From Bacteroidales bacterium (lineage in GTDB: Bacteria > Bacteroidota > Bacteroidia > Bacteroidales > UBA932), in NCBI GenBank assembly GCA_017959005.1, contig JAGDBO010000001.1, positions 1 to 64,000 on the forward strand: a stretch of 64,000 nt of DNA, read 5' to 3'. Each line of letters starts with the position of its first letter. Position 1 is the stretch's first letter. This document shows, piece by piece, positions 1 to 64,000 of this stretch. The notes beneath the pieces were generated by a model, which worked only from the letters and a program-made list of their open reading frames with translations, was not told the origin of the DNA and did no database searches. The translations under genes were made by a program, and so were the position numbers.

Positions 1-228
1 ATCATTGTAGAAATGAAGCGTATCAATCCAATCGGCCCTTGATTCGGCCACTTTGAATTGGAACACCTGGTCGCCGTTTGGAATTGTATCGTGGACGTGA
101 TGCTCAAAGCTGAAGATGCCCGGGCCGTTCAAACCGTCGGCTCGATATCCTCTTATCATTGAACACGATGACAAATAAATCCCAAATGCAACGAGAGAAA
201 TGGTACTTATTATCCGATTATAATTCAT
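1..228 (-). CDS. Partial lipoprotein, N-terminal 76 residues only
   Basis: The reading frame opens at an ATG (minus strand, position 228) and runs off the left edge without a stop, so only the N-terminus is present. Residues 1-22 form a lipoprotein signal: a short basic start (MNYNR), a hydrophobic stretch, and a lipobox LSSC with Cys22. After it comes a region with aromatic and charged residues (for example FSFEHHVHDTIPNGDQVFQF). I cannot name the family with confidence. The pattern after the lipid anchor is vaguely like the N-terminal strand of periplasmic serine hydrolases of the beta-lactamase fold in Bacteroidales, but that is a weak guess. Expected location: an envelope membrane, anchored by lipid. 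Confidence 0.6.
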   Translation of the reverse strand, partial: MNYNRIISTISLVAFGIYLSSCSMIRGYRADGLNGPGIFSFEHHVHDTIPNGDQVFQFKVAESRADWIDTLHFYND

Positions 229-255
229 TAATGGTAAATAACTTCTATCAATTTT

Positions 256-374
256 CTACTTTATTGTAAAGTACTTTCGTTTGCTGATGCTCAGCTTCTC
301 ATCCGGGGACACTTCATACTTGGCTGCGAGTTCGCTAAGTGTTTGGCGTCGTACTTCTTTCTGCTTTTCTTCAT
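256..374 (-). pseudogene. Relic of an IS3-type transposase OrfA
   Basis: The minus strand starts with ATG at 374 and encodes MKKSRKKYDAK, the usual start of IS3-type OrfA proteins. In a different frame it continues as RQTLSELAAKYEVSP, the helix-turn-helix segment of the same family, then hits a stop at 256-258. The two pieces are joined out of frame and the middle and the whole C-terminus are missing. This looks like a decayed fragment with an internal deletion, not a working gene. No matching OrfB or clear insertion-sequence ends were found around it. The family call rests on recognising two short conserved peptides. Confidence 0.5.
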
Positions 375-375
375 G

Positions 376-406
376 GTGCTAAGTTACTACTTTTTAACTT
401 AGGCAC
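376..406. repeat. Inverted repeat beside the transposase relic
   Basis: GTGCTAAGTTA (376-386) is mirrored by TAACTTAGGCAC (395-406) with one extra base on the right arm. It could be a remnant of an insertion-sequence end or a simple hairpin. It sits directly upstream of the transposase relic on that element's strand. Apart from this and the relic, nothing else recognisable lies between 229 and the hydrolase promoter. Confidence 0.4.
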
Positions 407-427
407 CTGTCTTAAATATTATATTAT

Positions 428-435
428 TATCTTTG
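428..435 (+). promoter_or_regulatory. Promoter -7 box of the hydrolase gene
   Basis: TATCTTTG fits the Bacteroidota sigma-ABfr -7 consensus TAnnTTTG exactly. It lies 29 nt before the chosen ATG at 465. No clear TTTG element is visible at the usual upstream spacing. Confidence 0.5.
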
Positions 436-464
436 ACTTTGGTGTAATAAAAAAACAAGTACCT

Positions 465-1241
465 ATGAAACGTTGGACTCTTTTGTTGCTATCATTATTT
501 TCATTCTGTTTATTCTTTAGCGTTCCGTCAGTTAACGCGCAATCTTATGAATACGGAAAACTTATCTGTGCAGACGGTGACACTCTTCTTTACCGTTACC
601 TTGTTCCGGAAAAAAGAGACAGCATAAAGCAATATCCTCTTGTTCTTTATCTGCACACTTCCGGTGAGAGGGGTAATGACAATGAAAGAACAACCTTTGG
701 CGCACAGATGTTTTTAAACCCTTGTAATCGCGATGATTACCCGTGCTTTGTCATTGTACCGCAATGTCCTGAGGGACGCACCTGGGCCTTTGATAAAAGC
801 CCCGGCTCTTATGATTTTCCAAAAGATTATCCGGAGAGCAGAATGATGAAAGAAGTTATGGAACTGGTGCACCTTTTCATTCAACGTCCGGATGTTGATC
901 CAAAACGTGTCTACATCTATGGAATGTCCATGGGAGGAATCGGTGTTTTTGATGCGGTAGCCCGTCACCCGGATATCTTTGCCGCCGCTGTTCCAATCTG
1001 CGGAGATATCAATCCGGACAGGCTCGGAAAGTTCGAGGGAGTGTCCTGGAGTCTTTACCACGGAGACAGTGACCCTGCCGTTCCGGTTTCCGGCTCAAGA
1101 GATGCCTACCGTGCCCTAAAAGCTGCCGGAGCAGATGTCCGTTACCATGAATTCCCGGGCTGCGGACACGTATGCTGGTGGAAAGCCTTTGAGAAACCAG
1201 ACTTCATGCCTTGGCTCTTCTCCAAGAGCAAGAAAAGGTAG
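465..1241 (+). CDS. Secreted alpha/beta hydrolase (esterase/depolymerase-like)
   Basis: A 258-residue protein of the alpha/beta hydrolase fold, in the group of secreted esterases and polyhydroxybutyrate-depolymerase-like phospholipase/carboxylesterases. A cleavable signal peptide ends near NAQ (residue 26). The nucleophile elbow GMSMGG places the serine at about residue 155, the acidic residue is in HGDSDPAVPV (about 203) and the histidine in GCGHVCWWKAF (about 235), so the triad looks complete. A longer frame opens at 339, but ATG 465 is chosen because it starts exactly at the signal peptide and follows a promoter box. Likely exported; the substrate cannot be told from sequence. The gene stands alone and ends before a bidirectional terminator shared with the tRNA-Leu gene. 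Confidence 0.85.
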   Translation: MKRWTLLLLSLFSFCLFFSVPSVNAQSYEYGKLICADGDTLLYRYLVPEKRDSIKQYPLVLYLHTSGERGNDNERTTFGAQMFLNPCNRDDYPCFVIVPQCPEGRTWAFDKSPGSYDFPKDYPESRMMKEVMELVHLFIQRPDVDPKRVYIYGMSMGGIGVFDAVARHPDIFAAAVPICGDINPDRLGKFEGVSWSLYHGDSDPAVPVSGSRDAYRALKAAGADVRYHEFPGCGHVCWWKAFEKPDFMPWLFSKSKKR

Positions 1242-1261
1242 TGGTAGTGCCCAATGGGCAC

Positions 1262-1294
1262 AAAAAAAGGAGACCATCCGGTCTCCGTTTTTTT
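1262..1294. terminator. Bidirectional intrinsic terminator
   Basis: A perfect 7-bp stem GGAGACC (1269-1275) / GGTCTCC (1280-1286) with loop ATCC is preceded by seven A and followed by seven T, so it can end transcription both of the hydrolase (plus) and of tRNA-Leu (minus). Confidence 0.85.
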
Positions 1295-1297
1295 GTG

Positions 1298-1380
1298 TGC
1301 CCAGGACAAGAGTCGAACCTGCACACCATTTCTGGCACTACCCCCTCAAAGTAGCGTGTCTACCATTCCACCACCTGGGC
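1298..1380 (-). tRNA. tRNA-Leu (anticodon GAG)
   Basis: The minus strand folds as a class II tRNA: acceptor GCCCAGG pairs with CCTGGGC, discriminator A. The D-arm contains TGGTAGA, the anticodon stem CTACT/GGTAG encloses loop TTGAGGG with anticodon GAG, there is a long variable arm, and the T-arm carries GGTTCGACTC. It decodes CUC and CUU. The CCA end is not encoded. Confidence 0.93.
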
Positions 1381-1391
1381 AATTGGGACTG

Positions 1392-1399
1392 CAAATATA
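1392..1399 (-). promoter_or_regulatory. Promoter -7 box of tRNA-Leu
   Basis: On the minus strand this reads TATATTTG, a perfect TAnnTTTG box, 11 nt before the first base of tRNA-Leu. Confidence 0.6.
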
Positions 1400-1518
1400 T
1401 AAAAAGTTGAATATCATTGAAACTTTTTTTATAAATTTGCCTTGCTTAAGCAGAAACAATTAATTCAATTAAGTATAAACCTAAACGTTGCGCACGACAC
1501 AAATAAGTGTAATTAACT

Positions 1519-1908
1519 ATGGAAGAAACCGCAAAGAAAGGTAACGGACTAGCTGTTGCCGGATTCGTACTGGGTGTTTTGGGAATTCTTTTCCTCTTTA
1601 TCCCTCTCCTCAACGTAGTTGGATGGATTTTCGCTGCACTTGCTTTGATCTTCGGTCTTATCGGATGCTTCGGTAACAGGAAGAACAAGGGTCTTGGTAT
1701 CGCTGCTGTTGCTATGGCAGTTATTTTCTTGTTAGTTTACTATCTCTACTGGGTTCCAAAATACAACAAGGTAACAAAGGCTCTTGGAGAGTTTGCTACT
1801 GAGGTTGTTAAGGAGGCTGACCAGAAGACTCAGAAGGCTGTTGAGGAAGCTGCTGCTAAGATTGACGAGGCTGCAGAGGCTGTTGAGGAAGCTGCAAAGG
1901 AGAACTAA
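1519..1908 (+). CDS. DUF4190-like small membrane protein
   Basis: A 129-residue inner-membrane protein. Residues 10-30, 33-55 and 58-80 are strongly hydrophobic with Gly-rich turns (GFVLGVLGILFLF, ALIFGLIGCFG), the pattern of DUF4190-type proteins. The last 45 residues are a charged, alanine/glutamate-rich helix (repeats of VEEAA/IDEAA) that probably projects into the cytoplasm or periplasm as an amphipathic or coiled-coil tail. No function is known. It is preceded by 138 nt after the tRNA-Leu gene and followed by a terminator, so it appears monocistronic. The third-codon pattern of its 3' half is strongly biased to GCT/GAG, giving long spurious ORFs in other frames. Confidence 0.75.
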   Translation: MEETAKKGNGLAVAGFVLGVLGILFLFIPLLNVVGWIFAALALIFGLIGCFGNRKNKGLGIAAVAMAVIFLLVYYLYWVPKYNKVTKALGEFATEVVKEADQKTQKAVEEAAAKIDEAAEAVEEAAKEN

Positions 1909-1931
1909 TCCTGCGCCGTTTAAGAAAAAGA

Positions 1932-1961
1932 GGATGACCAAAATTTTTGGCCATCCTTTTT
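1932..1961 (+). terminator. Intrinsic terminator of the DUF4190-like gene
   Basis: GGATGACC (1932-1939) pairs with GGCCATCC (1949-1956) with one A-C mismatch, followed by a run of T. The 3' part overlaps the -33 element of the next promoter. Confidence 0.75.
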
Positions 1962-1978
1962 CTTTTAATGTATCTTTG
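1946..1978 (+). promoter_or_regulatory. Promoter of the nitrilase gene
   Basis: TTTG (1946-1949), 21 nt, then TATCTTTG (1971-1978) fits the Bacteroidota -33/-7 layout. The ATG follows only 4 nt after the -7 box, so the transcript would be nearly leaderless. The -33 element lies inside the preceding terminator hairpin. Confidence 0.65.
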
Positions 1979-1982
1979 AGGT

Positions 1983-2774
1983 ATGAAAGTAACACTGCTG
2001 CAACGAGATATTTTATGGGCAGACCCAAAGGGGAATGCCAAGCTGAATGAGAAACTCATAAAGGAGAACTTAGGTAGTGACCTCTACCTTCTGCCTGAGA
2101 TGTTCTCTACCGGTTTTGCTACAACTCCGGACGGTATAGCGGAAAAGCTGGACAATGAGGGTGAATGTTTTACCCTTAAATGGATGAAAAAGCAGGCAAA
2201 GGAGAGCAATTGCGCCATCTGCGGAAGTGTGGCCGTGGAGGAGAAGGGAAAGTTCTATAACCGCCTCTATTTTGTAACTCCCGATGGATGTTGGCAGTAT
2301 GACAAGCACCACCTCTTTACCTACGGAGGAGAGAACAAACGCTACACCGCAGGTGAGGATAAAAGAGTGATTGTTGAGTGGCGCGGTGTGAAAATCTTGT
2401 TGCAAGTGTGTTATGACGTCCGCTTCCCTGTTTTTGTGCGCAACCGCCTTTTGGACGAGGGTTACAATCCTGAATACGATGCAATAATCTATGTTGCAAG
2501 CTGGCCTGCAACCAGAGTTCCGGTATGGCGTAAACTTCTGCCTGCAAGGGCAATAGAGAACCAGTGCTACATAATGGCGGTGAACCGCGTAGGTGAAGAT
2601 CCCGCCTGCAGGTATATTGGAGGAACAATGCTTATTGATGCAATGGGAAACAGTGTGGCCGAGGCGGAAGAGGGAACAGAATGCGCAGTTAACGGAGAGA
2701 TTGACATGGAATCTCTTGCAAAGTTCCGCTCAAAGTTCCCTGTGCTTAAGGATGCAGATAAGTTTCAACTATAG
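1983..2774 (+). CDS. Carbon-nitrogen hydrolase (omega-amidase, YafV/Nit2 type)
   Basis: 263 residues, the usual length for the single-domain nitrilase superfamily. The catalytic triad is visible: Glu39 in LLPEMFSTGF, Lys108 in DKHHLF and Cys143 in QVCYDVRFP. The GGENKRYTAG and ASWPATRVPVW segments are typical of the YafV/omega-amidase branch, which hydrolyses alpha-ketoglutaramate or alpha-ketosuccinamate to the keto acid and ammonia and serves as a repair enzyme after glutamine transamination. Cytoplasmic, no signal peptide. Its 3' end overlaps the convergent LOG-family gene by 29 nt. The exact substrate is inferred from the family. Confidence 0.88.
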   Translation: MKVTLLQRDILWADPKGNAKLNEKLIKENLGSDLYLLPEMFSTGFATTPDGIAEKLDNEGECFTLKWMKKQAKESNCAICGSVAVEEKGKFYNRLYFVTPDGCWQYDKHHLFTYGGENKRYTAGEDKRVIVEWRGVKILLQVCYDVRFPVFVRNRLLDEGYNPEYDAIIYVASWPATRVPVWRKLLPARAIENQCYIMAVNRVGEDPACRYIGGTMLIDAMGNSVAEAEEGTECAVNGEIDMESLAKFRSKFPVLKDADKFQL

Positions 2775-3291
2775 CCTCAATCTCCTCTATTGAAGAGGCG
2801 GTTTTTATTCTATCGCGATAGTTACCCCTCATCAAATTCTCCCTCTCAAAGTGATCTAAAAGAGCAATGAGGGGATTCCAGAAGCCCTTGATATTAAAGA
2901 GGATAACCGGCTTGGAGTGGTAGCCCACCGTAGAGGCGGCGCACTGCGTCATCACTTCATCCAATGTGCCAATGCCTCCCGGAAGAGCAATGGTGATATC
3001 ACTGTTTGCAACCAATAAGTCTTTGCGGTCTGAAAGAGTGTGGCAGGGAATGCAGAGATCCAGATTGTGGAAGATTCTACCTCGCTCTTCTATCTTTTTG
3101 GGCAGCACACCAATACAACGGGCGCCCGCCTTTTGTGCCTTCTCCCCTATGATGTTCATAAGACCAAGAGAGCAGCCACCCCACACAAGGGAGTGGCCCT
3201 TTTCTCCAATCCATCTGCCCAACTCTTCAGCAGCGCAGATGAACTCCTGGTCTATATTAGGATTAGCAGAACAGTAAACACCTATCCTCAT
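2746..3291 (-). CDS. LOG-family (TIGR00730) nucleotide 5'-monophosphate hydrolase
   Basis: 181 residues with the Rossmann-like lysine-decarboxylase fold of the LOG family. The signature PGGIGTLDE (about 104-112) and the preceding SDRKDLL are present. Members hydrolyse nucleoside or cytokinin-riboside 5'-monophosphates to base plus ribose 5-phosphate; the physiological substrate in Bacteroidales is unclear. It is the last gene of a minus-strand operon; its ATG overlaps the stop of the MscS gene (ATGA, 4 nt), so translation is probably coupled. The 3' end overlaps the nitrilase gene tail to tail. Confidence 0.88.
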   Translation of the reverse strand: MRIGVYCSANPNIDQEFICAAEELGRWIGEKGHSLVWGGCSLGLMNIIGEKAQKAGARCIGVLPKKIEERGRIFHNLDLCIPCHTLSDRKDLLVANSDITIALPGGIGTLDEVMTQCAASTVGYHSKPVILFNIKGFWNPLIALLDHFERENLMRGNYRDRIKTASSIEEIEAIVETYLHP

Positions 3292-6167
3292 TTCTCATCA
3301 GAAACCTGTTTGATATAGACATCTCTCTGAGGGAACGGAATCTCTATATTGTTAGCGTTCAGAGCTTTGTAAATAGTCTCGTTTGCTAAAGCAGTATATG
3401 GGTAACGCTCCTCCACAAGAACCTGTTGGTAAACCTTAATTATAATAGCACTGTCTCCAAATTCAGAGAGACGTACAACTATTCCGTACTTAGGATCCAG
3501 TACAAGTCTTCCGTACTTGTCTTTCTTGTTGAGTTTCATCAGCTCTTTTTTCAGAATCGCTCTAACCTTCTCAACATCAGAGCCGTATTTTATACCAACA
3601 GGAAGTATCAGAAGTTCGTAAGCGTGGTTGCGGGTAAGGTTTTTAAAGTTTTTGCTGTACAGTGCGGCGTTAGGGAATGCCATCACGCTTCCGTACTCAG
3701 TCTCTATCATTGTACTCTGATAGGTAATGGTATCTACAACACCGCGAATTCCGTCACACTCCACAATATCTCCCACTCTCAATCTTCCGCTCATAAGTGA
3801 AACACCATAGAAGAAATTGTTGATTACATCCTTTAACGCAAAACCGATACCGGTAGCCAAACCTGCTGCTACAATGGAAATTGCCTTAGATGGAATCTTC
3901 AGTAGGAAGAATACGGTTATTATGTAAATACCCCATGTTGCAAAACTGATAATGGAGTTGGAGAGAGTGAAGTTTACCATATTCTCCGGCAGAGATTTCT
4001 GGCCTGTCTTCTCCAAAATAGAGCGAATCTTGTAAGCTCTGAAGAGAGACTTTACAAGGTAGCAAAAATAGTTGAATACAAAGGCAAGTGAGAGTGCCAG
4101 CAATATCTTGTTAACGGAAAGGCTTATTACATCATAGTTGAGGAACGGATAGCTCAGGTAGTTCAAACAAACTGTAGATAAGTCAAATACGTTGGAAGCC
4201 ATATAGACGCAGAGAGGTATTGACCATACGGAGAATGCCGGAATAACAGCCATCTTTACAAAGTCATAGAACCAGGTTACCTCTATGTAAGAACCCTTTA
4301 CTTTTGTGTTTATCAGATAAGAGTGAGAAAGAGCATAAGCCCTCTTCCACTTCATCATATATCTATCGTGATACTTCTTAAGAAGATTCTCAATGGCGGT
4401 AACTGTCTGCAAGACAGAAAGCTGGAAGGTCCACATTATTACCACCAAAATAGACATCAACACATATCCGCTCCAGGAGAGGACGGTAGCAGCCAGCATA
4501 ACTGCAAGAGAGATAAAGTTATACATGCTGTCTGAAAACTCCATTTTGTTTCTGTACTTTGTACTTACACGGCTCTGCCACAGTGTAAATATCAAGAACA
4601 TAGGAGGCAGAATGAGTATGATCAAAGAGTTTGGAATAAAGGTTATTCTTATGAAAATCAATACCATACTCAGCACCATAATTGGCAGGTATGATCTCAG
4701 GCAGTAAATAACCATATCTCCCCTGGCCCTGATTGCAAGTGAAAGGAAAATTGCGGCAAGCAACCAGGCGTACTCAATGAGACGGCGGGTTGCCACCTCC
4801 AAAAAGTTCTGTTCCGTAAAGAGCATTGCAACCGTTACAATGATTGCAAAGATTACAACGGAGAAGAGAAGAACCAGACAGATTCCGTGCTTCTTGAAAT
4901 TCTCGTTCCGGAAATACTTCACCCTCTTCATTAACCTTCTAACCAGGAAGTTACTGAGCAATATAGAAAGTCCCAGATAGAACATCACAAAAAGGATGAG
5001 TCCAAAAATTGTCTGAGGACTCCACTGGCTGTGCACGTGTCTCTCTGTAGTAGGTGCCCACTTGTCATTGGCATCCATTTTTGCACGCTTAAAATAGCCT
5101 ACAGGATTGAAAAGAATTTTAAAGTAGTTTGTCTGTCCCTCAATGAAAATCTTTTTCTGCACATGCTTGTAACGCTCTTGTGCATAATTATATGCAGACT
5201 CCAACTGCTGCCAGGTAGCATTGTAGTTAACACTGTCTATTACAATAGCAGACTTTGTATCCTCATAGAGATTAAGCAGCTGCTCTGCATAGAAAATACA
5301 GCTGTCTCTGTTCTTGAGGGCTGCGCCCTTAAGTATAAAGATATATTCATCAGAAGATGCCGTGGTATCCAAAGCCGGATCTACTGAGGAGATATCCATA
5401 ACAAGGTCATCGTCATCATCGTCCTCCTCCTCCTCCTCCTCTTCTGCCTCATGATTGTTTCCTAAGTCCAAACCGCTCGGCATTTTAACGGACATCTTTC
5501 CTGTAAGCACCGTTGTAGCAAGGTTTTTGAAGAACTTACCGCTCTTCTGCAATCCGGTGAGAGTATCATGTTCAGCCTTTTTGTGATGATGGTGGGCTAC
5601 TGCATTCAAACTGTCCGGCGTCTCCAGAGTGTCTACCTTTCCTTCCTTTAGGTTCTTCTCGTGCAGAAGTTCCAATTCCTCCTGTAACTTACTGGCAAGC
5701 AGAATAGTAGAATCACTCTTTTGAAGAGAATCTTTACCCTCCTCAATTAAGGCGGGCGGGATTCTCTTAAGAGTATAAATCAGCCTTTGGTATCTTTCAA
5801 TCTCTATATTCAGCTGATTTATAATAGTTACGAAAGGACGGCGATGGTTGCTGAATTCTCTGTACTGTTTGGAAACTTCCTCCAAAGCGTGAGTAAGGTC
5901 AAAAGTGAAATCCTGCTTCTGAGAGTAGAGCATCAGAGAGAGCTCATTGCAGTCTTCCATCAACTGAACCATCTGTTTCTGTTGCATCTGACGAGATGCC
6001 TTCATCCTCTGTTGAGCATTAGACGTACGGTTGTAAACATGTTTCAGCTCGTGCTTTAACACTCTGAGTGTCTGAGACATATTTTGCTCTTCAAATACCG
6101 CGGAAGCAGGCAGGATCACTCCAAAGAGGAGGATCAGGAGCAATAACACTTTGGATAGTTTCTTCAT
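3288..6167 (-). CDS. Large MscS-family mechanosensitive channel
   Basis: 959 residues, much longer than E. coli MscS (286) and closer in size to the MscK/YbdG/MscM-type group. A signal peptide (1-23) leads to a long periplasmic helical region with heptad-like stretches, interrupted at about 241-258 by an unbroken run of Glu and Asp. About ten membrane helices follow from roughly residue 385. The pore helix and MscS core are at about 765-860 (GLATGIGFALKDVINNF, GDIVECDGIRGVV, NAALYSKNFKNLTRNHAYE), then the cytoplasmic alpha/beta domain. Role: tension-gated efflux of solutes on osmotic downshock. It lies 6 nt after two GHL10 glycosidase-like genes, suggesting joint expression with cell-wall remodelling. 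Confidence 0.92.
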   Translation of the reverse strand: MKKLSKVLLLLILLFGVILPASAVFEEQNMSQTLRVLKHELKHVYNRTSNAQQRMKASRQMQQKQMVQLMEDCNELSLMLYSQKQDFTFDLTHALEEVSKQYREFSNHRRPFVTIINQLNIEIERYQRLIYTLKRIPPALIEEGKDSLQKSDSTILLASKLQEELELLHEKNLKEGKVDTLETPDSLNAVAHHHHKKAEHDTLTGLQKSGKFFKNLATTVLTGKMSVKMPSGLDLGNNHEAEEEEEEEDDDDDDLVMDISSVDPALDTTASSDEYIFILKGAALKNRDSCIFYAEQLLNLYEDTKSAIVIDSVNYNATWQQLESAYNYAQERYKHVQKKIFIEGQTNYFKILFNPVGYFKRAKMDANDKWAPTTERHVHSQWSPQTIFGLILFVMFYLGLSILLSNFLVRRLMKRVKYFRNENFKKHGICLVLLFSVVIFAIIVTVAMLFTEQNFLEVATRRLIEYAWLLAAIFLSLAIRARGDMVIYCLRSYLPIMVLSMVLIFIRITFIPNSLIILILPPMFLIFTLWQSRVSTKYRNKMEFSDSMYNFISLAVMLAATVLSWSGYVLMSILVVIMWTFQLSVLQTVTAIENLLKKYHDRYMMKWKRAYALSHSYLINTKVKGSYIEVTWFYDFVKMAVIPAFSVWSIPLCVYMASNVFDLSTVCLNYLSYPFLNYDVISLSVNKILLALSLAFVFNYFCYLVKSLFRAYKIRSILEKTGQKSLPENMVNFTLSNSIISFATWGIYIITVFFLLKIPSKAISIVAAGLATGIGFALKDVINNFFYGVSLMSGRLRVGDIVECDGIRGVVDTITYQSTMIETEYGSVMAFPNAALYSKNFKNLTRNHAYELLILPVGIKYGSDVEKVRAILKKELMKLNKKDKYGRLVLDPKYGIVVRLSEFGDSAIIIKVYQQVLVEERYPYTALANETIYKALNANNIEIPFPQRDVYIKQVSDEK

Positions 6168-6173
6168 AATTTT

Positions 6174-7700
6174 TTATTCTACGTAAACAACGGCGGAGAG
6201 TGCACTCCTATTCTTTCCGTTGTATGAAAGTACAGCATAATTCTTCTTGGAAGAACCCGGATAACTTAAGAGTTCTCCCTTAGTTATAAGTTCCGCTGTC
6301 CAGGTTGTTGAACCGGAGGTGGAAGTTTTCTTTACAAGTTCATATAGCGCATACCCTTCTGCACCTGTAACGGCGGTCCACTCTATCTTGTTGCCACTGA
6401 CCTGAATAGAAGGAGCTGCAGGTGCTCCGGTGTTATCCTTGAATCCCTTTCCGAGTTTAGGAATCAGAGACTCGTGAGTATAGATATCTGATTTCAGATA
6501 TGGTGCAAAGTTGGATGCAAGAAGATGGGCGGTACGGAACCAGAGGTTTCCAACAACCCAGTCTGCATTACGGCAATCCTCAACCTGCTGCTTAAACTCC
6601 GCAAGGGAGAATCCTGTCTCCGTAAGACGGTAAACTGCAAGACCGGTAATTACAGGAATCTGATTGTTTGCACCTCCGGCAAGTGCTACCTCCTTCCAGG
6701 TGTTCATAGTTGAAAGGAACGGTGCAGTTGAGTGAGAATGAGGCCAATATACCTGTGGAGCAAGATAATCTACTATTCCCTGTTCAACCCACTGAACAGG
6801 ATCTGCATAGAGGTATCTTGTAAGAGGAAGACGTCCGGCAGGAGAGACTCCGAATATCTTATTAGGTTTGGTCTCTTTAACTCCGTCATAGAGAGCCTTT
6901 ACAACCTTGTTGATGTTACTCTCTCTCCACTTCTCTTTAGTAAGACCGCCGCCGTAAAGAGCATAAAGCGCGTCATCATTCCACTCCTTTTCATCCGCCT
7001 TCAATCCGTCCGGATAGAAGTAGTCATCAATATGCACTCCGTCCAAATCATACTTAGTCATAAGCTCCACGGCAAGACTCTTCAAATAGTTGACTACCTC
7101 AGGTTTACCCGGGTCCCAATAAAGATTGGAACCATACTGCTGTACCCAGTCCGGATGAACTTTTGCAGGATGAGTATCCGGACGTGCACTACTTGCAGAG
7201 CCAATTCTGAGAGGATTCAGCCAGGCATGTATCTCCATTCCGTCATTGTGGGCAGTCTGAACTGCAAGGGCAAGAGGATCGTATCCTGGATCTTTGCCCA
7301 TTGTTCCGGTAAGCACAGAACTCCAAGGAAGTATGGCTGACTCCCACATAGCATCAGAGTTACAGCAAACCTGCATAACCACAGCATTACAGTTGGCGCT
7401 TTTTATACTGTGAATCATGTTCTTAAGATTCTGCTGCTGAACGGATGCGTCCTTAACGCCGTTAGGCCAGTCATATCCGCCAACGGTGGTGAGCCAGGCA
7501 GCTCTAAATTCATGAGTTAGAATTATCTTATCTTTTGAGCTATTGTACTTATATGTATCTACATAAGGTGTGGGAGTTGGTGGATTAGGAGTAGGATCTG
7601 GATCCAACGGTTTTGAACCACCACCGCCTCCGCAACCGGAAAGCAAACTCATAGAAAACAGTACGGAAACTACCGTAGTTAAACTAAAGAACTTTCTCAT
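6174..7700 (-). CDS. GHL10 (family-10-like) glycosidase lipoprotein, paralogue 1
   Basis: 508 residues of the GHL10/DUF187 family (COG1649). The lipobox LLSGC gives Cys23, followed by a five-glycine run and a proline/threonine-rich linker, so the enzyme is a surface or periplasmic lipoprotein. The TIM-barrel part starts at EFRAAWLTTVGGYDWP and contains the conserved DGVHIDDYFYPDG, FGVSPAGRLP and APQVYWPHSHS segments; the acidic residues of DGVHIDD are candidates for catalysis. A fibronectin/Ig-like domain ends the protein. E. coli DigH (YddW) of this family cleaves denuded peptidoglycan glycans, so cell-wall glycan is the likely substrate; that is an inference. Two bases separate it from paralogue 2 upstream and it precedes the MscS gene. 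Confidence 0.85.
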   Translation of the reverse strand: MRKFFSLTTVVSVLFSMSLLSGCGGGGGSKPLDPDPTPNPPTPTPYVDTYKYNSSKDKIILTHEFRAAWLTTVGGYDWPNGVKDASVQQQNLKNMIHSIKSANCNAVVMQVCCNSDAMWESAILPWSSVLTGTMGKDPGYDPLALAVQTAHNDGMEIHAWLNPLRIGSASSARPDTHPAKVHPDWVQQYGSNLYWDPGKPEVVNYLKSLAVELMTKYDLDGVHIDDYFYPDGLKADEKEWNDDALYALYGGGLTKEKWRESNINKVVKALYDGVKETKPNKIFGVSPAGRLPLTRYLYADPVQWVEQGIVDYLAPQVYWPHSHSTAPFLSTMNTWKEVALAGGANNQIPVITGLAVYRLTETGFSLAEFKQQVEDCRNADWVVGNLWFRTAHLLASNFAPYLKSDIYTHESLIPKLGKGFKDNTGAPAAPSIQVSGNKIEWTAVTGAEGYALYELVKKTSTSGSTTWTAELITKGELLSYPGSSKKNYAVLSYNGKNRSALSAVVYVE

Positions 7701-7702
7701 CT

Positions 7703-9271
7703 CTATTCCTTAATAAAAATTATATTACTTCTTTCTGAACGGCGGTTGCCCTTACAAGCAACCACAAAATAGTTGAAACCTTTCTCCAACTTACCCATAG
7801 AGAAAGCGTGCAAACGTTTTTCTCTCACCGCTTTAAAGACGTGTCCACCCTCTGCAGTCTTCTTGCCATCAACCTCTACCAAACGGTAAACTTCATAGTT
7901 GTCCGCACCCTTTATCTCATTCCAACGGAGCAGAGATCCAACCTTTGTAAGTTCCGGAGAACCTATATCTGAATTGCTTCTTCCCAGTGAAGGAGTAGGA
8001 ACATCATCCAAATAAATGTTATTCAGAAGATAACTTGTAAACTCGTCTGTAATTATGTTATGAGTTGTAAACCAGCACTCTCCTACAACGTTGTATGCGG
8101 TTCCGTCCGTTGCGTATGGTGCTGCGCGGCACTCCTCAACCTGAAGTTTGAACTCATCCATAGAAGGGAAGGCCTTGCTCGGATAACGGTAAGCAGCCAG
8201 TCCCGCAATCACCGGAGTATCTCCGAGTATTCCGGCCCAACTGTCAAGAACTTTCTTAAAGTCTGCAATCTCATGTCCGTGCTGCCAGTAAATCTGAGGA
8301 ATCAGATAATCTATTGTTCCCTCCTTTGCCCAATTTACCGGATCTGCGTAAAGGTCCTGAGTATTAACCAGTCTGCCGGCCGGAGAGACACCGAACACAG
8401 CATTAGGCTTTGCCTTGTGAACCGCCGTGTGAAGCACTCTTACTATATCGTTGATGTTGCTCTCTCTCCACTCATCCAGCGTCTTTCCGTTTCCATATTT
8501 TGCAAAGAGCGTAGCATCATTCCACACCTTCTCATTCTTTTTAGGCTTTACCTGCTCTCCCTTTCCTTTAACTCCCCATGGATAGAAGTAATCATCTATA
8601 TGCAAACCGTCCAAATCATACTTGGTCATAATCTCCGTTGCAAGCGCACCTAGGTAATCCTTAACCTCCTGATACCCAGGATCCCAATAGAGCATGCCGT
8701 TATGTTCCTGAACCAGATTGTTCTTAACATAGCATATATTATCCTCACGGCGGGGCAGGGTAACTTTTCCTATTCTTAGCGGATTAATCCAGCCGTGAAT
8801 CTCCATTCCCAGAGAGTGAGCCGTCTTAATTGCAACTGCCAGCGGGTCATATCCCGGCCCCTCACCCGGAGTATCCGTAAGGGTTGGTGCCCACTGCAGA
8901 ATCTTTGAAGGATAGAGAGCATCTGAGTTGCTGACTATCTGAAACATAACAGCATTACAGCCGCTTCTTTTTATCTTGGTGATAAGGCTTACCAGCGCCC
9001 TCTTCTGAGAATCTCTCTGCATCTCAATTCTTGCCTTTACCTCTCCGGATTTCTCAACCGTTCCGTCCGCTCTCATCTGGGGCTTGAGCAGTATGCGCAC
9101 CTTAGGCCAATCTATGCTCTCCACCGTAGAGAGCCAAGCCCCTCTGAACTCGGTCTGAAAGACAACGCTGTCCTTGGAGACATTGAAGGTTCTTGGATCA
9201 ACCTCTTTCTTGCGAGCCTGCAAAGAGAAGCATCCCACAATTGCCACAATCAAAAGAATAGTACGTTTCAT
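7703..9271 (-). CDS. GHL10 glycosidase-like protein, paralogue 2
   Basis: 522 residues from the ATG at 9271; a longer frame to 9349 is rejected because the signal peptide (MKRTILLIVAIVGCFSLQA) begins exactly here. It shares with paralogue 1 the segments EFRGAWLSTVESIDWP, GYDPLAVAIKTAHSLGMEIHGW, DGLHIDDYFYPWG, FGVSPAGRL and PQIYWQHGHE, but has extra insertions (a helical MQRDSQKRALV region also present in paralogue 3). No lipobox, so probably a soluble periplasmic form. First gene of the operon 9271-2746; a promoter box lies 22 nt upstream. Confidence 0.85.
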   Translation of the reverse strand: MKRTILLIVAIVGCFSLQARKKEVDPRTFNVSKDSVVFQTEFRGAWLSTVESIDWPKVRILLKPQMRADGTVEKSGEVKARIEMQRDSQKRALVSLITKIKRSGCNAVMFQIVSNSDALYPSKILQWAPTLTDTPGEGPGYDPLAVAIKTAHSLGMEIHGWINPLRIGKVTLPRREDNICYVKNNLVQEHNGMLYWDPGYQEVKDYLGALATEIMTKYDLDGLHIDDYFYPWGVKGKGEQVKPKKNEKVWNDATLFAKYGNGKTLDEWRESNINDIVRVLHTAVHKAKPNAVFGVSPAGRLVNTQDLYADPVNWAKEGTIDYLIPQIYWQHGHEIADFKKVLDSWAGILGDTPVIAGLAAYRYPSKAFPSMDEFKLQVEECRAAPYATDGTAYNVVGECWFTTHNIITDEFTSYLLNNIYLDDVPTPSLGRSNSDIGSPELTKVGSLLRWNEIKGADNYEVYRLVEVDGKKTAEGGHVFKAVREKRLHAFSMGKLEKGFNYFVVACKGNRRSERSNIIFIKE

Positions 9272-9293
9272 AAGCCTAAACAATTCTATCCTC

Positions 9294-9301
9294 CAAATAT
9301 A
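9294..9301 (-). promoter_or_regulatory. Promoter -7 box of the GHL10/MscS/LOG operon
   Basis: The minus strand reads TATATTTG (perfect TAnnTTTG), followed by GGAGGAT, a possible ribosome-binding site, and the ATG at 9271. Confidence 0.6.
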
Positions 9302-9348
9302 CCAAAAAAAATGTGCAACTTTGCACAACAAACAACAGCAACAACGCA

Positions 9349-9963
9349 ATGGTTACCGTCATTATTATCGCCGTTACTGCAATCATCAGTCTCTTAGGCT
9401 TTTATGTAGAAGGTTTCCTGGGCAAGACCCTCTTTAACGCCTTCAACACCTACCACCGCCGCCAGTACTACCGTCTACTCTCATACGGCTTTGTTCATGG
9501 AAGTTGGGGACACCTCTTCTTCAATATGCTCACACTCTACTTCTTCGGAACCTACGTGGAGCAATACTTCTCCCTCTTCTTTGGGCAACCCCTCGGCATA
9601 ATCCTATATGTTTTAATGTATCTCTCCACGATAGCCGTAAGCTCTCTTGCAGACCTTGTAAAATATAAAAACACAGAGAGTTATAATGCAGTTGGAGCAT
9701 CCGGTGCGGTATCTGCGGTACTCTTTGCCTCTGTGCTTTTTGACCCAAGAATAGGCATTTACATCTACTTCATCCCCGTCCCTATTCCGGGCTACATCTT
9801 TGCACCGCTCTACCTTATCTACTGCCAGTGGATGGCCAAGAGAAACAGAGATAACATAGGCCACACCGCCCACTTCTGGGGTGCTGTCTACGGCTTTATC
9901 TTCCCTATTATCTGCCAACCCGCCATCTTCTCCCACTTCCTCTACGCCCTGGGAGTACGTTAA
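9349..9963 (+). CDS. Rhomboid-family intramembrane serine protease
   Basis: 204 residues from ATG 9349; a GTG 36 nt upstream in frame would add a Cys/Asn/Thr stretch with no sense and is rejected. Six membrane helices are visible. Rhomboid hallmarks are HGSWGHLFFNM (HxxxN in helix 2), the nucleophile in GASGAVSA (GxSG, helix 4), and the catalytic histidine in HTAHFWGAVYGF (helix 6). It cuts membrane-spanning substrates within the bilayer; targets are unknown. It is divergent from the GHL10 operon with about 77 nt between start codons and has its own weak promoter (CAACTTTG at 9316-9323). Confidence 0.9.
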   Translation: MVTVIIIAVTAIISLLGFYVEGFLGKTLFNAFNTYHRRQYYRLLSYGFVHGSWGHLFFNMLTLYFFGTYVEQYFSLFFGQPLGIILYVLMYLSTIAVSSLADLVKYKNTESYNAVGASGAVSAVLFASVLFDPRIGIYIYFIPVPIPGYIFAPLYLIYCQWMAKRNRDNIGHTAHFWGAVYGFIFPIICQPAIFSHFLYALGVR

Positions 9964-9974
9964 AATAGGGGGGA

Positions 9975-10005
9975 CTTGCAGAATTAAAAGAATTTCATAT
10001 CTTTG
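9975..10005 (+). promoter_or_regulatory. Promoter of tRNA-Glu
   Basis: CTTG (9975-9978), 19 nt, TATCTTTG (9998-10005): a near-perfect Bacteroidota -33/-7 pair, 29 nt before the tRNA. Confidence 0.75.
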
Positions 10006-10034
10006 CAGTCCATTTCCCAAACAAGGGAACTAAC

Positions 10035-10106
10035 GGGAGATTCGTCTAACGGTTAGGACAAGGGATTCTCATTCCCTAAATAGGAGTTCGATTCTCCTAT
10101 CTCCTA
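10035..10106 (+). tRNA. tRNA-Glu (anticodon CTC)
   Basis: 72-nt cloverleaf: acceptor GGGAGAT pairs with ATCTCCT (first pair G-U), discriminator A. The D-arm carries TTCGTCTAACGGTTAGGAC as in other glutamate tRNAs, anticodon stem AGGGA/TCCCT encloses TTCTCAT with anticodon CTC, and the T-arm has GAGTTCGATTCTC. It reads GAG. A second tRNA-Glu with UUC is expected elsewhere in the genome. CCA is not encoded. Confidence 0.93.
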
Positions 10107-10116
10107 CAAAAAAAGA

Positions 10117-10143
10117 AGAGATGCCAACGCATCTCTTTTTTTT
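10117..10143. terminator. Bidirectional terminator between tRNA-Glu and feoAB
   Basis: AGAGATGC (10117-10124), loop CAAC, GCATCTCT (10129-10136) with A-rich upstream and T-rich downstream flanks, so it serves both converging transcripts. Confidence 0.85.
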
Positions 10144-10148
10144 ATGAG

Positions 10149-12545
10149 TTATAGCAGTGCAAAGATCTTGGAGAGGAGGAGGGCAACAACCCAGGCAAGG
10201 ACAAGGGTGTAGCAGACAGTGAAGATGGCCCATTTCCAGCTGCCGGTCTCATGCTTGATTGCGCCTATTGTTGCAATGCAAGGGAAGTAGATAAGCGTGA
10301 AGGCCATAAATGCCAAGGCTACGGCAGGCGTGAGAACACTGCCTATAATGAGCTCACCGTTAAAGGTATAGAGCATATTCATTGTGCTCACCACAATCTC
10401 TTTAGCCGCCATACCGCTGAGAAGTGAGACGGTCTCCTGCCAGTGGAATCCTATAGGGGACAAGATTGGAGAGATAAAGTTGCCTATCATTGCAAGATAG
10501 GAGTTCTCCAAACGGGTTACAGGGTCCGGATCTCCGCTAGGGAAATAGCTTAAAGCCCAGACAATTAGCGTTCCAATTAGAATGACTGTGGCTATCTTGT
10601 GAATGTACTGCTTGCCCTTGTCCCAGGTGTCTCTTAAAAGTGATTTCCAGGTTGGAATTCTGTAAGGCGGAAGCTCCATTACAAACGGAGTCTCATCCTC
10701 ATTGAAAATCAACTTGCCAAATAGTTTGGCCATAAGTGCAGCCAGTATGACGCCTCCCAAATAGATGGAAAAGATTACCAACGCTGCGCTCTTTGGAAAG
10801 AAGATTCCCGTAAGTAGCAGATAGATAGGCAATCTGGCGTTGCAACTCATAAGAGGGTTGATCAAGATAGTAATCATTCTGGCGTTGCGGTTCTCTATGG
10901 TACGGGTTGCCATAACCGCCGGAACGTTGCATCCGAATCCCATCATAAGCGGAATAAATGAACGGCCGTGGAGTCCAATCTTGTGCATGATCTTATCCAT
11001 AATGAAGGCGGCTCTGGCCATATATCCGCTGGCCTCCATCAAGGAGATGAAGAAGAAGAGAATGAGGATATTAGGAAGGAACACCAACACTCCGCCAACG
11101 CCGGTAATTATACCGTCTACAATAAGAGCCTTGAGCCATCCGTCACTCATTCTTTCTCCAACAAAGTTACCCAGCCAGTCTACTCCGGCATCTATCCAGT
11201 CCATAGGGTACTGACCTAGCGAGAAGGTAGCTTGGAAGATCAGATAGAGGGCTATAAGGAAGATTGGGAAGCCCCATATTCTGTGAGTTACAATGTTGTC
11301 TATCTTCTCTGTTGGAGTGGTTCCCGGTTTTCTCTCTCCGGCCTTGTAAGTCTCTCTTATTGCGCCGTCTATGAAGCCGTACTTTGAGTCCATAATAACG
11401 GTCTCCGGAGTATCTCCCGTTTCACGCTCAATGCTCTCAACCTCAGCGTCTCTGATCTTCAGAATCTCCTCCTTGTTGCTGAATGCATTGAGCACCTCTT
11501 CTATCTCTTTGTCGTGTTGCAAAAGACGCAGAGCCAGGTATCTTGGAGTGTAGAGATCCATTGCGTTCGGATTCTTGTAAATGGCTTCTCTTAAGCGCTC
11601 TACGCTTCTCTCAACCACCGGTCCGTGAGCAACGTGGATGTGTTTTACAATACTCTTTGTCTTCTCTCCCTCCTCGTAAAGGTCTATTATGGTGTCAAAT
11701 AGAGCGGTAAAACCGTTTCCGGTAGTAGATACAACAGGAACCATAGGGACACCTATAAGCTTCTGAAGTTCCTCATAATTAAGCACATCCCCTCTGTGAA
11801 GGAGCTCGTCATACATATTGAGGGCAATCACCATCCTCACGTTCATATCAATGAGCTGGGTGGTAAGGAAGAGGTTTCTCTCCAGGTTGGAGGAGTCTAT
11901 TACGTTGAGTACCACATCTGGAGAATCCTTTACAATGGAGCGGCGGACATATTTCTCCTCCGGGCTGTATGCAGATAGTGAGTAGGTTCCGGGGAGGTCA
12001 ATCAAAGTGAAGCGATAGCCACGGTAGTACATCTTTCCCTTAACCGCACCAACGGTTACGCCGCTGTAGTTTCCTACTCTCTCATGAGAACCGCTGGCTC
12101 TGTTGAAAAGAGATGTCTTTCCGCAGTTCGGGTTTCCAACCAGTGCAACGGTTATCTCCTTGCTCTTCTCTGCAGCACCTCTAAAGAGAGCATCTTCAAA
12201 CGGGTCCGTATGCTCTGCCATGTTCTTGAACTTGCAGTCTGCCTCCTTGCATCCTATGCAGGAAGGCATAAAGTTGCCGGTCCGTGGATTGTGCTCTTTA
12301 GCAAGGTGTTCCGCCTCTTCTACAGAGATGACCTCTATCTGGGCGGCCTCGCTCCTTCTCAGTGAAATGTGGTAGTTCATTATCTCATACTCAATAGGAT
12401 CCTTCAAAGGAGCGCTGTTAAGAACCTCCACAACCTTTCCCCTTATGAAGCCCATCTCCACAATTCTCTTGCGGAAGCCCCCGTGGCCCAGGACCTTCAC
12501 AATTACCCCTTTTTCACCCGTTTTGAGTTCAGATAACCTTTTCAT
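10149..12545 (-). CDS. feoB: Fused FeoA-FeoB ferrous iron transporter
   Basis: 798 residues from ATG 12545; the longer frame to 12743 is rejected because it would run into the riboswitch region on the other strand and add unrelated residues. Residues 1-75 are an SH3-like FeoA domain (LSELKTGEKGVIVKVLGHGGFRKRIVEMGF). A Cys-containing linker (CIGCKEADC) follows. The G-protein domain has GNPNCGKTS (P-loop), GNYSGVTVG, DLPGTYSL and NMYD. About eight helices with GCNVPAVMATRTIENR form the permease. It imports Fe(II) across the inner membrane, powered or gated by nucleotide hydrolysis. FeoA-FeoB fusions are known in Bacteroidota. Single gene with its own promoter only 8 nt from the start codon. Confidence 0.96.
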   Translation of the reverse strand: MKRLSELKTGEKGVIVKVLGHGGFRKRIVEMGFIRGKVVEVLNSAPLKDPIEYEIMNYHISLRRSEAAQIEVISVEEAEHLAKEHNPRTGNFMPSCIGCKEADCKFKNMAEHTDPFEDALFRGAAEKSKEITVALVGNPNCGKTSLFNRASGSHERVGNYSGVTVGAVKGKMYYRGYRFTLIDLPGTYSLSAYSPEEKYVRRSIVKDSPDVVLNVIDSSNLERNLFLTTQLIDMNVRMVIALNMYDELLHRGDVLNYEELQKLIGVPMVPVVSTTGNGFTALFDTIIDLYEEGEKTKSIVKHIHVAHGPVVERSVERLREAIYKNPNAMDLYTPRYLALRLLQHDKEIEEVLNAFSNKEEILKIRDAEVESIERETGDTPETVIMDSKYGFIDGAIRETYKAGERKPGTTPTEKIDNIVTHRIWGFPIFLIALYLIFQATFSLGQYPMDWIDAGVDWLGNFVGERMSDGWLKALIVDGIITGVGGVLVFLPNILILFFFISLMEASGYMARAAFIMDKIMHKIGLHGRSFIPLMMGFGCNVPAVMATRTIENRNARMITILINPLMSCNARLPIYLLLTGIFFPKSAALVIFSIYLGGVILAALMAKLFGKLIFNEDETPFVMELPPYRIPTWKSLLRDTWDKGKQYIHKIATVILIGTLIVWALSYFPSGDPDPVTRLENSYLAMIGNFISPILSPIGFHWQETVSLLSGMAAKEIVVSTMNMLYTFNGELIIGSVLTPAVALAFMAFTLIYFPCIATIGAIKHETGSWKWAIFTVCYTLVLAWVVALLLSKIFALL

Positions 12546-12553
12546 TTCGGCGG

Positions 12554-12585
12554 CAAAGGTATGCCATTTGGCCCAATGCTGCAAT
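12554..12585 (-). promoter_or_regulatory. Promoter of feoAB
   Basis: On the minus strand ATTG (12585-12582), 20 nt, TACCTTTG (12561-12554). The ATG is 8 nt beyond the -7 box, so the message starts at or just before the initiation codon. I see no obvious Fur box over it. Confidence 0.65.
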
Positions 12586-12625
12586 CCCGATTTGTTGGTA
12601 TTTATCAATCTGAGGAATTTATAAC

Positions 12626-12633
12626 TATATTTG
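12626..12633 (+). promoter_or_regulatory. Promoter -7 box of the riboswitch transcript
   Basis: TATATTTG, a perfect -7 box; transcription would start near 12640, just before the aptamer. Confidence 0.6.
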
Positions 12634-12640
12634 CGCCGCA

Positions 12641-12845
12641 TTAGGTTTTCCGCCACATATGCGGAAATTAAAAGGGAATCGGGTGAAACTCCCGGACAGT
12701 ACCCGCTGCTGTAAGCCCAAAAAGTTAAGGCATTCTTTGCCACTGGCCCTCTAAAGGCCGGGAAGGCGCCTTAAGGGACAAGTCAGAAGACCGGCCTTAT
12801 GCATTATGAACAGCTCAATACCTGCGGGTTACGGGATTGAGGAAC
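12641..12845 (+). promoter_or_regulatory. Cobalamin (B12) riboswitch with kissing-loop expression platform
   Basis: The aptamer core shows the class signature: AAAAGGGAATCGGGTGAAAC, GGACAGTACCCGCTGCTGTA, and the B12 box GTCAGAAGACCGGCC (12782-12796). Downstream a hairpin CTCAAT (12814-12819) / ATTGAG (12836-12841) carries in its loop GCGGGT (12824-12829), complementary to ACCCGC (12701-12706) in aptamer loop L5. This is the L5-L13 kissing loop known from B12 riboswitches: with ligand bound, the hairpin is stabilised and translation start is blocked. So the following gene should be expressed when cobalamin is scarce. Confidence 0.93.
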
Positions 12846-12876
12846 TTAAGCAAAGCAAACTAAAAATATAATAGAG

Positions 12877-13728
12877 ATGAAACGTTTTGTAATTATTGCA
12901 TTTATGTCTGTTTTGGCTCTTGCATCTTGCAACAAGCACTCAGACAAACCTAACTACTATTTGGTTGCAACAAACTTCACCGGTTTGGACAAATCCATGA
13001 TTGCTTCAGATGTTTATGGAGAGAACCTTTACGGTAAGGGATACTATTGGTTGGATCCTACAACAGGTCTTGGATCAAAACCTGTAGGAGACCAGTACTA
13101 TTCAGGCGGTGTTGCAGTTTCTCACTTCCCTGCAGTTGAGCTTAAGAAGGAGGATGCAGCAAATTGGTACAAGTATCAGTTGGCAGTAAACCACACCAAC
13201 CAGATGAAATACCCTGGAATTGAGAACTCTGAGTTCTGCCTCGTATCTTTCGGATACTCAGATGCAAGCGGTTGGAACTATGCACCTATCATCAACTTCA
13301 CAGACTCAGATACTACCACAAGAGTAATTGAGGGTCTCTACATCTGCAACACTTCATATGCTGTAGCTCAGATGACTACTGACCTCGGAAGCGGTGTTCC
13401 TATGACTAAAGAGAATGGCGGATGGTTTAAGGTTAAGTTTATAGGTCTTGACAAAGACGGAAAAGAGACAGGCAAAGTTGAGGCTTACCTTGCAAACTAC
13501 AAGACTTTCGGAATGCTTGAGGGTTGGAACGCAGTTCCTCTCTACACTCTGGGAAGAGTTCACGGTCTTAAGATAGATATGGAGAGCAGCGATACAGGTG
13601 CTTGGGGTATGAACACTCCTGCATACGTAGCTTTGGATGGTATTGTTGTCAGAATTGACAAGGGTACAACCGTTACCACCAACAAGGCAAACATCATGTC
13701 TCCAATTCCTGTAAACACAGCAAAATAA
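12877..13728 (+). CDS. DUF4465 lipoprotein under B12 control
   Basis: 283 residues. Signal peptide with lipobox LASC, Cys18. The mature part is beta-rich and matches the DUF4465 pattern: GVAVSHFPAVE, NSEFCLVSFGYSDASGWNYAPIINF, FKVKFIGLDKDGKETGKVEAYLANYKT, and PAYVALDGIVV near the end. DUF4465 proteins often occur with Bacteroidota cobalamin-uptake genes, and some surface lipoproteins from such loci bind B12 (BtuG and BtuH are known); whether this is a BtuH-like binder is an inference from the riboswitch. Likely placed on the outer membrane. It is alone between the riboswitch and a terminator; no btuB or btuFCD is nearby. Confidence 0.85.
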   Translation: MKRFVIIAFMSVLALASCNKHSDKPNYYLVATNFTGLDKSMIASDVYGENLYGKGYYWLDPTTGLGSKPVGDQYYSGGVAVSHFPAVELKKEDAANWYKYQLAVNHTNQMKYPGIENSEFCLVSFGYSDASGWNYAPIINFTDSDTTTRVIEGLYICNTSYAVAQMTTDLGSGVPMTKENGGWFKVKFIGLDKDGKETGKVEAYLANYKTFGMLEGWNAVPLYTLGRVHGLKIDMESSDTGAWGMNTPAYVALDGIVVRIDKGTTVTTNKANIMSPIPVNTAK

Positions 13729-13752
13729 GCGTTGCTGCAATTAAAAAGTTAA

Positions 13753-13790
13753 GGGCTTCCCGATTGTTCGGGGAGCCCTTTATTTTTGGC
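13753..13790. terminator. Bidirectional terminator
   Basis: GGGCTTCCC (13753-13761) pairs with GGGGAGCCC (13770-13778), one G-T pair, then TTTATTTTT. It ends the DUF4465 gene and, read on the minus strand, lies just past the CAT-like gene. Confidence 0.85.
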
Positions 13791-13798
13791 GGACGGCT

Positions 13799-14425
13799 TC
13801 AAAAAACTTTCAGGGTTTTGATTTCCTGTTGCAGTTCTTCTAAGAAACGGGTTGCCTGGCCACCGTCCATTAGGACGTGATGGAAGTGAAGTGAAACGGG
13901 TAACGTGGTCTTAAATAGCTTTTTGCGGTATTTGCCCCAGGCTATGAAGGGGTTGTTGAAGATTCCGCTGTATTGGTTTACAATGCAGTCCAATTCTGTC
14001 TGAATCATTGCAGATGTTCCCAAAATCATTGTATCCTCAACGTAGAGGTTTTCACACTCCCTGAATGCCTGTGCGGTAATCCTCAGGTAGTCCTTATTAA
14101 ACTGCTGTAAATCATCAGAGTAAGGGACATCACATGAGTTGATGCCACCTTTGCAATTATCTACAATGACGTTTATTGCAAACCTGTCAAAGCGGTATAG
14201 TTTCCCCTTTTCAAAAAGCAGAGAGAACTCATCAACTTTACCGGCAGCTTTACCAATACACCAGCAAAGCAGTATTGTGAACTTAATGCCAGTCCGTTTG
14301 CTTACCTTAAGCAAATGGGTGACATCCAGCGTCTTCACCAGTGTCACCATTGGCATTGGAGAAGAGATCCACATGCTGAAGGCCTGTGCTCTGCTGCTTT
14401 CCTGAGGATTGATTTCCGTTTTCAT
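13799..14425 (-). CDS. Chloramphenicol acetyltransferase-family acyltransferase
   Basis: 208 residues, near the usual 210-220 of the trimeric CAT family. The catalytic motif HHxxxDG is seen as HHVLMDGGQATRFLEELQ close to the C-terminus, with the preceding LPVSLHFHH strand. The N-terminal part (FSMWISSPMPMVTLVKTLDVTHLLK, KFTILLCWCIGKAA) fits the family. Such proteins move acetyl or other acyl groups from CoA to hydroxyls; homologues in commensal Bacteroidales are often not resistance enzymes, and the substrate is unknown here. It follows directly, with zero spacing, after a BIG2 lipoprotein gene and lies at the end of the long minus-strand gene run. Confidence 0.8.
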   Translation of the reverse strand: MKTEINPQESSRAQAFSMWISSPMPMVTLVKTLDVTHLLKVSKRTGIKFTILLCWCIGKAAGKVDEFSLLFEKGKLYRFDRFAINVIVDNCKGGINSCDVPYSDDLQQFNKDYLRITAQAFRECENLYVEDTMILGTSAMIQTELDCIVNQYSGIFNNPFIAWGKYRKKLFKTTLPVSLHFHHVLMDGGQATRFLEELQQEIKTLKVF

Positions 14426-15205
14426 TTAAGCCTTGCCCTCGTCTTTCAGAGCTATAATGCCTTCATACTCAAGCTCCCACTTCTGACCGTTGCTGAGACT
14501 GACATTAATAACAGCCTTAAATCCCTTAGAACTAGTGCTTAAGGAGAATGTTCCAGTAGGCGTTGCTGTGATGAAGTTCCAAAGATTATCTACAATATAA
14601 GGGTCACCGTATTTACCCATCCAAAGTGAGTAGAAGTTCTCGTTCTGATTTCTGCAAACGGTAATATTGCATGTTCCTCCGTCCGGAAGATCTGTTACAG
14701 GCTTGGATACATCTATAGTTTTGCCCAACATCTCAGCGGAGAGCATAATTCTAATATGCTCTGTTCCGTCTGTAAAGTCAATATCATAGTAATCTACGGT
14801 AGAGGTTCCCATATACATTTTGTAACCGCTGGCCTTTGTAATAGGATATGCCATACCGTTCTTCTTCATTGTATGATAGACATTTACCTTCACATCCTTT
14901 CTGACTGTTCCGCAAATTGCGGTAAGGTTGGCATTTCCTACACCAACTCCAGTTACCTTTCCATCTGCCAGAGTTGCAATCTCCGGTTTGTTGATGTTAA
15001 CCGTCATTTCTCCAACATTGGTAGCATCCTCCGGAGCCGTTTTTACGGTAACGCTTACACTCTGACCTACACACAAATCTATTGGATTAGGCGTTATATC
15101 TATCTGATTTACAGGAATTACCTTCTTGCTTTTTCCGCAACTGCAAAGTACGGCAAACATAAGTGCCGTCATCAAGGTTGAAAAGATAATTTTATTGTAC
15201 TTCAT
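14426..15205 (-). CDS. Lipoprotein with a BIG2 (bacterial Ig-like) domain
   Basis: 259 residues. Lipobox near VLCSC (Cys23). Residues about 33-110 form one BIG2 domain: QIDITPNPIDLCVGQSVSVTVKTAPEDAT ... KVTGVGVGNANLTAICGTVRKDVKVNV. The C-terminal 140 residues are beta-rich (YYDIDFTDGTEHIRIMLSAEM, FSLSTSSKGFKAVINVSLSNGQKWELEYEG) and resemble small lipocalin-like or DUF-type domains of Bacteroidales lipoproteins, but I cannot name the family. Probably displayed on the cell envelope. No promoter box is obvious in the 44 nt before it, so it may be cotranscribed with the dipeptidase. Confidence 0.75.
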   Translation of the reverse strand: MKYNKIIFSTLMTALMFAVLCSCGKSKKVIPVNQIDITPNPIDLCVGQSVSVTVKTAPEDATNVGEMTVNINKPEIATLADGKVTGVGVGNANLTAICGTVRKDVKVNVYHTMKKNGMAYPITKASGYKMYMGTSTVDYYDIDFTDGTEHIRIMLSAEMLGKTIDVSKPVTDLPDGGTCNITVCRNQNENFYSLWMGKYGDPYIVDNLWNFITATPTGTFSLSTSSKGFKAVINVSLSNGQKWELEYEGIIALKDEGKA

Positions 15206-15249
15206 ATCTCTCTATTTTTCAGATGTAGCTTTCATTGCAGCACTGCCGT

Positions 15250-16596
15250 TTAGTAGAACTCGTAGAAGAGGGCTATGGACTCCATGCCGCCAAAGAACTG
15301 CTTGAGCAGGTAGCTCTCGTTAGGCGAGTGGATGGTGTCTCTCTCCAGACCGAATCCCATAAGGAGAGGGTCTGTCTTAAGAATCCTCTGCATATCTGCA
15401 AGGACAGCAATGGAACCTCCGCCGCGGCTAGGAACCGGCTCAATACCAAAGACTTCTGTCATTGCCTTTGAGGCAGCCTTAAATGAGTCTGAGGTTATAG
15501 GGATAAGGAAGCCGTTGCCTCCCTCCTTTGCATCCACCTTAACTTTCACATACTTAGGGGCAATAGCCTTGATATGCTCTGTAAAGAGTTTGGTAATCTT
15601 TGCGCTGTCCTGATTTGGTACAAGTCTCATAGAGATCTTTGCGTGAGCTGTGGAAGGAAGAACGGTCTTTGCTCCCTCTCCGGTGTAACCGCCCCAGATT
15701 CCGCAAACATCCAGACAAGGACGTATACCGGTTCTCTCCAGAGTGGTGTAACCCTTCTCGCCTTTAACTTCTTCTATATCAAGGAATTTCTTATACTCAT
15801 CCAGGTTAAAAGGAGCTCTTGCAAGTTGTGCGCGGTCTGCTTCTGAAAGTTCCACAACATCATCATAGAAACCTTTGACCATTACCTTGCCGTCCTTGTC
15901 TATGAGAGAAGAGATCATATCGCAGAGTACGTTGATTGGGTTGGCAACCGCTCCGCCGTAGTGGCCTGAGTGAAGGTCCTTGTTTGGGCCGGTCACAGTA
16001 ACTTCCAGATATGCAAGACCTCTCATACCGCAGTTGATAGAAGGAACCTTCTCGCTTATCATTGTGGTGTCTGAAACAAGGATGACATCTGCTTTTAAAA
16101 GCTCTTTGTTTTTCTCAACCCAGGCAGGAAGTGAAGGACTTCCAATCTCCTCTTCACCCTCAAATATGAACTTTACATTGTGCTTAAGTTTATTACTCTT
16201 AACAAGATACTCAAAGGCTTTGATGTGCATAAAGAGCTGTCCCTTATCATCGTTTGCACCTCTTCCCCATATTGCACCGTCATGAACCTCAGGCTTGAAA
16301 GGATCTGACTTCCACTTCTCCAGCGGCTCTGCAGGCTGAACGTCATAGTGGCCGTAAACCATTACAGTCTTGGCTGTTGGAGAGACTGTCTTTTTACCGA
16401 ATACCACAGGATTACCATCTGTAGGATAAACGCCCGCCTCGTCTGCACCTGCCTCTAAAAGCAGCTCTTTCAAGCGGTTGGCACACTTTAACATATCATC
16501 CTTATGCTCTTTTTTTGCACTGATGGATGGAATTCTCATAAGGGAGAAGAGTTCTTCAAAGAACCTCTCTTTATTTTTCTCGATGTATTGTTTCAT
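15250..16596 (-). CDS. M20-family dipeptidase
   Basis: 448 residues, the length of M20A/F cytosolic dipeptidases (carnosinase/PepV-like). The metal ligands and catalytic residues are in GHYDVQP (His, Asp catalytic neighbour), GANDDKG (bridging Asp), EGEEEIGS (catalytic Glu and ligand Glu), VSDTTM (Asp) and DTIHSPNE (His). The lid domain starts around VTGPNKDLHSGHYGG. It is a cytoplasmic di-zinc enzyme that hydrolyses dipeptides and short peptides. It sits 30 nt downstream of the DUF5686 gene; its link to the lipid cluster upstream may only be positional. Confidence 0.92.
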   Translation of the reverse strand: MKQYIEKNKERFFEELFSLMRIPSISAKKEHKDDMLKCANRLKELLLEAGADEAGVYPTDGNPVVFGKKTVSPTAKTVMVYGHYDVQPAEPLEKWKSDPFKPEVHDGAIWGRGANDDKGQLFMHIKAFEYLVKSNKLKHNVKFIFEGEEEIGSPSLPAWVEKNKELLKADVILVSDTTMISEKVPSINCGMRGLAYLEVTVTGPNKDLHSGHYGGAVANPINVLCDMISSLIDKDGKVMVKGFYDDVVELSEADRAQLARAPFNLDEYKKFLDIEEVKGEKGYTTLERTGIRPCLDVCGIWGGYTGEGAKTVLPSTAHAKISMRLVPNQDSAKITKLFTEHIKAIAPKYVKVKVDAKEGGNGFLIPITSDSFKAASKAMTEVFGIEPVPSRGGGSIAVLADMQRILKTDPLLMGFGLERDTIHSPNESYLLKQFFGGMESIALFYEFY

Positions 16597-16626
16597 ACTT
16601 GTATGTTGATATGATTATTTTCGTGA

Positions 16627-19215
16627 TTAGAAGCTCCACTCAAAACCAAAGTTGATTGCAGCACGGTGCTTTGCCTTAACCGTCTTACCGTTAACCACTT
16701 TGGTGCGGTGGGTCATTCTCCAGAAACAGTCTACTCTGAAGACTCTCAAGATGTTGGTGACACCAACTCCCATCTCAATGTATGGCTTGCGGAGAGAACT
16801 CATTCCCTCAGGGAAGAGCATTACCGCATTCATTCCCTCATAGAGAGCGCCCGGTCCTGTACCCGGAATGGTGCTGCCCGGATTGCCAATCTTTCCGTCT
16901 GTTATACCGTTGTTACGTCTTGAGAGAGTGCCGTATCCGGCCTTGAGGGTGAATACCTCTCTCCACTGCAGACGCTTCATAAGAGGAATCTTACCCAGGA
17001 AGAATCCTTTGAAGTTGTGCTCGTAAAAGAGTGTTGTCCAGGTATCTGACGCAAACTCATAGAAGTCCATGCAGGCAAAGGAAGTCTTATCCAAAAAGTA
17101 TGTACCGTTACCCTCATGGAGTTTGAGAAGCGGATAAGGAACCTTACCAATTATCTTTCCTGCGGTGAGTTGGAACTTGGAAGTTCCCACAGGAGGAAGC
17201 TGCAGTTTGTAATCCAAAGTGGATTCTACTCTGAAGTAGCCAAAGTCATTATCTGCCATTCCCTTAACGCCGTAAATAAGGTCCAGGGTGATGACCGGAT
17301 AATGGGTAAGCACATAGAGTTTGTCAAAGGTTCCTCTTGTAACCGTCTCATCCCAGGAGAAGCGTGCGGTATAGTGTAACTGGTTGGAAGCAACGCTGGT
17401 TACGTGAACGCTGTCCGGCGTGAACATTGGAACGTAACGGTTGGAATAAACGCGGCGTCCCTCAATGGATATGCTGTTGTTGAACCCCTGGTTCCACTCG
17501 TGAATGTAACCCAGAGTGTATTCATTTACCGGGCTGATTCTCTCACTGTTACCTTTATTCAGCAAAGAGGACATAATGTTTGCCTCAGTAAGAGCACCGG
17601 CACCCCTTCCCATCTGAAGCACATCTCTGCTGGCACTTGCAATCAACTTTCTGGTAGGAGTATTATTGAACATATACTCCGCCATTATCTTGCCCTTGAA
17701 ATCATGATCTTTGGTGCCGTATGCAATGTGACCGGAGAGTCTTAACTTCTTGCTGAAATCTTCCGTGGTTCTTCCTCCAAACTGGAAACGCGCCCCCTCC
17801 AGGTTGTTGAAGCTGAAGAGTTTGTAATAAGGTCCCACTCCAAAGTACTTAAAGTTGTAATATCCGTTTACAAAGGTATTTACAATGGTGTATATGTTGC
17901 GGTAAAGTGGAACGCTCTTAATGGAATCCACCATCTTGTAAATGTTTCTCTCCTTTTGGCTTAGAGGGAAAGGACGATTGTTCTGCCAGTAGTTCTCATC
18001 ATCTACAAGCGGATTGCTTCTTGCCGTAGTAACGCTGGTCATCAGATGGGCCACATTCTCAGGCATTGGCTTGTTGAAGTAAGGATCCAGATAGTCACAC
18101 TGTCTTCTTCCAAGGAATGACATCAACTTGGAGGAGTCTCTCATTGTGACGGAGAAATCTGCATACATCTTATCCTGTTTGAAGAACCACAAAGAGTCTT
18201 TGCCCTTGTAAGAGCCGCGCCCACCAACCAACTGATATTCAGAATCCAACACAAGGTCTCTTATCCAGTTTACGTTGGAGCCCTTCTTCAGTTTTACATG
18301 TATCTCCCTAACCGCCCAATCCTGAGCGTCTATTCTCATCTCACCGTCAAATGTTGGAGAGGAGACCATCTTTGCAGGATGGAAACGGATATGGTATGTC
18401 TTTCTTCCATCTATCATTAAACTGTCTATTAGGAAGTAATCATAGTAGACGTTAGGACCTTTGACAGGGGAAGGAATCTGCACGTTAAAGAGATTGATGA
18501 AGTCATCATAGAAGTTGGTGCGGATGTGCATATTGCCGGTAAACTGAGCAATGGTTGCCTCATCCTTCACTCCGGATATTCTGGTAGCCTCAATAACCTC
18601 CTTTGTAGATGAAGGATCCTTCTGCTTATAGAACATTGAGTTGTTCTCAGAAATCATTATCGGGAGGTAAGGCTGTCCGGAAATAACGGAGGTGTCCATA
18701 TAGTCAAAGACAAATCCGAAGTTCTTGCGCAGCAGCTTGTTACGTATCTGTTTGTCTGCATTCACAAGGTCCAGTTCCATCTTGGTGTAGAGGCGGCACT
18801 GGTAGCGGTCTCTCTCCTCCGGATTGTTCATCTTTTTCCCCTTCTCAATGTTAGAGAGAATCCAGCGGATATAACGGTAATCCGGCTTAACTACAATCTT
18901 ATCCAGAAGGTTGGTCTGAGCCTTTAGAACAAAATCCGTCTGATTAAAAACCCCTGGCTTGATTTTCTTTTCAGAGAAATCATAACCCATCATCTCCACC
19001 CTCAGGAGTTCCACCGTCAAATCTCTGGTCTCCAGGGTGTAGTAACCATCCAAATCTGTAGAGACTCCAATAGAGGTGCCCGGGAAGTAAACACTTGCAA
19101 AAGGAAGTCCCTCACCGGTCTCCGAATCCGTAACCCTTCCCTTAATCTTTGTGGTCTGTGCAAGCAGAGAAGAAGAGATGGCAGTAAAAATCAGTATGTA
19201 TAGTAATCTTTTCAA
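16627..19215 (-). CDS. DUF5686 outer-membrane barrel with N-terminal CarboxypepD_reg-like domain
   Basis: 862 residues. The signal peptide starts at a TTG codon (KRLLYILIFTAISSSLLAQ follows); no in-frame ATG would keep the signal, so TTG is taken as the start. Residues about 22-95 are a carboxypeptidase-regulatory-like beta-sandwich (KGRVTDSETGEGLPFASVYFPGTSIGVSTDLDGYYTL), as in TonB-dependent receptors, but no plug domain follows. The rest fits DUF5686, ending in beta-barrel strands and a terminal aromatic (GFEWSF). It should lie in the outer membrane. The role is unknown. Two nt separate it from the LolA-like gene, so it belongs to the KS/ACP operon by position and may be the outer-membrane partner of the exporter. 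Confidence 0.82.
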   Translation of the reverse strand: MKRLLYILIFTAISSSLLAQTTKIKGRVTDSETGEGLPFASVYFPGTSIGVSTDLDGYYTLETRDLTVELLRVEMMGYDFSEKKIKPGVFNQTDFVLKAQTNLLDKIVVKPDYRYIRWILSNIEKGKKMNNPEERDRYQCRLYTKMELDLVNADKQIRNKLLRKNFGFVFDYMDTSVISGQPYLPIMISENNSMFYKQKDPSSTKEVIEATRISGVKDEATIAQFTGNMHIRTNFYDDFINLFNVQIPSPVKGPNVYYDYFLIDSLMIDGRKTYHIRFHPAKMVSSPTFDGEMRIDAQDWAVREIHVKLKKGSNVNWIRDLVLDSEYQLVGGRGSYKGKDSLWFFKQDKMYADFSVTMRDSSKLMSFLGRRQCDYLDPYFNKPMPENVAHLMTSVTTARSNPLVDDENYWQNNRPFPLSQKERNIYKMVDSIKSVPLYRNIYTIVNTFVNGYYNFKYFGVGPYYKLFSFNNLEGARFQFGGRTTEDFSKKLRLSGHIAYGTKDHDFKGKIMAEYMFNNTPTRKLIASASRDVLQMGRGAGALTEANIMSSLLNKGNSERISPVNEYTLGYIHEWNQGFNNSISIEGRRVYSNRYVPMFTPDSVHVTSVASNQLHYTARFSWDETVTRGTFDKLYVLTHYPVITLDLIYGVKGMADNDFGYFRVESTLDYKLQLPPVGTSKFQLTAGKIIGKVPYPLLKLHEGNGTYFLDKTSFACMDFYEFASDTWTTLFYEHNFKGFFLGKIPLMKRLQWREVFTLKAGYGTLSRRNNGITDGKIGNPGSTIPGTGPGALYEGMNAVMLFPEGMSSLRKPYIEMGVGVTNILRVFRVDCFWRMTHRTKVVNGKTVKAKHRAAINFGFEWSF

Positions 19216-19217
19216 AA

Positions 19218-19838
19218 TCAGTTGTTAAATATACCCTCATCCAGAGGTTTGTTAAACTCTTTTGTCGGAGTCTCGTACACGGTAACGGAGTTCTTATCCG
19301 TAAGTTTCATAAGGCAGAGTGAACCGTCCTTTTTGCTGTAGGAGAGTTCCACCTTTGAAAGACCTCCCAAAACCGGCTTATCCACCGTAAGAACAAAGAC
19401 GTAGTACTTGTCCGAATCCTTGTACTCTATAGTTGCCTTGTTCAATGTAGCAGCCTCCTCAACCTTTCCCGCCACACAGCAGAGCAGCGTACCCTTCAGA
19501 GTCTTCATCATCTGATTGGTCTTGGCATTGTAAACAGTGCGTGTGCCTCCGTTTATCACAACCAGCTTATCTCCGTTAATAAGCAGCTGATTCCCTGCAG
19601 GTTTGCTGTACTGCATATTGAGCTGAGAAGTCTTTGGAGAGAAGTACAAAGTTCCCTCTCTAACGTCATCCTTCTTAAGCCCCTTAAGCGTCTTCACCTG
19701 TTTAAAGGGAGAAATAACCGTTGAGTATGAGGCATTTGCCTTTAGTACTGCAGAAAGAGCCTGCTCCTTTGTCTGAGCAAAGCAGAGAAGGGAAAAAAGA
19801 ATTCCCACAACCGTCAACAATATTTTTTTCATCTTCAT
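19218..19838 (-). CDS. LolA-like outer-membrane lipid carrier
   Basis: 206 residues from ATG 19838 (a second ATG lies two codons on; the open frame begins at a TTG five codons earlier). Signal peptide to FAQ. The half-barrel LolA pattern is visible: YSTVISPFKQVKTLKGLKKDDVREGTLYFSPKTSQLNMQYSKP and NQLLINGDKLVVINGGTRTVYN. In aryl-polyene and flexirubin clusters a LolA-like protein (ApeM in the ape nomenclature) is thought to carry the lipid product across the periplasm, together with an MMPL exporter. Here it sits in the same arrangement, so cargo is probably the product of this cluster and not ordinary lipoproteins. Confidence 0.85.
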   Translation of the reverse strand: MKMKKILLTVVGILFSLLCFAQTKEQALSAVLKANASYSTVISPFKQVKTLKGLKKDDVREGTLYFSPKTSQLNMQYSKPAGNQLLINGDKLVVINGGTRTVYNAKTNQMMKTLKGTLLCCVAGKVEEAATLNKATIEYKDSDKYYVFVLTVDKPVLGGLSKVELSYSKKDGSLCLMKLTDKNSVTVYETPTKEFNKPLDEGIFNN

Positions 19839-19856
19839 TTTAATCTCGGTCAAAAA

Positions 19857-21356
19857 TTACTTCAAGAACCTTACCACACTCTCTCTGCCCAATATCTGGG
19901 AGCAAGTCAGAAGCGCTGTGAGGCTGGTTCCCAAAATCCCGTGCAAGTTAAGATTTTGTCCCGTAAAAAAGAGGTTTTTCAATGGACTCTTTGGGGCCAG
20001 AAGTGTCTTTTCTATGCTGTTGCAATCCTTTCTTATGCCGTAAGCAGTGCCCTCAGGGGCCCCTATGTAATCCCGATAAGTAAGCGGAGTGCTTGTGTAA
20101 CACCTCTCTACGCTCTCTCTAAGGTGCGGAATAATCCTCTCCGCCAAAGCCAGGCACTCCTCCGCCTTTCTCTCTTTGAATTCCCTATATTCTTCTCCGC
20201 GATGGCCCACCGTAGTATCCGCCCACTTTGCAACCTCAGCGTAACTCATAGGGGTGAGAATATCCATATAGGTTGCAAACCTCTCCCCCTCCTTTGGAAC
20301 CTGCTGAGTAATCAAAAGGCCACAAACTTTCCCCTTTGCACTCTCATCCTTTACGTCCCATACGGATCTCAGCTCCGGTGTGTAGTAATAACGGTTACGG
20401 TTAACATACGGAACAGCATCTTTTTTAAGACGGAGATTGAGCGTAAAGAAACCGTAGGTCTGCTCCAGCTTATTGATTCTGCGGCGGAAAATCTTTCTTA
20501 CAGAGCCGCTCTCCTTCAGCAGTTTAAGAGTAGTCTGAGGAGTAAGGTCTGAGATAATGTAGTCTGCAAAAAGGCTCTCGGTATTCTTTGCGCGGCAAAC
20601 CTCAACAGAGGAGCATACTCCATTATCTTCCTTAATCTCAACCGCTTGCCACCCCCTCATTATAAAGCCTCCCATCTTCTCTATGGAATTTGCAAGAGTC
20701 TCCGTAATCTGGGAACCTCTGCCTCTGAGCCTCCAGGCACTCTGAACAAAGGAGTTGTTAATCTGAGCAAAAGTGTAAAGCGGAAGAGTTGGACGGTTAA
20801 GTTCCAACTTTAGTGAGGTTCCGCTAATTACATCCAGGAGCGCTCCCTCTCCAACGCTCTCCTTCAGAAAGTTATAAGCGTTGCATAAGAAGAGTTCATT
20901 AAGGGATGAGAGTCCGTTCCCCTCCTTTAAAAGAGGGTCTGTAATCTTGCTTCCAACATCTTTTAAGAAGGCAGAATAACGCTTTATCTCTTCAGAACTA
21001 TTTGGAAAATAGGAGGAGAGTCTCTCTGCAAAAGCAGTATGGCCGTTAGATAAAAGGTAGCTTTTGTCTTTAAGGAAAACCTCGTCAAAACCATCTCTAT
21101 CCAGCTGATGCCAAGGGAGTTCCATAAGGCCAAAGAAAGAAAAGAGGCGCTCCAGAATCTCTCCCTTTGCAAGGGCACCAACATAGTGGAAGCCGGTATC
21201 AAACTCATCCTCACCGCGCTTGAAACTCTGAAGGGAGCCGCCCACTACCGCATTCTTCTCCACAACGCACACGCTCATACCGCTTCTGGCCAGAATGTAA
21301 GCACATTCCAAGCCTCCTATACCGCTTCCTATTATCAAAGCATCAAACTTTTGCAT
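19857..21356 (-). CDS. FAD-dependent oxidoreductase (phytoene desaturase / retinol saturase type)
   Basis: 499 residues of the CrtI/CrtISO/RetSat superfamily. The N-terminal dinucleotide-binding motif is DALIIGSGIGGLECAYILARSG with VVEKNAVVGGSLQSF, and FDTGFHYVG is the conserved second element. The C-terminal GTAYGIRKD and LFFTGQNLNLHGILGTSLTALLTC close the FAD site. These enzymes reduce, desaturate or isomerise polyenes. Homologues occur in Bacteroidota polyene-lipid clusters. Cytoplasmic or peripheral membrane. One nt after the MMPL gene stop and 18 nt before the LolA start, so within the operon. Confidence 0.85.
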   Translation of the reverse strand: MQKFDALIIGSGIGGLECAYILARSGMSVCVVEKNAVVGGSLQSFKRGEDEFDTGFHYVGALAKGEILERLFSFFGLMELPWHQLDRDGFDEVFLKDKSYLLSNGHTAFAERLSSYFPNSSEEIKRYSAFLKDVGSKITDPLLKEGNGLSSLNELFLCNAYNFLKESVGEGALLDVISGTSLKLELNRPTLPLYTFAQINNSFVQSAWRLRGRGSQITETLANSIEKMGGFIMRGWQAVEIKEDNGVCSSVEVCRAKNTESLFADYIISDLTPQTTLKLLKESGSVRKIFRRRINKLEQTYGFFTLNLRLKKDAVPYVNRNRYYYTPELRSVWDVKDESAKGKVCGLLITQQVPKEGERFATYMDILTPMSYAEVAKWADTTVGHRGEEYREFKERKAEECLALAERIIPHLRESVERCYTSTPLTYRDYIGAPEGTAYGIRKDCNSIEKTLLAPKSPLKNLFFTGQNLNLHGILGTSLTALLTCSQILGRESVVRFLK

Positions 21357-21357
21357 A

Positions 21358-23850
21358 CTATTGTTTCTTAGCCTTAAATCTTTGCACTTTGTAGAAAAGA
21401 TATGGCTGTAGCGTAAAGGTAATCAAAATTGTAGAAGCCATTCCAATCAGAGTGGAGAATCCTATGGAGTGGATTGCCGGATGGACTGCAAACATCAGTG
21501 AACCAATGGCAAGAATCAGCATCACCGCAGAGAAGAAAATTGCAGAGCGATGGTAACGAATAAGCTCTCCGCCGCTGTCTCCCTTAATGAGACCGTCCAT
21601 TACAAAGATGCTGTAATCCACGCCCATACCAAAGATAAAGGTGGAAATTACAATGTTAATAAGGTTGAATTCTATGTTCAAAACCGCCATAACTCCAAGC
21701 ACAATATACCAACTCATAAACATTGGGAGGAAGGCAATTATTGCGTGGATGATGTTTCTGAAGGCAATGAGAAGAATCAGCAGCACAAAGAGAGAGGAGA
21801 TTATAAGCACGGTATTAAAATCGTGGTTCATAATGGCCAACATATCAGTTGTGTAGAAGAACGGATCAACAACCAGAAGTCCATCCTTGAGCTCCGCTTT
21901 TGATGCCAGAAGAGAGGAGACCTCCTCCAAAGTTTCCCCATCTGCCGTCTTGACGTTTGTAAAGACAAGATAGGTTCCGTCCTCTCTCTGCTCAATGAAG
22001 TTGCACATTATCTCCTCCGGAATTACATTGGAATGATATATATCTACCGGTGTATACTCTTTATTCAGAGCCTCATAGAACGGTTCAAACATCTCCGCCT
22101 CCAGACCGTTTTTATCCGCTGCAACCTTTATTGTTTTAATAAGAGCATCTCTCTTTTCCGGAGTAAAGTAACTCTTCCAACGCTCAATCCTTGCCATTTG
22201 CTCGCTCCCTGCAACAAGCAAAGATGAGAGATTTGTAAAGGATGAAATCTTCCCCTCGCTCTTTAGTTTTTTGCACTCCTCATTCAGAAGGGAATTAAGC
22301 ATAAGAGCAGAATCCAAATCCTTGGAAAAGGCTGCAAAATAGCGGGTTCTGCAACCTCCGTCTATCTTTGCACGGTAGAGAGAATCTGCCAGCATCACAC
22401 GAGGTTCATAGTAACCAATGTGGTGAAGATCCTCATCAAAGTGAGCGCGTCCTCTTGTGTAAATTGCGCTCGTCACAAACAAAACTACAGCCAACAGCAC
22501 CAGCCAGCTCTTTTTCCAGTACGGGTAAGTGGTTATCTTTTCAATAGTTGCAAAGGCCTTCTCATTTTTCTTAGATGGCTTTCCGCTAAAGAACTGAGGC
22601 AGGAAGAAGAGTGCAAAGAGCGTGGTTCCAATCATTACCAGAGAGGCGGTGATTCCAAAATCCCTCAGCAGTGAAGAGCGGGTAAAGATAAGACCCAGAA
22701 GAGAGCCCACCGTTGTTATGCAACCCAGAGTTACCGGCTTTGCCTGCTCCTTTATAACACGCTCAACATCTGCAATGTATTTATGGTGCGTTATAATATG
22801 TATGCAGTAACTGAGTGCTACTCCCACAACTATACACCCAATGCCCAGAGCAATGAAAGACATCTGCCCCTGAATGAGATAGACTACTGCAATTGCAAAG
22901 ACAACTCCGTAAAGAAGCGGAAGCAAAAGATAGAGAGCCGTGTCTTTTGTCCTAAAGCAGAAGCCTATAATTAAGAGTATGATAATCAGAGCAGAGGAGA
23001 CGGTGTAAATCAAATCTTTCTTTATGCGTTTTGCATTGTAAACGCTCTGCACCGGTGCTCCGTAGTACAAAATCTCAACGTTTGGATGGAGAGTTTCAAA
23101 GGCTTTTATCTCTGCGTTTATCTTGTTTACAAGACGGGTTCCCGCCTTGCTGTCCATTGCCTTAAAGGAAGGAGTAAGAAAAGCCACCGCCATCTCCCCG
23201 TCTTTTGTAAAGAGATAGAAACTATTGGAGGCGCTGATAGATAGGCCGTTATCAGAGCTGTCCTTTAAGGAGAGCGCCTCCCCTATCATTACGTTTCTGA
23301 AGGAGAGTGGATCTTTGCAGACAATGTCATAATAGATACCCGCTGCATCGTTCTCCAAAATGGAGACGTTGGATGCCATAAGAGAATCTACAGATTGCGC
23401 GCTGAGCAAAGAGCCCACCTTAGAATAAAAAGTGCTGTCTAAAAAGAGAGGTGCGTTGTCTAAAATGAGAGATGCGGCAGCAGGTAAAAGCTCCGGGTCT
23501 ACATTTTTAAAGATACCCTCAATGTCCTTTTCACCATCGTGAGAAAGAAGGGAATCACAAAAAGAGTCACAGGCCGCAAGGATGGTTCCAACCCTCTCAT
23601 AATCATCCATTTGTTCATTGAAAGAGAGCTTAAATTCCAGAAAAATTTTGTCTTTTACCTTGAGGCGGTCAAAAGCAAAACGTGCCCCGCGGTTAGCTTC
23701 CGTCTGGGGCAGAAGTTTTGAGATATCCTCCTCATAATACATTCTGCTGGCAAGTAGGGCCAGCAGAACGAAACTTCCTATAAGGAGCAGATAAAAGACC
23801 GCGCGTCTCTTTTGAAAGAAACGGTAAACGGCCAGTGCAATGTGTGTCAT
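21358..23850 (-). CDS. MMPL/RND-type lipid exporter
   Basis: 830 residues with two repeats, each a membrane helix, a large periplasmic loop, then five more helices: helix 1 at about 18-36, helices 2-6 at about 275-430, helix 7 at about 445-462, helices 8-12 at about 665-820. Signature segments are GIGCIVVGVALSYCIHI and FIFGMGVDYSIFVMDG in the fourth helices, where the proton-relay aspartate is expected. It matches the ApeN-like exporters of aryl-polyene clusters, which take the finished lipid out of the inner membrane. It follows the ACP gene without a gap. Confidence 0.9.
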   Translation of the reverse strand: MTHIALAVYRFFQKRRAVFYLLLIGSFVLLALLASRMYYEEDISKLLPQTEANRGARFAFDRLKVKDKIFLEFKLSFNEQMDDYERVGTILAACDSFCDSLLSHDGEKDIEGIFKNVDPELLPAAASLILDNAPLFLDSTFYSKVGSLLSAQSVDSLMASNVSILENDAAGIYYDIVCKDPLSFRNVMIGEALSLKDSSDNGLSISASNSFYLFTKDGEMAVAFLTPSFKAMDSKAGTRLVNKINAEIKAFETLHPNVEILYYGAPVQSVYNAKRIKKDLIYTVSSALIIILLIIGFCFRTKDTALYLLLPLLYGVVFAIAVVYLIQGQMSFIALGIGCIVVGVALSYCIHIITHHKYIADVERVIKEQAKPVTLGCITTVGSLLGLIFTRSSLLRDFGITASLVMIGTTLFALFFLPQFFSGKPSKKNEKAFATIEKITTYPYWKKSWLVLLAVVLFVTSAIYTRGRAHFDEDLHHIGYYEPRVMLADSLYRAKIDGGCRTRYFAAFSKDLDSALMLNSLLNEECKKLKSEGKISSFTNLSSLLVAGSEQMARIERWKSYFTPEKRDALIKTIKVAADKNGLEAEMFEPFYEALNKEYTPVDIYHSNVIPEEIMCNFIEQREDGTYLVFTNVKTADGETLEEVSSLLASKAELKDGLLVVDPFFYTTDMLAIMNHDFNTVLIISSLFVLLILLIAFRNIIHAIIAFLPMFMSWYIVLGVMAVLNIEFNLINIVISTFIFGMGVDYSIFVMDGLIKGDSGGELIRYHRSAIFFSAVMLILAIGSLMFAVHPAIHSIGFSTLIGMASTILITFTLQPYLFYKVQRFKAKKQ

Positions 23851-24099
23851 TTATTTTGCCTGTACGCGTTCAAAGAGGAAATCGTAAAGCTCCTGGAACG
23901 TAGTGGTTTTAACGAGGTCTGTGCCTTTGATTTTGATATCAAATGTCTCCTCTATCAGAGCAACAAGATCCACAAGTGAAAGAGAGTCAAGATCCAGAGT
24001 CTTCTTAATATCTGCATCCGGAGTAATCTCTTCCTTTTCTACTTCAAATTCTTCTGCAAGTACATCTACTGCCTTTGCAATCAATTCTTCTTTAGTCAT
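23851..24099 (-). CDS. Acyl carrier protein
   Basis: 82 residues from ATG 24099; an open frame to 24195 overlaps the ketosynthase gene and is rejected. The four-helix ACP pattern and the DSL site (LDLDSLSLVDLV) put the 4'-phosphopantetheine on Ser39. It is not in a fab operon but between a ketosynthase and an MMPL exporter, so it is a dedicated carrier for the product of this cluster. Acidic helix II (DLVALIEETFDI) is suited to docking with the ketosynthase. Confidence 0.92.
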   Translation of the reverse strand: MTKEELIAKAVDVLAEEFEVEKEEITPDADIKKTLDLDSLSLVDLVALIEETFDIKIKGTDLVKTTTFQELYDFLFERVQAK

Positions 24100-24112
24100 A
24101 TCTTTCTGTTTA

Positions 24113-25333
24113 TTATAAATCTTTGATAACCAGCGTAGAGTTAGTTCCTCCAAAACCAAATGAGTTGGAGAGGAACGTAGAGAACTTTCTCTCAATTCTC
24201 TTTGCCGGAATATTCAGTTTTGCCGAATCCTCATCAGGAGTTTCAAAGTTGAGGTTGGCTGCAACAAAGTCATTCTTCATCATAAGGATGGAGTAGATAA
24301 CTTCACTTGCTCCGGCCATCCACATCTCGTGTCCGGTCTGAGACTTGGTAGATGTTACAGGCGGCATCTCGTCACCGAATACCTGGTATATTGCCTTAGC
24401 CTCGTTCTGGTCACCCACCATTGTGCTGGTTGCGTGTGCGTTAATGTAACCTATCTCATTGCATTTCAAGCCTGAATGCAGCAGCGCCATCTTAAGCGAA
24501 CGGGCCGGTCCGTCTACGTTTGGAACTGAAATGTGGTCTCCGTTTGAAGAGAAACCGTATCCCAAAACCTCTGCTATAATAGGAGCGCCTCTCTTTACGG
24601 CACTCTCGTAGTCTTCCAAAATAACAGTTGCCGCTCCTCCTGATGGTACAAGTCCGTCTCTGTTCTTATCAAACGGACGTGAGGCCTTTTCAGGCTCAGC
24701 CTCTCTCTTTGAGAAGGCGCCTATTCCGTCAAAGCTGCAGACAGAGAATGGGTTAACCTCCTGTGCTCCTCCGCAGATTACCATATCCTGCAGTCCATTC
24801 TGAATGAGCATTGCGCCCCAGCCAATTGAATGGGAACCGCTGGCGCAAGCACCGGATACCGTAAGGTTTATTCCTTTGAGTTTGAAGATGCAGGAGAGGT
24901 TCATTGTTACGGTGGAGTTCATGCTCTTGAATATTCCGCCGCTGCCAATGAGGGAGGTATCCTTCCTCTCTCTCATTGTATCTACAGAGGTAACAACAGG
25001 CTCCGCACTGGAGTCGTTTCCGTAGAGAAGTCCCACCTCATGACTATCGAGATAATCCTGATCTATATTGGCACTCTTAAGGGCGTCTGCAGTAGCGCAG
25101 AAGGCATACATTGCCTGCTCCGGCATATACACTCTCTGGTTGCGGCTCAGCACTCCCTTGAGGTTTGGTATATCTACATGTCCTGTAAGAGCGGAGAGAA
25201 ATCCCATCTCCTTTCTTGCGGGGTCAAAGATAATTCCGCTTTTCCCTTCGTACAGAGAGGTTTTAACCTCCTCCAGGGTCTTTCCCAGGCAGGAGTAGAT
25301 TCCCATTCCGGTTATTACAACTCTTCTTTTCAT
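24113..25333 (-). CDS. Beta-ketoacyl-ACP synthase (KS, FabF-like)
   Basis: 406 residues from ATG 25333, which overlaps the preceding stop as ATGA; the frame extends to 25351 but the family starts at MKRRVVITGMG. The thiolase-fold triad is complete: Cys163 in SGACASGSHS, His300 in NAHATSTMVGDQ and His335 in KSQTGHEM. The C-terminal NSFGFGGTNSTLV is intact. It joins malonyl-ACP to an acyl-ACP by decarboxylative Claisen condensation. As there is no ketoreductase or dehydratase beside it, the chain may be processed by fatty-acid-synthesis enzymes encoded elsewhere. Thirteen nt separate its stop from the ACP ATG. Confidence 0.93.
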   Translation of the reverse strand: MKRRVVITGMGIYSCLGKTLEEVKTSLYEGKSGIIFDPARKEMGFLSALTGHVDIPNLKGVLSRNQRVYMPEQAMYAFCATADALKSANIDQDYLDSHEVGLLYGNDSSAEPVVTSVDTMRERKDTSLIGSGGIFKSMNSTVTMNLSCIFKLKGINLTVSGACASGSHSIGWGAMLIQNGLQDMVICGGAQEVNPFSVCSFDGIGAFSKREAEPEKASRPFDKNRDGLVPSGGAATVILEDYESAVKRGAPIIAEVLGYGFSSNGDHISVPNVDGPARSLKMALLHSGLKCNEIGYINAHATSTMVGDQNEAKAIYQVFGDEMPPVTSTKSQTGHEMWMAGASEVIYSILMMKNDFVAANLNFETPDEDSAKLNIPAKRIERKFSTFLSNSFGFGGTNSTLVIKDL

Positions 25334-26718
25334 ATTCTGAACAGTGACCAAAGCTGGTCTTCTATAGTTTCACTTGTATGCTTAAAGCCTCGCAAGATAG
25401 CACTTTTTGTCCGTTTTTGAAATTTCCAGAGCCTCAAATCCTGCTTAAAGCTGTCCCAGAGTTCCGTGTATTCCCAGCAGAAGAGGCCTAAGAACGGCAG
25501 TAATGCTAAGTAAATCAGAGCCATATAAATGGTCAACACTCCCCACACCACAAAGAATGATATCAGGTAGAAAAGCGGAATGGTTATAACTACGCTCATT
25601 CCCAAGAAGAAGGATCCTGAGAGCATCTTGTCTTTCATCCTATTGGTAAGCGGTTTAGGGATGTTGTAAATGAGGTAGTGAGGCCAAAGGGATACTATCC
25701 AAAGAGGCAGCAGAACAAGGCAGGCCAAAGCTTTGAAGATAACCTGCCCGGTTGAGACCTTGCGCTTTAAGTCCTTGAACTTAAGACCGGTCTCATCCAA
25801 TCCCTTCTTAAGCTGAGCGGCGGAGTTGTAGAAGAAGGTTCTCTTCTCATCATCCAAAGCAGCCAAATCTGCAACCATCTTCTTCTCTGTCTCCAGTTTT
25901 TCCGGAAGAATCTTGTAAGGAAGATTCTTTATTGCAGCATACTTAACTCCATAGTTGGTACGTAGAAAATCTATTGAGTCATAGTTGTCCAGATCCCTGA
26001 TGTCCAACATCATAGATGAGATAATGTTGTGGAACCGCTCGCTTACCTGGCGCATTGCAGTTCTCGGTTTCTCCTTGTAGAGGTCATAGTACTCTCTCAA
26101 AGAGATTGGTTTTCCGAACTTAATCAGCATCTCGCGCCTCATTCCAAAGTAATCAGAGTAGTGGTTGATTACCGGCAGGATGTATATATCCTTCTCAAAG
26201 ATGGCATCCTCGGCTGCCTGGAATGCCATAGTTGTAAAGCCTCCGTGGAACTCTCCCAGGTATCTCTTATCCTGGTGTCCGGCCTCCGGGAATAACATCA
26301 CAGACTGCCCGTCTGCCAAAAGTTCACGGCTCTCGTGGAAAGAGGACTCGTTCTTTCCAATATCGTCCATACCCTCGTGAGAGGCTCTGAATGCCGGCAT
26401 CAGACCCAAAAATCTGATATACTTTTCAAGAACCTTGCTGACAGCAAATATGTCCGCCCTTGCCCAGAAATAAGGTTTGCGTCCCGGCCCTCTGAAAGCC
26501 AGCATAACCGCTATTGCATCAATAAGACAGTTCTGGTGGTTGGAAATTATTATCTGGGGTGACCCATCGGGAAGAATGTTCTCCACATCGGGATAGTAAA
26601 CTCTCTTGTAAAGGTAATGGTTGAAAAAGAGGGCAATAAACTTCTTGAATCCTCTGTAGTAGAGGCCGCCCTTTCTGTTCTTGCCTGTAGGTTCGATTTT
26701 GGTAAATGGCTTGTTCAT
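25330..26718 (-). CDS. Membrane acyltransferase (PlsC/LPLAT-like)
   Basis: 462 residues. The acyltransferase domain has SNHQNCLIDA with His61 and Asp67 (an HX5D spacing, as in several GPAT-like relatives, not the usual HX4D) and FPEAGHQDKR in place of the FPEG block. The C-terminal 150 residues contain three hydrophobic spans (about 335-425), so it is a membrane protein. It likely transfers an acyl group from ACP or CoA to a hydroxyl on a lipid head group; comparable acyltransferases are present in aryl-polyene and flexirubin clusters. It starts 1 nt after the serine hydrolase gene and overlaps the KS gene by 4 nt. Confidence 0.85.
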   Translation of the reverse strand: MNKPFTKIEPTGKNRKGGLYYRGFKKFIALFFNHYLYKRVYYPDVENILPDGSPQIIISNHQNCLIDAIAVMLAFRGPGRKPYFWARADIFAVSKVLEKYIRFLGLMPAFRASHEGMDDIGKNESSFHESRELLADGQSVMLFPEAGHQDKRYLGEFHGGFTTMAFQAAEDAIFEKDIYILPVINHYSDYFGMRREMLIKFGKPISLREYYDLYKEKPRTAMRQVSERFHNIISSMMLDIRDLDNYDSIDFLRTNYGVKYAAIKNLPYKILPEKLETEKKMVADLAALDDEKRTFFYNSAAQLKKGLDETGLKFKDLKRKVSTGQVIFKALACLVLLPLWIVSLWPHYLIYNIPKPLTNRMKDKMLSGSFFLGMSVVITIPLFYLISFFVVWGVLTIYMALIYLALLPFLGLFCWEYTELWDSFKQDLRLWKFQKRTKSAILRGFKHTSETIEDQLWSLFRI

Positions 26719-26719
26719 C

Positions 26720-27859
26720 TTATTCTTCTCTAATCCATTCTCCTATGTCAAACGGCTCATTATCATTAAAAAAGAGAGCCGTTACTTTTTCTACTATGTC
26801 GTGACCGGCTCCGCTGTTGGCAAAGTAAACCAGTGTCTTTTTCTCTGCCGGAAGGATAACAAACAGCGCCTTGGTGTTGCCGTTGTCTCCCCAGTGCCAG
26901 AGAACTCTGCCGTAGTGTGGGTTCTCCTCTATGCCCAGTCCAAGACCCCAGTAGATGCTCTTCTTCTCATCTATCTTCCTGACCTTTGGAGGGAACTGAG
27001 TTGCAGGACCGCTGCAAGGAGTTATCATAAGTGCGTGAGTAGAAGGCTTTAAGCCTGTTCCGTTGAGTATTACGCTGAGGAACTTTGAGTAATCCGTTGC
27101 ACATGTTCTGAGTGTGTAGGCCACGTTCTGACGAGGGAACTGCCTTACTCCCTGGCTCTCTCCGTTACGTCTTGTGGAGGCCGTTGTAATTCCCTCAAAC
27201 TCAGGAATCCACTCGTATGCGGTAAGGTTCATTCCAAGCGGATCAAAGACATATTCTTTTGCAATACTCTGAATATCTGCCCCTTTAATTGCCTCAACCG
27301 CTCTCTGCAAGAATGCGTATCCCTCTCCGGAGTAACCAAAGATTGAGTCTACAGGGAAGGTGAAGTTGATTTGACTTGTAGGCCACTCGTCAGATGATGG
27401 AGATGCCGCCCAGTCATCTATTCCGCTGCGGTGCATCAGAATCAGACGGGCAGTAAGTTTCTTTGCCTGCTCCTTATCCGTAAAACGCTCAATGTCTGTA
27501 TATTCATACAACGGACGGTCTATATCTATCTCACCCAAGTCATACATCTTCAGCACTATATAAGCAAAGACCACCTTGCTCAAAGAGGCCGCCTGGAATA
27601 TTGCCTCGTGCTCATAATCCGCCTTTCTCACTGAATCCTCAGCCCATGGAGTTATACCAACCTGGCAATAAACCGTATCACCCGGCGCAGTGTACTTTGC
27701 CTGAATCATAGGAATATTAGCCTCCGTAATTATGCTTATAAGTGAATCTTCAAAGGCCTTCTGCCTCTCAGCAGAAACCTTTCCGTTGCCCTTGCATCCT
27801 GCCAGTCCCAACAGCAGAACGCACAGTGCCATAACAGTTACAAAAGAAACTCTCCTCAT
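26720..27859 (-). CDS. Serine hydrolase lipoprotein (beta-lactamase/class C fold)
   Basis: 379 residues from ATG 27859 (a TTG two codons earlier is less likely). Lipobox LAGC, Cys22. The penicillin-binding-fold motifs are SLSK (Ser92, Lys95), YSGEGY (second motif) and HWGDNGNT (third motif). Such lipoproteins hydrolyse esters, D-amino-acid peptides or beta-lactams; this one lacks features that would single out a beta-lactamase. It is the first gene of the KS/ACP operon, with a well-formed promoter just before it, so it may act on the exported product or on an acyl donor in the periplasm. That role is inference only. Confidence 0.88.
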   Translation of the reverse strand: MRRVSFVTVMALCVLLLGLAGCKGNGKVSAERQKAFEDSLISIITEANIPMIQAKYTAPGDTVYCQVGITPWAEDSVRKADYEHEAIFQAASLSKVVFAYIVLKMYDLGEIDIDRPLYEYTDIERFTDKEQAKKLTARLILMHRSGIDDWAASPSSDEWPTSQINFTFPVDSIFGYSGEGYAFLQRAVEAIKGADIQSIAKEYVFDPLGMNLTAYEWIPEFEGITTASTRRNGESQGVRQFPRQNVAYTLRTCATDYSKFLSVILNGTGLKPSTHALMITPCSGPATQFPPKVRKIDEKKSIYWGLGLGIEENPHYGRVLWHWGDNGNTKALFVILPAEKKTLVYFANSGAGHDIVEKVTALFFNDNEPFDIGEWIREE

Positions 27860-27878
27860 ACACAAAAATAAAAACGCC

Positions 27879-27910
27879 CAAAGTTAAACAATTACGGATT
27901 TCTTGTCAAA
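27879..27910 (-). promoter_or_regulatory. Promoter of the KS/ACP/exporter operon
   Basis: Minus strand: TTTG (27910-27907), 20 nt, TAACTTTG (27886-27879). Both elements and spacing match the Bacteroidota consensus. The ATG at 27859 lies 19 nt beyond. Confidence 0.75.
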
Positions 27911-27938
27911 CTCTCAATGATAATGTGTAACTTAGCAC

Positions 27939-27946
27939 TACTTTTG
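27939..27946 (+). promoter_or_regulatory. Promoter -7 box of the barrel/WG-repeat pair
   Basis: TACTTTTG fits TAnnTTTG; 39 nt before the ATG at 27986. No clear -33 element. Confidence 0.5.
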
Positions 27947-27985
27947 TAGGGATGTCATTTGTTGAACTTTAAAACGATTTGCTAT

Positions 27986-28702
27986 ATGAAAAGGATTTTT
28001 TGCTTGCTCACTATTGCCTTGACTTCTTTCATATTACTTGGTTCAGAGCAGGTTGCCTTCTCACAGGGGCGCGTTTACATGTATGACCAGGGTCGCAACA
28101 AACCTCAAAGACCAGCACCCGGAAGATTTGACTATAACAATCTTCAGTATGGAACCTATCTGGGTTTCCGTATGGGATTCAACGCTGCGTGGGTTAACTC
28201 AGAGTCCTCCTACATGGATGCCAATGAATCCAAGTTGGGACTCAATGCCGGTATAGTAATGGGTACTCAGCTGGCTGCCAACGCGCCGGTATTCCTTGAG
28301 AGCGGACTCTTCTACACTGAGAAGGGAGGAAAGAGTGACTATGGAGGAAAGCACTTTACATACGACCTTAATTTTCTGGAGATTCCATTTACCTTCAAAT
28401 ATGCCATTGGCATTCCTTCAAATATAGGACTCTCCATTCAGCCATTCCTGGGTCCTTACTTTGCGGTTGGTGTTGGAGGTCATGTTAAGAACTTTGGAGA
28501 GAGAACTGCTTACAGCTCATTCGGAGATGATGAAAAAAAGTTTAAGAGATTTGATGCCGGTCTTAAGATTGGATGCGGATTGGGTATCTCAATGTTCTAC
28601 ACGGAGTTAAGTTACAACGTAGGCTTGAGAAACATAGGTCACGATCTCTTTGACGAGACACACAGCCGTGCTTTCACCGTCACCGTTGGTATGAACTTTT
28701 AA
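27986..28702 (+). CDS. Outer-membrane beta-barrel protein (PorT/OMP_b-brl type)
   Basis: 238 residues from ATG 27986, where the signal peptide MKRIFCLLTIALTSFILLG begins; the frame itself opens earlier at a TTG. The mature protein is a chain of amphipathic strands: YGTYLGFRMGFNAAWV, KLGLNAGIVMGTQLA, VFLESGLFYTEKGGKS, LNFLEIPFTFKYAI, and it ends in VTVGMNF, a typical terminal aromatic for barrel insertion. The strand LEIPFTFKY is the hallmark of the PorT-like family. Function unknown. Eleven nt upstream of the WG-repeat gene, so likely cotranscribed. Confidence 0.8.
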   Translation: MKRIFCLLTIALTSFILLGSEQVAFSQGRVYMYDQGRNKPQRPAPGRFDYNNLQYGTYLGFRMGFNAAWVNSESSYMDANESKLGLNAGIVMGTQLAANAPVFLESGLFYTEKGGKSDYGGKHFTYDLNFLEIPFTFKYAIGIPSNIGLSIQPFLGPYFAVGVGGHVKNFGERTAYSSFGDDEKKFKRFDAGLKIGCGLGISMFYTELSYNVGLRNIGHDLFDETHSRAFTVTVGMNF

Positions 28703-28713
28703 CACAACATAAT

Positions 28714-30402
28714 ATGAAACGATTTCTTTTGTTGTTTGCTTTAACGGCATTCATATTTTCTGCCGTTTCAGCACAGCCGGGAGCTCCTGCAAATCAGGCT
28801 AAACAGACACCTACTCTGCCTGTAAAACAGACATCAGGCAAAGATGATTACCTATACAAGAACCTCTTTGAGGGAGGTATGGTCAGATTCAAATTCGCTT
28901 GGAACCCGAACGATGACCACACACTTGTAGTTTTGAAAGATCCAAAGACAAACAAGGTTGGAGTATGGCACAACTCCTACATTTTCTACTCAGACCGTCC
29001 GCAGTCTCCGTCACATATGAAAGTGTTCGGCTTCTGGGTATTAAAACCTGAGTATGATGATATTATACTCGGTCTTATAACCGTTCAAAGCGGCAAATCC
29101 TCCCACGCTTACGCCATCTGTACAAAGGAGTATGAGAAGAGAGGGGAGAGAGGAAAAGAGATAGAAGTCTACTACGTTGGATTGGGCGCATTCTGTGACA
29201 GAGGAAAAGCAGAACTCATATCTCCGTTCAAAGCCTCAGACGTAACGTATGACCTTGATTGGGGATGGGTTGTTCTTGCAAAGAAAGAGAGAGACGGAAG
29301 CCAGAAATGGGGACTCTGGGAGGTTGATGTTGAGAAGGGAAAGAACGGAGTCAAAGGACTTAAGCTGGTGGAGAAAATCTCTCCTCAGTACAACATCCTC
29401 AGCCCTCCTTACAACGCCAAGAATCTTTGGGTTACCGCAAACAAAGAGAAGGGCGGCAACTTTGGTATCCTTACATCAACTAACGAGGTTCTCTTCCCAT
29501 TTGATTATGAGACAGTTCAGATGGGCCATTATGGAATTGCAGTAAAGAAGGACGGTGGAGAAAAGTTTGCCGTAATCTCTTATGAGGACAAGAGCATTTC
29601 AGATTTCGTCTATGATGCAGTTGTCAACAAACTGAAGGAGGGATTCATCTTCCGCCAGGGAGGCAAGTACGGACTGAGAACATACACAGCAACCAGCAAA
29701 GAGATTCTTCCACCGGTGTATGACACTATCGTGAGAGAAGTTATGGACCCAGAGATCATCCACAAAGCGTATGACGGTCCTCTGTACTTTGCAAAGAGAG
29801 ATGGCAAATGGGGTGCATACACTCCTGAAGGCGACTGCATTATGCCGGAGATGCTGGTAGACTTCAGCAAGAGATTCTACTATATGGGAACCCTCCCTTC
29901 ACAGAGTTACTACTATGCAATCAAAGAGCAGGCAAACATACTTAAGAACACAAAGGGAGAGTTTGAGACCACTGAGCAGTTTGAACTCAGAAGAAATGAT
30001 CCTCAAAGAGAAGCAGAGTATCTGGATAATGCTCTTGCATCATACGCAAAAGGCTTTATAGTTCAGAAACTTAGAGACGCCAACGCAAACAGGGGCGGAG
30101 TATCCGTAAAGTTCGGAGCATACAACATGGACAAGCAGATGTTCCCGTTTGTATGCACTGTTTCCGCAATGCCTATCTATGACCTCAGCATCCCTTACCA
30201 GGAAGGCCCCGCTTTCAAAGAAGCCTCTACCACCTTCAAAGCCAGCGAGTACCTGCCAACATCCTCTTACTTTATCTGCGATGGATTTGTGCAGATTGCT
30301 GAGATTACCTTCACCCTTCCTGATGGTAAGAGCTTCCACTACACTCACCCTAAACTCGCAGAGAACAAGGGTCCTGTAGTTAAATACACAGACGTATTCT
30401 AA
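28714..30402 (+). CDS. Secreted WG-repeat protein
   Basis: 562 residues with a cleavable signal peptide ending at VSAQ. Several WG-type repeats can be seen: KVGVWHNSY, KWGLWEVDVEKG, NFGILTSTNEVLFPFDYETV, KYGLRTYTATSKEILPPVYDTI, KWGAYTPEGDCIMPEML. Such repeats form small beta units and are common in Bacteroidales surface or periplasmic proteins of unknown role. The C-terminal 170 residues (from about 395) are a different domain with no repeat (TTEQFELRRNDPQREAEYL, GGVSVKFGAYNMDKQMFPFVC). It follows the barrel gene by 11 nt and precedes a terminator; the pair probably works at the outer membrane. Confidence 0.8.
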   Translation: MKRFLLLFALTAFIFSAVSAQPGAPANQAKQTPTLPVKQTSGKDDYLYKNLFEGGMVRFKFAWNPNDDHTLVVLKDPKTNKVGVWHNSYIFYSDRPQSPSHMKVFGFWVLKPEYDDIILGLITVQSGKSSHAYAICTKEYEKRGERGKEIEVYYVGLGAFCDRGKAELISPFKASDVTYDLDWGWVVLAKKERDGSQKWGLWEVDVEKGKNGVKGLKLVEKISPQYNILSPPYNAKNLWVTANKEKGGNFGILTSTNEVLFPFDYETVQMGHYGIAVKKDGGEKFAVISYEDKSISDFVYDAVVNKLKEGFIFRQGGKYGLRTYTATSKEILPPVYDTIVREVMDPEIIHKAYDGPLYFAKRDGKWGAYTPEGDCIMPEMLVDFSKRFYYMGTLPSQSYYYAIKEQANILKNTKGEFETTEQFELRRNDPQREAEYLDNALASYAKGFIVQKLRDANANRGGVSVKFGAYNMDKQMFPFVCTVSAMPIYDLSIPYQEGPAFKEASTTFKASEYLPTSSYFICDGFVQIAEITFTLPDGKSFHYTHPKLAENKGPVVKYTDVF

Positions 30403-30428
30403 TAGAAAGGTATAATGTAGATAAAAAA

Positions 30429-30452
30429 GGCCGCCCATTTGGACGGCCTTTT
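30429..30452. terminator. Bidirectional terminator before tRNA-Gly
   Basis: GGCCGCCC (30429-30436), loop ATTT, GGACGGCC (30441-30448), one C-A mismatch, with six A on the left and four T on the right. It is stronger for the minus-strand tRNA-Gly transcript. Confidence 0.8.
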
Positions 30453-30453
30453 G

Positions 30454-30526
30454 AGCGGAAAACGGGACTCGGACCCGCGACCCCAACCTTGGCAAGGTTG
30501 TGCTCTACCAACTGAGCTATTTCCGC
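30454..30526 (-). tRNA. tRNA-Gly (anticodon GCC)
   Basis: 73-nt cloverleaf: acceptor GCGGAAA with TTTCCGC, discriminator T. D-arm TAGCTCAGTTGGTAGAGCA, anticodon stem CAACC/GGTTG with loop TTGCCAA (anticodon GCC), T-arm CGGGTCCGAGTCCCG. It reads GGC and GGU. CCA is not encoded. Confidence 0.95.
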
Positions 30527-30537
30527 AATTGGGAATG

Positions 30538-30568
30538 CAAAGATAGTAATCCTTTTGTTTTGAGCAAA
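30538..30568 (-). promoter_or_regulatory. Promoter of tRNA-Gly
   Basis: Minus strand: TTTG (30568-30565), 19 nt, TATCTTTG (30545-30538); 11 nt before the tRNA. A textbook Bacteroidota promoter. Confidence 0.8.
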
Positions 30569-30595
30569 AAAATCTTTTGCGCCCCGGGCCAATAG

Positions 30596-30625
30596 TTTGC
30601 ATTTGGTCTATTTTGCTTAATTTTG
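30596..30625 (+). promoter_or_regulatory. Promoter of GHL10 paralogue 3
   Basis: TTTG (30596-30599), 18 nt, TAATTTTG (30618-30625); the ATG follows 19 nt later. The spacing is one shorter than usual. Confidence 0.5.
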
Positions 30626-30644
30626 AGAGTATAAAATTCAATCT

Positions 30645-32264
30645 ATGAAAAAGCTCTCTTTTACAGGTTTCTTTTGTTTATCGTTGATTTTAGCTTTGGG
30701 TTTAATTTGCGGCACCCCAAAGGCGTATGCGCAGGCACAGGGGAGGGTGTACAACCCGGTGACGGATAAGATAGAGTTGAACCATGAGTTCCGTGGGGCG
30801 TGGCTTACAACGGTTAGGGGTAGTGACTGGCCTAGGAAGATACGTGTGAATATGCGCCGCTTGCCGGGAGAGAACGAGCGCCAGATGAAACACCGCATAG
30901 AGATGCAGAGAGACTCTCAGAAGCAGGCACTTGTAGATGTGATAACGCAGATATACAATACCGGTTGCAACGTGGTGATAATGCAACTTTGCTGCAACTC
31001 AGAGACTTACTACCGCTCAACCATACTGCCGTGGGACCACAACCTTACCGGAGTGCAGGGAGAAGACCCGGGCTATGACCCTCTGGAACTGGCAATTAAG
31101 ACCGCTCACTCTTTGGGAATGGAGATACACGGATGGTTCAACCCAATGAGAGTTGGAAGCGTAGATTCAGACCGCGTGAAGGATCATCTCTGCTACCGCC
31201 ATCCGGAGAGAGTAATAACTTACGGCAAGGTAATGTACTGGAATCCAGGCAATCCGGAGGTTGTACAATATCTCTATGACCTTATAAATGAGGTGATGAC
31301 AAACTATGATCTGGACGGAGCACATATAGATGATTTCTTCTATCCCGATGGGTTGAGAGAGAAAACAGAAAAGTTGCCTCTTTTGAGAGATTCCCTCAAG
31401 AGAGAGACAGACAAGGCTGCAAGAAAATCACTTCAAAAACAGATAAAAAAACTCTCAGACAACAAGGTGTGGAATGATAACGCCTACTTTGCAAAGTACG
31501 GGAACGGACGCACTTTAGGAGAGTGGAGAGAGAGCAACGTGAATGCTCTGGTTGCCGCTATGCACCGTGCCGTTCACGATGCAAAACCAAACGCAGTGTT
31601 CGGAGTCTCTCCTGGAGGAAGACTTGTAAACACACAGAGACTCTATGCAGATCCTCAGCACTGGATTGAAGAGGGTTCCATAGACTACCTGGCACCTCAA
31701 ATCTACTGGCAGCACGGCCACCAGATTGCTGATTTTAAGTTGGTTCTGGACAGTTGGGAGCCTATAATGAAGGAGGTTCCTACAATTCCGGGACTTGCAG
31801 CATACAGATACAAAGAGAAGGGTTTTGAGAGTATGGAGGAGTTCGCTCTGCAGGTAAAAGAGTGCAGAGATGCAGGATTTGTATTTGGAAACATCTGGTT
31901 CACAACCCATTCACTCTTTAAGCCGGACTTTTTCACCTATCTGATTACAGAGATTTACCCATACAGAAGTCTAACCCCTACTTTGGGAACCAGCACCTAT
32001 CCGGCACCAAACGCACCGGTTATTTCCGAACACTCCGGAACGCTGCGCTGGGATGATGTTCCCGGAGCTCAGCAGTATGCCGTCTATGAGCTTGAACTTA
32101 AGAAAGATACACAGAGGCTGCTGGGAGATGTATGGAAAGCCAACATGGTGGGACTTACCAAACAGTGTAAGTATAAGAAGACTGCAAAGGGAAAAAATTA
32201 CCTCGTAGTTGCCCTGCGAGGTAAAATGAGATCCAATGCAAGTAATGTTGTCTATGTAGAATAA
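30645..32264 (+). CDS. GHL10 glycosidase-like protein, paralogue 3
   Basis: 539 residues. Signal peptide ends near YAQAQ. It shares with the other two paralogues EFRGAWLTTVRGSDWP, GYDPLELAIKTAHSLGMEIHGW, DGAHIDDFFYPDG, FGVSPGGRLVNTQ and PQIYWQHGHQ, and is closest to paralogue 2 (same MQRDSQKQALVDVI helix). A special feature is a charged helical insertion right after HIDDFFYPDG (REKTEKLPLLRDSLKRETD and following, about residues 240-270), in the loop next to the presumed active site. Probable periplasmic enzyme on cell-wall or host glycans. It stands alone with its own promoter and ends 3 nt from the convergent pheS. Confidence 0.85.
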   Translation: MKKLSFTGFFCLSLILALGLICGTPKAYAQAQGRVYNPVTDKIELNHEFRGAWLTTVRGSDWPRKIRVNMRRLPGENERQMKHRIEMQRDSQKQALVDVITQIYNTGCNVVIMQLCCNSETYYRSTILPWDHNLTGVQGEDPGYDPLELAIKTAHSLGMEIHGWFNPMRVGSVDSDRVKDHLCYRHPERVITYGKVMYWNPGNPEVVQYLYDLINEVMTNYDLDGAHIDDFFYPDGLREKTEKLPLLRDSLKRETDKAARKSLQKQIKKLSDNKVWNDNAYFAKYGNGRTLGEWRESNVNALVAAMHRAVHDAKPNAVFGVSPGGRLVNTQRLYADPQHWIEEGSIDYLAPQIYWQHGHQIADFKLVLDSWEPIMKEVPTIPGLAAYRYKEKGFESMEEFALQVKECRDAGFVFGNIWFTTHSLFKPDFFTYLITEIYPYRSLTPTLGTSTYPAPNAPVISEHSGTLRWDDVPGAQQYAVYELELKKDTQRLLGDVWKANMVGLTKQCKYKKTAKGKNYLVVALRGKMRSNASNVVYVE

Positions 32265-32267
32265 TCT

Positions 32268-33299
32268 CTACTTAACGCTCTGGAATTCACGCAAGAAGCG
32301 AACGTCATTCTCAAAGTAGTGACGCAAGTCGTTCACCATCCATTTAAGCATTGCTATACGTTCAATACCCATACCGAACGCAAAACCGGTGTACTCTTTG
32401 CTGTCTATACCGCTGGCCTCAAGAACGTTAGGGTCTACCATTCCGGCACCCATAATCTCCAGCCAACCGGTGCCCTTGCAGATGTTGCAGCCCTTTCCGC
32501 CGCAGATGTTGCAGCTGATGTCAACCTCTGTACTCGGCTCTGTGAACGGGAAGTATGAAGGTCTCATACGAATCTGAGTCTGAGGACCGAACATCTCCTG
32601 AACAAAGAGAAGGATAGCCTGTTTGAGGTCTGCAAAAGAGACGTTTTTGTCTATGTAAAGACCCTCAACCTGGTGGAATATGCAGTGTGCTCTTGCACTG
32701 ATAGCCTCGTTACGGAAAACTCTTCCCGGACAAACCACGCGGATAGGAGGTTTTTGCCTCTCCATTGTTCTGACCTGAACGCTGGAAGTGTGAGTTCTCA
32801 AAAGGATAGGATCATCTCCCTCCGGGTTAATGAAGAAGGTATCCTGCATATCTCTTGCAGGGTGCTCAGGCGGGAAGTTCAGTGCGGAGAAAACGTGCCA
32901 GTCATCCTCAATCTCCGGCCCCTCTGCTACTGCAAAACCAAAACGTGAAAAGATATCAAGTATCTCTGCTCTCACGATGGAAATAGGATGGCGGGTTCCC
33001 AGTTCAAACATATCACCCGGCTTGGTGAAGTCTGTAAGAGTATCTTTTTCAACGATATCCGCAAAGGACTCTCTGAGAGACTCTATCTTCTCCGCAGCCT
33101 TGGTCTTAAGCTCGTTAAGGTGCTTTCCAAACTCTCTCTTAAGTTCCGGCTGAATAGAGCGGAACTCATCAAAGAGACGGGTAATCTCTCCCTTCTTTCC
33201 AAGAAGTTTTACTCTCAAATCCTCAACATCCTGAAGTTTGTCTGCAGTGAACTTATCTATTCTGTCAAATAGCTGTTCTATATCCTTTTTCTCCATCAT
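32268..33299 (-). CDS. pheS: Phenylalanine-tRNA ligase alpha subunit
   Basis: 343 residues, the usual length of PheS (about 330-350). The N-terminal coiled coil (about 1-85) binds the tRNA; class II motifs follow: motif 2 in VCPGRVFRNEAISARAHCIFHQVEG, the phenylalanine-pocket segment in FTEPSTEVDISC, and motif 3 in GFAFGMGIERIAMLKW. The CNICGGKGCNICKGTGWLEI segment is a four-cysteine zinc-type loop. ATG is doubled (MM); either may be used. pheT is not adjacent, which is common in this phylum. Confidence 0.97.
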   Translation of the reverse strand: MMEKKDIEQLFDRIDKFTADKLQDVEDLRVKLLGKKGEITRLFDEFRSIQPELKREFGKHLNELKTKAAEKIESLRESFADIVEKDTLTDFTKPGDMFELGTRHPISIVRAEILDIFSRFGFAVAEGPEIEDDWHVFSALNFPPEHPARDMQDTFFINPEGDDPILLRTHTSSVQVRTMERQKPPIRVVCPGRVFRNEAISARAHCIFHQVEGLYIDKNVSFADLKQAILLFVQEMFGPQTQIRMRPSYFPFTEPSTEVDISCNICGGKGCNICKGTGWLEIMGAGMVDPNVLEASGIDSKEYTGFAFGMGIERIAMLKWMVNDLRHYFENDVRFLREFQSVK

Positions 33300-33315
33300 A
33301 CTGAAATTTAACGGG

Positions 33316-33323
33316 CAAATATA
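33316..33323 (-). promoter_or_regulatory. Promoter -7 box of pheS
   Basis: Minus strand TATATTTG, 16 nt before the ATG of pheS, in the 35-nt gap after arcA. Confidence 0.6.
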
Positions 33324-33334
33324 CTCAATCTAAA

Positions 33335-34633
33335 TTAAACCTTGTCTCTTACAACCGGCATTGTCATACAGCGTGCTCCGCCGCCGCCTCTCGGAAGTTC
33401 ACTTCCCTCAATGGTGATGACACAGCGTTTCTCTTTCTCCAAATCTACCTTGTCTGCAATGACATCATCTGCAGTTACAACGTTAAAGCCGGCAGCATCC
33501 AAAGCATTAAGAGTATGAACGTTACGGGCGTATGAGAGAATCTTTCCGGGAGCAATTGCAAAGCTGTTTGCACCGCTGTGCCACTGCTCACGGTCTGCAT
33601 TCCACTCATCCTCACTTCCGCCGCAATATACAGGACGCAAATCTTTACCCAGTTTACGGAGAGTTGATAGCACGTTCTGCTCGTCCCTTATCTTCTTAAC
33701 TCTTCCGTTCTCTATTGTAATGAGCACCGTACGGTACTGATTCTCACCAAGTATCAGCGGTTCATAAATCAAGCAGGCATCTTTGTCCAACATAGTAAAT
33801 ACCATATCCATGTGGATGAAGGACTCAACATCATCCGGAAGTTGCTGAACAATAATGTTCTTCTGTCCGTCTGATTTGTCTTTGCAGAAACGCTGAATAA
33901 GCATATCAATTCCTTTGGAGGTAGTGCGTAAACCGTTACCTACCAGAAGGATATTGTCATCAATTACAATGATGTCTCCACCCTCTACACTAACTCCGTT
34001 CTTAACTGCGCTGCCTGCAATGCCCCCCTCTCCGGCTCTCTCTTTGGAGAACTCGTTTGCATCAATGATGCTGCACTCAAAAAGACGAGGGTTGGAGAAG
34101 ATTGACTCCATAATCAAAGACTCTCTCACTCTCACCTTGTTAGCCATTTTGCAGATAAGCACGTCTCTTCCTACGGATGCAGATGCATCTCTTGTAAAGT
34201 AGAAATTGTAGAGCGGACTCAGTGCATAATATTCGTCTGCAAGGAAGGCGGTGAGTGTCTCAATCTTTGCCGGAAGACCCTCAATAAGAAGCTTTACCAG
34301 CTTCTTGGTAGGAGTGGACATAAGCATATCAAAATATTCCGGAACATTTTCAATGGAGCAGATACGGCTCAGCAGAAGTCCTCTGTCTCCCGGGTCATCC
34401 AACACAACGGAGAGCAGATCCGCAATCTGATAGGTAGTTGTCCATTTGTTCAGAACTCCCGCAAGCTGAGCATATTCCCGCTGAGCAATGGAGAGATTTA
34501 AGATATCACTGTAGAGTGCTCTCTGAGCAATACGCGGAGTCATATTTTCAACCTCGTCTCCCGGGGTGTGAAGAATCACACCGCGCAATCTTCCTATTTC
34601 ACTTTGAACGTTAACTTTAATAGGTTCCATCAT
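33335..34633 (-). CDS. arcA: Arginine deiminase
   Basis: 432 residues (ADI is usually 400-420). Signature blocks: GRLRGVILHTPG, LYNFYFTRDAS, EGGDIIVID, FIHMDMVFTMLD with the catalytic His, and GGGGARCMTMPV with the catalytic Cys at about 422. It hydrolyses arginine to citrulline and ammonia in the cytoplasm, the first step of the arginine deiminase pathway. arcB and arcC are not in the window, so ATP gain through carbamate kinase cannot be assumed. Its ATG overlaps the manC stop by 1 nt, which suggests translational coupling to an unrelated enzyme. Confidence 0.94.
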   Translation of the reverse strand: MMEPIKVNVQSEIGRLRGVILHTPGDEVENMTPRIAQRALYSDILNLSIAQREYAQLAGVLNKWTTTYQIADLLSVVLDDPGDRGLLLSRICSIENVPEYFDMLMSTPTKKLVKLLIEGLPAKIETLTAFLADEYYALSPLYNFYFTRDASASVGRDVLICKMANKVRVRESLIMESIFSNPRLFECSIIDANEFSKERAGEGGIAGSAVKNGVSVEGGDIIVIDDNILLVGNGLRTTSKGIDMLIQRFCKDKSDGQKNIIVQQLPDDVESFIHMDMVFTMLDKDACLIYEPLILGENQYRTVLITIENGRVKKIRDEQNVLSTLRKLGKDLRPVYCGGSEDEWNADREQWHSGANSFAIAPGKILSYARNVHTLNALDAAGFNVVTADDVIADKVDLEKEKRCVITIEGSELPRGGGGARCMTMPVVRDKV

Positions 34634-35727
34634 TACATATATTTGGAGAGGTTGTTAATGGCAAGTTCTGCGGTAAGCGCCTTAAACTCCTTCTCATCTC
34701 TAGGGCATACCAGAAGAACGTCTTTTGTACTGATAATCATATAGTTCTCCATTCCCTTAACAACCACAAGTTTATCTTTCTCGTCAGTTACTATTATACT
34801 GTTTTTTACCTCCGCCAGCATAGATGACGGAGCTGCAACCATATTGCCCTGTTCATCCTTTTTGTTCTGAACATAGAGGCTCTCCCAAGTTCCCAAATCA
34901 CTCCATCCGAATGAGGCTTCAAAAACCCAACATACGGAGGTCTTCTCCATAAGTCCGTAATCTATTGAAATGGAGTCACATCCGCTGTAGATCTCATCCA
35001 CCTTCTCCTGCTCCTTAGGAGTATAGAAGAAGTCCATTATCTCAGAGAATGAGGCTGCCAGATCAGGCAGATGGGTTTCAAGTTCCCTCTTTATGCTCTT
35101 GAGGCTCCAGATAAAAATACCTGAATTCCAGAGGAATTCACCGCTCTCATAGAGCACCTTTGCCATCTCTGCATCCGGCTTCTCAGTAAAGGTCTTCACC
35201 TGATAGGAAGTGTGGCCGTTTACAACTTTGGCGCTGGCCTTATTTGCTTGAATATAGCCGTACTGAGTCTCCGGACGGGTAGGCTTAATTCCCAAAGTAA
35301 AGAGATTGTCTGATTGGCAAGCAGTTGTAAGAACCGTATCTACAGTCTCCAAAAAGAGATCTTCATTAAGAATAAGATGGTCTGCAGGAGTAACTACAAC
35401 AGCTGCATTCGGATCTTTCTTATAGAGTTTATAGGTTGCATAAGCAATGCAGGGAGCAGTGTTCCTCTTTCTGCTCTCCAAAAGAACGTTCTCCGCCGGA
35501 ATCTCCGGAACCTGCTCAGAAATAAGCTCTTTATATTGTTGTGCAGAGACAATCAGAATATTTTCCGGAGGAATAATCTTTTTAAACCTGTCTACTGTTG
35601 CCTGGAGGAAAGAGCGTCCGGTACCTAGAATATCTAAAAACTGCTTAGGACGTGCATTGCGGGAGACCGGCCAAAAACGACTTCCAACCCCTCCGGCCAT
35701 TATAATACAATATCTATTTGTTCCCAT
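34633..35727 (-). CDS. manC: Mannose-1-phosphate guanylyltransferase
   Basis: 364 residues, the single-domain form without phosphomannose isomerase. The nucleotidyltransferase signature MAGGVGSRFWPVSRNARPKQFLD binds GTP; TPADHLI, TFTEKPD, LWNSGIFIWS and FGWSDLGTWES are the other conserved blocks. It makes GDP-mannose from GTP and mannose 1-phosphate, which feeds GDP-fucose and surface polysaccharide synthesis. Transcription probably starts in the 55-nt gap before it; I see no perfect promoter box there. Confidence 0.95.
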   Translation of the reverse strand: MGTNRYCIIMAGGVGSRFWPVSRNARPKQFLDILGTGRSFLQATVDRFKKIIPPENILIVSAQQYKELISEQVPEIPAENVLLESRKRNTAPCIAYATYKLYKKDPNAAVVVTPADHLILNEDLFLETVDTVLTTACQSDNLFTLGIKPTRPETQYGYIQANKASAKVVNGHTSYQVKTFTEKPDAEMAKVLYESGEFLWNSGIFIWSLKSIKRELETHLPDLAASFSEIMDFFYTPKEQEKVDEIYSGCDSISIDYGLMEKTSVCWVFEASFGWSDLGTWESLYVQNKKDEQGNMVAAPSSMLAEVKNSIIVTDEKDKLVVVKGMENYMIISTKDVLLVCPRDEKEFKALTAELAINNLSKYM

Positions 35728-35782
35728 AATTGTTCTGAAAAGTTTTACAAGTTACTAAATAAAAAGTAATCTGCAATAACTT

Positions 35783-36214
35783 TCACCACTCCGCTCTGAA
35801 GGCATCCGGGATAAATCTGAGACGCTCACCGTTTTGGAGAAACTCCACGGAAATAATGTCAAAAAAGAGTTCAAGATCTAATCTATGAGAGAGCGCATAA
35901 TAAGAAGCTGCCTCTATAAGGTTCTTCTGTTTTGTCTCATCCACGGTAAGTGCAGGATCTATGATCGGTCTCTCCCTGCTTCTAACTTCAATAATATGAA
36001 GAACCGGGGTTGAAAGAAATTTCACCCCCGGAACATACAACTCTTTGCAGCTTTTTTCAGCCTCTTCAACTCTTTTTGGAAGCGGACCCACAGCGATAAT
36101 ATCAACCTCCAGATGGTTGTGGCGGTAGTTCCGTTCTACAATCTTAAAGCCTCTCTCCCTCAACCAACTGCAGGCAATAGCCTCAGCCTCCGCTCCCTTA
36201 AGGATTGAATTCAC
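35783..36214 (-). CDS. YraN/UPF0102-family endonuclease-like protein
   Basis: 143 residues, a little longer than the usual 115-125. The conserved start GAEAEAIACSWLRERGFKIVERNYRHNHLEVDIIAV contains the E...D..(x)E/D-type nuclease-like residues (EVDII), and the later VLHIIEVRSR corresponds to the FVEVK strand of the family; here the lysine position is Arg. An extra insertion of about 25 residues (LPKRVEEAEKSCKELYVPGVK) lies between them. Role is uncertain; related proteins resemble Holliday-junction-type nucleases. It begins right after the biotin-carrier gene stop. Confidence 0.82.
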   Translation of the reverse strand: MNSILKGAEAEAIACSWLRERGFKIVERNYRHNHLEVDIIAVGPLPKRVEEAEKSCKELYVPGVKFLSTPVLHIIEVRSRERPIIDPALTVDETKQKNLIEAASYYALSHRLDLELFFDIISVEFLQNGERLRFIPDAFRAEW

Positions 36215-36646
36215 CTACTTCTTGCCCTTTCTAAATGTAAACAGGAGAGCACCCTTTGGAAGGTGATCTCCAACCTTTGCATTCACCTCTTTGATAACGC
36301 CGTCCATTGGAGCGTGAACAACGTTCATCATCTTCATAGCCTCATAAATCATAAGCTTCTCTCCCTTCTTCACCTTTTCTCCCGCCTTTACGAATATCTC
36401 GATGACGGAACCGGGGATGTGTGAGAGAACCTTGTAAGGATCCGGAGCCTGCCAGGTTTTGCGCTCCACAAACTTCCTGGTAAGGAATGTCTTATACTCC
36501 AAACCTCCCTCGGAGAAACGCATCTTCTTCTGGGAAGTCTGATTTGGAAGCACAACGGCATCCTGAGCCTCACCAATGGTGTGAAGTTCCTTCAAAACCT
36601 CCTCCTCATTAGGAGTAGCGGGAACTGTCTTCTCATTTTCAGACAT
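36215..36646 (-). CDS. Biotin carboxyl carrier protein
   Basis: 143 residues. The C-terminal biotinyl domain (about 70-143) contains EAMKMMN, so biotin is attached to Lys105; flanking hairpins IFVKAGEKVKKGEKLMIYEAMKM and VNAKVGDHLPKGALLFTF are typical. The N-terminal 70 residues are a charged linker with FLTRKF-type docking sequence. It carries CO2 between the carboxyltransferase encoded 15 nt upstream and a partner enzyme (a biotin carboxylase or a membrane decarboxylase beta subunit) not encoded here. Confidence 0.92.
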   Translation of the reverse strand: MSENEKTVPATPNEEEVLKELHTIGEAQDAVVLPNQTSQKKMRFSEGGLEYKTFLTRKFVERKTWQAPDPYKVLSHIPGSVIEIFVKAGEKVKKGEKLMIYEAMKMMNVVHAPMDGVIKEVNAKVGDHLPKGALLFTFRKGKK

Positions 36647-36661
36647 ATCTTTCTCCCTCCA

Positions 36662-38209
36662 TTAAAACGGTGGAATGCCGTGTTTCTTCTTAGGAACGCC
36701 GGCATTCTTCTGTTGTGAAATATCCAAAGACTGGAGTATGAACTGACGGGTGTCTGCAGGATTGATTACAGAATCTATATAGCCCTTAGACGCTGCTACA
36801 TAAGGATTTGCAAACTTCTCCTTGTACTCCTCAACTTTCTTCTTACGCATTGCCTCCGGATTCTCCGCCTCCATAATCTCCTTGCGGAAGATGATGTTGG
36901 CTGCACCCTGAGGACCCATAACTGCAATCTCTGCAGTAGGCCATGCAAATACGAAGTCTGCTCTCAGGTGACGGGAGTTCATTGCAATGTATCCTCCGCC
37001 GTAAGCCTTTCTCAAAATAACGGTAACCTTTGGCACGGTTGCCTCTGAGTAAGCGTAGAGAAGTTTTGCTCCGTGACGGATAACTCCGGCATGCTCCTGA
37101 TCTACACCAGGGAGGTAGCCCGGCATATCCTCAAGTGTAACTATCGGGATATCAAAGGCATCGCAGAAGCGGATAAAGCGTGCGGCCTTGTCAGAAGAGT
37201 CGCAATCCAAAACTCCGGCAAGATAGAGCGGCTGGTTGGCAATGAATCCGACGGTCCTTCCACCTATTCTGCCGTATCCAATCACAATGTTCTTTGCCCA
37301 AAGTTCCTGAACCTCAAAGAATTCAGACTTATCTACAATAGCTCTTATGACGTTTCTTACATCATACGGTTCTGTAGGATCTGCAGGAACTATCTTTACA
37401 ATATTGTACTTCTTAAGCGGCTCCTCGCTCTTCTTCAAAGTAGGCTTAACCTTGTTGTTTGCAGGAAGATAGGAGAGCAGTGTCTTAATCTGCTTAAAGC
37501 ACTCGTCCTCGCTCTCTGCAAAGAAGTGGGCGTTACCGGTAGTCTCGCAGTGAACTCTTGCTCCTCCGAGTGACTCCATATCTATCTCCTCACCCAGAAC
37601 GGATTTGATAACCTCCGGGCCGGTGATAAACATTTTGGATATCTTGTCTACCACAAAAACGTAGTCTGTAAGGGCCGGTGAATAAACTGCACCGCCGGCA
37701 CATGGACCCAAAATGACTGAAATCTGTGGAATTACACCGCTGTTAAGGGTATTGCGGAAGAAGATTTCACCGTAACCTGCAAGAGAGTTCACACCCTCCT
37801 GAATTCTGGCTCCTCCGGAGTCATTGATACCAATCAAAGGAATACGCATTCTGAGGGCATAATCCATAATCTTGGTAATCTTGCGGGCGTGCATACTTCC
37901 CAGCGAGCCTCCCGCTACGGTAAAGTCCTGTGCGTATACGGCCACAGGATTGCCGTTAATCTTACCGGTTCCAATAACTACACCGTCTCCGGCAAGGTCT
38001 TTTTTCTCCATTCCGAACTCACGGGCATCATGCTGGATAAAGAGGTCATACTCATAGAATGTCCCCTCGTCCAGAAGTTTACGGATACGCTCTCTTGCCG
38101 GGAGTTTTCCCATTGCAATCTGCTTTGCTATGGCTTTGTCACCACCGCCCTGCTGAGCGTGTTCCGTTCTCTCTTGGAGTTCGGTAATCTTTTTAGTGAG
38201 TAAACTCAT
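36662..38209 (-). CDS. mmdA: Acyl-CoA carboxyltransferase (methylmalonyl-CoA decarboxylase alpha type)
   Basis: 515 residues, the length of MmdA/PccB. Two crotonase-like halves are visible; GINDSGGARIQEG forms the first oxyanion hole, SVILGPCAGGAVYSPALTDY and LEDMPGYLPG with AYGGGYIAMNSR the second. Substrate is probably (S)-methylmalonyl-CoA or propionyl-CoA, as in the succinate-propionate pathway of Bacteroidales. Gene order carboxyltransferase - biotin carrier without a biotin carboxylase favours the sodium-pumping decarboxylase, but propionyl-CoA carboxylase cannot be ruled out. A promoter box lies 25 nt before the ATG. Confidence 0.9.
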   Translation of the reverse strand: MSLLTKKITELQERTEHAQQGGGDKAIAKQIAMGKLPARERIRKLLDEGTFYEYDLFIQHDAREFGMEKKDLAGDGVVIGTGKINGNPVAVYAQDFTVAGGSLGSMHARKITKIMDYALRMRIPLIGINDSGGARIQEGVNSLAGYGEIFFRNTLNSGVIPQISVILGPCAGGAVYSPALTDYVFVVDKISKMFITGPEVIKSVLGEEIDMESLGGARVHCETTGNAHFFAESEDECFKQIKTLLSYLPANNKVKPTLKKSEEPLKKYNIVKIVPADPTEPYDVRNVIRAIVDKSEFFEVQELWAKNIVIGYGRIGGRTVGFIANQPLYLAGVLDCDSSDKAARFIRFCDAFDIPIVTLEDMPGYLPGVDQEHAGVIRHGAKLLYAYSEATVPKVTVILRKAYGGGYIAMNSRHLRADFVFAWPTAEIAVMGPQGAANIIFRKEIMEAENPEAMRKKKVEEYKEKFANPYVAASKGYIDSVINPADTRQFILQSLDISQQKNAGVPKKKHGIPPF

Positions 38210-38234
38210 ATAAAATAGGTTTTAGTCTTGTGGG

Positions 38235-38242
38235 CAAAGATA
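38235..38242 (-). promoter_or_regulatory. Promoter -7 box of mmdA
   Basis: Minus strand TATCTTTG; ATG of mmdA 25 nt downstream. Confidence 0.6.
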
Positions 38243-38288
38243 CAAAAAAACATATTTATGCCTATTTAGAGAATTCCCCTATAAATTC

Positions 38289-38296
38289 TATCTTTG
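38289..38296 (+). promoter_or_regulatory. Promoter -7 box of gcvP
   Basis: TATCTTTG, 37 nt before the ATG of gcvP. The leader is short and AT-rich and holds no glycine riboswitch that I can recognise. Confidence 0.6.
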
Positions 38297-38333
38297 TGGA
38301 TTGTGATTGGATTAATAATTAATAATTGAATAT

Positions 38334-41231
38334 ATGTCATATACTTTTGCGCAAAGACACATCGGACCAAGAGAGCAGGATATTAAGGCAATGCTTGAGG
38401 TGCTTGGTGTTAACTCAATGGAAGAACTTGTAAAACAGACCGTTCCTGAAAATATCCTTCTGAAGGAAGATCTTAAGATGGATGCCCCAATGGGAGAGAA
38501 CCAATACCTTGCTCACCTTAAGGAGATGGTCTCCAAAAACAAGAATTTCCGTTCAATGATAGGATGCGGTTACTATGGAACCGGCGTTCTTTCGGTAATT
38601 ATCCGCAACATTTTTGAAAACCCTTGTTGGTACACCTCTTACACTCCGTATCAGGCAGAGATTTCTCAGGGAAGATTGGAGGCGCTGCTCATTTTCCAGA
38701 CCGTAATCAGTTCACTCACCGGCTTTGCACTCTCCAACTGCTCAATGTTGGATGATGCGCAGGCTGCCGCTGAGGCAATGAGAGTGATGTTCAACCTCAG
38801 AAGCAGGGATGCCGTTAAGGCAGGCAAGAATGTGCTCTTTGTAGATGACGAACTTTTCTCACAGGTTAAGAGCGTTCTTAAGACTCGCGCAGAAGGTCTT
38901 GGCATTAAGATAGTTATGGGTGAGTGGGATAAGTTTGAGGGTGATCCTAAGTGCTTTGGCGCTATGGTTCAGTACCCTGCAGCAGACGGACAGGTAAGAG
39001 ACTACTCCGCTTTCTGTGCAAAGATGCACGAAGCGGGCTGCATGGTAACCGCTTACTGTGACATTCTCGCCCTTGCAGTTTTGAAGGAACCTGCAGCATG
39101 GGGAGCCGATATTGCAGTTGGAAGCACTCAGAGACTGGGTCTCCCGATGGGTTATGGCGGACCTACAGCGGGCTACCTCGCAACCAGGGAGGAGTACAAG
39201 AGAAGCGTGCCGGGCCGTATCATCGGTGTTACCGTAGACCGCCTGGGAAACAAGGCGGTAAGATTGGCCCTTCAGACAAGAGAGCAGCACATCAAGAGAG
39301 AGAAGGCAACTTCCAACGTCTGCACCGCCACTGCACTTATGGCTACAATGAGCGGAATGTATGCAGTTTACCACGGACCGGAGGGACTGAAATCCATCGC
39401 GGAGAATGGAGAAAAGTTTGCTCACAAAGTTGCGGGAAAACTGAAAGAGGTTGGATATGTTCTTTCAAATGAAGAGTTCTTTGACACTATAGAGATTAAA
39501 GGCAGAAGAGATTTGACAGGTGCTATGCAAAAGCTTGATGTTGATACCATTAAAGCAAAGGCACTTGAGGCCGGATTCAACTTCTATTATACAAAGTGCG
39601 GAAAAATCAGAATCAGCTTTGATGAATTGAGCAACAAGGCTGAGGCTCATAAGATTTTGGGAATCTTTGGAGTAGAGGTTAACTGCCAGTGCGGTTGCGG
39701 ATGCGGCCAGGGTAGCGGTCACTGTCCGGTGGAGAGAAGATTTATGAAGAGAGAGACTCCTATTCTCACTCAAAAGGTATTCAACTCTTACCACAGCGAG
39801 AGTGCTATGATGCGCTTTATCAAGATGTTGGAGAGAAAGGACATCTCTCTGGCTCACTCAATGATTCCGCTGGGAAGCTGCACAATGAAACTCAACGCTG
39901 CCGTTGAGATGATGCCGCTCAGTTGGAGCGAACTTACCAACGTTCACCCGCTTGCTCCTAAGAATCAGGTAGATGGCTATATGCAGCTGATTCATGAACT
40001 GATGCAGGATCTGGAGACCATTACCGGTTTTGCTGCCTGCTCGCTTCAGCCAAACTCAGGTGCTGCCGGAGAATATGCAGGACTTACAACCATACGCCGT
40101 TTCTTTGAGGCTACAGGTCAGACAGATAGAAAGGTGATGATTATCCCTACATCTGCTCACGGAACAAACCCTGCATCTGCTGCAATGGCAGGCTTTGAGA
40201 TTGTTCTGGTTGGCTGTGACGAGAAGGGAAACATCAACGTAGAAGAGTTGGTTCAGAAGGCAGAGCAGGCAGGAGAACGCCTTGCAGGTCTGATGATTAC
40301 ATACCCTTCTACTCACGGAGTATTTGAGGTTAAGATTAAGGAGATTATTGATGCAATTCATAAGTTTGGCGGAAAGGTATATATGGACGGAGCTAATATG
40401 AATGCACAGATTGGTCTTACAAATCCTGGAACAATAGGTGCGGATATCTGCCACCTCAACCTCCACAAATCATTCGCTATGCCTCACGGCGGCGGCGGTC
40501 CTGGAGTTGGCCCAATCTGCTCAACTGCAGAACTTGCACCTTATTTGCCGGGACATCCGGAAGAGAACTGTATTGCACACAGTTGCAGCATTGCAGAGGG
40601 TTGCAAGGGAACGGATGCAGTATCCGCTGCAGCCTTCGGAAATCCGCTGCTTCTCCCAATCACTCACGCTTACATAAAATTACTGGGTGCTGAGGGTCTC
40701 AAGGAGTCTAGCCAGGTTGCAATACTCAATGCCAACTATATTGCAGAGTCTCTAAAGAACGAGTATCCAACCGTTTACTCAGGTGCAACAGGAAGAGTTG
40801 CTCACGAGTGTCTGCTGGATTGCAGAGATTTCAAAGAGAAATTCGGCGTAGGTTCTACAGATATTGCAAAGAGATTGATGGACTTCGGATTCCATGCACC
40901 AACCCTCTCATTCCCTGTACATGAGACACTTATGGTTGAGCCTACGGAGAGTGAACCAAAGGAGGAGATGGACCGCTTCATTGAGGCAATGAAGACAATT
41001 AAGGCAGAGTGCCAAAAGATTGCGAGCGGAGAATTTGATGCAAAGGATAATCCTGTATGCTGTGCACCGCACCCTGCAGAGGAGTGCTGCTCAGACAATT
41101 GGAGCCATCCATACTCAAGAGAACTTGCCGCATATCCTCTTAAGTGGATAAGAGAGAACAAGTTCTGGCCTGCCGTATCACGCGTAGATGACGGTTACGG
41201 AGACCGCAACCTTGTTTGCAACTGTGACTAA
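38334..41231 (+). CDS. gcvP: Glycine dehydrogenase (decarboxylating), P-protein
   Basis: 965 residues, the full-length homodimeric form. It opens with FAQRHIGPREQDIKAML; the second half holds the PLP site NLHKSFAMPHGGGGPGVGP. It decarboxylates glycine and passes the aminomethyl group to lipoyl GcvH. gcvT and gcvH are not in the window. Two features are unusual: a Cys-rich segment at about residues 451-465 (CQCGCGCGQGSGHC) exactly at the joint of the two halves, and a second Cys cluster near 908-920 (VCCAPHPAEECCSD). One nt separates its stop from the hemerythrin-domain gene. Confidence 0.97.
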   Translation: MSYTFAQRHIGPREQDIKAMLEVLGVNSMEELVKQTVPENILLKEDLKMDAPMGENQYLAHLKEMVSKNKNFRSMIGCGYYGTGVLSVIIRNIFENPCWYTSYTPYQAEISQGRLEALLIFQTVISSLTGFALSNCSMLDDAQAAAEAMRVMFNLRSRDAVKAGKNVLFVDDELFSQVKSVLKTRAEGLGIKIVMGEWDKFEGDPKCFGAMVQYPAADGQVRDYSAFCAKMHEAGCMVTAYCDILALAVLKEPAAWGADIAVGSTQRLGLPMGYGGPTAGYLATREEYKRSVPGRIIGVTVDRLGNKAVRLALQTREQHIKREKATSNVCTATALMATMSGMYAVYHGPEGLKSIAENGEKFAHKVAGKLKEVGYVLSNEEFFDTIEIKGRRDLTGAMQKLDVDTIKAKALEAGFNFYYTKCGKIRISFDELSNKAEAHKILGIFGVEVNCQCGCGCGQGSGHCPVERRFMKRETPILTQKVFNSYHSESAMMRFIKMLERKDISLAHSMIPLGSCTMKLNAAVEMMPLSWSELTNVHPLAPKNQVDGYMQLIHELMQDLETITGFAACSLQPNSGAAGEYAGLTTIRRFFEATGQTDRKVMIIPTSAHGTNPASAAMAGFEIVLVGCDEKGNINVEELVQKAEQAGERLAGLMITYPSTHGVFEVKIKEIIDAIHKFGGKVYMDGANMNAQIGLTNPGTIGADICHLNLHKSFAMPHGGGGPGVGPICSTAELAPYLPGHPEENCIAHSCSIAEGCKGTDAVSAAAFGNPLLLPITHAYIKLLGAEGLKESSQVAILNANYIAESLKNEYPTVYSGATGRVAHECLLDCRDFKEKFGVGSTDIAKRLMDFGFHAPTLSFPVHETLMVEPTESEPKEEMDRFIEAMKTIKAECQKIASGEFDAKDNPVCCAPHPAEECCSDNWSHPYSRELAAYPLKWIRENKFWPAVSRVDDGYGDRNLVCNCD

Positions 41232-41232
41232 G

Positions 41233-41925
41233 ATGATTACAGAGAAGTCAAAACTTGCGGACGTCATTGCGTCCAACCCGCTGCTTGTCTCCGTTTTGGA
41301 GAGAATGAACGTAAAACTTGGCTTTCACGAGGCCACGGTGGAGCAGATATGCCACAGATACAAACTCTCCTCGCACCTCTTCACCAATATTTGCAACATT
41401 TTCTCCTCCAGCGAGTTTGAGCCTCAGGTAGATTTACTTACAGCTAAAGATCTGGAACACCTTGTAAACTACCTGAAGGTTTCTCACAAGTACTACTCAA
41501 AGAAAATCTTTAAGAGCCTGCACCTTAAGATTCATAAACTATTGGAGGGGAAAGACCCTAACAATCAGAAGATTCTGAACAAGTTCTATGATGATTATCA
41601 GGCGGAACTTATGCACCACTTTAACTTTGAAGAGGAGATTGTTTTTCCATATCTCCTCTCTCTGATTAAAGGAAAGAGTGACGGCAGCACCGCCTTTAAG
41701 GTTATGCAATTTACTGAAAACCATTCCGGTATAGAGGATAAACTTGCAGACCTTAGAAACATCATTCTTAAATATCTGCCGGAAGAGTATTCACAGTCTT
41801 TAAGATTTGACATACTCAAAGATATCATCTCAATTGAGAGTGACCTTACAAAACATACCATTATTGAGAGCAAGATTCTTGTTCCAATTATGATAAGGTT
41901 GGAGAAACAGAACAACAGAGTGTGA
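41233..41925 (+). CDS. Hemerythrin-domain protein
   Basis: 230 residues from ATG 41233, just after the gcvP stop; an upstream in-frame start inside gcvP is rejected. The N-terminus (KLADVIASNPLLVSVLERMNVKLGF) resembles the ScdA/RIC-type N-terminal domain of di-iron repair proteins. The hemerythrin-like four-helix bundle (about 90-225) carries candidate di-iron ligands in VSHKYYSK, ELMHHFNFEEEIVFPYL, ENHSGIEDKL and TKHTIIESKILVP. It may sense or handle O2 or NO, or act in Fe-S cluster repair. It is translationally coupled to a small LuxR-type regulator, which points to a sensory role. Confidence 0.85.
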   Translation: MITEKSKLADVIASNPLLVSVLERMNVKLGFHEATVEQICHRYKLSSHLFTNICNIFSSSEFEPQVDLLTAKDLEHLVNYLKVSHKYYSKKIFKSLHLKIHKLLEGKDPNNQKILNKFYDDYQAELMHHFNFEEEIVFPYLLSLIKGKSDGSTAFKVMQFTENHSGIEDKLADLRNIILKYLPEEYSQSLRFDILKDIISIESDLTKHTIIESKILVPIMIRLEKQNNRV

Positions 41926-42164
41926 TGAACGAGCTTGAGCGGACAACGGAGAACGAAGCTCTTTCAGAGAGAGAGAAGGAGGTTCTTGTGGAGGTGGCCA
42001 AAGGGCTTACCAACAAGGAGATAGCAGACCGTCTCAATATCTCCATCCACACCGTCATAACACACCGTAAGAACATCTCACACAAGACCGGCATCAACTC
42101 CATTGCAGGATTGACGGTCTATGTAATAATCAACAAACTGGCAGATATAAAAGATTTGCTTTAG
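41925..42164 (+). CDS. Small LuxR-type DNA-binding protein
   Basis: 79 residues from ATG 41925 (overlapping the hemerythrin stop as TGATG). Almost the whole protein is a GerE/LuxR helix-turn-helix: [46 protein letters not shown]. There is no receiver or ligand-binding domain, so it needs a partner for signal input; the hemerythrin protein encoded upstream is the obvious candidate. Its 3' end overlaps convergent smpB by 4 nt. Confidence 0.88.
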
Positions 42165-42619
42165 TAATCCTCCCCGCGCTGCTCTGCACGTCTACGGTCT
42201 TTGTCTTTTATAGACTCTCTCTTGTCATACTCCTTCTTTCCCTTGGCAAGGGAGATATTGAGTTTGGCGTAGCCATTATCCGAGATGAAGAGACGGGTTG
42301 GAACTATGGTGAGTCCCTTCTCCTTTACTGCACGCTCCAACTTATTGAGTTCCTTGCGGTTAAGAAGTAGTTTGCGGTCTCTCTTAGGATCTTTCCTATT
42401 GAATGTAGCCCAGAAATATTCCGCCACATGCATATTTCTTACGTAGAGTTCTCCACGGTTGAAATAGCAATAGGTATCTGCAAGGGAGGCTTTGCCGGCA
42501 CGGATAGATTTTATCTCGGTTCCTGCAAGCACCACCCCTGCCGTGTAGTTCTCCAGAAACTCGTAGTCAAACCCTGCACGGCGGTTGCGGATATCTATTT
42601 TAGCGGTACTCTTTTTCAT
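42161..42619 (-). CDS. smpB: SsrA-binding protein SmpB
   Basis: 152 residues. It has the SmpB OB-fold sequence [44 protein letters not shown] and [10 protein letters not shown], and the basic C-terminal tail [19 protein letters not shown] that enters the empty mRNA channel. With tmRNA it rescues stalled ribosomes. The gene for tmRNA is not in this window. It is divergent from miaA. Confidence 0.97.
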
Positions 42620-42626
42620 ACGCCTG

Positions 42627-42634
42627 CAAAAATA
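42627..42634 (-). promoter_or_regulatory. Promoter -7 box of smpB
   Basis: Minus strand TATTTTTG, 7 nt before the ATG of smpB at 42619; a nearly leaderless message. Confidence 0.5.
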
Positions 42635-42647
42635 TAGATTATTTCAT

Positions 42648-42655
42648 TAAGTTTG
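42648..42655 (+). promoter_or_regulatory. Promoter -7 box of miaA
   Basis: TAAGTTTG, 7 nt before the ATG of miaA; a nearly leaderless message. Confidence 0.5.
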
Positions 42656-42662
42656 TGTTTGA

Positions 42663-43613
42663 ATGAAAACTCTCTTCAACATAGATTGGTGCAGTGCGGA
42701 TATGCTTGTCATTATGGGACCTACAGCCTCCGGCAAGACCGCCTTTGCCGTAAATGTGGCAAGAGAGATTAACCACTGTTGCCAGGAGGGATTGCTTTCA
42801 TATAGCGGATGTCACATTATATCAGCAGATTCCAGACAGGTCTACAGAGATATGAATATTGGAACCGGTAAGGATCTTTCAGAATACGAAGAGATTACAT
42901 ACCATCTGATAGATATAGCGGAGGCGGGGCAGAAGTACGACCTCTTCCAATACAAGAGAGATTTTCAAAAAGTTTATCGGGAGTTGAAAGAGAAAAATCT
43001 CTTTCCTATTCTCTGCGGGGGAAGCGGGCTCTACATTGAGGCGGTTTGCAAGGATTACGCTCTAAAAGAGGTTGCTCCCAACCGGGCACTGAGAGAGGAG
43101 TTGGAGCAAAAGAGCATGGAGAAGCTTATTGAGATGCTCACCTCCCTTAAGAGGGAACACGGGAGCAAGCCCCACAACAATACGGACTTTGACACAAAGA
43201 AGAGGGTTATCCGTGCCATTGAAATTGAGCTCTCCCAGGGGGCGGACAATGGGGGGCGGACAATGGAAGATGCAGAGTATGAGAAGATTGCTCCAAAGAG
43301 GATAAAATACCTGGCCCTGGCTCCGGATAGGGAAATTCGCAATAAAAGGATAGATGCAAGGCTGGAGACAAGGCTCTCTGAAGGTATGGTTGGGGAGGTA
43401 AAGGCGCTTCTGAACAGAGGTATTAAGGCGGAGGATCTGATTTACTACGGACTGGAGTATAAATTCATAACTCAATATTTGACGGGAGAAATCAGTTATG
43501 AGTATATGAAGGAGCACCTTGCTATAGCCATCCATCAGTTTGCAAAAAGGCAGATGACCTGGCTCAGAGGTATGGAAAGAAGAGGAATTAAAATAGAATG
43601 GATTAATATATGA
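42663..43613 (+). CDS. miaA: tRNA dimethylallyltransferase
   Basis: 316 residues. The P-loop GPTASGKTAFAV, the ISADSRQVYRDMNIGTGK block, YHLIDI and PILCGGSGLYIEAV are all present. It adds a dimethylallyl group to A37 of tRNAs that read codons starting with U. An insertion with two short GG-rich repeats (QGADNGGRTMEDAEYEK) replaces part of the usual swinging-domain loop. Its stop overlaps the next gene's ATG by 4 nt. Confidence 0.96.
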   Translation: MKTLFNIDWCSADMLVIMGPTASGKTAFAVNVAREINHCCQEGLLSYSGCHIISADSRQVYRDMNIGTGKDLSEYEEITYHLIDIAEAGQKYDLFQYKRDFQKVYRELKEKNLFPILCGGSGLYIEAVCKDYALKEVAPNRALREELEQKSMEKLIEMLTSLKREHGSKPHNNTDFDTKKRVIRAIEIELSQGADNGGRTMEDAEYEKIAPKRIKYLALAPDREIRNKRIDARLETRLSEGMVGEVKALLNRGIKAEDLIYYGLEYKFITQYLTGEISYEYMKEHLAIAIHQFAKRQMTWLRGMERRGIKIEWINI

Positions 43614-44779
43614 AAAGGGTATCATTGATTAAGAGTTTACTGCTTTCCGCAGTTGTTTTAACCAGCGTAACTATTTGGGGACAAAAGGTTTCCGAGCTTA
43701 AGTTCTACAATGTTCAAGAACTTGTAGAGAAAGGAGATGCGGTGATGATAGGACAGGGAGAAAAGCCTACAGCAGACAGCTGTTACTACTACAGAATTCC
43801 AAACAGACTTAAGGGAATTGTGAGAAAAGAGCTCTGGGATTTGGGGTGTGACGGAGCTGGAATAGCTATCAGATTCTCTACGGATGCCACCTGTATTGGA
43901 GCCCGCTGGACCCTTACATATAACTTTGGAATGAGCCACATGGCATATACAGGCATTAAGGGAATGGATCTCTACGTGCTCAACAACCCAAAGAAAAAGG
44001 AGTGGAAGTTTGCAGGAACCGCCTTTCCTAACGGCAAAAACTCTGCAAACGTATTTGTGAGAAAGATGTATGGCGGGAAGAAGGAGTATATGATCTATCT
44101 GCCTCTATATGACGGAGTTGACAAGATGGAGATTGGTATAGATTCCGCTGCCACCATATTTCCTCCGCAGGGAGAACTGCTGCCGGGAAACAACGGATTG
44201 CCAATCCTATTCTACGGAACTTCCATAACACAAGGAGGTTGCGTTTCCCGTCCAGGAATGGCATACCCTGCAATCATAGAGAGAAAACTGGGTAAAGAGA
44301 CCATCAATCTGGGCTTCTCCGGAAACGGCAGAATGGATGGAAATATGGCAGACTGGATTAAGACAATTCCGGTAAGCGCTTATGTGCTGGACTGCCTTCC
44401 AAACTGTACCTACAACACTACCAGAGACAGTTCAGACTACTTTATCGGTACCATTGCAGCAGCCAATCCGAATGTTCCCGTATACCTTGTCAACAACTTT
44501 GAATATCCTCAGCAGTTTATCCTTCCTGGTAACAATGATGATATGGTTAAAGAGAATAAACTTATACGAGATATTTATAAACGCCTGAAAACCAAGGGTG
44601 CAGAGTATACAGATCCGGTAACCGGAGAGCGCGTAAAGACGGGACCGCTTAAGAATCTGCACTTTATAGACGTATCAAAAAAGAGAGGTATAGGTAATGA
44701 AGATACCGTGGACGGCAACCATATGACGGACCTTGGCACCACAAACTTCTCAAAGAGACTTTTGAAGCACCTGAAATAG
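43610..44779 (+). CDS. Secreted SGNH/GDSL hydrolase
   Basis: 389 residues with a signal peptide to WGQ. The N-terminal 180 residues are a beta-sandwich (YYYRIPNRLKGIVRKELWDLG, FPNGKNSANVFVRKMYGGKKEYMIYLPLYDGV) typical of a Bacteroidales group of GDSL-like lipases/acyl hydrolases. The SGNH core has FYGTSITQGG (nucleophile Ser, about 205), GFSGNGRM (block III Asn) and DGNHMTDLG (Asp368, His371). Probable periplasmic de-esterification of sugars or lipids. Overlaps miaA by 4 nt (ATGA), so coexpressed with it. Confidence 0.87.
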   Translation: MKRVSLIKSLLLSAVVLTSVTIWGQKVSELKFYNVQELVEKGDAVMIGQGEKPTADSCYYYRIPNRLKGIVRKELWDLGCDGAGIAIRFSTDATCIGARWTLTYNFGMSHMAYTGIKGMDLYVLNNPKKKEWKFAGTAFPNGKNSANVFVRKMYGGKKEYMIYLPLYDGVDKMEIGIDSAATIFPPQGELLPGNNGLPILFYGTSITQGGCVSRPGMAYPAIIERKLGKETINLGFSGNGRMDGNMADWIKTIPVSAYVLDCLPNCTYNTTRDSSDYFIGTIAAANPNVPVYLVNNFEYPQQFILPGNNDDMVKENKLIRDIYKRLKTKGAEYTDPVTGERVKTGPLKNLHFIDVSKKRGIGNEDTVDGNHMTDLGTTNFSKRLLKHLK

Positions 44780-44780
44780 C

Positions 44781-44834
44781 CCTCAAAGACCTCTCAAAAA
44801 CTCTACAAGCACTCTACAAAACCTCTATAAATAC
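44781..44834 (+). repeat. Phased CTCTACA-like tandem repeats upstream of the phosphate-type operon
   Basis: Five units start at 44781, 44791, 44801, 44812 and 44823: CCTCAAAGAC, CTCTCAAAAA, CTCTACAAGCA, CTCTACAAAAC, CTCTATAAATA. The 10-11-bp period puts all of them on one face of the helix. The layout (7-bp core plus about 4 bp) is like that of Pho boxes in other bacteria. Further single copies are at 44866 (CTCTACAT) and 44889 (CTCTATTC), the latter close to the -7 box. Confidence 0.6.
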
Positions 44835-44863
44835 ACCATAGACGGCGTACGTTCACATATTTA

Positions 44864-44930
44864 AACTCTACATGGGGTGAAAATATGACTCTATTCTTGT
44901 ATATTTGTGTTCAGATAACAATGTAGAGTT
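44864..44930. promoter_or_regulatory. Inverted operator-like pair flanking the promoter
   Basis: AACTCTACAT (44864-44873) and its exact reverse complement ATGTAGAGTT (44921-44930) flank the -7 box at 44900-44907. They carry the same CTCTACA core as the upstream tandem repeats. The right copy lies 5 nt before the start codon of the DUF47 gene. Confidence 0.55.
44900..44907 (+). promoter_or_regulatory. Promoter -7 box of the phosphate-type operon
   Basis: TATATTTG, 28 nt before the ATG at 44936. No TTTG element exists at the usual upstream spacing; instead a CTCTAT copy lies just before it, as expected for an activator-dependent promoter. Confidence 0.6.
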
Positions 44931-44935
44931 ACGCC

Positions 44936-45595
44936 ATGGGGTTAAATGAAATTTTTTCCAGGAAATCAGATAGACTTGAAAAGTCTGTAAGCGGCTTGCT
45001 GGAGACCGTAGACGCTGCTTTAATAGTATTTAAAGAGGGTGTAAAGAACTATCTTTACGGTGACCAGGAGAGTTTTACGGAGAATTTAGGGAAGATGGCA
45101 ACTCTGGAGAGCGACGCCTCCTCCAAAGCAAGAGAGATAGAGAACATGCTCTATTCCAGAGGTTACTTGATTCGTTCCAGAGGAGACATTATGCGTCTTT
45201 TGGAGAGACTGGACCACATCTTTGTGATTATCAGCACAGACCTTATCCAGTTTGAGATTGAGTCTCCTAGAATTCCTAATGAGCTTAAGCGTGAGTTTGT
45301 GAAACTCAGCGAGTTGGCTGCAATGGCCGCAGAGAATACAATCCCTGCAACCAGGGCCTATTTCACCTCCCCAAAGAGCGTATCTGAAACCACTGCCCAG
45401 GTCTATTTCTATGAGAAAGAGGCTGTTAAGGTGAGTCAGTCCATTAAGCGGACAGTATTCCACAATATGGATAACCTCAAACTCAGTGAGAAGTTCCACC
45501 TGCGTTACTTTGCCCTCCATATTGAAGATCTGGCAAAAGCTGCGGTAAAGGTGGCTGAGCAACTCTCTGTAATGACCATAAAAAGAGCCCTTTAA
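44936..45595 (+). CDS. DUF47/PhoU-like protein (Pit accessory family)
   Basis: 219 residues, nearly all helical, matching the DUF47 (YkaA, Pit-accessory) family: MGLNEIFSRKSDRLEKSVSGLLETVDAALIVFKEGVKNY at the start and the E/D-rich helices (MATLESDASSKAREIENMLYSRG, RGDIMRLLERLDHI) that bind metal clusters in PhoU relatives. DUF47 genes commonly stand next to PiT phosphate transporters. Here the next gene (TAATG overlap) is a PiT-derived membrane protein, so the pairing is kept. It is the first gene of the eight-gene operon and probably modulates its membrane partner in response to phosphate. Confidence 0.85.
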   Translation: MGLNEIFSRKSDRLEKSVSGLLETVDAALIVFKEGVKNYLYGDQESFTENLGKMATLESDASSKAREIENMLYSRGYLIRSRGDIMRLLERLDHIFVIISTDLIQFEIESPRIPNELKREFVKLSELAAMAAENTIPATRAYFTSPKSVSETTAQVYFYEKEAVKVSQSIKRTVFHNMDNLKLSEKFHLRYFALHIEDLAKAAVKVAEQLSVMTIKRAL

Positions 45596-47202
45596 TGGAT
45601 ACTACCCTCTTATATATTATCATCTCTTTGCTGCTTGCCGCCTCAGCTTTAATGCTGATGGACTATCCATATATAGGAGGCAGCGTGCTGGCTTCCGGAG
45701 CCGGAGAGAGAATATTTATAAGAGTAACAGCTCCCTTTTTATTGATAGCAGCAATGGTTCTCCCTTGCTTTTATCCCGAATATTTTACTCAGATGACAGA
45801 GGGGCTTCTCTCCCCTAAATCTGTAGCCAATATACTTCCTGTGGGAATGGCCACCGCCCTCTCCGCAGCAATTATGTGGAAACTGAGCCGTTTTGTTGCA
45901 GTTCCGTTTGCATTTATTGCAGCCATTGCTGGATTGGGACTGGCAAACGGAGATACAATAACTTTTAAGGAGTCTATGCCGTATATCCTCTCCTGGATTG
46001 CGGCTCCTTTATTCTGTGCCTTTATCTCCGCCACCTTCTATCTTCTCTTTGCTCTTATGCAGAGAGGCGGAAAGAATCACTTTGCAAAAACGGAGGCGAG
46101 AGTGCTCTCCCTCTCTACCATAGTTGCACTGCTGCTGATTCCTGCGGCTGGTCTGAATATCTCAATGATATTCACCTATTTGCCGTCTGAATATGGGAGC
46201 CTTACTCCGTATATTGCAGGTGGTGCGGTTATAGTTCTAATGCCGCTGGTTGCACGCAGCATAAACAGAGACAAGTGGGATATTGCAGATTATGAGCTGG
46301 ATACAAACCCTCAGTCCATTCTGTCACTGATGATGGGACTTTTGGTTTGCTTTGCTCTCTTTAGCTCACCGCTTCCGCAGTACGTTGGATTGAGAGCAAC
46401 TCCGCTTCCTGCAGGAACGCTATTCATTGCAGCACTTGCAGGCATAAGCATATTCAGCAAGAGAACGCTTACAGAGGGGCCGGAGATAATTAAGGGCATT
46501 ATAACTACCTATCTTTCACCTATTTTGGCACTACTGTTATCTTTCTGCCTTGGAAAGATACTGGACAGAGAGATACTCGGAACCATAATAGTTTTAGGAA
46601 TATTCCTTACCGTTGGCGGAGTTATGTTCTTTGTTCGCCGTCAGAACAAAAGCAACCTCAACAAACAAATATTGCGTTCTCAGCAGCAGCGCTACTATTC
46701 AACACAGAAATCTCTCTCCGCACTGGAGGTAAGAGCGGAGATGACGGAGAAAGATCTTCTCAACAAGCTGGAAAACAAGCGCAAAGAGCTGGTAGACTTT
46801 GCAATGGGAATAAGCGAGCAGAAGAACTATATGGAGAGCGTCTTTGACCAGTTGAAGATGGTGCGCTCAACAAAGGACGGAGCAGAGAAGGACGCACGCA
46901 CAGAGGAGTTGCTTAAGTCTCTTCACGATAGAATGTACTTCACCAGAGAGATGAATGACTTCTACTCACGCAGCGAGGAGCTCCACAAAGACTTTAATAT
47001 GAGGCTAATGGAGGCCTTCCCTCATCTGACGGAGAATGAGAGAAAACTTGCAACCCTCCTAAGACAAGGATTTTCAAGCAAATACATTGCCTCACTTATG
47101 AGCATTACACCAAAGAGCGTAGAAATAAACCGCTACAGATTGAGATCCAAGTTGGGACTCAGACGCAGCGACAACCTAATAACATTCATTAAATCAATTT
47201 AA
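45595..47202 (+). CDS. PiT-derived membrane domain fused to coiled coil and LuxR-type HTH
   Basis: 535 residues in three parts. Residues 1-350 hold about ten membrane helices; 84-155 (MATALSAAIMWKLSRF, VPFAFIAAIAGLGLANG, ILSWIAAPLFCAFISATFYLL) match the first PiT phosphate-transporter repeat in order and spacing, but the family's transport signatures (GANDxANA-like, and SSSH after the glycine-proline) are absent. Residues 355-440 are a charged coiled coil (EVRAEMTEKDLLNKLENKRKE). Residues 478-535 are a LuxR-type HTH (LTENERKLATLLRQGFSSKYIASLMSITPKSVEINRYRLR), as at the C-terminus of many Bacteroidota membrane-bound regulators. I infer a phosphate sensor anchored in the membrane that binds DNA directly. 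The PiT link is by eye only. Confidence 0.78.
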   Translation: MDTTLLYIIISLLLAASALMLMDYPYIGGSVLASGAGERIFIRVTAPFLLIAAMVLPCFYPEYFTQMTEGLLSPKSVANILPVGMATALSAAIMWKLSRFVAVPFAFIAAIAGLGLANGDTITFKESMPYILSWIAAPLFCAFISATFYLLFALMQRGGKNHFAKTEARVLSLSTIVALLLIPAAGLNISMIFTYLPSEYGSLTPYIAGGAVIVLMPLVARSINRDKWDIADYELDTNPQSILSLMMGLLVCFALFSSPLPQYVGLRATPLPAGTLFIAALAGISIFSKRTLTEGPEIIKGIITTYLSPILALLLSFCLGKILDREILGTIIVLGIFLTVGGVMFFVRRQNKSNLNKQILRSQQQRYYSTQKSLSALEVRAEMTEKDLLNKLENKRKELVDFAMGISEQKNYMESVFDQLKMVRSTKDGAEKDARTEELLKSLHDRMYFTREMNDFYSRSEELHKDFNMRLMEAFPHLTENERKLATLLRQGFSSKYIASLMSITPKSVEINRYRLRSKLGLRRSDNLITFIKSI

Positions 47203-47228
47203 TACACTTAACCAAACAATTAATTACT

Positions 47229-48599
47229 ATGCGAAAAACATTATTGCTGGCAATTACTTTACTGCTCACAGCCGGAGCGGTATTTGCCCAGGAAAACGTA
47301 AAACGCAACCAGTACGGAGTCGCAGTTAATTCAGATGTTCTGGATGTTGAGGCTCAGGACGGTATTACAGTGTTTGAGTCACAGAAGAGTGGCTACAAAT
47401 TCTGGTTTGACGGACGTGCACAAGTTGACGGAGCCGTATTCTTTGGAAAGAACAGCAAAGATTACGACCAGATTGGCAACGGAGTAAGCATCCGCCGTGC
47501 TCGTTTCGCCGTTAAGGCACAGGTAACCAACAAGTGGTACGGAGAGTTTGATATGGATCTTGCTAACGGTCTTGTTGAACTTAAAGACGCTATTGTACGT
47601 TACACAGGTGTAAAGAATCTGGAACTCCAGGCCGGTAACTTTAAGGAGAACTTCTCTATGCAGCGTAACACCTCTTCACGTTATCTGATGTTCATGGAGA
47701 GACCTATGGTTACCTCAGCACTAGCTCCTTCACGTCACCTCGGAATCAACGCAAAATATGCAAACAAATGGTTCTGGGGTTCTATAGGCGCTTTCTCTCA
47801 GGAAGTTGCAGGCAGCGAGGAGTGGACAAACGTTGCAGACAACAACAAGGACTACGGCCGTGATGCAGGTTACTCCATCACTTCCAAGATTGTTTTCCGT
47901 CCTCTCTACAAGTTGCAGGACGCAAGCTTGCATATTGGCTTTGCAGCATCTTACCGCAGAGCTCTTACAAGCGTAGAGCCTAGTGCTTGGGGAATGTACC
48001 GCGCAAGTGCACGTAACTCCACAAGCATCAACCGTAAGAAATATCTTGATACTGACAACCTTCCTGGTTTTGACCACAACTGGCTCTGGACAGTTGAGTT
48101 GGCAGGTCACTGGCAGGGACTTCGTTATGAGATGGCTTGGATTGGTGATAACGTTCACTTTAAGAAGTCAGCTGCAGACCATGCAGTTAAGAACTTTGGC
48201 GGCGGATACATTCAGTCAAGCTACCTTCTCTGCGGTGGTTCACAGCGTTATGATGCTAACGGTGGCAAGTACACTAAGATAAGATACGGCCGCAAATGGG
48301 GAGATCTTGAGATTGCAGGTCGTTACGAGTATTGTGACCTCAACAGCAAGACCATCTACGGAGGTTCTGCAGAGGCCTACACAATCGGACTCAACTGGTG
48401 GATTTACAACAACGTAAAGTTTATGATTAACTACCAGCATAATAACAATGACAGATATGCAAACGGTAAGGGCAAGCTCCTCGTAGGTCACGATGCAGAC
48501 GGCAAACCTACAAAGGACTACACTCAGGTTGTTGAGAAGAAGGGTAAGGCCGGTGTAGATTACAACATGCTCAGCGTTCGTATTGAGATTAACTTCTAA
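47229..48599 (+). CDS. Porin_O/P family (phosphate-selective-type) porin
   Basis: 456 residues. Signal peptide to FAQ. The mature part reads as a 16-18-stranded barrel: GYKFWFDGRAQVDGAVFF, SIRRARFAVKAQVTNKWYGEFDMDLANGLVELKDAIVRYTG, LELQAGNFKENFSMQRNTSSRYLMFMERP are the typical first strands of the OprO/OprP group, and the chain ends in LSVRIEINF. OprP and OprO of Pseudomonas pass phosphate and polyphosphate; in Bacteroidota the family is wider, so selectivity is inferred from the neighbours. Twenty-six nt follow the sensor gene. Confidence 0.88.
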   Translation: MRKTLLLAITLLLTAGAVFAQENVKRNQYGVAVNSDVLDVEAQDGITVFESQKSGYKFWFDGRAQVDGAVFFGKNSKDYDQIGNGVSIRRARFAVKAQVTNKWYGEFDMDLANGLVELKDAIVRYTGVKNLELQAGNFKENFSMQRNTSSRYLMFMERPMVTSALAPSRHLGINAKYANKWFWGSIGAFSQEVAGSEEWTNVADNNKDYGRDAGYSITSKIVFRPLYKLQDASLHIGFAASYRRALTSVEPSAWGMYRASARNSTSINRKKYLDTDNLPGFDHNWLWTVELAGHWQGLRYEMAWIGDNVHFKKSAADHAVKNFGGGYIQSSYLLCGGSQRYDANGGKYTKIRYGRKWGDLEIAGRYEYCDLNSKTIYGGSAEAYTIGLNWWIYNNVKFMINYQHNNNDRYANGKGKLLVGHDADGKPTKDYTQVVEKKGKAGVDYNMLSVRIEINF

Positions 48600-48613
48600 A
48601 AATGTCACGAATT

Positions 48614-49429
48614 ATGAAAAAGTTTATAATAGCTGCATTTGCAATGGTATTTGCCTTCACATCTTGTGTTAAGGACGAAGTATATCCATTCCCGGCAATT
48701 TCAAATATTTCCAACACCATAGCTTACAACGAACTTGAAGATGTAACAGTTAATGCAACAGTTACCGCTTTCGTTACAGTTGATGAGGTTAATCTTGTTT
48801 ACAAGGTTGGCGGCGGTGCTGCTCAGACAGTTAAGATGACCGGTGCTGCTAACGTTTACTCAGGCGTTATCCCTGCTCAGGCAATGGGTACTGTTGTTAC
48901 CTACAACGTAGTAGCAAAGACCAAGGGTGGTACAACCACTTCTAATGAAGTATCTTACACAGTCGGTGTAATTCCTATTGACTTTACTCCTTTGAAACTC
49001 AATGAGCTCAACGGTAACGACAAGTTTATAGAAATTATCAACACCGGTAGTAAGGCTATCAACATTAAGGGCATAAAGATCTTCAAGGATACCAAGGATG
49101 TTTGGACAGGTCCTAACCGCGAACTCCCTGCAGGCGCATATCTTCTCCTTTACAGTGAGGATGTTGTAGTTCCTGGCGAAAAGCATGAGGGTTATGATCC
49201 AGAGCTCATATTCACTTCAGGTCTCTCCGCAAAGAAGGCCGTAAGGGTACAGCTTACAGATCCTGTTAAGAAGGATTTGGATGACTTCAACCTGGTAACC
49301 GTAGCTAAGACTGCTCCTGCATCTTACAGCCGCGTTCCGGACGGAACAGGTAAGTGGTACTACACATCAGCTACCCCTGGTGCTAAGAACACTAACGATA
49401 CTTCAGACCCTGTAACCGGTCTTCAATAA
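48614..49429 (+). CDS. Lipoprotein with lamin-tail (LTD) domain
   Basis: 271 residues from ATG 48614 (an ATG four codons earlier is less likely, as the signal peptide MKKFIIAAFAMVFAFTSC starts here; Cys18 is lipidated). Residues about 30-120 are an Ig-like sandwich (VTVNATVTAFVTVDEVNLVYKVGGGAAQTVKM). Residues about 130-265 are a lamin-tail domain: LKLNELNGNDKFIEIINTGSKAINIKGIKIFKDTKDVWTG, AGAYLLLYSED, YSRVPDGTGKWYYTSATPGAKN. LTD lipoproteins are often adhesive or help place enzymes such as nucleases and phosphatases on the surface. Here it follows the porin gene, so it may assist substrate capture; that is inference. Confidence 0.8.
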   Translation: MKKFIIAAFAMVFAFTSCVKDEVYPFPAISNISNTIAYNELEDVTVNATVTAFVTVDEVNLVYKVGGGAAQTVKMTGAANVYSGVIPAQAMGTVVTYNVVAKTKGGTTTSNEVSYTVGVIPIDFTPLKLNELNGNDKFIEIINTGSKAINIKGIKIFKDTKDVWTGPNRELPAGAYLLLYSEDVVVPGEKHEGYDPELIFTSGLSAKKAVRVQLTDPVKKDLDDFNLVTVAKTAPASYSRVPDGTGKWYYTSATPGAKNTNDTSDPVTGLQ

Positions 49430-49455
49430 TTATTAACTTACTAAAACACAGAAAT

Positions 49456-50094
49456 ATGGGAGAATTAAAAATTGGAGAAATAAGCAAACCTCGTTTTGAG
49501 TTCCGCAGTTTCGGTCAGTGTTTCTGTAAGGCTCATAAAAGAATGGCACGCCTCTCTGCCCCTGTACCAGAGAAGGTTTGGGAGAGAGAGTCAGATGAGA
49601 TTTACATTATCTCAAAGAAGAACGATATAAACAACACCAAGATTCGTGACGGCAAGATGGACATCAAGACATTTGTCCAGAACGTAGACGGATTGGAGCA
49701 GTGGAATCCTTTGATGAAGGGTGAATTCCCTATCAGCAAGGAAGTTCTTGAGAAAGAGGTATTTCCTGCTTTCATGGTAGAGATGCCTGCTCTTACAAAG
49801 GATACCTATACTTTTGACGAGTTTATCCAGATGGTAAAGGCTAATCCGGACCTTGCAGCAGTGCGCGTTCACAAGCAGCGCTTCGGTTATATGGTAAACG
49901 GTACAATATGCGAAGTTGGTAACGTTCTTATCAACGGTGCAAAGGTGGTTACCATCAACTCCGAGTCTACAGAGATTGAGGATATTAAGAAGACTATCAA
50001 AGACGTTGGTCTTGAGGGCGTTGAGAATATCAACTATCTGCAGGCAATCAAGCGTGTTATTGGAATGAGTGACAAACCTCTAGCAAACGAATAA
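49456..50094 (+). CDS. Divergent CYTH-like protein
   Basis: 212 residues, no signal peptide, cytoplasmic. I recognise no exact family, but the order of strands resembles the triphosphate tunnel (CYTH) fold: an ExxRxF-like start (FEFRSF), SDEIYIISKKNDINNTKIRDGKMDIK (the YxxS...KxR...K strand set), EQWNPLMKGEF, then KQRFGYMVNGTICEVGNVLINGAKVVTINSESTEIEDIKKTIKDVGLE, equal to the VxxNGxxxEVDxxxxNG...IEsE strands. The next gene, 1 nt later, is a canonical CYTH protein, which supports a shared fold and joint job. It could be a regulator or partner subunit rather than an enzyme. Confidence 0.6.
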   Translation: MGELKIGEISKPRFEFRSFGQCFCKAHKRMARLSAPVPEKVWERESDEIYIISKKNDINNTKIRDGKMDIKTFVQNVDGLEQWNPLMKGEFPISKEVLEKEVFPAFMVEMPALTKDTYTFDEFIQMVKANPDLAAVRVHKQRFGYMVNGTICEVGNVLINGAKVVTINSESTEIEDIKKTIKDVGLEGVENINYLQAIKRVIGMSDKPLANE

Positions 50095-50095
50095 T

Positions 50096-50566
50096 ATGGC
50101 ACAGGAAATCGAACGCAAGTTTTTGGTAAAGGGCAACTTTAAAGATGCCGCTTTCAAAGCAACCCGTATCACACAGGGATACCTTTGCTCTATTCCAGAG
50201 AGAACCGTACGCGTGCGCGTAAAGGGAGAGAAGGGTTTCATCACCATTAAGGGTATTGGTTCCGACAGCGGAGCCAGCCGTTTTGAGTGGGAAAAAGAGA
50301 TTCCTGTTGCTGAGGTTCAGGATCTTCTAAATATCTGCGAACCAGGTGTTATTGACAAGACCCGCTACCTTGTTAAGGTTGGAGAGCACACATTTGAGGT
50401 AGATGAGTTCTACGGAGACAATGACGGATTGGTTGTTGCCGAGGTTGAGCTCGGAAGCGAGAATGAGGCTTTTGACAAACCTGAGTGGCTGGGTGAGGAG
50501 GTAACCGGAGATGTGAAGTATTACAACTCCATGTTAATGAAAAACCCGTACAAGAACTGGAAGTAA
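50096..50566 (+). CDS. CYTH-domain phosphohydrolase (triphosphate tunnel metalloenzyme)
   Basis: 156 residues, the size of short bacterial CYTH enzymes. The hallmark ExExK is EIERK at residues 4-8, followed by TQGYLCSIPERTVRVRVKGEKGFITIKG (basic tunnel strands RxRxK) and EVDEFYGDNDGLVVAEVELGSE (acidic metal-binding strands). Members act on inorganic tripolyphosphate or other triphosphorylated substrates with Mg or Mn; inorganic triphosphatase is the likely role for a short stand-alone form. It is cytoplasmic and follows the CYTH-like gene by 1 nt; its stop overlaps the SLC13 ATG (TAATG). Confidence 0.92.
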   Translation: MAQEIERKFLVKGNFKDAAFKATRITQGYLCSIPERTVRVRVKGEKGFITIKGIGSDSGASRFEWEKEIPVAEVQDLLNICEPGVIDKTRYLVKVGEHTFEVDEFYGDNDGLVVAEVELGSENEAFDKPEWLGEEVTGDVKYYNSMLMKNPYKNWK

Positions 50567-52140
50567 TGGATGTTCTTGATATGAACAACTACAAGATCGA
50601 GAAGCTGCCGAAGATGCAAAAATCCGGCTTTGAGCGGACTATGCAGCGCTTCGGCGGGCCTCTCGCCATCTTGGTGTTCATCCTCCTTTATTATGTTGTA
50701 AAAATTCCTTTCCTGGAGAATCTGGACACGGAGTCGCTCTCCGGAAGTGCACTCAAGCGTTTTAACGAACTCGGTCTGGTTCAGTTTATTAGGGCCAACT
50801 ATGCAATGCTGGCCATCTTTGTGGCAGCCATAATCCTCTGGATTACCGAGGCTGTTCCAAACTACCTCACCTCACTGATCGTTATCCTGGGCATTGTGCT
50901 TACCGGAATTACCACGGACAAGACTGCGTACGCTCAGTTGGGTCACCCTGTAATGTGGCTGAACATACTCTCGTTCGTTCTCGCCTCAATGCTGGTTAAA
51001 ACCCAGGTAGCCAAGCGTTTTGCTCTATGGTTCGTACTCAAGTTCGGAAAGAATGCCGGCGGAATCATATTCAGTTTCATCATCATCAATCTGGTGCTTT
51101 CTGCCTTTATCTCTGCAACTACTGCAAAGGCTGCCATTCTGCTCCCGATTATGATGGTAATCTGTGCAATATATGGCGCCACCGGAGGAGAGAAGAGAAA
51201 CAACTTTGGACGTAACCTCATGTTACAGAACCTCTTCCAGATTAACCTGGGAGCCAACGCCTTCCTTACCGGTTCCGGAGCAACCCTGCTTGCAGGCTCA
51301 CTCATTGCCGGTGCAATTGGCCTTGGTTCATTCAGTTATCAGGATTGGTTCAAGTGCGCCTTCCCTATGAGCGTGCTCCTTATCTTCATTGGTTGGTTTA
51401 TTGGTACAAAAGTTATTTTCCCAATGAAGAAAGATGAGAAAAAGCCTCAGATTCCGGGAGGTATGGAGAGGTTGAAGACAGAGTTGGATGCTATGGGTAA
51501 GATGAAGGGAGAGGAGTTCAGAGCAATTGCAATTTTCCTCTGTGTGCTCATACTTTGGGCAACGGACAAACAGCACGGAATCAACCAGACAGCAGTGGCA
51601 TTCATCGGAGCCGTTGTGGCTCTTATGCCAAAGATCGGCGTTGTCAAGTGGAATGACGTAGATATCCCTTGGCACCTGCTGCTCTTCTCCGCCGGCGCCT
51701 ATACCCTCGGTGCGGGTCTGGATGCAACGGGACTTCCGGGCACTGCGGTAAATGCTGCCTTTGCATCTATCGGGATAACTGCAAGCACGCCGTATTGGGC
51801 TCTGTATATGATACTTACAAGCACCATGCTTTTAAGTGCCCTCATATTCCAAAGTAAGACCATGCAGACACTTATCTTTGTACCTATCGCTATAGGTGTT
51901 GCGCAGAGTTTCAACTATCCGGTTATGAGTTTGGCCTTCCCGATAGCGATGCTTGTAGGCCACGTATATGTGCTGCCATTTAACAGCAAGCCTGCGGCAC
52001 TGCTCTATACCACAAACCAATACAGCTGGAGCGATACCTTTAAGTTCGGTATCACAATGATGTTTATCAGCTGGCTGGTAATTCTGCTTTGGGGACAGAC
52101 CGTTCTGCATTGGTTCGGTTACACCCCGGGATTTTTCTAA
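50566..52140 (+). CDS. SLC13/DASS-family anion transporter
   Basis: 524 residues with about twelve hydrophobic segments. The SLC13 pattern is visible: AIILWITEAVPNYLTSLIVILGIVL (early helix pair), FSFIIINLVLSAFISATTAKAAILLPIM (SNT-like motif region, here SATTAK), LFSAGAYTLGAGLDATGL (second repeat) and FQSKTMQTLIFVPIAIGV (second SNT-like site). Transporters of this type move di- or tricarboxylates, sulfate or phosphate with sodium. In this operon phosphate or a phosphate ester is an attractive substrate but a C4-dicarboxylate is just as possible from sequence. Coupled to the CYTH gene by a 1-nt overlap. Confidence 0.88.
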   Translation: MDVLDMNNYKIEKLPKMQKSGFERTMQRFGGPLAILVFILLYYVVKIPFLENLDTESLSGSALKRFNELGLVQFIRANYAMLAIFVAAIILWITEAVPNYLTSLIVILGIVLTGITTDKTAYAQLGHPVMWLNILSFVLASMLVKTQVAKRFALWFVLKFGKNAGGIIFSFIIINLVLSAFISATTAKAAILLPIMMVICAIYGATGGEKRNNFGRNLMLQNLFQINLGANAFLTGSGATLLAGSLIAGAIGLGSFSYQDWFKCAFPMSVLLIFIGWFIGTKVIFPMKKDEKKPQIPGGMERLKTELDAMGKMKGEEFRAIAIFLCVLILWATDKQHGINQTAVAFIGAVVALMPKIGVVKWNDVDIPWHLLLFSAGAYTLGAGLDATGLPGTAVNAAFASIGITASTPYWALYMILTSTMLLSALIFQSKTMQTLIFVPIAIGVAQSFNYPVMSLAFPIAMLVGHVYVLPFNSKPAALLYTTNQYSWSDTFKFGITMMFISWLVILLWGQTVLHWFGYTPGFF

Positions 52141-52161
52141 AACATTAAAAACAACGGCATT

Positions 52162-52791
52162 ATGACAATTGAATGGAATTTTATACTTAGAATCTTCATA
52201 GCTGGACTTCTAGGCGGATTAATAGGATTTGAAAGAGAGATGAGAGCAAAAGAGGCGGGTTTGAGAACTCACTTTGTTGTGGCTCTGGGCTCGGCACTTT
52301 TTATGGTTGTTTCTCAATACGCTTTTGGGGATACCACTTATGACAGAGCGCGTGTTGCTGCGCAGGTAGTTTCCGGTATCGGTTTCATAGGTGCCGGTGT
52401 TATTATCTTCCAGAAGAATGCGGTCCGCGGTATCACTACCGCGGCCGGTCTCTGGGTAGCTGCAGCCATTGGACTTACCTGTGGATCAGAGATGTACACG
52501 CTTGCGGTAGCAGCAACTCTTATTACGGTAATCTGCCTGGAGGCAATGCATTTCATCACCCGCAACGTAGGTGAGAAGAACCTTACCATTACGCTCCTTT
52601 CAGAGAGCCAGGAGGATCTTACAAAACTTATCTCTATCATAAAAGAGATGAAACTTGGAGATACAATTCAGAACGTATCAATATCAAGTAACTCCTCCAC
52701 CTTTGAGCTTCATGTAAAACAAAAAGATTACCTGCGAATTGCAGATAATCTTATTGATAAAACCAAAGGACTTAAAGTAGAAATCTCTTAG
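52162..52791 (+). CDS. MgtC/SapB-family membrane protein
   Basis: 209 residues: five membrane helices in the first 140 ([78 protein letters not shown]) with the family's GxERxxxxKxAGLRTH block, then a cytosolic ACT-like tail. MgtC proteins respond to low Mg or phosphate in other bacteria, and Salmonella MgtC has been linked to PhoR and phosphate uptake, which fits the phosphate theme here. It is the last gene of the operon; its 3' end overlaps pgk by 4 nt. Confidence 0.9.
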
Positions 52792-54044
52792 TCCAATATT
52801 GCTTTAATGCCCGGAAGAACCTTGCCTTCAAGGTATTCCAGCATTGCTCCACCACCGGTGGAGACGTAGCTTACTTTGTCTGCATAACCCATCTGGTTAA
52901 CTGCGGCAACGGAGTCGCCTCCACCAACCAGGGTGAAGCAACCCTTCTCCTGAGTAGCCTTTGCAAGAGTCTTTGCAATCTCAAGAGTACCTACAGCAAA
53001 TGACGGCATCTCGAACACACCTATAGGACCGTTCCAAAGAACTGTCTTTGAGTTCATTATTACGCCATCAATCTCTGCAAGGAACTCTGCGCTGCAGTCC
53101 ATTCCTTCCCAACCGTCCGGAATCTGATCAATTGGGCAAACCTGCTTGTTGGCATCGTTCTCAAACTTATCCGCACAAACAACGCTCTTAGGGATATAGA
53201 TCTTAACTCCCTTATCCTCAGCGGCCTTGAGAATATTCAAAGCAACCTGCATCTGGTCATCCTCACAGATGGAGTTACCAATCTTTCCACCCTTTGCCTT
53301 AACGAAGGTAAATGCCATACCTCCTCCAATTACCATATTGTCAACCTTTTCTACAAGGTTCTGAAGAATACCTATCTTGGATGACACCTTAGAACCGCCA
53401 ATGATTGCGGTAACAGGATGTTGCGGATCCTTAACAACTTTATCAATAGCCTTAATCTCTCCCTCCATAATGTAACCGAACATCTTATCATTAGGGAAGT
53501 AGCTTGCTATCAGAGCTGTAGAAGCGTGTGCACGGTGTGCTGTTCCGAATGCGTCATTGATGTAGCAATCTGCGTAAGAAGCAAGATGCTTTGTAAACTC
53601 CTTCTGACTCTCCTTAACCTTTGCCTTTGCAGCCTTCTTCTCTTCTTCTGAAGCATCCTCAGCAAGTCCTCTCGGTTTTCCCTCCTCCTCAGCATAGAAA
53701 CGGAGATTCTCCAAAAGAAGAACTTCACCCATCTTCAGATCTTTTGCCATCTGGTCTGCCTTCATGCAATCCGGGCAGAAGAGAACCTTTACGCCCAGCA
53801 GCTCTTCTACCTTGTAAATGATATGTTTAAGAGAGAACTTCTCATCCACTCCCTTTGGTCTTCCAAGGTGAGACATAAGAATGATGGCTCCGCCGCCATC
53901 CAAAACCTTCTTAATTGTAGGAACCGCTGCACGGATTCTTGTAGCATCCGTAACTTTAAAATCCTTATCCAACGGAACGTTGAAATCTACTCTGGCAATA
54001 ACTTTCTTGCCCTCAAAGTTGTAAGTGTCAATAAACTTCTGCAT
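52788..54044 (-). CDS. pgk: Phosphoglycerate kinase
   Basis: 418 residues from ATG 54044; the frame runs to 54071 but the family begins at [26 protein letters not shown]. Other blocks: [65 protein letters not shown] and [10 protein letters not shown]. It makes ATP from 1,3-bisphosphoglycerate in glycolysis. A charged insertion ([19 protein letters not shown]), seen in many Bacteroidota enzymes, lies near residue 120. Confidence 0.98.
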
Positions 54045-54068
54045 AATTCTTTTACCAATTTGGACGCG

Positions 54069-54076
54069 CAAAAATA
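54069..54076 (-). promoter_or_regulatory. Promoter -7 box of pgk
   Basis: Minus strand TATTTTTG, 24 nt before the ATG of pgk. Confidence 0.55.
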
Positions 54077-54082
54077 ATAATT

Positions 54083-55129
54083 TTATTGATTTACCATTCT
54101 GGCAAATACGCTGAGCGGTATCACCTTACCAAAGCTGTCCTTAAGGGCCAGCTCTCCACACTCAAAGGCCGGTTGGGCGGAACCCTCTGTTTTTGAAGCA
54201 TTTGAAGGAAGCGCATTAAACGCCTTCTTCAGAATGGTCTCTGCAAGCAGTGCGGAATAACCGTTGGAATAGAGATTCAAAACCACAAAGGAATGTTCTT
54301 TTGCCACAATCTTTGAACACTCCGTAAGCATCTCAAAGAGAAGCTCATCCAACTTCCAGCGCTCTCCGTCCGGACCGTGTCCGTAAGCCGGAGGATCCAG
54401 AATGAGACCGTTGTAATTGTTACCCCTTCTGATTTCACGCTTTACAAACTTAAGCGCGTCATCTATAATCCAGCGAATGTTCTCCAGGTTGCTGAGTGTC
54501 ATATTCTCTTTTGCCCAGTTTACAACCTGTTTTACGGAATCTACGTGCGTCACCTCCGCACCTGCGCAACGTGCTGCAAGTGAGGCTGCTCCCGTGTAAG
54601 CAAAGAGGTTCAGAACCTTGAACGGCTTTGCCTCTGCGCCATCCGGCTGCTGCCTATCCTGTTTCATTTTCAGCGTGCGGACAGTATCATAAATCCAATC
54701 CCAGTTGGAGGCCTGCTCCGGAAATACGCCAACGTGTTTAAAAGAGGTGAGTCCAAGGCGGAGTTTTATGTAAAGCCCATTGTTTGAGAACCTTCCGTGG
54801 CGCATCTGGCTCCATTCTGCGGCCTGTCTCTCCTTACCCTTGTACTCAATTGTCCATCCCTCAGGCATCTTTTTGAGCATCTCCCAGGTTCCCACATCCT
54901 CCTTTCCCGCCTTGCCGAATCCTGCACCCGGATGGAATACGGTGTGAGCCATTTCTCTCCACTTAGCCTCAGACAAGCTCTTAGTCCAAAGCGCTTTAGG
55001 CTCAGGACGCGAGAGTATGAAGGAGCCGAATCTCTCCAACTTGTAACCCTCCCCCGAGTCTATGATTTCATAATCTTTCCAACCGGAAGGGGACTCTATT
55101 GATATGTTATGATTCTCTCTCTCCATCAC
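54083..55129 (-). CDS. Class I SAM-dependent (rRNA-type) methyltransferase
   Basis: 348 residues. The SAM site is [25 protein letters not shown]; the acceptor-side motif is [21 protein letters not shown], a DPPxxG/DPPxY block as in RlmI/RlmK-like RNA methyltransferases. The N-terminal part (about 1-150, with SEAKWREM and [15 protein letters not shown]) is typical of the COG1092 branch. Target base unknown. Its ATG overlaps the lgt stop by 4 nt. Doubled start codon (MM). Confidence 0.88.
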
Positions 55130-55995
55130 TTGTTTTCCTGGCGTAAAAGAGGCTTTTTAGCTATATAACTCCAGATTATGATAACAACACCCGCTACCAC
55201 AAAAGGAATACTTAAAAGCTGTCCGTTATTGAGCGCTCTGCCGGCACTCATTGCAACCGCATCACTTCCCTCCTGAGGAAGTTTGAAGTACTCAATGAGG
55301 AATCTCGCTCCAAAGAGAAGGACCAGAAAGAGGCCGAACAAAAAGCCGCGGTAGAGCGGTTTGTTTGGCTCGGATTCCCTCTTCTTGTAGTAGAGAACCA
55401 GCATTATGATTCCTATCAGAAGATATGAGAGAGCCTCATAAAGCTGGGTAGGATGATGCGCCGCAGTCTGGCCGTCCCTGACAAAAATAAAACCCCATGG
55501 AACGGTAGTCTCAAAGCCGTAAATCTCTGAGTTCATGAGATTTCCCAGGCGGATAGCCATACCGGCAAAAGGTATTGCTATAGCCAGACGGTCTACAATC
55601 CAGATGTAATCAATGTTGTACTTCTTGCCATATTTGTGAACATACCACCAAACTCCGAAGAGAATTGCAATTGCACCTCCGTGGCTGGCAAGTCCGCCGT
55701 GCCAAACCTTCAGAATCTCACCCGGATTGGCAAGGTAGAAATCCAGATCATAGAAGAGAACGTGTCCCAGTCTGGCACCCACCAAAGCACAGATCAAAAG
55801 CATATAAAGCATTGGATCCAGGAGTTTTGCAGGCATTCCCTCTCTCTTGTAGAATTTTGAGAAGAGCCAGTAGCCAAAGATAAAGCCGCTCACAAAGAGA
55901 AGGCCGTACCACCTTACCTGGAAGTTTCCAATGGAAAAGATGTAGGGACTTACGTCCCATTTCACGTATAATATGCTTTGAAGTAGTGCTGTCAT
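55126..55995 (-). CDS. lgt: Prolipoprotein diacylglyceryl transferase
   Basis: 289 residues, seven membrane helices. Signature: IRLGNLMNSEIYG (the Lgt R-x-GNxxNxE block), ARLGHVLFYDLDFY, WHGGLASHGGAI and HPTQLYEAL. It moves diacylglyceryl from phosphatidylglycerol to the lipobox cysteine of prelipoproteins, and so is needed for the many lipoproteins of this window. It lies 8 nt after kbl and overlaps the methyltransferase gene. Confidence 0.97.
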   Translation of the reverse strand: MTALLQSILYVKWDVSPYIFSIGNFQVRWYGLLFVSGFIFGYWLFSKFYKREGMPAKLLDPMLYMLLICALVGARLGHVLFYDLDFYLANPGEILKVWHGGLASHGGAIAILFGVWWYVHKYGKKYNIDYIWIVDRLAIAIPFAGMAIRLGNLMNSEIYGFETTVPWGFIFVRDGQTAAHHPTQLYEALSYLLIGIIMLVLYYKKRESEPNKPLYRGFLFGLFLVLLFGARFLIEYFKLPQEGSDAVAMSAGRALNNGQLLSIPFVVAGVVIIIWSYIAKKPLLRQENK

Positions 55996-56003
55996 AACGG
56001 AGT

Positions 56004-57194
56004 CTATTTAAGAACCTTAAGCTCTTTTGCTATCTTGGTGAAGGCGGCAACTGCCTTGTCCAACTGTTTCTTTGAGTGGCCTGCGGAAACCTGAACGCGG
56101 ATTCTTGCAAGATCCTTAGGCACAACAGGATAGTAGAAGCCGACAACATAGATTCCCTCATCCAGAAGTTTTGCAGCCATCTGCTGTGAAAGTTTTGCAT
56201 CATAGAGCATTACGGCGCAGATTGCACTCTGGGTAGGTTTGATGTCAAAGCCCGCCTTTTTCATCTTATCCACAAAGTATGCTGTGTTGGCGTGGAGCTT
56301 GTCCTGCAGTTTGTTGGTCTGGCTCATCATATTGAACATCTCAATACCTGCAGCAGCCACCATCGGAGGGATGGAGTTGGAGAAGAGGTAAGGGCGTGAG
56401 CGCTGTCTTAACATCGCGATAATCTCCTTCTTACCTGTTGTAAATCCGCCCACTGCACCGCCGAATGATTTGCCCAGTGTGCCGGTAAGAATCTCTATCT
56501 TGCCTCTGAGCTTGTAAAGCTCTGTTGTACCTCTTCCTGTCTTGCCTACAACTCCCGCAGAGTGAGACTCATCCACCATTACCATAGCGTTGTACTTCTT
56601 TGCAAGGGCGTAGATTTTATCTACAGGGGCAACGTTGCCGTCCATTGAGAATACGCCGTCCGTAACAATTATTCTGTAGCGCTGTTTCTGAGCCTTCTTA
56701 AGGCACTCCTCCAGCTCCTTCATATCTGCGTTTGCATATCTGTAACGAACAGCTTTGCAGAGTCTTACACCGTCTATGATGGAAGCGTGGTTGAGCGCGT
56801 CAGATATAATTGCATCCTCCTCGTTAAAGAGCGGCTCAAATACTCCGCCGTTGGCGTCAAAGCAGGAGGTGTAAAGGATTGTATCCTCTGTGCCGAAGAA
56901 CTCGGAGATTTTCTTCTCCAACTCCTTCTGCAGATCTCCGGTTCCGCAGATGAATCTTACGGAACTCATTCCGTAACCTCTTGTATCCAAAGCCTTTTTA
57001 GCGGCCTTAATAAGGCGTGGATTGTCTGACAGACCAAGGTAGTTGTTGGCACAGAAGTTCAGAACCTCTTTTCCGCCTGCAACTTTAATGTCCGCTCTCT
57101 GAGGGGAGACAATAACTCTCTCCTCTTTGTACAGGCCGGCCTTTTTAATAGAGCCCAGCTCTGTTTTCAGGTATGATTGAAAATCTTTATACAT
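56004..57194 (-). CDS. kbl: Glycine C-acetyltransferase (2-amino-3-ketobutyrate CoA ligase)
   Basis: 396 residues, the length of KBL. PLP enzyme of the alpha-oxoamine synthase family: NFCANNYLGLSDNP, FICGTGDLQKELEKKISEFFG, DALNHASIIDGVRLCKA, VDESHSAGVVGKTGRGT and the Schiff-base lysine in TGTLGKSFGGA. The sequence follows E. coli Kbl closely through long stretches (for example SDALNHASIIDGVRLCKA), which favours this over serine palmitoyltransferase of the same family. It cleaves 2-amino-3-ketobutyrate to glycine and acetyl-CoA in threonine breakdown. No tdh is nearby. Confidence 0.93.
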   Translation of the reverse strand: MYKDFQSYLKTELGSIKKAGLYKEERVIVSPQRADIKVAGGKEVLNFCANNYLGLSDNPRLIKAAKKALDTRGYGMSSVRFICGTGDLQKELEKKISEFFGTEDTILYTSCFDANGGVFEPLFNEEDAIISDALNHASIIDGVRLCKAVRYRYANADMKELEECLKKAQKQRYRIIVTDGVFSMDGNVAPVDKIYALAKKYNAMVMVDESHSAGVVGKTGRGTTELYKLRGKIEILTGTLGKSFGGAVGGFTTGKKEIIAMLRQRSRPYLFSNSIPPMVAAAGIEMFNMMSQTNKLQDKLHANTAYFVDKMKKAGFDIKPTQSAICAVMLYDAKLSQQMAAKLLDEGIYVVGFYYPVVPKDLARIRVQVSAGHSKKQLDKAVAAFTKIAKELKVLK

Positions 57195-57228
57195 ATTGAT
57201 TTGTTTTTGAGTTTCCGTTTGGCTTTAA

Positions 57229-57236
57229 CAAAAATA
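57229..57236 (-). promoter_or_regulatory. Promoter -7 box of kbl-lgt operon
   Basis: Minus strand TATTTTTG, 34 nt before the kbl ATG. Confidence 0.5.
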
Positions 57237-57254
57237 CGATTTCTGAAAAATAAA

Positions 57255-57267
57255 TGCTAATTTAGCA
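57255..57267. other. Short palindrome between kbl and trxA
   Basis: TGCTAATTTAGCA: 6-bp arms around one central base, in the divergent kbl/trxA control region. It overlaps a TAATTTAG sequence that is one base off a -7 box for trxA. It might be an operator; nothing more can be said. Confidence 0.3.
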
Positions 57268-57306
57268 ACCTGATAATTAAAGTTTTTTTCATTTAAAGTC
57301 ACTGAT

Positions 57307-57624
57307 ATGGAGATTACGGTTGTTGATTCCAATTTCAAAGAGGTTGTTCTTGAGAGCAAACTTCCCGTTATGGTAGATTTTTGGGCTACATGGTGCGGTC
57401 CTTGCCGCATGATTGCCCCAATAGTAGAACAGCTTGCTGCCGAGTATGAAGGACGTGCAGTAATTGCAAAGTGCAACGTAGAGGAGGCAGAAGAGGCCCC
57501 TGTAAACTACGGCATCAGAAACATCCCTACCCTTCTCTTCTTCAAAGATGGAGAGTTGAAGGATAAGATGGTGGGCTCCAATACAAAAGAGGCCATCGAG
57601 GAGAAGTTAAAAGCATTACTATAA
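57307..57624 (+). CDS. trxA: Thioredoxin
   Basis: 105 residues, the standard length of cytoplasmic thioredoxin. Active site WCGPC at Cys30 and Cys33 in VDFWATWCGPCRMIAPIVEQL; the cis-proline is in RNIPTLLFFKDGE. It reduces disulfides of cytosolic proteins with electrons from thioredoxin reductase. It starts 12 nt before the next gene, a barrel protein, so the two may share a message. Confidence 0.97.
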   Translation: MEITVVDSNFKEVVLESKLPVMVDFWATWCGPCRMIAPIVEQLAAEYEGRAVIAKCNVEEAEEAPVNYGIRNIPTLLFFKDGELKDKMVGSNTKEAIEEKLKALL

Positions 57625-57636
57625 ACTAAACATATT

Positions 57637-58236
57637 ATGAAAAGATTTTTAGCAATAGCACTTATTGCAGCTTTTGCAATTGCTGGAACTGCAAATGTTG
57701 CCAAGGCACAGTTTGGTATCAAGGGCGGTATCTATACCACCTCCCTTTCAAAGGTCAACAAGGATTTTAAGGTTAAGGATAACATTGGTTACCAGGCCGG
57801 TATCCTCTACAGCCACCATGTTACTCCGGGCTTTGTAATTCAGCCTGAGTTGCTCTTCATCAACAGAACAGCAACCATTGCTCCTAAAGAGAGCATTCCG
57901 GGTGCTACCAATGAGAAAATTGAACTGCAGTATCTCCAGGTTCCTCTCAGCATCCAGTACGGATTCAATCTGGTTGTGGTAAGGCCTTATGTTCAAGCTG
58001 TTCCATACATCAGCTACGCCATTGGAAAGAACCATAACGCAGGTGCTTGGGATGATCTCAACAGATTCACCGGCGGCGTTGGTCTTGGATTCGGAGCAGA
58101 TCTTTGGAAGTTCCAGTTCAACGTAAGATACAACTGGGATATCTCAAAGGTAGGTGAAGGTGAAAAGGGTACATACAATCAGTGGAAGACTTCCAAGCAG
58201 AAGGGTCTGGAGGTTTCACTCGCCTTCATATTCTAA
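57637..58236 (+). CDS. Outer-membrane beta-barrel (PorT-like) protein
   Basis: 199 residues. Signal peptide to AKAQ. Strands typical of the small barrel family: FGIKGGIYTTSLSKVN, NIGYQAGILYSHHVTPGFVIQPELLFI, IELQYLQVPLSIQYGF, LVVVRPYVQAVPYISYAIG and a terminal SLAFIF. Same family type as the barrel at 27986. Function unknown. Six nt before the polyprenyl synthase gene. Confidence 0.83.
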   Translation: MKRFLAIALIAAFAIAGTANVAKAQFGIKGGIYTTSLSKVNKDFKVKDNIGYQAGILYSHHVTPGFVIQPELLFINRTATIAPKESIPGATNEKIELQYLQVPLSIQYGFNLVVVRPYVQAVPYISYAIGKNHNAGAWDDLNRFTGGVGLGFGADLWKFQFNVRYNWDISKVGEGEKGTYNQWKTSKQKGLEVSLAFIF

Positions 58237-58242
58237 AGAGAA

Positions 58243-59235
58243 ATGACAGATATTGAGGGGGTAAGAGCCTTTCTGGGGGATGATGTAGACCGCTATCGCG
58301 GAGTACTCTATGAAGCTCTCAAGACGGACCGTTCTTACCTTGACAGGGTCAACAAGTATATACTCGGCAACAGGGGAAAGGAGATGAGACCTCTCCTCTC
58401 CCTGTTGGTGGGTAGATGCTGCGGAAATCTTACAGAGGAGAGTTTCCGCTGTGCAGCCGCTTCCGAAATGCTCCACACCGCAACTCTTCTTCACGATGAT
58501 GTTGTAGACCAGGCTACCAAAAGAAGAAACGCTCCAACCGTAGGAGCTCTTTTTACCCCTTATGTTGCCGTTCTTACCGGTGATTATTGGCTTAGCTGCG
58601 TGCTGGCCGTTATTTCGGTACAATGTGACAGAAAGATAATTACGCTCTTTACAGACGCCACAAAAAAACTGAGTGAGGGAGAACTGCTTCAGATAGATAA
58701 GGCGGATAAAATGGATACCACTGAGGAGGATTATTTTATCATCATCTACGGTAAGACGGCCGCTCTTTTTGAAGCAACCGTAAAGTCTGCCGCTTACGCC
58801 GTTAATGCTCCTCAACATGTTCTAGACGGAGTGGGTATGTTTGCTAAATATCTCGGACTCGCTTTCCAAATCAGAGATGATATCTTTGATTACTCTCCAT
58901 CTATGGAGACCGGGAAGAACTTTGGTATTGACCTGAAGGAGAGAAAGATAACGCTGCCTCTTCTGGGCGCATTCAAAAACGCTCCCCAAAAGAGAGCGGA
59001 GATTATCTCCAAGATTAAAGAACTCTCAGAGAAGAGTTGCACTCCGGAAAGAGAGAAAGAGATAGTAGATGAGGTCTTTGCCTTTGTTAATGAAAACAAG
59101 GGAGTAGAGTATGCGCAAGAGGCTGCAAATCACTATCTTACTATGGGTATACGAGGATTGGACGTACTGCCTGATTCTTCGGCTAAAAAGACGCTTATTG
59201 AGTTTGCAGAATTCGTCTGCAGACGGAAAAAATAA
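58243..59235 (+). CDS. Polyprenyl diphosphate synthase
   Basis: 330 residues. All-alpha trans-isoprenyl synthase with both aspartate-rich motifs: LLHDDVVDQATKRRN (DDxxD) and AFQIRDDIFDYS (DDxxD). GKEMRPLLSLLVGR and KTAALFEATVKSAAY fit the long-chain (octaprenyl-type) synthases that make the menaquinone tail. Chain length cannot be read safely. The last 41 nt overlap the convergent amidohydrolase gene. Confidence 0.93.
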   Translation: MTDIEGVRAFLGDDVDRYRGVLYEALKTDRSYLDRVNKYILGNRGKEMRPLLSLLVGRCCGNLTEESFRCAAASEMLHTATLLHDDVVDQATKRRNAPTVGALFTPYVAVLTGDYWLSCVLAVISVQCDRKIITLFTDATKKLSEGELLQIDKADKMDTTEEDYFIIIYGKTAALFEATVKSAAYAVNAPQHVLDGVGMFAKYLGLAFQIRDDIFDYSPSMETGKNFGIDLKERKITLPLLGAFKNAPQKRAEIISKIKELSEKSCTPEREKEIVDEVFAFVNENKGVEYAQEAANHYLTMGIRGLDVLPDSSAKKTLIEFAEFVCRRKK

Positions 59236-60340
59236 TTTTTACAAATACCGGTATTAGAGAATCATCAAAATCAAACGCAGGATTATGAAGCTGCGGGTGG
59301 TTCTCTCCTGCACCTACGTCAAAAAAGGAGGATTGGGTGCTCATCTTTGTAAAGTGCACAAAATCATCACTTCCGTGGGTTCCCTCATAATCTTTCTCAG
59401 TGGCGTAACCCTCCTCCTTTGCAACCTCTTCTATCATCTGAGTAAGTTCTTTGCTATTTACGGTTGCGGGAAAATGGTCTGTGTAAGAGATATTTACAGC
59501 AAGAGAATTTTCTTGCGCCAGTTTTTGGGCCGCTTCTTCTATCTGAGAAACAAGAGATTGCAAGCCTTTGTCCGTCTGGCTTCTTGTAGTAAGAGCAACA
59601 TATCCCTCACCCGGAGTAATGCCGTAATCTTCACTTCCAATGTTGACGTTTACAATGGTGGAGTAGGAGAATATTTTATCAAGAGAGAGAACTCTCTCAA
59701 TAAGACGCATTATTGCAACAGTCGGATTCAGAGCCAGTTGCGGGTCACACGCATGAGAAGGTTTTCCTATGAACTCTATCTTCATTCCCGTGGAGGCCCA
59801 GGCGTAACACTCCGGATAGAGAACTACGCTCTTATATTTTTTGCCCGGCCAGTTGTGAAACGCAATAGCATAATCATAGTGCACCCCCCTCATTTTTAAC
59901 TCCTCAGCCATACGGGCAGCGCCCCTTCCTGTCTCCTCTTCCGGCTGGAAGAGAAGGGTTATCTCACCCTCTCCTAAAAGGCTGCGGTTAAGAGAGATAG
60001 CACGTGCAACAGCGCAGAGAACCGCCATATGTCCGTCATGACCGCAGGAGTGGGCCGCCCCCTCTTTTTGAGAAGAGTATTTAGCCCCGCTTTGCTCTCT
60101 TATCGGAAGGGCATCCAGTTCACATCTTAGAAGAATCCTTGGACCGCTCTCTCCCCCTTTGAAGGTTGCAACAACACCATTGCCGCCCACATTATTTTCC
60201 AGTGTATCAGGATTGCAATCTCTTAAAAACGAGCATACTATCTCCGCCGTCTCCTTTTCATCACCTGATAGGCAGGGACGGCTGTGAATCTTATGACGCA
60301 GCTCTGTAATCTCATTAAGATATTTGTTGATCTCTTCCAT
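59195..60340 (-). CDS. M20D amidohydrolase (IAA-amino acid / hippurate hydrolase type)
   Basis: 381 residues. Metal site motif HSCGHDGHMA, then FQPEEETGRGAARM (Glu pair), AFHNWP and the late GTHGSDDFVHF / GENHPQLHNP ligands; the lid domain starts at GMKIEFIGKPSHA. It removes an N-acyl or amide group from amino acids, possibly N-acetyl-amino acids or peptidoglycan-derived amides. Last gene of the holB operon, 1 nt after trmB. The C-terminus (SVCRRILQTQ) is encoded within the overlap with the polyprenyl synthase gene. Confidence 0.9.
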   Translation of the reverse strand: MEEINKYLNEITELRHKIHSRPCLSGDEKETAEIVCSFLRDCNPDTLENNVGGNGVVATFKGGESGPRILLRCELDALPIREQSGAKYSSQKEGAAHSCGHDGHMAVLCAVARAISLNRSLLGEGEITLLFQPEEETGRGAARMAEELKMRGVHYDYAIAFHNWPGKKYKSVVLYPECYAWASTGMKIEFIGKPSHACDPQLALNPTVAIMRLIERVLSLDKIFSYSTIVNVNIGSEDYGITPGEGYVALTTRSQTDKGLQSLVSQIEEAAQKLAQENSLAVNISYTDHFPATVNSKELTQMIEEVAKEEGYATEKDYEGTHGSDDFVHFTKMSTQSSFFDVGAGENHPQLHNPAFDFDDSLIPVFVKIIFSVCRRILQTQ

Positions 60341-60341
60341 A

Positions 60342-61112
60342 CTATCTGATTCTTCCTAAGATACGTCCTTCATTCTCTTTGCCCAGCCAGTAATCTGAAT
60401 CCCACCGAGGTTCCTTGATTGGCTCGTTATTGCTTATCTGAAATGAGAGATAAGTTATTGGAAGACCCATCTTCAAAAAGTATTGTTCGTAAAAAGTCTG
60501 AACGGTTGTAAGTTCTTTTGGAAATGGTTGAGCTGTACTCTCCGCCTCCTTATAAACATCAGTACTGCAGCAGATTATTTTGAGATTATTCTGCTCCGCT
60601 AAAGCCTTTGTATACTCGTGCAGATAACGACTGTCCGTCTTAAGATGAATCACTCCGCCCGGCTTTAGGAACTTACGGTAGCGCTCCAAAAACATAGAGC
60701 CGGAGAGTCTTTTGCGTGGAGAACGCAGCTGCGGATCTGCAAAGGTTATCCAAATCTCACTCACCTCATCCTTTCCGTAAATCCACTCAATGAAATCTAT
60801 GTTTGTGCGCAGAAATCTCACATTCTTTATTCCGCTCTCTTCCACCTCTTTAGCCCCTTTCCAAAGACGGGCACCCTTAATGTCCATACCAATGAAGTTC
60901 CTGTTGGGAAAGAGTTTGGCCAGAGAGAGAGTATACTCACCCTTTCCGCAACCGAGTTCCAGGGTGATAGGATTTGTATTCTTAAACTCCTCACTCTGCC
61001 ACTTCCCTTTAAGACGGAAATCTTTGCGGAAAAGCTCCTCCATTTTTGGTTGAAGAAGGCAGGCAAAGGTCTCGTTCTGACGGAATTTCTCTAATTTATT
61101 TACTGTGCTCAT
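60342..61112 (-). CDS. trmB: tRNA (guanine-N7)-methyltransferase
   Basis: 256 residues. SAM motif ITLELGCGKGEYTLSLAKLFPNRNFIGMDIKGARLW; the catalytic/tRNA block is ITFADPQLRSPRKRLSG, in place of the FPDPWHKKRH of enterobacteria, a known variation in this phylum. It methylates G46 of tRNAs. Five nt after gldH and 1 nt before the amidohydrolase gene. Confidence 0.94.
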   Translation of the reverse strand: MSTVNKLEKFRQNETFACLLQPKMEELFRKDFRLKGKWQSEEFKNTNPITLELGCGKGEYTLSLAKLFPNRNFIGMDIKGARLWKGAKEVEESGIKNVRFLRTNIDFIEWIYGKDEVSEIWITFADPQLRSPRKRLSGSMFLERYRKFLKPGGVIHLKTDSRYLHEYTKALAEQNNLKIICCSTDVYKEAESTAQPFPKELTTVQTFYEQYFLKMGLPITYLSFQISNNEPIKEPRWDSDYWLGKENEGRILGRIR

Positions 61113-61117
61113 CTCTT

Positions 61118-61603
61118 TTAAGGTGTTGCCTTACAGCTTATTCCTACGCCCCTCAGTCTCTCGTATTTTAAAAAGTCTCCTCTTGGACGGGTAAGTTCTA
61201 TCTTCCAAATTCCCTCCTCATTAGGATTGACGGATGTAAGATAGGGCCACTGGAACTGAATAATTTTTCCCTCTCTTTTACTCTTAATCTCCTGCGAGTT
61301 GAAGGGAAGAGAGAGAGTATCCCGCTTCTCTGCTCCGCTCGGAGAAATCATCTTGATAAAAAGAGAAAAGGAACCCTCTTTCATCATCTGCATCTTCTCA
61401 AACTCTCTGAAGGAGGCGGAGATGTAGATGTTCTTTCCCTCATCACTTTTTCTTAAGTCCAACTCCAAGTTCAGGGTATCTTCCGGCTGCCAGCCGTCAC
61501 CCTGCAGACTCTTGAAACAGAAGTGCTTAAGAGGCTCGCGGCAACCTGCCGCAAGAAAGATAAAAAGGAAAGATAATATCAGAGCGTTGCGCCTGGAGAT
61601 CAT
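61118..61603 (-). CDS. gldH: Gliding-motility-type lipoprotein GldH
   Basis: 161 residues. Lipobox LAAGC, Cys21. The pattern WQPEDTLNLELDLRKSDEGKNIYISASFREFE and IIQFQWPYLTSVNPNEEGIWKIEL is that of GldH. GldH is required for gliding in Flavobacterium but is kept in non-gliding Bacteroidales, where its role is not known. The neighbourhood holB-ricT-gldH is conserved. Overlaps ricT by 4 nt. Confidence 0.9.
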   Translation of the reverse strand: MISRRNALILSFLFIFLAAGCREPLKHFCFKSLQGDGWQPEDTLNLELDLRKSDEGKNIYISASFREFEKMQMMKEGSFSLFIKMISPSGAEKRDTLSLPFNSQEIKSKREGKIIQFQWPYLTSVNPNEEGIWKIELTRPRGDFLKYERLRGVGISCKATP

Positions 61604-62739
61604 TTTGATCTTTTTTGCTTAAAGCGTTGACGGTTGTTATTCTTCTTACGTTTAACCTCGTCAAATCTGGTGATGCTGTCCTCTCCGGCCGCACTCTTAA
61701 AATCAATAACCTTCTCCTTAGGCTCCTTTGCAATGGAGGAGGCCTTCTTTCCCTCACGGTTCAGAGAGAGAATTTCATTCACCTTATCTACCTTGAGAGG
61801 ATAAGCGTCATCTCCCTCCTTATCCAGATATGAGAACCACATAACACCCCTTAAGACATCCGTTTTCACAACATTAACGTCTCCGTCTTCCAGGTGGAGC
61901 GGCTCGTTAATCTGAGGCAGTTTCTCTTTTGCATCTATGTAAACGGGAGCCTCATAGTTTATGCAGCATTTGAGTTTTCCGCACTGTCCGGCAAGTTTCT
62001 GAGGGTTCAAAGAGAGATCCTGGCATCTTGCCGCCGCTGTAGTAATAGACTGGAAATCATTTATATACCTTGAGCAGCATAGAGCCTGACCGCAGACTCC
62101 TATTCCGCCAATAAGACCCGCCTCCTGGCGCGCGCCAATCTGACGCATCTCCACGCGAATATGAAACTCCTCTGCAAAATCTTTAATCAACTGGCGGAAA
62201 TCCACTCTGCCGTCTGCAATGTAATAGAAGATTGCCTTGGTTCCATCTCCCTGGAACTCAACGTCTCCAATCTTCATCTCAAGACCCAGGTTTGCCGCCA
62301 GAACACGGCTGCGGATCATTGTCTGATGCTCTCTTGCAATTGCCTCCTGCCATTTTTGAATATCCGCCGGACGCGCCTTGCGGTAAATCCTCTTGAACTC
62401 GTAAGACTTATGCTCAATGTTGTTTCTCTTAAGCTGGTGGGCAATAACAGCACCTGCAAGTGTAATTATACCAACGTCATAACCGTTCTGAGCCTCAGTA
62501 ACCACAATATCTCCCTCTCTTAAAACCAGTTGAGAATCATTGATATATATACCTTTGTGAGTGTTTTTGAAACGCACCTCAAAGAGGTTCTCCATCTCCT
62601 CGTTCGGTATTCCCTGGAGCCAGTCAAAGACAGCTCTCTTGCAGCAACCCATATTGTATCTCGGACAAGTGGAACCGTCCGCTTTTGTAGTTACTTCACA
62701 ACCACGGTGACAATCATATGTCAGTTTTTCTGCATCCAT
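61600..62739 (-). CDS. ricT: PSP1/RicT (YaaT)-family protein
   Basis: 379 residues from ATG 62739, which overlaps the holB stop by 1 nt; the frame extends to 62769 inside holB and is rejected. PSP1 C-terminal domain: RFKNTHKGIYIN, VGIITLAGAVIAHQLKR, IYRKARPADIQKW. Cysteine clusters CGQALCCSRY and CGKLKCCINYE likely bind an Fe-S cluster, as in the Bacillus RicAFT complex. A basic tail (KRKKNNNRQRFKQKRSK) may bind RNA. The Bacillus counterpart acts in mRNA processing; the job in Bacteroidota is not established. Confidence 0.92.
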   Translation of the reverse strand: MDAEKLTYDCHRGCEVTTKADGSTCPRYNMGCCKRAVFDWLQGIPNEEMENLFEVRFKNTHKGIYINDSQLVLREGDIVVTEAQNGYDVGIITLAGAVIAHQLKRNNIEHKSYEFKRIYRKARPADIQKWQEAIAREHQTMIRSRVLAANLGLEMKIGDVEFQGDGTKAIFYYIADGRVDFRQLIKDFAEEFHIRVEMRQIGARQEAGLIGGIGVCGQALCCSRYINDFQSITTAAARCQDLSLNPQKLAGQCGKLKCCINYEAPVYIDAKEKLPQINEPLHLEDGDVNVVKTDVLRGVMWFSYLDKEGDDAYPLKVDKVNEILSLNREGKKASSIAKEPKEKVIDFKSAAGEDSITRFDEVKRKKNNNRQRFKQKRSK

Positions 62740-63938
62740 TATATTATATTTATGTAGAGCGCATTGCACAAGTCACAGAAGATAAATTTTGCATTCACGT
62801 TTCTCTCTATGCACTCTATTGAATTGTTAAAAATATCATATCCTTTCTGGAAGAAATCCTCCTTCAGTCTCTCAGACAAAGTTCTCATCTGCTCAATATG
62901 AGTTGGAGAAGAGTAGGAGATATTCTCCTGTCCCATCTTTATCATATACATTGTACGCAGACTCTTTAAGGCGTTGCGGCAGAAGAGTTTCTGCTCCTCC
63001 TTGCCTTTCTTTGCAATCTCCTGTCCCAGAGCTAGTAAGCCGGTCAGATCTCTCTCATCTACCAAGCGGAAGAGTGAAATGAAATCTTCAAAATCCTCCC
63101 TCTCCTGCTGGCTCTCTTCTATCATCTCCATAGCCCTTCCAAAGCTTCCCTGAGCACATACCGCCCACTTAAGCGCCTCCTCAGAACTCATCTTATATTT
63201 TTTCTGGATGGCCTCCTTAAGATCTTCCTTCTCAATAGGAGGAACCTCTATGAGCCTGCAGCGGGAGCGGATGGTCTTTATAATCTTCTCTGGATCAGTG
63301 GTGATAAGGAAGAAGAAGGTATCCTCCGTAGGTTCCTCAATGCTCTTTAAAAGTTTATTGGCCGCCTCCAGATTCATCCTCTCCGGGTAGAGAATCAGCA
63401 CCACTTTACTTCCCCCTTCGTATGCTGTAAAGTTCAGTCTGTCTATAAGCCAGGAGGCCTCATTTACTCCTATAAGTCCCATCTTATTCTCCAGACCCAT
63501 CTCTCTATATAGGTCTTGCTCAGAGAAATAGGGGTTTTCATCCACAATCTTGCGGAAGATTTCATAGTACATATCCATTGGAGCCTTCTTTCCCTTATCC
63601 ACCAAAGGAGTGGTATTTATCGGGAAGAGAAAGTGGAAATCCGGATGGGCCAGGTTTCTGATTTTTATGCAGGAGGAGCAAACTTGGCAGGCATCTTCTG
63701 TTGGGAGAGACTGCGGCTCGTCTCCAAAGAGTCCCTTTACAACCCAGGTATCATCTCCGCTGGCAAGGGCGCGCCTTGTCTTGCAGAAGATAAACTGCGT
63801 AAGTGCAAGAACCAGAGGCAGTGCCCCACATCCGCTCTGCTCTGAAAAGAGAAGTGCGTGCGGCATTTTGACCCCCTGAACCATCTTCTTGAGGGATTCC
63901 TTAAGCTCTTTATGACCTGCTACTTCTGAAAAAATCAT
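62739..63938 (-). CDS. holB: DNA polymerase III delta' subunit
   Basis: 399 residues. AAA+ clamp-loader subunit: HALLFSEQSGCGALPLVLALTQFI (a P-loop degenerated as expected for delta'), zinc-type CQVCSSCIKI, NAANKLLKSIEEPTEDTFFFLIT and IRSRCRLIEVPP (sensor region with the SRC motif). It is part of the clamp loader that places the sliding clamp. First gene of the operon running to the amidohydrolase; a promoter box precedes it by 7 nt. Confidence 0.94.
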   Translation of the reverse strand: MIFSEVAGHKELKESLKKMVQGVKMPHALLFSEQSGCGALPLVLALTQFIFCKTRRALASGDDTWVVKGLFGDEPQSLPTEDACQVCSSCIKIRNLAHPDFHFLFPINTTPLVDKGKKAPMDMYYEIFRKIVDENPYFSEQDLYREMGLENKMGLIGVNEASWLIDRLNFTAYEGGSKVVLILYPERMNLEAANKLLKSIEEPTEDTFFFLITTDPEKIIKTIRSRCRLIEVPPIEKEDLKEAIQKKYKMSSEEALKWAVCAQGSFGRAMEMIEESQQEREDFEDFISLFRLVDERDLTGLLALGQEIAKKGKEEQKLFCRNALKSLRTMYMIKMGQENISYSSPTHIEQMRTLSERLKEDFFQKGYDIFNNSIECIERNVNAKFIFCDLCNALYINII

Positions 63939-63945
63939 AACCGTA

Positions 63946-63953
63946 CAAAATTA
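63946..63953 (-). promoter_or_regulatory. Promoter -7 box of the holB operon
   Basis: Minus strand TAATTTTG, 7 nt before the holB ATG. The rest of the window to 64000 shows no gene. Confidence 0.5.
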
Positions 63954-64000
63954 CGAAAAATCAGAGAGCTTTAATAACCATTTCACAATTGGCGCAATCG

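Follow-up and report, generated by a model that had tools for sequence, protein, structure and literature searches.

To our knowledge, receptors derived from transporters have been described mostly from eukaryotes or as sensor kinases. In yeast, the amino-acid receptor Ssy1 reuses a transporter fold (PMC12958826). The SLC5-STAC histidine kinases CbrA, CrbS and RpuS are described as joining a transporter domain to a signalling output (PMC9100948, PMC5715377). DadR, HcdR and CadR, from Eggerthella and other Coriobacteriia, are LuxR regulators with 10-12 transmembrane segments, which are described as regulating adjacent genes (PMC9734109). For a fusion of a PiT transporter to a LuxR-type regulator, we found no description among the best matches in the open literature, as judged by titles and the starts of abstracts; subscription papers were mostly outside the scope of this search.

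Here we describe a gene from a Bacteroidales genome that encodes such a fusion. (By "the window," we mean the whole 64-kb stretch of DNA that we analyzed.) We think that its product is probably a membrane-tethered one-component regulator that derives from a PiT anion transporter and controls its own operon.

The fusion gene and its neighbors

The gene's ATG start codon overlaps the stop codon of an upstream DUF47 gene (TAATG), and it encodes 535 amino acids in a single reading frame. The gene, its parts and its neighbors are:

44936..45595, + strand: DUF47 (PhoU_div) protein, a PhoU-like partner (PF01865, 35.2 bits, E = 1.1e-8)
45595..47202, + strand: the whole PiT-HTH fusion gene, with a degenerate PiT domain and a LuxR-type HTH (Pfam, profiles and alignment)
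45595..46569, + strand: PiT-like two-repeat membrane domain, residues 1-325, with the Ser/Thr/Gln motifs gone (profile comparison and alignment)
46573..46629, + strand: last hydrophobic segment, residues 327-345, with 4 K/R in the next 12 residues, which is positive-inside (hydropathy)
46630..47004, + strand: charged linker, residues 346-470, strongly conserved jointly with the HTH (alignment)
47026..47199, + strand: LuxR/GerE HTH, residues 478-535 (Pfam, profile and alignment)
47229..48599, + strand: Porin_O_P outer-membrane porin (PF07396, E = 5.3e-36)
48602..49429, + strand: LTD-domain protein, the conserved next gene (PF00932, 39.2 bits)
49456..50094, + strand: conserved protein of unknown function, syntenic, with 70-84% identity in distant fusion loci where present
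50096..50566, + strand: CYTH-domain protein, syntenic (PF01928, E = 3.5e-15)

A preliminary description of this DNA had assigned the N-terminal part of the protein to the PiT fold, and comparison to PiT profiles and structures bears this out for both repeats. PHO4 (PF01384) matches the window protein with 30.4 bits (E = 2.5e-7, best stretch residues 68-195), which is below the curated cut-off of the Pfam family (33.7 bits). Among its orthologs, L046 scores 35.7 bits and L051 has no match at E = 0.1. A profile built from 27 window-clade sequences aligns to both repeats of the TmPiT structure (6l85) with E = 7.4e-5; it also matches DevR/NarL-type HTH structures. When we compared a profile of the N-terminal part to other profiles with hhalign, we obtained 97.3% over 302 columns for the unfused PiT protein of L124 and 96.8% for a PiT alignment. 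By these profile comparisons, the membrane domain is a homologue of the two-repeat PiT transporters. The LuxR-type HTH that had been placed at residues 478-535 was likewise confirmed: GerE matches residues 478-529 with 29 bits (cut-off 23.5), and the recognition helix is conserved, with residues K507, S508, R513, R515 and L516 invariant in 22 sequences (L184 not included).

Hydropathy identified 11 hydrophobic segments ahead of the HTH in the window protein. The scan undercounts segments, as it found only 9-10 in four other proteins. In two other fusions (L165 and L167), a polar linker lies between the PiT domain and the last segment, and K/R residues follow that segment. This arrangement fits a topology in which the PiT domain would end in the periplasm and an extra helix would then carry the linker and the HTH into the cytoplasm.

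We found 31 relatives of the window gene in genome contigs. All are from MAG records of Bacteroidales or Bacteroidia, and the record titles mostly name or imply the ruminant gut. For the alignment of this window clade, we used the window protein and 26 of the 31 loci; near-duplicates (L023, L027, L029 and L031) and a fragment (L052) were dropped. Of the 26 aligned relatives, 25 match the window protein from end to end, and the other (L047) reaches a contig end before residue 100. The number of relatives, and their alignment over the full length, excludes a chance fusion of open reading frames.

DUF47, which the preliminary description had also recognized as the neighbor, is upstream of the fusion gene in 29 of the 31 relative loci, and the other two loci are truncated at that end. 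The porin is downstream in all 31. DUF47, the PiT-HTH fusion, Porin_O_P and the LTD-domain protein form a conserved operon-like cluster. The LTD-domain protein is a probable lipoprotein, and the gene at 49456..50094 may be a separate unit. A Na_sulph_symp gene lies further along the locus.

Related fusions and the loss of transport motifs

We searched for similar proteins across the order. (A first profile, from the N-terminal domain of the window protein, matched 38 of 393 genomes, and was superseded by an alignment of the PiT domains of fusions.) The second search matched 39 of 393 Bacteroidales genomes at E = 1e-30. In 24 of the 393 sampled genomes, from 17 families by their group codes, an HTH profile detected the HTH in the same open reading frame, with L184 matching weakly. 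Of the other matching genomes, 12 have unfused forms only, one has a stop-interrupted gene (G111), and in two the contig ends ahead of a possible HTH (G296 and G227); G152 has one fused and one unfused form. In a sample from the entire class, 19 of 395 genomes matched at E = 1e-10, and just two of these exceeded 400 bits (G595, fused, and G565, unfused). An assembly artefact can be ruled out as the source of the fusions, as they occur in a single frame in 17 families.

The fusions are usually about 580-600 amino acids long and comprise a PiT domain, a polar linker, an extra hydrophobic segment, and a linker and HTH of the window type. The three that we scanned with Pfam (L136, L139 and L150) have 202-220 bits for PHO4 and a GerE match above the cut-off. 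Most of the fusions retain the transport motifs (for example, GANDAANVFG, VSTSQ, GANNIANVMG and VSSTQ). Where the first motif is visible, all four motifs are kept in 21 of 23 fusions from the order, and G-x-N-D is kept in 22 of 24 fusions (those 23 and G595). The altered first motifs are GAQG in L162 and GSKD in L185. The S-x-x-Q of the first repeat is present in 24/24 of these other fusions, GANN in 25/25, and SS-x-Q in 25/25.

The window clade lacks the GAND-type and S-x-x-H/Q transport motifs of the PiT family. Across the 27 aligned proteins, the usual changes in the first S-x-x-Q motif are S97 to A (23 proteins), T98 to V (24), S99 to P (21) and Q100 to F or Y (25). In the second, S286 is replaced by P in 18 proteins (S is kept in 8), S287 by A in 22, and Q289 by T in 15. 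The Ser/Thr/Gln positions of both repeats, which we take to be the anion site, have thus been replaced. The preliminary description had reported that the transport signatures were missing, and this holds for both S-x-x-Q/H motifs and for the GAN part of GAND. It does not hold for the Asp column of GAND, with D or E in all 26 ungapped sequences (D in 19 and E in 7), or for the Asn column of GANN, with N183 in 27/27. Twelve other positions are invariant in 25 window-clade sequences (M1, G35, A36, E38, G113, W134, N188, D236, P270, L271, G283 and S285). Going by these alignments, the window lineage has apparently given up the transport site while retaining the regulator.

The pattern of constraint has also changed. 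Orthologs that are under 90% identical to the window protein have 23-58% identity in the N-terminal part and 61-79% in the C-terminal part. We compared the mean pairwise identity within 21 fusions to that within 18 window-clade proteins. For the PiT domain, the averages are 61.6% within the fusions and 35.8% within the window clade; for the last 165 residues (the linker and HTH), they are 43.5% and 75.5%; and for the last 66 residues, 58.8% and 83.7%. As a yardstick, DUF47 has 63.9% and 71.1%. In other words, constraint is flipped in the window clade: relative to the other fusions, the PiT domain is looser, and the linker and HTH are tighter.

We searched 37 genomes of the window's genus, and 11 of them have a full-length match to the window protein. 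A PiT protein above the Pfam cut-off is present in none of these, versus 13 of the 26 genomes without a window-type gene (P = 0.003, Fisher exact test, but the genomes are incomplete and are related to each other).

We built three trees, from DUF47, from the linker and HTH, and from the PiT domain. The DUF47 tree joins the 18 window-clade rows and G260 in a group (support 99*) that lies in one set with 19 fusions; the branches that nest this group among fusions have support of 83 and 88, and are not starred. Five fusions (L167, L170, L171, L176 and L256) lie among unfused rows, so that the fused or unfused state requires 5 changes on this tree. In the tree of the linker and HTH, a single group of 37 rows (95*) contains 20 fusions, 16 window-clade rows and G260, and the same five fusions lie just outside it, along with two proteins of other builds. 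In the PiT tree, the window clade and G260 are together at 100* on a very long branch, which makes their placement weak. The fusions are not a single clade: their fused or unfused state needs 3-6 changes across the trees (with L254 labelled as unfused, even though its gene is cut by a contig end and might include an HTH). As judged from the trees, repeated gain and repeated loss of the HTH are indistinguishable. We also considered if the DUF47 and PiT genes of the window might be the canonical Bacteroidales pair, and rejected this, as the canonical rows form a separate clade. In our reading, the fusions are candidate PiT-HTH transceptors, and the window protein and its ruminant-gut relatives look like receptors that descend from them.

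Alternatively, the PiT part of the window-clade proteins might be a decaying membrane anchor, with an HTH that is constitutive or that responds to DUF47 alone. Change in all four transport motifs would be expected of decay, as would the rapid evolution of the N-terminal part and the low identity of the PiT domain in the window clade relative to DUF47. But one helix would be enough for anchoring, while the entire membrane domain is present without large deletions in 25 of the 26 relatives (the other being the contig-cut L047), and 11 of its residues beyond the start codon, from G35 to S285, are invariant. We consider a mere anchor to be doubtful, and prefer a receptor.

Repeats upstream of DUF47

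The region upstream of DUF47 contains short repeats, most of them on the same strand as the operon:

44801..44829, + strand: three direct repeats (CTCTACA, CTCTACA and CTCTATA, starting at 44801, 44812 and 44823, in 11-bp steps), a candidate operator, from conservation in orthologs
44866..44872, + strand: fourth repeat (AACTCTACA from 44864), 65 bp or about 6 turns after the first
44889..44895, + strand: degenerate repeat CTCTATT (from the sequence)
44900..44907, + strand: putative -7 box TATATTTG, from its fit to TAnnTTTG, which we take to be the consensus of the -7 box in Bacteroidota
44922..44928, - strand: a single inverted copy of the repeat, just ahead of the start of DUF47 (from the sequence)

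In the 64-kb window, AACTCTACA occurs three times, always upstream of DUF47 (0.43 copies expected), and CTCTACA occurs 18 times, with four copies upstream of DUF47 (8.6 expected).

The core of the repeat, CTACA, is conserved in related promoters. In the window clade, all 29 promoters (220 bp before DUF47) contain it, with 83 copies in total versus 8.9 expected from shuffling. (This set is the window and 28 of the 31 loci, including near-duplicates; L036, L047 and L052 are short of upstream DNA.) For the other fusions, 23 of 24 promoters (250 bp) contain CTACA, with 52 copies versus 7.4 expected, and there are just 3 copies on the opposite strand. (L168, L193 and L255 were left out, L164 contributes just 99 bases, and L256 is from another order.) CTACA ranks first among the 1,024 5-mers in the fusion promoters. 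In contrast, it is found in 2 of the 14 promoters of relatives with no HTH seen, with 2 copies versus 3.3 expected; without L254, which is cut by a contig end and might have an HTH, this becomes 2 of 13. Other upstream regions from the fusion loci (n = 32) have 5 copies on their own strand and 16 on the other strand. Six of these regions overlap the DUF47 promoter from the opposite side, and the other 26 have 5 and 8 copies.

The repeats are helically phased. In a scan of periods from 6 to 16 bp, the best period was 10.85 bp for the window clade and 10.8 bp for the fusions, and none of 2,000 jittered controls was as strong for either set, with the caveat that copies in one locus, or in related loci, do not give independent distances.

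The sole fusion without CTACA is L184, in which the pattern of the recognition helix has decayed and the porin is lost. L169 and L174 have a linker-like tail and no HTH, and both the repeats and the porin are absent; L174 pairs with the fusion L176 in the DUF47 tree (99*). L124 has the porin and lacks both the HTH and CTACA, so the repeats follow the HTH and not the porin. For the link between the HTH and the repeats, the starred branches give just 2 independent pairs, or 3-5 if every branch is used, and no pairs are opposite; as related loci are not independent, these pairs are too few for significance.

The porin is also associated with the HTH. It is the next gene for 22 of 23 fusions versus 1 of 14 unfused relatives (L124; P = 5e-8, Fisher exact test), but on the tree there are just 2-3 independent pairs, with none in the opposite direction, so we claim no significance after accounting for phylogeny. 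(This table omits L166, L168, L170 and L254, which are cut by a contig edge; L193, which is interrupted by a stop; L259 and L260, which have low scores; and L161, which is degenerate.) The gaps between the fusion gene and the porin gene are 7 to 191 bp in 21 fusion loci, and are free of CTACA.

We infer that the CTACA repeats are a candidate operator for the fused HTH, and that the window protein probably controls its own operon. Searches for a wider regulon, with tandem or paired sites in 23 and 35 genomes, found no excess over reversed-pattern controls. The repeats might instead serve another regulator, with the HTH binding elsewhere, as the order has many more proteins with a related linker and HTH. 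This seems quite unlikely, given that the repeats are in 23 of 24 fusions, in 2 of 14 relatives with no HTH seen, and absent from the fusion with a decayed HTH (L184).

The widespread fusions that keep the motifs, the porin and LTD genes in the operon, and the promoter repeats that track the HTH all go beyond the preliminary description.

Signal, mechanism and comparison to known systems

Phosphate is the favored candidate for the signal, as suggested by the DUF47, Porin_O_P and CYTH neighbors. For the window clade itself, phosphate is disfavored as the ligand, because the Ser/Thr/Gln motifs are lost. The preliminary description had proposed a phosphate regulator that arose from a transporter: we would still read the protein as one that descends from a transporter and acts on DNA, while phosphate as its ligand is tentative, given the motifs lost in the window clade and the closest NCBIfam family for the PiT domain of the fusions, which is CysP at a score far below its cut-off. 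The window genome (1.8 Mb, 86% complete) has no PiT protein above the Pfam cut-off and no match to PstC at that completeness, and it has one PF02690 cotransporter, from the third family of phosphate uptake that we searched for.

Could the signal be sulfate or another anion? The CysP sulfate permease is the best NCBIfam match for the PiT domains of all three proteins that we scanned (two fusions and L124; best E = 7.4e-25), although its 87.5 bits is far under the cut-off of 400, and the locus includes the Na_sulph_symp gene. The DUF47, porin and CYTH neighbors do not suit sulfate, and the fusions mostly have GAND and GANN instead of the GGSG of L129 and L130. (We take GGSG to be the CysP-like form of the motif; in the PiT tree, a 96* branch places these two with the canonical PiT proteins.) Overall, sulfate or another anion in place of phosphate strikes us as quite unlikely. 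Least probable of all is that the window-clade domain still transports, with a different substrate and with the HTH as a linked regulator as in other fusions: the D/E and N remnants of GAND and GANN and the new invariant residues near ASGA-E would allow it, but the Ser/Thr/Gln motifs are now mostly A/V/P/F-Y and P/A/G/T.

We propose that a signal would originate in the PiT domain, and that the PhoU-like DUF47 protein may contribute to it. The HTH would dimerize through the linker and bind the phased CTACA direct repeats upstream of DUF47 (AACTCTACA in the window clade), and this binding would control its own operon and hence the supply of porin. In most fusions, sensing would be coupled to transport (a transceptor), and in the window clade the protein would be a receptor only. 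More broadly, we lean towards a class of single-chain transporter-transcription factors in Bacteroidales, in which the state of the transporter would pass via the extra helix to the HTH and on to the operon and its porin, with the ruminant-gut lineages as pure receptors. If this is correct, then transceptor and receptor states, and possible intermediates (G260, and also L162 and L185), are open to comparison. Because both forms exist, along with a candidate promoter element and natural relatives without the HTH that can serve as controls, the conversion of a transporter into a receptor and the sensing of anions by Bacteroidales are both directly testable.

In the descriptions that we drew on, the known architecture most like this one belongs to the 12-TM LuxR regulators of Eggerthella (DadR). 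Like the DadR family, the window protein has a polytopic N-terminal membrane domain (11 segments, from hydropathy only) and a C-terminal LuxR HTH. The DadR family is from another phylum, and its description (PMC9734109) has no word starting with "transporter" in the main text and no PiT domain in the passages that we used. Within Bacteroidales, other membrane proteins share the output module (a hydrophobic segment, a charged linker and a LuxR HTH). A weak match to the NCBIfam family BT3442 is one of them; the others align only to the C-terminal part of the window protein, from about residue 306. The PiT transporters themselves (PF01384, SLC20; TmPiT, 6l85) share the two-repeat homology, and most fusions keep their motifs; however, PiT transporters have no HTH, and the window protein has no Ser/Thr/Gln motifs and is under the Pfam cut-off. 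As described, the SLC5-STAC proteins are histidine kinases that signal to a separate response regulator, and Ssy1 relies on the processing of a transcription factor by a protease instead of on a fused HTH. The PiT-HTH fusions, with the DNA-binding domain on the same chain, combine a carrier-like domain with a transcription factor in one protein, in both a form that keeps the motifs and a descendant without them.

Fusions with altered transport motifs or a decayed HTH

4997, + strand: 551-aa fusion of a PiT membrane domain and a LuxR-type HTH (locus L161, genome G260)
5894, + strand: PiT-HTH fusion with a decayed HTH (locus L184)

The L161 fusion is from the same family as the window organism and from another genus. 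Its transport motifs are altered in their own way (the repeat-2 site, for instance, reads S-P-V-H), and it is possibly an intermediate on the way to the loss of transport. In two fusions from other families, L162 and L185, the first motif is changed (to GAQG and GSKD, respectively) and the remaining three are intact. In L184, the PiT motifs are retained and the recognition helix of the HTH has decayed; this locus has neither the porin nor the promoter repeats.

A conserved gene near the fusion

The 212-aa protein encoded at 49456-50094 matches no Pfam family at the cut-off. Almost every relative locus has a copy with about 90% identity or more, the exceptions including two partial copies with 87%; at the distant fusion loci, identity is 70-84%. 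The protein is more conserved than the products of neighboring genes. Distant relatives of this gene, or CYTH-domain genes, take the place of the porin near unfused PiT relatives, at most two genes away (L173, L174, L188, L189, L191, L192, L251, and L253).

Other genes of the window genome

41188-42164: hemerythrin-domain gene (PF01814) and stand-alone LuxR HTH gene (PF00196, 65 bits)
5678-7608 of locus L125 (G000:C18): region of the second DUF47 gene

The 80-aa HTH gene directly follows the hemerythrin-domain gene, and the two might form a sensor/regulator pair. The second DUF47 gene does not adjoin a PiT gene; its neighbor encodes a 424-aa protein that, by eye, looks like a cation/proton antiporter. 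Among fusion-bearing genomes of the window's genus, 9 of 11 have two DUF47 matches.
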